Origin: an uncultured Chitinophagaceae bacterium
GTDB taxonomy: Bacteria > Bacteroidota > Bacteroidia > Chitinophagales > Chitinophagaceae
NCBI GenBank assembly: GCA_946885665.1
Contig: CAMPGT010000113.1
Coordinates: forward strand, 1-12,231
DNA: 12,231 nucleotides
Direction: 5' to 3'
In this document: positions 1 through 12,231 of the stretch, piece after piece
How positions within the stretch are numbered: position 1 is the first letter of the stretch
Layout: every line of letters begins with the position of its first letter
Notes under the pieces: generated by a model
The model's input: only the letters and a program-made list of their open reading frames with translations
What the model was told of the DNA's origin: nothing
The model's database searches: none
Made by a program: the position numbers and the translations under genes

Positions 1-2685
1 CTGGTCAACAAGATGCAGGCTCTTGCAAAAACGCCGCTGTTCATTTCCATAGATGCCGAAAATGGGCTGGGCATGAGGATGGACAGCGTTTTGCCGTTAC
101 CGCGACAAATGATGATGGGCGCGATGGACGATCCCTCGCTTGTCTATGAATATGGCAGGCTGGTTGGCGAACAGTGCAAAAGAATGGGCATACAGATCAA
201 CTACGCACCAGTGGTCGATGTTAATAACAATCCCGCCAACCCGGTAATCAACGACCGGTCTTTTGGCGAAGACAAACATAAAGTGGCGCTGTACGGCATG
301 CAATACATGCGTGGCTTGCAGGATGTTGGTGTCATGGCGTGCGCCAAGCATTTTCCCGGCCATGGCGACGTTGCAGTCGATTCGCATCTCGATCTGCCTG
401 TCATCAAAAAAAGCATGGCGCAGCTCGATTCGCTGGAGCTGTACCCCTTCCGGCAAATGGTAAAGGCCGGCGTGGGCGCGGTGATGGTGGCCCATCTGTC
501 CATTCCCGCGATAGAAAGCAGGCCAAATATTGCGTCGTCCATCTCCTACAATAATGTCACAAAACTGCTGCGCAACGACCTCGGTCATAAAGGTCTCATC
601 ATCACCGACGCGCTGGAAATGAAGGGCGTTTCGAAATATTTTCCTCCGGGCGAAGTTTCGGTAAAGGCGCTCGAAGCGGGTAACGACATGCTGTGCCTGC
701 CGGGCGATATTCCCGAAAGCATTCAAAAGATAAAAGACGCCATCAAGAAGAAGGACCTTGAATGGAGCGATGTTAATCAGCATGTAAAAAACATTCTGTA
801 CGCCAAATACCAGTATGGCCTTTCAGTGCTTCAGCCGGTGAGCCTCAACCATCTTGTGGAAGATCTTAATGCAAAGACCGCCGACATGCGCAGGCTGGTT
901 GCCCAAAAAGCTATCACGCTTCTCAGGAACGAGGACAAATCCATCTTCCCCCTTCCGAAAGGGAAAAGAGTTGCCTACCTGGGCCTCGGACTTACAAAGG
1001 ACAACGCCTTTGCGAGAGAAGTGCGCAACGAATACGATGCGCATGTTTATTATTTCGATTACAAGATGAGCCAGGCATCCATTGAGCCGCTCATGGACCT
1101 CATGGGCAACAGGTACGACGTGGTGATCATCGGTGTTCACAATTACAACCGCTTTCCGGGGAATGATTTTGGGATCAGCAAGGCGGCGTGGGGACTGATG
1201 CAACTTGTGCAGCAGCGCTACCGCACCATCACGATGTTTTTCGGGAATCCCTATGCGATTCAAAAAGTTTGCAACAGCAATATACTCGTTGCATGTTACG
1301 AAGACGACGCTGTAACGCAGGAATCGGCGGCCGATGTGCTGTCGGGCAGGTTTTTACCGAAAGGAAAACTTCCCGTAACCGTTTGCCCGGCGCTGAAGGC
1401 CGGCGACGGCATAGTGACAGCCCGGCTGCTGCCCAATGCGCGGCCCGCCGATGTGGGTTTTAATATCAGTAAACTGGTAGGTATCGATTCGATCGTGAAT
1501 GACGCCATCATGCATCGTGCCATACCGGGCGCAGTGGTATTGGTGGCCAAAGACGGAAAGATAGCATTCGAACGTGGCTACGGCTATCTTGGGTATGACA
1601 GCGCCGAGGCGGTTTACCCCGAAACCATGTACGACCTTGCCTCGATAACCAAGATCCTGGCAACCACCCTGTCGGTAATGAAACTGTACGACGAAGGGCG
1701 GCTCGACCTCCATAAAACACTCGGCAATTACCTGAGCTGGACGAGAGGAACGAATAAGGCCAGGCTCACGCTTTGGGATATCATTCTGCACCAGGCCGGG
1801 TTAAAAGCCTGGATCCCCTTTTACCGCGAAACGCTTGACACTTCGCGCTCGCAGAGCCCTTCATTTTCCATCTATGCAAGTAACCGGGATTCTGTTCACG
1901 GTGTGCGTGTGGCCGAACACCTGTATATGCGCCGCGACTGGACCGACACGATATACCGGCGTATACTGGATAGCCGCGTGACAAAAACGGGCGTTTACAT
2001 TTACAGCGACCTGGATTTCATTTTCCTGGGAAAGATCGTTGAGCAGATAACGGGAATGACGCTCGACAAATACGTGAAGAAAACTTTTTACGATCCTTTG
2101 CACCTGCAGTCCACCACGTTTAAACCGAGGGAGCATTTTTGGCTGAACAACATTGCACCCACCGAAACGGAACCCATTTTCAGGATGCAGACGATAAAAG
2201 GGGATGTTCATGATCCCGGCGCGGCAATGTTCGGTGGTGTTGCCGGTCATGCAGGTCTATTCAGCGATGCATACGACATGGCCGTGCTCTGCCAGATGCT
2301 GCTGAACGGCGGAACGATCAACGGCATCCGGTTCTTCAAAAAATCAACCGTAGACTACTTCACGGCATACCATTCGACCAGCCGCCGCGGGCTCGGCTTC
2401 GACAAGCCGGCAAAGGATAACGACCGGAGGTCGGAGCCATACCCTACGCTGTCCGCATCACCGTTTACTTTCGGCCATACAGGGTTTACAGGCACCTGCA
2501 TGTGGATTGATCCGCTGCATAATCTCATATACATTTTCCTGTCGAACAGGGTGTACACCAATGGCGATATTAACCGGTTTCTGCGAATGAACGTAAGGCC
2601 GAACGTACATGAACTGATCTATGAGTCGCTGGGCAAGCCAGCGGTGTTTAACACTGCTTCGGCGTCCCAAACGCGAAAGATGTAG
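1..2685 (+). CDS. GH3 beta-N-acetylhexosaminidase fused to beta-lactamase-like serine hydrolase (5' partial)
   Basis: The reading frame is open from base 1, and the codons before the first ATG (13) already match the GH3 family, so the true start and probable signal peptide lie upstream. The N-terminal part is a NagZ-type GH3 domain. It has the KHFPGHG motif (346-366) followed by the Asp-Ser-His triplet (379-387) that supplies the acid/base dyad, and the TDALEM segment with the likely Asp nucleophile (607-609). A GH3 C-terminal-like domain follows (about 880-1440). From about 1470 on it is a class C beta-lactamase/esterase fold: SITK with the catalytic Ser (1642-1644) and Lys (1651-1653), YSD (2002-2010) in place of YxN, and HTG (2476-2484) in place of KTG. 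GH3 enzymes of this type release N-acetylglucosamine from cell-wall fragments. The hydrolase half may be an esterase or amidase acting on the same material; that link is inference. All key catalytic residues are present. Confidence 0.93.
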   Translation: MVNKMQALAKTPLFISIDAENGLGMRMDSVLPLPRQMMMGAMDDPSLVYEYGRLVGEQCKRMGIQINYAPVVDVNNNPANPVINDRSFGEDKHKVALYGMQYMRGLQDVGVMACAKHFPGHGDVAVDSHLDLPVIKKSMAQLDSLELYPFRQMVKAGVGAVMVAHLSIPAIESRPNIASSISYNNVTKLLRNDLGHKGLIITDALEMKGVSKYFPPGEVSVKALEAGNDMLCLPGDIPESIQKIKDAIKKKDLEWSDVNQHVKNILYAKYQYGLSVLQPVSLNHLVEDLNAKTADMRRLVAQKAITLLRNEDKSIFPLPKGKRVAYLGLGLTKDNAFAREVRNEYDAHVYYFDYKMSQASIEPLMDLMGNRYDVVIIGVHNYNRFPGNDFGISKAAWGLMQLVQQRYRTITMFFGNPYAIQKVCNSNILVACYEDDAVTQESAADVLSGRFLPKGKLPVTVCPALKAGDGIVTARLLPNARPADVGFNISKLVGIDSIVNDAIMHRAIPGAVVLVAKDGKIAFERGYGYLGYDSAEAVYPETMYDLASITKILATTLSVMKLYDEGRLDLHKTLGNYLSWTRGTNKARLTLWDIILHQAGLKAWIPFYRETLDTSRSQSPSFSIYASNRDSVHGVRVAEHLYMRRDWTDTIYRRILDSRVTKTGVYIYSDLDFIFLGKIVEQITGMTLDKYVKKTFYDPLHLQSTTFKPREHFWLNNIAPTETEPIFRMQTIKGDVHDPGAAMFGGVAGHAGLFSDAYDMAVLCQMLLNGGTINGIRFFKKSTVDYFTAYHSTSRRGLGFDKPAKDNDRRSEPYPTLSASPFTFGHTGFTGTCMWIDPLHNLIYIFLSNRVYTNGDINRFLRMNVRPNVHELIYESLGKPAVFNTASASQTRKM

Positions 2686-2693
2686 TAAATTTG
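2686..2693 (+). promoter_or_regulatory. Candidate Bacteroidota -7 box upstream of korA
   Basis: TAAATTTG matches the Bacteroidota sigma-70 -7 consensus TAnnTTTG and begins right after the stop codon of the upstream gene. Transcription would start near 2700, giving a leader of about 10 nt before the ATG at 2710. No convincing TTTG-like -33 element is visible at the expected spacing, so the korA-like gene could instead be read through from upstream (spacer only 24 nt). Confidence 0.35.
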
Positions 2694-2709
2694 CGCCTCA
2701 ATTAAGAAT

Positions 2710-4560
2710 ATGAACCGCAAAGAAGAGGTTCTCCAGGAAGTGGTGATCAAGTTTGCCGGCGACTCCGGCGATGGCATGCAATTGACGGGTAGCCAGTTCA
2801 CTAACAATACTGCGTTACTTGGAATAGACCTCGCCACCTTTCCCGATTTCCCTGCCGAAATAAGGGCCCCCATAGGAACATTACCCGGAGTAAGTGGATA
2901 CCAGCTTCGCTTTTCGAGCGACAGGATTTTTACGCCGGGTGATGAATGTGATGTGCTGGTGGCTATGAACGCCGCGGCCCTGAAATCCAATCTCCGAACA
3001 CTCAAAAAAGGCGGAAAGATCATCGTCAATACCGATGGCTTCGATGCAAAGAACCTTCGTCTTGCTAATTATCCCGACGGCACGAACCCGCTCGAAGACA
3101 ACAGTCTCGGCGGCTATGAGTTGATCCGGATGGATGTAACGAAGATGACGAGGGAGTCGCTGAAAGACATCACGATGGGTGTGAAGGAAAAGGACCGCGC
3201 AAAAAATATGTTTGTTCTCGGCTTCCTGTATTGGATGTACAACAGGGACATGGAGAACACCAAAACCTTCATCCGTGAAAAATTCGGAAAGAAGCCCGAG
3301 ATCATGGAAAGCAACATCAGGGTGCTGCAGGCGGGTTACAACTACGGAGAAACCACCGAAACGTTCACCACCACTTACAAAGTGGAAAAGGCAAAGATGG
3401 ATCCCGGCACCTACCGCTCCATCATGGGTAACCAGGCGCTTGCTTACGGATTGATTGCGGCGGCCGAAAAAAGCGGGCTGAAATTGTTTCTCGGCTCGTA
3501 TCCCATCACCCCTGCATCAGACGTGCTGCATGAACTGAGCAGGCACAAATCATTTAACGTGCGCACCTTCCAGGCCGAAGATGAGATAGCCGCCATCACA
3601 TCGGCCATCGGCGCAAGCTATGGCGGATCGCTTGGCGTTACCACCACTTCGGGCCCCGGCATGGCGCTGAAGGCGGAAGCCATGGGCCTTGCGGTGATGC
3701 TCGAAATACCGTTGGTGATTTGCAATATCCAGCGTGGAGGTCCTTCTACCGGCTTGCCAACAAAAACCGAACAAAGCGACCTGCTGCAGGCGTATTATGG
3801 AAGAAATGGCGAATGCCCGATGCCCATCGTTGCAGCGTCAACGCCAAGCGATTGCTTCAGCGCAGTCTTCGAAGCGGTAAGGATCTCGGTGCAGCATATG
3901 ACGCCCGTCATCTTCCTGAGCGACGGATACATTGCTAACGGCGCGGAGCCCTGGAAGTTTCCAAAAAGCGATGAGCTGCCCACGATAGAAGTGGAATTTA
4001 AGCAGTCGCTGAACGACGGGGAAGAAAAATTCCAGCCCTACCAGCGCGATGAAAAATTGTCAAGACCATGGGCCATTCCCGGCACCGCCGGACTTGAACA
4101 CAGGATCGGCGGATTGGAAAAACAGAATATTACCGGAAACATAAGTTATGATCCTGCCAACCACCAGGAAATGGTGAAACTGAGGCAGGAAAAAGTTGAC
4201 CGTGTTGCCGACTATATACCGCTGCAGACGTTGGACAGCGGCCCCGGGAAAGGTGATGTGCTGGTGTTGGGATGGGGAAGTACCTACGGCGCCATCAAGA
4301 GCGCGGTAACGCAATTGCAATTGGAGGGGCATGCCGTTAGTCACGCGCACCTCCGTTACCTGCGGCCGTTCCCTAAAAATCTCGGCGAAATTTTAAAGAA
4401 CTTCCGCAAGGTGCTCGTGCCCGAAATCAACAACGGGCAATTGGTGAAGATTGTCAGGGACCAGTTTCTTGTTGATGCGAAGCCTTACAACAAGATCATG
4501 GGTGTGCCCATAACGAAGAGGGAGATGGTGGAAGAGATTATGCGGATGGTTGGGGCGTAG
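2710..4560 (+). CDS. korA: 2-oxoacid:acceptor oxidoreductase subunit alpha (fused gamma-alpha, KorA type)
   Basis: This is the catalytic-partner subunit of a thiamine-dependent 2-oxoacid:ferredoxin (acceptor) oxidoreductase. The complex decarboxylates 2-oxoglutarate or a related 2-oxoacid to the acyl-CoA and passes electrons to a low-potential acceptor. The 616 residues form the usual Bacteroidota fusion. An N-terminal gamma-type domain (about 10-195) carries GDSGDG at 17-22. The alpha domain (from about 225) has YPITP at 264-268, where the Thr binds the substrate carboxylate, and TSGPG at 313-317. A C-terminal transketolase-like domain follows (about 500-616). There is no ferredoxin-type cysteine cluster here, as expected, because TPP and Fe-S binding sit in the beta subunit. 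The start at ATG 2710 fits the domain boundary. Oddly, no beta subunit follows: the next gene is on the other strand. The exact 2-oxoacid cannot be read from this subunit alone. Confidence 0.93.
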   Translation: MNRKEEVLQEVVIKFAGDSGDGMQLTGSQFTNNTALLGIDLATFPDFPAEIRAPIGTLPGVSGYQLRFSSDRIFTPGDECDVLVAMNAAALKSNLRTLKKGGKIIVNTDGFDAKNLRLANYPDGTNPLEDNSLGGYELIRMDVTKMTRESLKDITMGVKEKDRAKNMFVLGFLYWMYNRDMENTKTFIREKFGKKPEIMESNIRVLQAGYNYGETTETFTTTYKVEKAKMDPGTYRSIMGNQALAYGLIAAAEKSGLKLFLGSYPITPASDVLHELSRHKSFNVRTFQAEDEIAAITSAIGASYGGSLGVTTTSGPGMALKAEAMGLAVMLEIPLVICNIQRGGPSTGLPTKTEQSDLLQAYYGRNGECPMPIVAASTPSDCFSAVFEAVRISVQHMTPVIFLSDGYIANGAEPWKFPKSDELPTIEVEFKQSLNDGEEKFQPYQRDEKLSRPWAIPGTAGLEHRIGGLEKQNITGNISYDPANHQEMVKLRQEKVDRVADYIPLQTLDSGPGKGDVLVLGWGSTYGAIKSAVTQLQLEGHAVSHAHLRYLRPFPKNLGEILKNFRKVLVPEINNGQLVKIVRDQFLVDAKPYNKIMGVPITKREMVEEIMRMVGA

Positions 4561-4576
4561 GTTGGTGAGTGGCAAT

Positions 4577-4650
4577 GGGGAGACGGGAGACGGCAATGCG
4601 TATCCCCCGCTGGCGGGGGTGGCGCGAAGCGCCGGGGGTGGACCGCCGGG
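4577..4650. repeat. REP-like double-hairpin intergenic repeat
   Basis: The spacer between two convergent genes holds a compact palindromic unit. CCCCCGC/GCGGGGG arms (4604-4610 and 4613-4619) make one hairpin. GGCGC-GAA-GCGCC (4621-4633) makes a second, whose core GCGAAGC is a known exceptionally stable DNA mini-hairpin. A further GGGGG run (4634-4638) can pair with the first C-run as an alternative fold. Just upstream GGGAGAC is repeated in tandem (4578-4591) and GGCAATG occurs twice (4571-4577, 4592-4598). Placement between 3' ends is typical of REP-type elements. Only one copy is in the window, so its dispersed nature is inferred. There is no T-tract after the stems on the + strand, so it is not a standard intrinsic terminator. 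Confidence 0.6.
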
Positions 4651-4669
4651 CATGAAAACGAAAAAAGAT

Positions 4670-5923
4670 TCAGTCCCCCGAAAAAATAAAGGCAATCGTA
4701 AACGCCAGGATAGAGACAATGAGACCGTACATAAAAATGCTGTACGACAGTCGGAGAAACTTGTATTTCCTGGCGAGCACCACTCCTAAAAAGTAAATAT
4801 CCTTGATCATACTGCCATACAGGTAGTCTTTATCCTTCATCATTTCTTTCATGGCCCAATCGTAATCGGGCAACTGCATGTTGTAGAAATTTCCGAAAAA
4901 TAACAGGTTCACCTGCTTGTTCTCAATATCATTACGGGTAAAGGTGCCGCTGCTGATATTCGGGCGCGTGGCCAGGATGGCAAAAATGACGGCGGTAAGG
5001 CACACGCCAACTAATATAATGGTGGGGATAATGAATTCGGGGTAGAACTGCAGCTTACCCAGCAGCACCGACACCATTATGGAGATAACGATGGTATTCA
5101 CCGAGATCATGATGTTCGCTTTGCTGTCGGCCATCTGGCTAAGATTGTTGTGGCTTTCCGACATGATCCTGAACATGGCCACAATACCCCGGTCGGTGCG
5201 ATCGCGCTTTTCTTTAGGGACATCAACAGGTTTTTCGTCAACAGGTTTTTCGTCAACAGGGTCAGGAGCCGGCTCTGCCGCAAATTTTTCCGAAATAAGA
5301 GGATGTGGTTCCTTCTTTTTCTTACCCGTCTTTTCCTTCAGCTCTTCGAGATGGCGGTGTTTTACCGGTTCGAGGGCTTCCCGCGCGTATTCGGTGAAAT
5401 ACCGGTGGCGTTCGAGAAATTCGATATTCAGTCTCCTCCAGTCTTTCTTCCCTATTTTTTCATGTTGAAAATTGTTGATCTCCTCCCTTAACAGTTTGTT
5501 CTTCTTGTTAAATTCGTCGGTGCCGAGATGGAAGAGGTCGGCGTCACAGATGATGCGTTGTATGAGGTTACCGGGCGACTGGGGCATTCTGGTGGCGAGA
5601 ATGCATCCGTTTACTTTATGGATCAGCTCAATCGGCACGTTGCGCTGCTGCAGAAATTCCGTGGCGATGCGTGCGCTCTCCTCCTCATGCACTTTCTTCG
5701 ACCCCGATGAATAGCCCGTATCATGAAACCATGCGGCTAATAAGAGAGCGGTATGATCGGTTTCGTCGAGCTCATAGTTTCCTGCGATCATTTCACAATG
5801 CAAAACCACGTCACGCGTATGCGCAAACGAATGAAACATCAGCTCTTTGGCTATCTTTTGCGAAAAGATATTCACTACGTATTGTTCAGCAGCGGCAACA
5901 AGGGCCTTATTCGATTCAGTCAT
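4670..5923 (-). CDS. HD-domain phosphohydrolase fused to Pycsar-effector-like transmembrane domain
   Basis: The protein has 417 residues. The N-terminal half (about 10-190) is an HD-superfamily metal-dependent phosphohydrolase: His31 and His35 in FHSFAH, the His67-Asp68 doublet in WFHDTGY, and Asp127/Asp129 in CDADL. A charged low-complexity linker (about 195-240) contains a run of Lys and two tandem DEKPV units. The C-terminal part has an amphipathic segment with NNLSQMADSKANIMIS, then two hydrophobic helices (about 270-293 and 298-320), a soluble stretch, and a last membrane helix ending in IAFIFSGD. This C-terminal layout resembles the PycTM family (formerly DUF5706), the membrane effector of Pycsar anti-phage systems activated by cCMP or cUMP. 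The family call is by recognition, not a search. No cyclase gene is near, so an immune role is not shown; HD-PycTM fusions may be ordinary chromosomal genes in Bacteroidota. It is transcribed divergently from the propeller gene and converges on the korA-like gene. Confidence 0.85.
   Translation of the reverse strand: MTESNKALVAAAEQYVVNIFSQKIAKELMFHSFAHTRDVVLHCEMIAGNYELDETDHTALLLAAWFHDTGYSSGSKKVHEEESARIATEFLQQRNVPIELIHKVNGCILATRMPQSPGNLIQRIICDADLFHLGTDEFNKKNKLLREEINNFQHEKIGKKDWRRLNIEFLERHRYFTEYAREALEPVKHRHLEELKEKTGKKKKEPHPLISEKFAAEPAPDPVDEKPVDEKPVDVPKEKRDRTDRGIVAMFRIMSESHNNLSQMADSKANIMISVNTIVISIMVSVLLGKLQFYPEFIIPTIILVGVCLTAVIFAILATRPNISSGTFTRNDIENKQVNLLFFGNFYNMQLPDYDWAMKEMMKDKDYLYGSMIKDIYFLGVVLARKYKFLRLSYSIFMYGLIVSILAFTIAFIFSGD
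5223..5260. repeat. 15-bp in-frame tandem repeat in the HD-PycTM linker
   Basis: The unit tcaacaggtttttcg occurs twice in full (5223-5237, 5238-5252), followed by a partial third copy (5253-5260). On the - strand it encodes repeated DEKPV in the charged linker between the HD and membrane domains. The copies are identical, which suggests recent slippage expansion. A unit length divisible by three keeps the frame, so linker length may vary between strains. Confidence 0.9.
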
Positions 5924-5976
5924 GCTGGTACAATTGTTTCACAATCTAACTAAGTTTACATTCAAAAAAGAATTCT
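5924..5976. promoter_or_regulatory. Divergent promoter region with small palindromes
   Basis: This 53-nt spacer must drive both the HD-PycTM gene (-) and the propeller/phosphatase pair (+). On the + strand TAAGTTTAC (5951-5959) differs by one base from the -7 consensus TAnnTTTG and would give a leader of about 12 nt. On the - strand TAGATTGT is a weaker candidate. Two overlapping palindromes, ACAATTGT (5930-5937) and ATTGT-TTC-ACAAT (5933-5945), lie next to the HD-PycTM start and could be an operator, but they are short enough to be chance. Confidence 0.35.
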
Positions 5977-6813
5977 ATGCTGTTCCCCCGGGGTTTTGTT
6001 CTTTCAGTCATATTGGCGGCAGTTTTGGGAATGTCGTGCGGGTCGCATGCTGGAAAATCGATCGTGCCACAAATACCCGGCTATTCCGACAAAAGCAAAC
6101 AAGAATTTATACTGGACGACGACCTGCTTGAAGTGTCGGGCATTTGCTACATCAATGAACACAAAATGGCGGCCGTCAATGACGAACGCGGTGAACTTTT
6201 TATCATTGATTTAACGAACGGCGCCAAAACAGCGACAACCTTTGCCGGAAAGGGCGACTACGAAGAAGTGGTAAAGGCAGATACCAATTTTTTTGTATTG
6301 CAAAGCCGCGGCGATATTTACGAAGTGACCAACACCAACAAGAAGAAGCGCTATAAATTCGATCTTGAAAAGAAAATAGAATTTGAATCGATGGTGTGGT
6401 ATCCCGGCCGGGGTAAGCTTGTGCTTATTTCAAAAGAGCAGCGAAAGCGGCATGGCGGCATCATCGCTTACGCATTCGACGTGACCACCAGGAAGTTTGA
6501 TCCGGAGCCAGTTTTCAAAATTCCCTATAAAGACATATTCACGAAGCTGGAAGACTACAGCGCAGAGTGTAAACCTTCAGGCGCCGCCATCAACCCGGTC
6601 AACAACAAACTATATATAATTGCTTCGGTTGGCAAAGTCTTGTTGGAGTGCGATGTGAACGGCCGGCTTGAAAGAGTGTATAAACTCAATCCTAATCACT
6701 TCCCGCAACCGGAAGGTATAAGTTTTGCAGCCAACGGCGACATGTACGTTTCGAACGAAGGCCTGCAGGGGAAAGCCACCATCCTGAAATTTCCATACGT
6801 TGCTTCGAAGTAA
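5977..6813 (+). CDS. SdiA-regulated-type beta-propeller protein, probable lipoprotein
   Basis: The protein has 278 residues. It opens with a hydrophobic export signal ending at Cys21 (LGMSCG), a loose Bacteroidota-style lipobox with no acidic surface-export signal after the Cys. The mature part has propeller-like strands typical of the SdiA-regulated (YjiK-like) family. These include LLEVSGICYI near the start, a central EFESMVWYPGRGKLVLISKE and a late PQPEGISFAANGDMYVSNEG; the last two carry the Glu-Gly/Glu-Ser and Asn-Glu motifs common in such propellers. The family name reflects regulation in enteric bacteria and gives no biochemical role. The gene overlaps the next one by 14 nt, so the two are probably co-translated, and this protein may act with the outer-membrane phosphatase fusion. 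The ATG at 5977 gives a complete signal peptide. Its substrate or ligand is unknown. Confidence 0.82.
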   Translation: MLFPRGFVLSVILAAVLGMSCGSHAGKSIVPQIPGYSDKSKQEFILDDDLLEVSGICYINEHKMAAVNDERGELFIIDLTNGAKTATTFAGKGDYEEVVKADTNFFVLQSRGDIYEVTNTNKKKRYKFDLEKKIEFESMVWYPGRGKLVLISKEQRKRHGGIIAYAFDVTTRKFDPEPVFKIPYKDIFTKLEDYSAECKPSGAAINPVNNKLYIIASVGKVLLECDVNGRLERVYKLNPNHFPQPEGISFAANGDMYVSNEGLQGKATILKFPYVASK

Positions 6814-9800
6814 ACCATATCTGCTGTTTGCCGTTCTGATGATGCTTACGGCAGGGAAGCTGTTTGCACAGGACGATACGCTCAGCCGGCGCATCATTTT
6901 TATCGGCGACGCCGGCGAGCAGAAAAATGGCGTGCATCCGGAACTGGAATATCTGAAAAAACACTTCAGGCTCGACAGCAGGGTAACGATTGTTTACCTG
7001 GGCGACAATGTTTACCCGCAAGGGCTGCCTTCGCGCTACGCCGAAAATTATCCGGAGAAGAAACAAATACTCGACAGCCAGATCAACGTAGTGCGCGGGA
7101 AACAGGCAACGGCATATTTCATTGCGGGCAACCACGACTGGATGCAGGGGAGAAAAGACGGATACCAGCAAATCATTAACCAGTACAGGTATATTGAATC
7201 GCGTAACCTGCCGAATGTTCATTTTGTGCCCGATAACGCCTGCCCCGGACCACAGGAGATTCGCCTGTCCAATAAAGTTACACTCGTCGTGATCGATAGC
7301 CAGTGGTGGCTGCACCGGTATGAAAAGCCCGGCGTTGGATCGGGATGCGATTGCAACACCGAGGCTGAAATGCTTGAACGCCTCGACGACATCGTACACC
7401 GGAATGAAGACAAGCTGCTGCTATTTGCGGCACATCACCCGTTCATCACATTCGGCAGGCATGGCGGATATTACAACCTGAAGGCGCATATCTTCCCCTT
7501 CACCGACCTGAATCCATCATTGTACATTCCCTTGCCGGTCATCGGCTCGATCTATCCCATCGCGCGCGGCGTATTCGGCAATATCCAGGACACAAGGCAC
7601 CCGCTATATAAAAACTTTATCAGGGATGTAGACAGTATTCTCAGCGAACACCCTAACTGCATCAGGCTCGCGGGACACGAACACAACCTGCAGTTCATCA
7701 AACAAAACGATGAATATTATGTCGTCAGCGGAGCGGGTTCCAAGCACGCCGATATCACCAAAGACGACAGGCTGCTGTTTTCATCGCTTAAAAGCGGGTT
7801 TGCCGCAATAGATGTTACGACTAACGGAAACGTGTATGTGAAATTCTTTTCGTCCGAAAGCGATTCCGTTGGGGCACCCTTATTTGTGAGCGCGCTGCCG
7901 TCAATTGATTCGACTCAAATGGTTACAAAACAAAAACCGGTGCCGCCACTTCCGGATTCAGTAACTGTTGCCGCTGCGAATTATTATGGAGCCCGGCCGC
8001 TTAAGAAGTGGCTGATGGGCGAAAACTACCGCAACGAATGGATGCAACCCGTGAAAGTGAAAGTATTTGACATAGGCGCTGAAGGTGGCGGGATGAAAGT
8101 GATAAGGGAGAATAGAGAAGCGCAAACGCGATCGCTGGAGTTGGAAGACAGTCGTGGCAACGGGTATGTGTTGAGAAGCGTTGAAAAGTTTCCAGATGCC
8201 ACTTTGCCGGAGGAGTTTCGCCAAACCATCATCAAAGATGCCGTTATAGATGCCTTTTCGGCTTCTTATCCGTATGCGGCGCTGTCCGTTGCACCGCTTT
8301 CCGCAAAAATCCATCCTTCGTTGGCGCGGCCACAGCTCGTGTACATACCCGACGATCCCCGGCTGGGTTATTACCAGGAGAAATTCGCCCACTCGCTGGC
8401 CATCTTTGAAGCGAGGGAGCCGAAAAAGTATGGCGAAAATAAATCCACGCACGCGGTTCTTGAAACAATCAGGGAAGACAATGATGGCAAAGTTGATCAA
8501 CACGCCGTACTCACCGAGAGGTTGCTCGATATGTTCGTGATGGATTTTAACAGGCACGAGGATCAATGGCAGTGGAATGCAAATGACACAGGTAAAGGAA
8601 AACTGTACCATCCGGTTCCGCGCGACCGCGACCAGGCGTTCTACGTCAATATGGGTGTGATCCCCCGAATGCTTCGAAAACCATGGAGAATGCCGAGGCT
8701 GCAGGGATTTGGGGCAAGGGCCATCAACATCAACACCTTTAACTACAGCGCGCGTGACTTCGACAGAACATTTCTCAATTCGCTAACTAAAAGCGATTGG
8801 ACGCGGCAGGCCGACTCGTTCATTACGAATATGTCGGACGATGTGATTGAAAGTGCCCTGAGGAAACAGCCACCGGAAATATTTCCTTATTCGGGCAATG
8901 AAATTATCCAAACGCTCAAGGAGAGAAGAAACTATTTGAAAGATGAAGTGCTTCAGTATTATAAATTCCTCTCGCGGGAGGTGGAGATAACCGGCAGCGA
9001 CAAGAACGAACTTTTTGAAGTGCAGAACAAAGATGACGGTTCAAGCGAGGTGAGTGTATTCAAAATTGCTGATAAAAGCGGCGAGCGCATGTTAACGTAC
9101 AACCGGCGATTTATTCCGCAGGAAACAAAAGAGATCAGGCTTTTTGGACTGGACGGCAAAGACAGTTTCCACATCTCAGGGTCGGCGAACAGCCTGATCC
9201 GCATACGCTTGCTGGGAGGAAACGGTCAGGATAGCTATGTGAATGAAAGCAGCCGCAGGAAGCGGTCCACGATTGCCTATGACATAAAAGGCGACACGGA
9301 CCGGTTCATTGGAAATATGAAGAAGCGCATTTCCGCTGATCCTTCCACCAATATCTATAAAAGAAAAAATTTTCAGTACGACATTCTGCGGCCCAAAAAA
9401 TATTTCGCTTACAACCGTGATGACGGTTTGTTCCTGGGTGCCGGACTTGTTTACACCACACACGGGTTCAGGAAAGAGCCGTTCAGGATGAGGCAGGAAT
9501 TGAAGGGGCAGGTGGCGATGCTCACGTGGGCCTACCGGTTCCAATACGACCTGGAGCTTACTGATGCGGTTGGCAGCAGCGACCTGGTAATGCACGCCGA
9601 CGTGCGTGTGCCCAACAACAACATTAATTATTTCGGGAAGGGCAACAATACCGAAAACAACATTAACGATGGCAGGGGTGCGCAATATTACCGGACTCGT
9701 TTCTTTCACGGCGATTTTGCGGCGTTGCTGAGAAGAGAAATTTTACCCGACATAAATTTTTATTATGGTCCCACTTTCCAGGCATTCCGTGCAGATAGTA

Positions 9801-10438
9801 TTGACAATGTAGAGCGCGTTATTGCTTATCCGCACCTTGCGGGCCTCGACAGTTCCACGCTCTACAAATGGAAAACTTATGCGGGATTGGCCACCCGGCT
9901 TGTTATTGACAACAGGAATGATATCAATTATCCCACGCGCGGCGTTAATTGGGTCACCACCGCGCAATTCAATCGCGGATTGAACGGCTACAGCTCCAAT
10001 TTCTCGCAGTTGAAATCCGACTTGTCCATTTACATCAGTTCCAATGCTCCGCCGCGAACGGTTGTGGCGGTACGGTTTGGCGCGGGTTTCAATTTTGGGA
10101 AATACGAATTCTACCAGTCGCAGTTTCTGAGCGGGCTCGATAATCTAAGGGGCTATCGCAAGTTCCGGTTTGCCGGCGATAAAATGTTTTACAACAACAT
10201 TGACATACGCATCAGGCTAAAAAATTACCAGGGATATTTGTTCACCGGATCTTACGGAATATTGCTGTTCCATGACATCGGAAGGGTGTGGGTGAAAGGA
10301 GAAACGTCGGGAAGATGGCACAATGGTTATGGCATTGGCGCGTGGGTGTCGCCTGCCAACAGGTTCGTGCTTACGGCGTCGTACATGCGCTCCAAAGAAG
10401 GCGCCTTACCGCTCGTGAGCCTTGGTTTTCAATTCTGA
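6800..10438 (+). CDS. Exported TRAP-like metallophosphatase fused to kinase-like middle domain and Omp85 barrel
   Basis: The protein has 1212 residues. The start is TTG at 6800: the frame opens only at a TGA at 6785-6787, and the first ATG (6839) would cut the signal peptide (LLFAVLMMLTAGKLFAQ) in half. Residues about 30-360 are a calcineurin-like phosphatase of the tartrate-resistant/purple acid phosphatase type. It has GDAG 36-39, GDNVY 68-72, GNHDW 110-114, AAHHP 210-214, GHEHNLQ from 292, then VVSGAG; all metal ligands, including the purple-type Tyr72, are present. Residues about 395-640 hold a second domain with YVLRSVEK (456-463), a catalytic-loop-like DFNRHEDQ (582-589) and DRDQAF (609-614), resembling secretory kinases of the FAM20/CotH type. 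From about 872 to the end is an Omp85/BamA-like barrel with the LRGY signature (1116-1119) and a terminal Phe beta-signal (LGFQF). It is likely anchored in the outer membrane with the enzymatic domains in the periplasm, unless exported further. Substrate unknown; the kinase-like reading is inference. Confidence 0.88.
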   Translation: MLRSKPYLLFAVLMMLTAGKLFAQDDTLSRRIIFIGDAGEQKNGVHPELEYLKKHFRLDSRVTIVYLGDNVYPQGLPSRYAENYPEKKQILDSQINVVRGKQATAYFIAGNHDWMQGRKDGYQQIINQYRYIESRNLPNVHFVPDNACPGPQEIRLSNKVTLVVIDSQWWLHRYEKPGVGSGCDCNTEAEMLERLDDIVHRNEDKLLLFAAHHPFITFGRHGGYYNLKAHIFPFTDLNPSLYIPLPVIGSIYPIARGVFGNIQDTRHPLYKNFIRDVDSILSEHPNCIRLAGHEHNLQFIKQNDEYYVVSGAGSKHADITKDDRLLFSSLKSGFAAIDVTTNGNVYVKFFSSESDSVGAPLFVSALPSIDSTQMVTKQKPVPPLPDSVTVAAANYYGARPLKKWLMGENYRNEWMQPVKVKVFDIGAEGGGMKVIRENREAQTRSLELEDSRGNGYVLRSVEKFPDATLPEEFRQTIIKDAVIDAFSASYPYAALSVAPLSAKIHPSLARPQLVYIPDDPRLGYYQEKFAHSLAIFEAREPKKYGENKSTHAVLETIREDNDGKVDQHAVLTERLLDMFVMDFNRHEDQWQWNANDTGKGKLYHPVPRDRDQAFYVNMGVIPRMLRKPWRMPRLQGFGARAININTFNYSARDFDRTFLNSLTKSDWTRQADSFITNMSDDVIESALRKQPPEIFPYSGNEIIQTLKERRNYLKDEVLQYYKFLSREVEITGSDKNELFEVQNKDDGSSEVSVFKIADKSGERMLTYNRRFIPQETKEIRLFGLDGKDSFHISGSANSLIRIRLLGGNGQDSYVNESSRRKRSTIAYDIKGDTDRFIGNMKKRISADPSTNIYKRKNFQYDILRPKKYFAYNRDDGLFLGAGLVYTTHGFRKEPFRMRQELKGQVAMLTWAYRFQYDLELTDAVGSSDLVMHADVRVPNNNINYFGKGNNTENNINDGRGAQYYRTRFFHGDFAALLRREILPDINFYYGPTFQAFRADSIDNVERVIAYPHLAGLDSSTLYKWKTYAGLATRLVIDNRNDINYPTRGVNWVTTAQFNRGLNGYSSNFSQLKSDLSIYISSNAPPRTVVAVRFGAGFNFGKYEFYQSQFLSGLDNLRGYRKFRFAGDKMFYNNIDIRIRLKNYQGYLFTGSYGILLFHDIGRVWVKGETSGRWHNGYGIGAWVSPANRFVLTASYMRSKEGALPLVSLGFQF

Positions 10439-12079
10439 CGTTTCTTTCTTTTTATTGATATTTATTCCCACGCGAAAGGCCTTCAGGCCGGACACTCCCT
10501 GCAATTCTTCCAGTTCCAATTTTTCAGGCTCGCCGGTCAACAGGTCCTCGTTGGTAAGGAACTCGATGTATTCCAGGTATTCTTCTGCTTCTTTCGGTTG
10601 CGAATAAACGATCGCCAGCTTTCCCGGTTGGGTGAGCCGCTGGTTGCTGTCTTTTACATGAACCTTATCAATTCGTTTCTTAATGATCTCGTAGCGAATG
10701 TTGTAGGCGCCATCCACATCGAATTTTCTTTCGGCGGGCCGGAAGCTGATGGAGATCGGATGTTCGTGTGCCAGTATCAGTTGGGTGGTCTGGAGTGTTA
10801 CCGACAGGTCCTTTAACAGCTCTTCGCTCAGTTGCGCGGCGCGGGCGAGCGTGCTCATCTGCCATATTTTGAGATTGCGCAGGTAAAACTCGGTGAAGGG
10901 AATTGCAGGGGCGATGGATTGACCAACATAAATATTAAAGTCCACGCCATCGGTCACGAATCTTTCAAAATAATGCGGGTAAATATGCTGGGCCAGCTTT
11001 TGTTCGCCGTCTATGAACCGGGCAATGGCCTTATTGATGGTGGTGATGCTTTCATCGAGCTCGCGGCGGTGGTGATACACCATGTCGACCGCCGAATGGA
11101 TCACCGAAAAGTATGCATTGATCTGTTCTTCGAGCGAAGGAATGATGGTGCGCAGTTGTTCAAAAAGTTCAACAACGTCATGTTTCAGAAACTGGTTGAT
11201 GGCGATCTCTTCATCGGAGAGAATAATATTTGAAACCGAATGTTTATACTTTTTGATCTTGTAGTTGATTTCTTTCAGCAACGGGAACCGTTTTCCTTTT
11301 TCCGCTTTGGCGATGATGGCGGCGGCCAGGTCAAGTTGTTCGAGCATGTCGGCCTGTATCGCCCGGTTTCTTTCGGTTGATGAGTTTCGGATGTCGATGG
11401 CGCCGTACAGGGGAAACACGTTGTTGAAGATGATGGGCTCCACTTTTGCCTCGGCATCCGTTTCGCTGTCGCGCAGATAATTTAACGCGGCTTCGGTGAA
11501 CCGCCATTCCACCGACGGCTGTATAGCGGTAAACTGTTCTTTGATCACTTCATCAATGCGGGCGTTCAGCGTTGTACGGCTCCTGTGCAGGGCTAATTCG
11601 AAGAGAGGGAGCGCTATTTCTATCTTGTCCACTATGTCATCGGTCACCTCCATTTCGTCTTCACTCACAATTTCGAGAACACCGATGAGGCTGTTATAAT
11701 TGATCAGGGGGCAGATGATGATGCCTTTCCAACCCTGTTCACTTAAATGGGTGAGGAATGAATAGCTGAGCAGTACTTCGTCGTTGAACTCGGGGATGAC
11801 GAGCGGTTCCTGGTTTTTTTCAAAGAACTGCTTCAGTTGCAGGCTAAGTCTTTCCTTTTCCTCATCCTTCGAAACATTTTTAAGAAGGATGCTGTTTACG
11901 TTGTGAATGGAGAAGAATTCAAAGCTGTTGTTAAAGTAGAAGAATGGTGTTATGCCTATTTTGATACCCGGAACGCCGATCAGCTTGCGAACCTCCTCCT
12001 GGAGCGTGCTGAAGGTTTCCACATCGTCGAAGCTTTCGAGATGCAGTAAACAGTTTTTTATCTTGTTGATCGATTCCAT
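10406..12079 (-). CDS. GAF-domain signalling protein with conserved C-terminal region of unknown function
   Basis: The protein has 557 residues from ATG 12079 (MESINKIKNC). A longer form from ATG 12124 would overlap the nth stop as ATGA and add 15 residues. I prefer 12079 because an A/T-rich leader precedes it and the extension looks like translated spacer. The N-terminal about 170 residues look like a GAF fold, with WKGIIICPLINYNSLIGVLEI as core strands and a terminal helix running into ELALHRSRTTLNARIDEVI. After that come a PLYGAIDIRNSS segment (about 11376-11415), long helices, and a strongly patterned C-terminal block with VDFNIYVGQS and FDVDGAYNIRYEIIK (about 10686-10730). No histidine kinase, cyclase or helix-turn-helix motif is visible, so the output is unknown. 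The gene probably belongs to an nth operon, with a 41-nt gap. Its last 11 codons, including the stop, overlap the 3' end of the convergent barrel gene. Confidence 0.85.
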   Translation of the reverse strand: MESINKIKNCLLHLESFDDVETFSTLQEEVRKLIGVPGIKIGITPFFYFNNSFEFFSIHNVNSILLKNVSKDEEKERLSLQLKQFFEKNQEPLVIPEFNDEVLLSYSFLTHLSEQGWKGIIICPLINYNSLIGVLEIVSEDEMEVTDDIVDKIEIALPLFELALHRSRTTLNARIDEVIKEQFTAIQPSVEWRFTEAALNYLRDSETDAEAKVEPIIFNNVFPLYGAIDIRNSSTERNRAIQADMLEQLDLAAAIIAKAEKGKRFPLLKEINYKIKKYKHSVSNIILSDEEIAINQFLKHDVVELFEQLRTIIPSLEEQINAYFSVIHSAVDMVYHHRRELDESITTINKAIARFIDGEQKLAQHIYPHYFERFVTDGVDFNIYVGQSIAPAIPFTEFYLRNLKIWQMSTLARAAQLSEELLKDLSVTLQTTQLILAHEHPISISFRPAERKFDVDGAYNIRYEIIKKRIDKVHVKDSNQRLTQPGKLAIVYSQPKEAEEYLEYIEFLTNEDLLTGEPEKLELEELQGVSGLKAFRVGININKKKETSELKTKAHER

Positions 12080-12120
12080 ACAGTTTACTTTAAAATTTTT
12101 ATCGCGCTCTTCACCAAAAA

Positions 12121-12231
12121 TCATCCTATCGCTTCCGACAATCCCTCTGGTTGGATAAACTTGTGATAGTATTTGCAAAACGGTTTCAGCCCGCAGATCC
12201 CGCATTTGGGGGTTCGGGCCACACAAACATA
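12121..12231 (-). CDS. nth: Endonuclease III C-terminus (5' part outside window)
   Basis: The last 36 codons of a gene entering from the right edge end at TGA (12121-12123). They contain four cysteines spaced C-x6-C-x2-C-x5-C (Cys codons at 12223-12225, 12202-12204, 12193-12195, 12175-12177) in the context CVARTPKCGICGLKPFCKYY. This is the [4Fe-4S] cluster loop that closes endonuclease III, the bifunctional DNA glycosylase/AP lyase for oxidised pyrimidines. MutY also has this loop, but it would normally continue with a NUDIX-like domain; here the protein ends 17 residues after the last Cys, which favours Nth. The frame differs from that of the overlapping upstream extension of the GAF gene, so that extension is not coding. 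Catalytic helix-hairpin-helix residues lie outside the window. Confidence 0.9.
   Translation of the reverse strand, partial: YVCVARTPKCGICGLKPFCKYYHKFIQPEGLSEAIG

Follow-up and report, generated by a model that had tools for sequence, protein, structure and literature searches.

Gene and domain organization

The window, i.e. the whole stretch of DNA that was analyzed, comprises 12,231 nucleotides from an uncultured Chitinophagaceae bacterium (contig CAMPGT010000113.1), and its features are collected in Table 1. The start codon of the gene for the 1212-aa protein was chosen by inspection, the TTG giving a complete signal peptide that an ATG at 6839 would truncate. A signal peptide and phosphatase-type, kinase-like, beta and barrel domains are thereby carried on one chain. 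Pfam places a calcineurin-like phosphoesterase at residues 31-228 of the 1212-aa protein and the Omp85 domain at residues 934-1195; it matched nothing between the two and no POTRA domain anywhere in the protein. The C-terminal part of the phosphatase domain (residues 267-356) gave weak GAP50 and purple acid phosphatase matches in a PDB search, and residues D37, D69, Y72, N111, H212, H293 and H295 of this domain are conserved. The protein has the 16-stranded C-terminal barrel of the Omp85 superfamily and lacks the POTRA domain, of which at least one belongs to the definition; in the secondary structure of the model, residues 727-845 show neither a POTRA-like alpha/beta pattern nor a helix pair. 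A preliminary description of this DNA had proposed that one exported chain combines phosphatase-type and kinase-like domains, and the PF00149 match and the kinase-like fold described below bear this out.

Table 1. Features of the window, with residue numbers of the 1212-aa protein
Feature	Residues	Positions	Strand	Basis or remark
HD domain + PycTM membrane protein		4670..5923	-	Pfam; PycTM is the Pycsar effector membrane domain
SdiA-regulated (propeller-type) exported protein		5977..6813	+	PF06977; overlaps start of kinase-barrel gene
Whole protein	1212 aa	6800..10438	+	TTG start; signal peptide, metallophosphatase, kinase-like domain, beta domain, Omp85-type barrel
Calcineurin-like / purple-acid-phosphatase-like domain	31-355	6890..7864	+	PF00149, E 4.6e-7, residues 31-228
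Kinase-like domain	about 385-735	7952..9004	+	AF2 model; Foldseek and VIA matches
Glycine loop between beta1 and beta2	438-440	8111..8119	+	N-R-E here vs family G-G-G
YVLRSVEK	456-463	8165-8188	+	Read from translation
R459 on beta3, replacing the usual Lys	459	8174..8176	+	Invariant across family
K463 just after beta3	463	8186..8188	+	127/127 readable domains
DFNRHEDQ catalytic-loop motif (family DxDRHEDQ)	582-589	8543..8566	+	Family alignment
DRDQAF metal-binding motif (DFG-like, predicted)	609-614	8624..8641	+	Both Asp 129/129
All-beta linker domain	727-845	8978..9334	+	Secondary structure of model m6dc4d863a0a2
Omp85/TamA-type barrel, 16-stranded	862-1208	9383..10423	+	Pfam and predicted structure
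Weakly GAF-like protein, convergent neighbor	606 aa	10406..12226	-	Weak match

Fold and structural neighbors of the middle domain

The AF2 model of the middle domain (mean pLDDT 92.3, pTM 0.90) shows a two-lobed kinase fold, which the Foldseek and VIA structure searches also support, the best-matching solved structures among the matches listed being almost all kinases. Judged from this model, the middle domain has a kinase-like fold of the protein-kinase-like superfamily and falls in its atypical PI4KII/CotH/HipA branch. The preliminary description had suggested a secretory kinase of the FAM20/CotH type in the interval 7982..8720 and had set structure prediction followed by a structural search as the check; the two-lobed fold was obtained, and the interval does correspond to residues 395-640, but the whole domain is longer. 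The proposed kinase likeness is upheld by the fold, the conserved motifs and the presence of CotH and HipA among the structural matches, while FAM20 and SelO are absent among the 50 matches listed, an absence that does not exclude either.

The best Foldseek match is CtkA of Helicobacter pylori (PDB 3akj/3akk/3akl), which is also the best sequence-profile match (E 0.071) with its DRH in register with the family motif; its identity to the domain is 11-12% in the VIA matches, and its metal-motif Asp aligns one residue before D609. The PI4KII proteins, eukaryotic lipid kinases with 9-11% identity to the domain among the matches listed, presumably have no signal peptide, barrel or phosphatase, unlike the 1212-aa protein. 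For the CotH spore-coat kinase (PDB 5jd9/5jda; PF08757), no PF08757 match was obtained, and the D-R-H of the family stands against D-G-Y in the Bacteroidota CotH proteins compared, where the register is unstable.

No significant match to a kinase family was found in Pfam scans of the 1212-aa protein, of five members, of 81 members (25 of the 28 matched families being listed) or of seven more, only scattered weak matches, and NCBIfam returned weak, unrelated matches that included no kinase family. At the Pfam cut-offs, the 1212-aa protein matched neither CotH nor FAM20 (PF06702), and neither it nor the family member P0196 matched HipA_C or HipA_2 (PF07804, PF20613); CotH, HipA and HipA_2 are likewise not among the 25 of 28 families listed for the 81 members. 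A FAM20C search of 61 Bacteroidota genomes gave no match, but the controls were equally silent and its outcome therefore shows nothing. With alignment A2, the hhalign probabilities were 0.9% against 20 HipA proteins, 2.4% against 15 HipA_2 proteins and 0.4% against 12 CotH proteins; a 250-row alignment yielded 0.6, 1.2 and 1.7% for the same three sets. Profiles of phosphatases and barrels, which are unrelated, reached 0.1-0.5%. The motifs are in register in most of the weak profile alignments to kinase families, that to CtkA included. The register carries information in the cases of HipA and HipA_2, while that of the CotH catalytic loop is unstable, falling on 584 in one alignment and on D588 in the other. 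Matches to ribonucleotide reductase, NfrA1 and HDAC6 in PDB profile searches disagree with the model and were taken as chance.

Conserved motifs of the family

YVLRSVEK, DFNRHEDQ and DRDQAF lie at the residues where the preliminary description had read them, and the aligned sequences put their positions far beyond chance. R459, K463, D582, R585, H586, Q589, D609 and D611 were each found in 80 of 80 homologous loci. D582, D609 and D611 are present in all 129 distinct family domains and position 584 is Asp in 126 of them, while G439, R459 and K463 occur in 127 of the 127 domains readable there, two N-lobe-truncated domains being gaps in the loop counts. In the relatives of a barrel-less member (the best 120 of 1617, about 490-555 aa), D584, G439, R459 and K463 each stand at 120/120. 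Near-invariant catalytic-loop and metal motifs appear to be the pattern of enzymes under selection, and by its sequences the family looks catalytically competent.

The alignments identify the D of D-R-H, position 584 rather than 582, as the catalytic Asp of the family. D582, one of the residues that the preliminary description had proposed to mutate, instead pairs with an Asn that precedes the catalytic Asp by two residues in HipA and HipA_2 and, in one of two alignments, in CotH. D609, present in the 1212-aa protein, would be the DFG-like metal-binding Asp, a role based on general background and on an alignment, below significance, of DRDQAF with CotH WDYDLAF. The Gly-rich stretch (about 427-432) earlier read as the glycine loop precedes beta1, since the modelled strands beta1 and beta2 span residues 433-439 and 444-449; the loop of the family is at 438-440.

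Size, distribution and genomic neighborhoods of the family

A search with residues 385-730 returned 1861 proteins at E <= 0.001, the best 120 of which were inspected, as were the best 120 of 1617 for the barrel-less member. In GTDB species genomes, a pattern scan found at least 594 matches, of which at least 577 are confirmed relatives, and the domain occurs in 142 of 395 evenly drawn Bacteroidota genomes, about a third. The titles of the best 80 loci name, for example, Flavihumibacter, Chitinophaga, Pontibacter, Rufibacter, Hymenobacter, Spirosoma, Mucilaginibacter and Pedobacter, and we take all of their genera to be Bacteroidota. The family is apparently large and undescribed.

The domain is present in 130 open frames from 117 loci, and 129 of these frames are distinct (L001 and L088 are one gene). 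The most frequent architecture is phosphatase-kinase-beta-barrel (74 frames, one gene counted twice), followed by kinase-beta-barrel (42), kinase-beta (10), kinase only (3) and phosphatase-kinase-beta (1); the barrel alignment A3 was built from 64 of the 74 listed loci. By eye, a lipobox-like signal opens 8 of the 14 barrel-less frames and a membrane-anchor-like stretch opens another 3; among the 14, L046 is cut by a contig end, and L019 and L029 end early within the beta domain. The beta domain, whole or in part, follows the kinase domain in 11 of the 14 frames without a barrel match. In one Hymenobacter genome (G005) the domain occurs eight times, including three adjacent copies in one locus (L082).

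The neighborhoods were compared with loci cut by contig ends scored as misses and with architecture confounded with taxonomy, and on this basis the SdiA-regulated gene is the immediate upstream neighbor in 23 of the 46 phosphatase-kinase-barrel loci vs 0 of 34 kinase-barrel loci, the HD-PycTM gene is the divergent neighbor in 20/46 vs 1/34, and the GAF-like gene is convergent in 13 of the 46 three-domain loci. The GAF-like protein is mostly 700-800 aa in relatives, and the SdiA-regulated protein is lipoprotein-like in several of them. At 13-2685 on the + strand of the window, reading of the sequence suggests a fusion of glycoside hydrolase 3-like and beta-lactamase-like parts.

Loss of active-site residues in the 1212-aa protein

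The kinase-like domain of the 1212-aa protein has lost the glycine loop and the catalytic Asp. Codons 438-440 read AAT AGA GAA, and the codon for position 584 (8549-8551) reads AAC, i.e. Asn. R459, K463, D582, Q589, D609 and D611 are retained, while R447E and A503K are further differences from the 80-locus consensus. The loss was found only in this protein and in its 100% identical database copy P0001. Because the nearest relatives among the matches listed (domain identities of 73, 71 and 70%) retain the family residues, the loss lies on the 1212-aa protein's own branch. A pseudokinase has a kinase fold and lacks catalytic residues that its relatives keep, and this is the situation here. A pseudokinase had indeed been suspected, although from the Arg on beta3; because that Arg is family-wide (127/127 readable domains) it is no sign of decay, and the suspicion now stands on the loop and on D584. 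Three paralogs, L081, L082 and L086, from one Pontibacter and one Hymenobacter genome, have Ser, Ser and Gly at 584, and their loss of the catalytic Asp is apparently independent of that in the 1212-aa protein.

The departures were placed in context by comparing 177 full-length chains (one gene, L001 = L088, counted twice) at the 101 sites of four domain regions that are at least 95% conserved. In the 1212-aa protein, 3 of the 36 kinase sites deviate (G438N, G439R and D584N) and none of the 20 phosphatase, 13 beta-domain and 32 barrel sites. Five chains exceed it in kinase-site departures and at least one other equals it, and the number of departures is not exceptional, but their placement is: all three fall within 12 of the 101 positions, counted as active-site positions by our own choice, for which chance gives 0.0013, or 0.031 when drawing from the kinase sites only. 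Identity to the nearest relative is 0.83 for the phosphatase, about 0.73-0.74 for the kinase, about 0.66-0.67 for the beta domain and 0.84 for the barrel, so that the least conserved region is the beta domain and not the kinase domain. With a kinase-minus-phosphatase identity difference of -0.10, the 1212-aa protein ranks fourth from the bottom among the 177 chains, whose mean is +0.03.

Proposed function and alternative explanations

We consider it probable, at roughly 0.7, that these proteins form an exported atypical-kinase family of which the 1212-aa protein is a kinase-dead, phosphatase-intact member. The domain would be the core of an extracytoplasmic atypical kinase of the PI4KII/CotH/CtkA/HipA kind, probably located on the periplasmic face of a TamA-like barrel in the outer membrane, C-terminal to the purple-acid-phosphatase-like domain; the side of the membrane is assigned because of the Omp85 topology. 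Typical members may transfer phosphate or another nucleotide-derived group to an envelope substrate, and the phosphatase may act on that group or a related one. In the 1212-aa protein, the kinase domain would no longer be catalytic and would be kept as a folded pseudokinase that binds a substrate or partner, or that exerts control over the barrel and the intact phosphatase next to it, presumably comparable in principle to FAM20A. No ATP pool is known in the periplasm, and the donor is therefore unexplained even for intact members.

Among the alternatives, the one that fares best, while still unlikely, is that the kinase-like fold is a non-catalytic binding module throughout the family, which agrees with our explanation for the 1212-aa protein and differs from it on the relatives. 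Periplasmic and surface ATP is generally known to be scarce, and neither the barrel nor the phosphatase to which the domain is joined needs a kinase, but the catalytic-loop and metal motifs are near-invariant across the 129 domains and 120 further relatives. Somewhat less probable is that the domain of the 1212-aa protein is still active with altered chemistry, using another donor, transferring AMP or another group, or tolerating Asn in catalysis. Pseudokinases sometimes retain or change activity, and SidJ- and SelO-like pseudokinases turned out to be enzymes; the residues retained around the active site suggest that metal binding may survive. A bacterial pseudokinase catalyzing polyglutamylation also appears in the reference list of PMC9758233. 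Against continued activity, both the glycine loop and the catalytic Asp are replaced, while D584 and G439 are kept in the 119 other relatives listed, and divergence of the kinase domain is unusually high when set against that of the phosphatase domain. Sequencing or assembly errors, which could produce D -> N by a single-base change and which would fit changes seen only in this protein and its identical copy, are very improbable, as three adjacent codons (438-440) and R447E differ as well within an open frame of 1212 codons and P0001 represents 22 member sequences on 3 contigs. A chance likeness with no kinase relation, to which the absence of significant sequence matches could point, is the least credible given the high-confidence model, the kinases among its best solved matches and the motifs in register.

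Beyond the exported family with its kinase-dead member, we put forward more tentatively, and at a little less than even odds, that the exported atypical kinases of Bacteroidota form a large family not described before, with many members barrel-fused and often phosphatase-fused, that would constitute a self-contained envelope phosphate writer-and-eraser, and that some members, including the 1212-aa protein, have evolved into phosphatase-regulating pseudokinases. Kinases of the Gram-negative envelope are hardly known, as the periplasm is generally considered to lack ATP. A conserved kinase-like domain with export signals, often on a barrel beside a phosphatase, raises the questions of donor and substrate directly, and a comparison set is ready in the canonical relatives, the three Asp-less paralogs and the naturally kinase-dead 1212-aa protein. 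Proteins annotated 'metallophosphoesterase' or 'BamA/TamA family' thus harbor a third, unrecognized domain.

Relation to described Omp85 proteins

Our literature search, in which subscription journals were thinly covered, found among the matches listed no paper that points to the kinase-like domain by its title or the start of its abstract. PF00149 and PF01103 lie together on the 1212-aa chain, the combination that marks the 'Metallo' Omp85 subfamily. This subfamily was defined with PF00149 by Heinz and Lithgow in 2014 (PMC4104836) and, in the parts of that paper available to us, it shares the PF00149 domain and the Omp85 barrel with the 1212-aa protein, is not among the clusters with predicted POTRA domains and is not described as having the middle domain. 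In its main text, as far as available, PF00149 is read as a metalloprotease and the word 'kinase' is absent (PMC4104836). The PlpD-type patatin-Omp85 proteins likewise place an enzyme domain before an Omp85 barrel, and in the portion available this domain was found to remain periplasmic; they carry a patatin and a POTRA domain, whereas the 1212-aa protein carries phosphatase, kinase-like and all-beta domains (PMC11116518). A Riemerella metallophosphoesterase with phosphatase activity, listed as a type IX secretion effector in the part of PMC10202324 available, seems to be a different protein.
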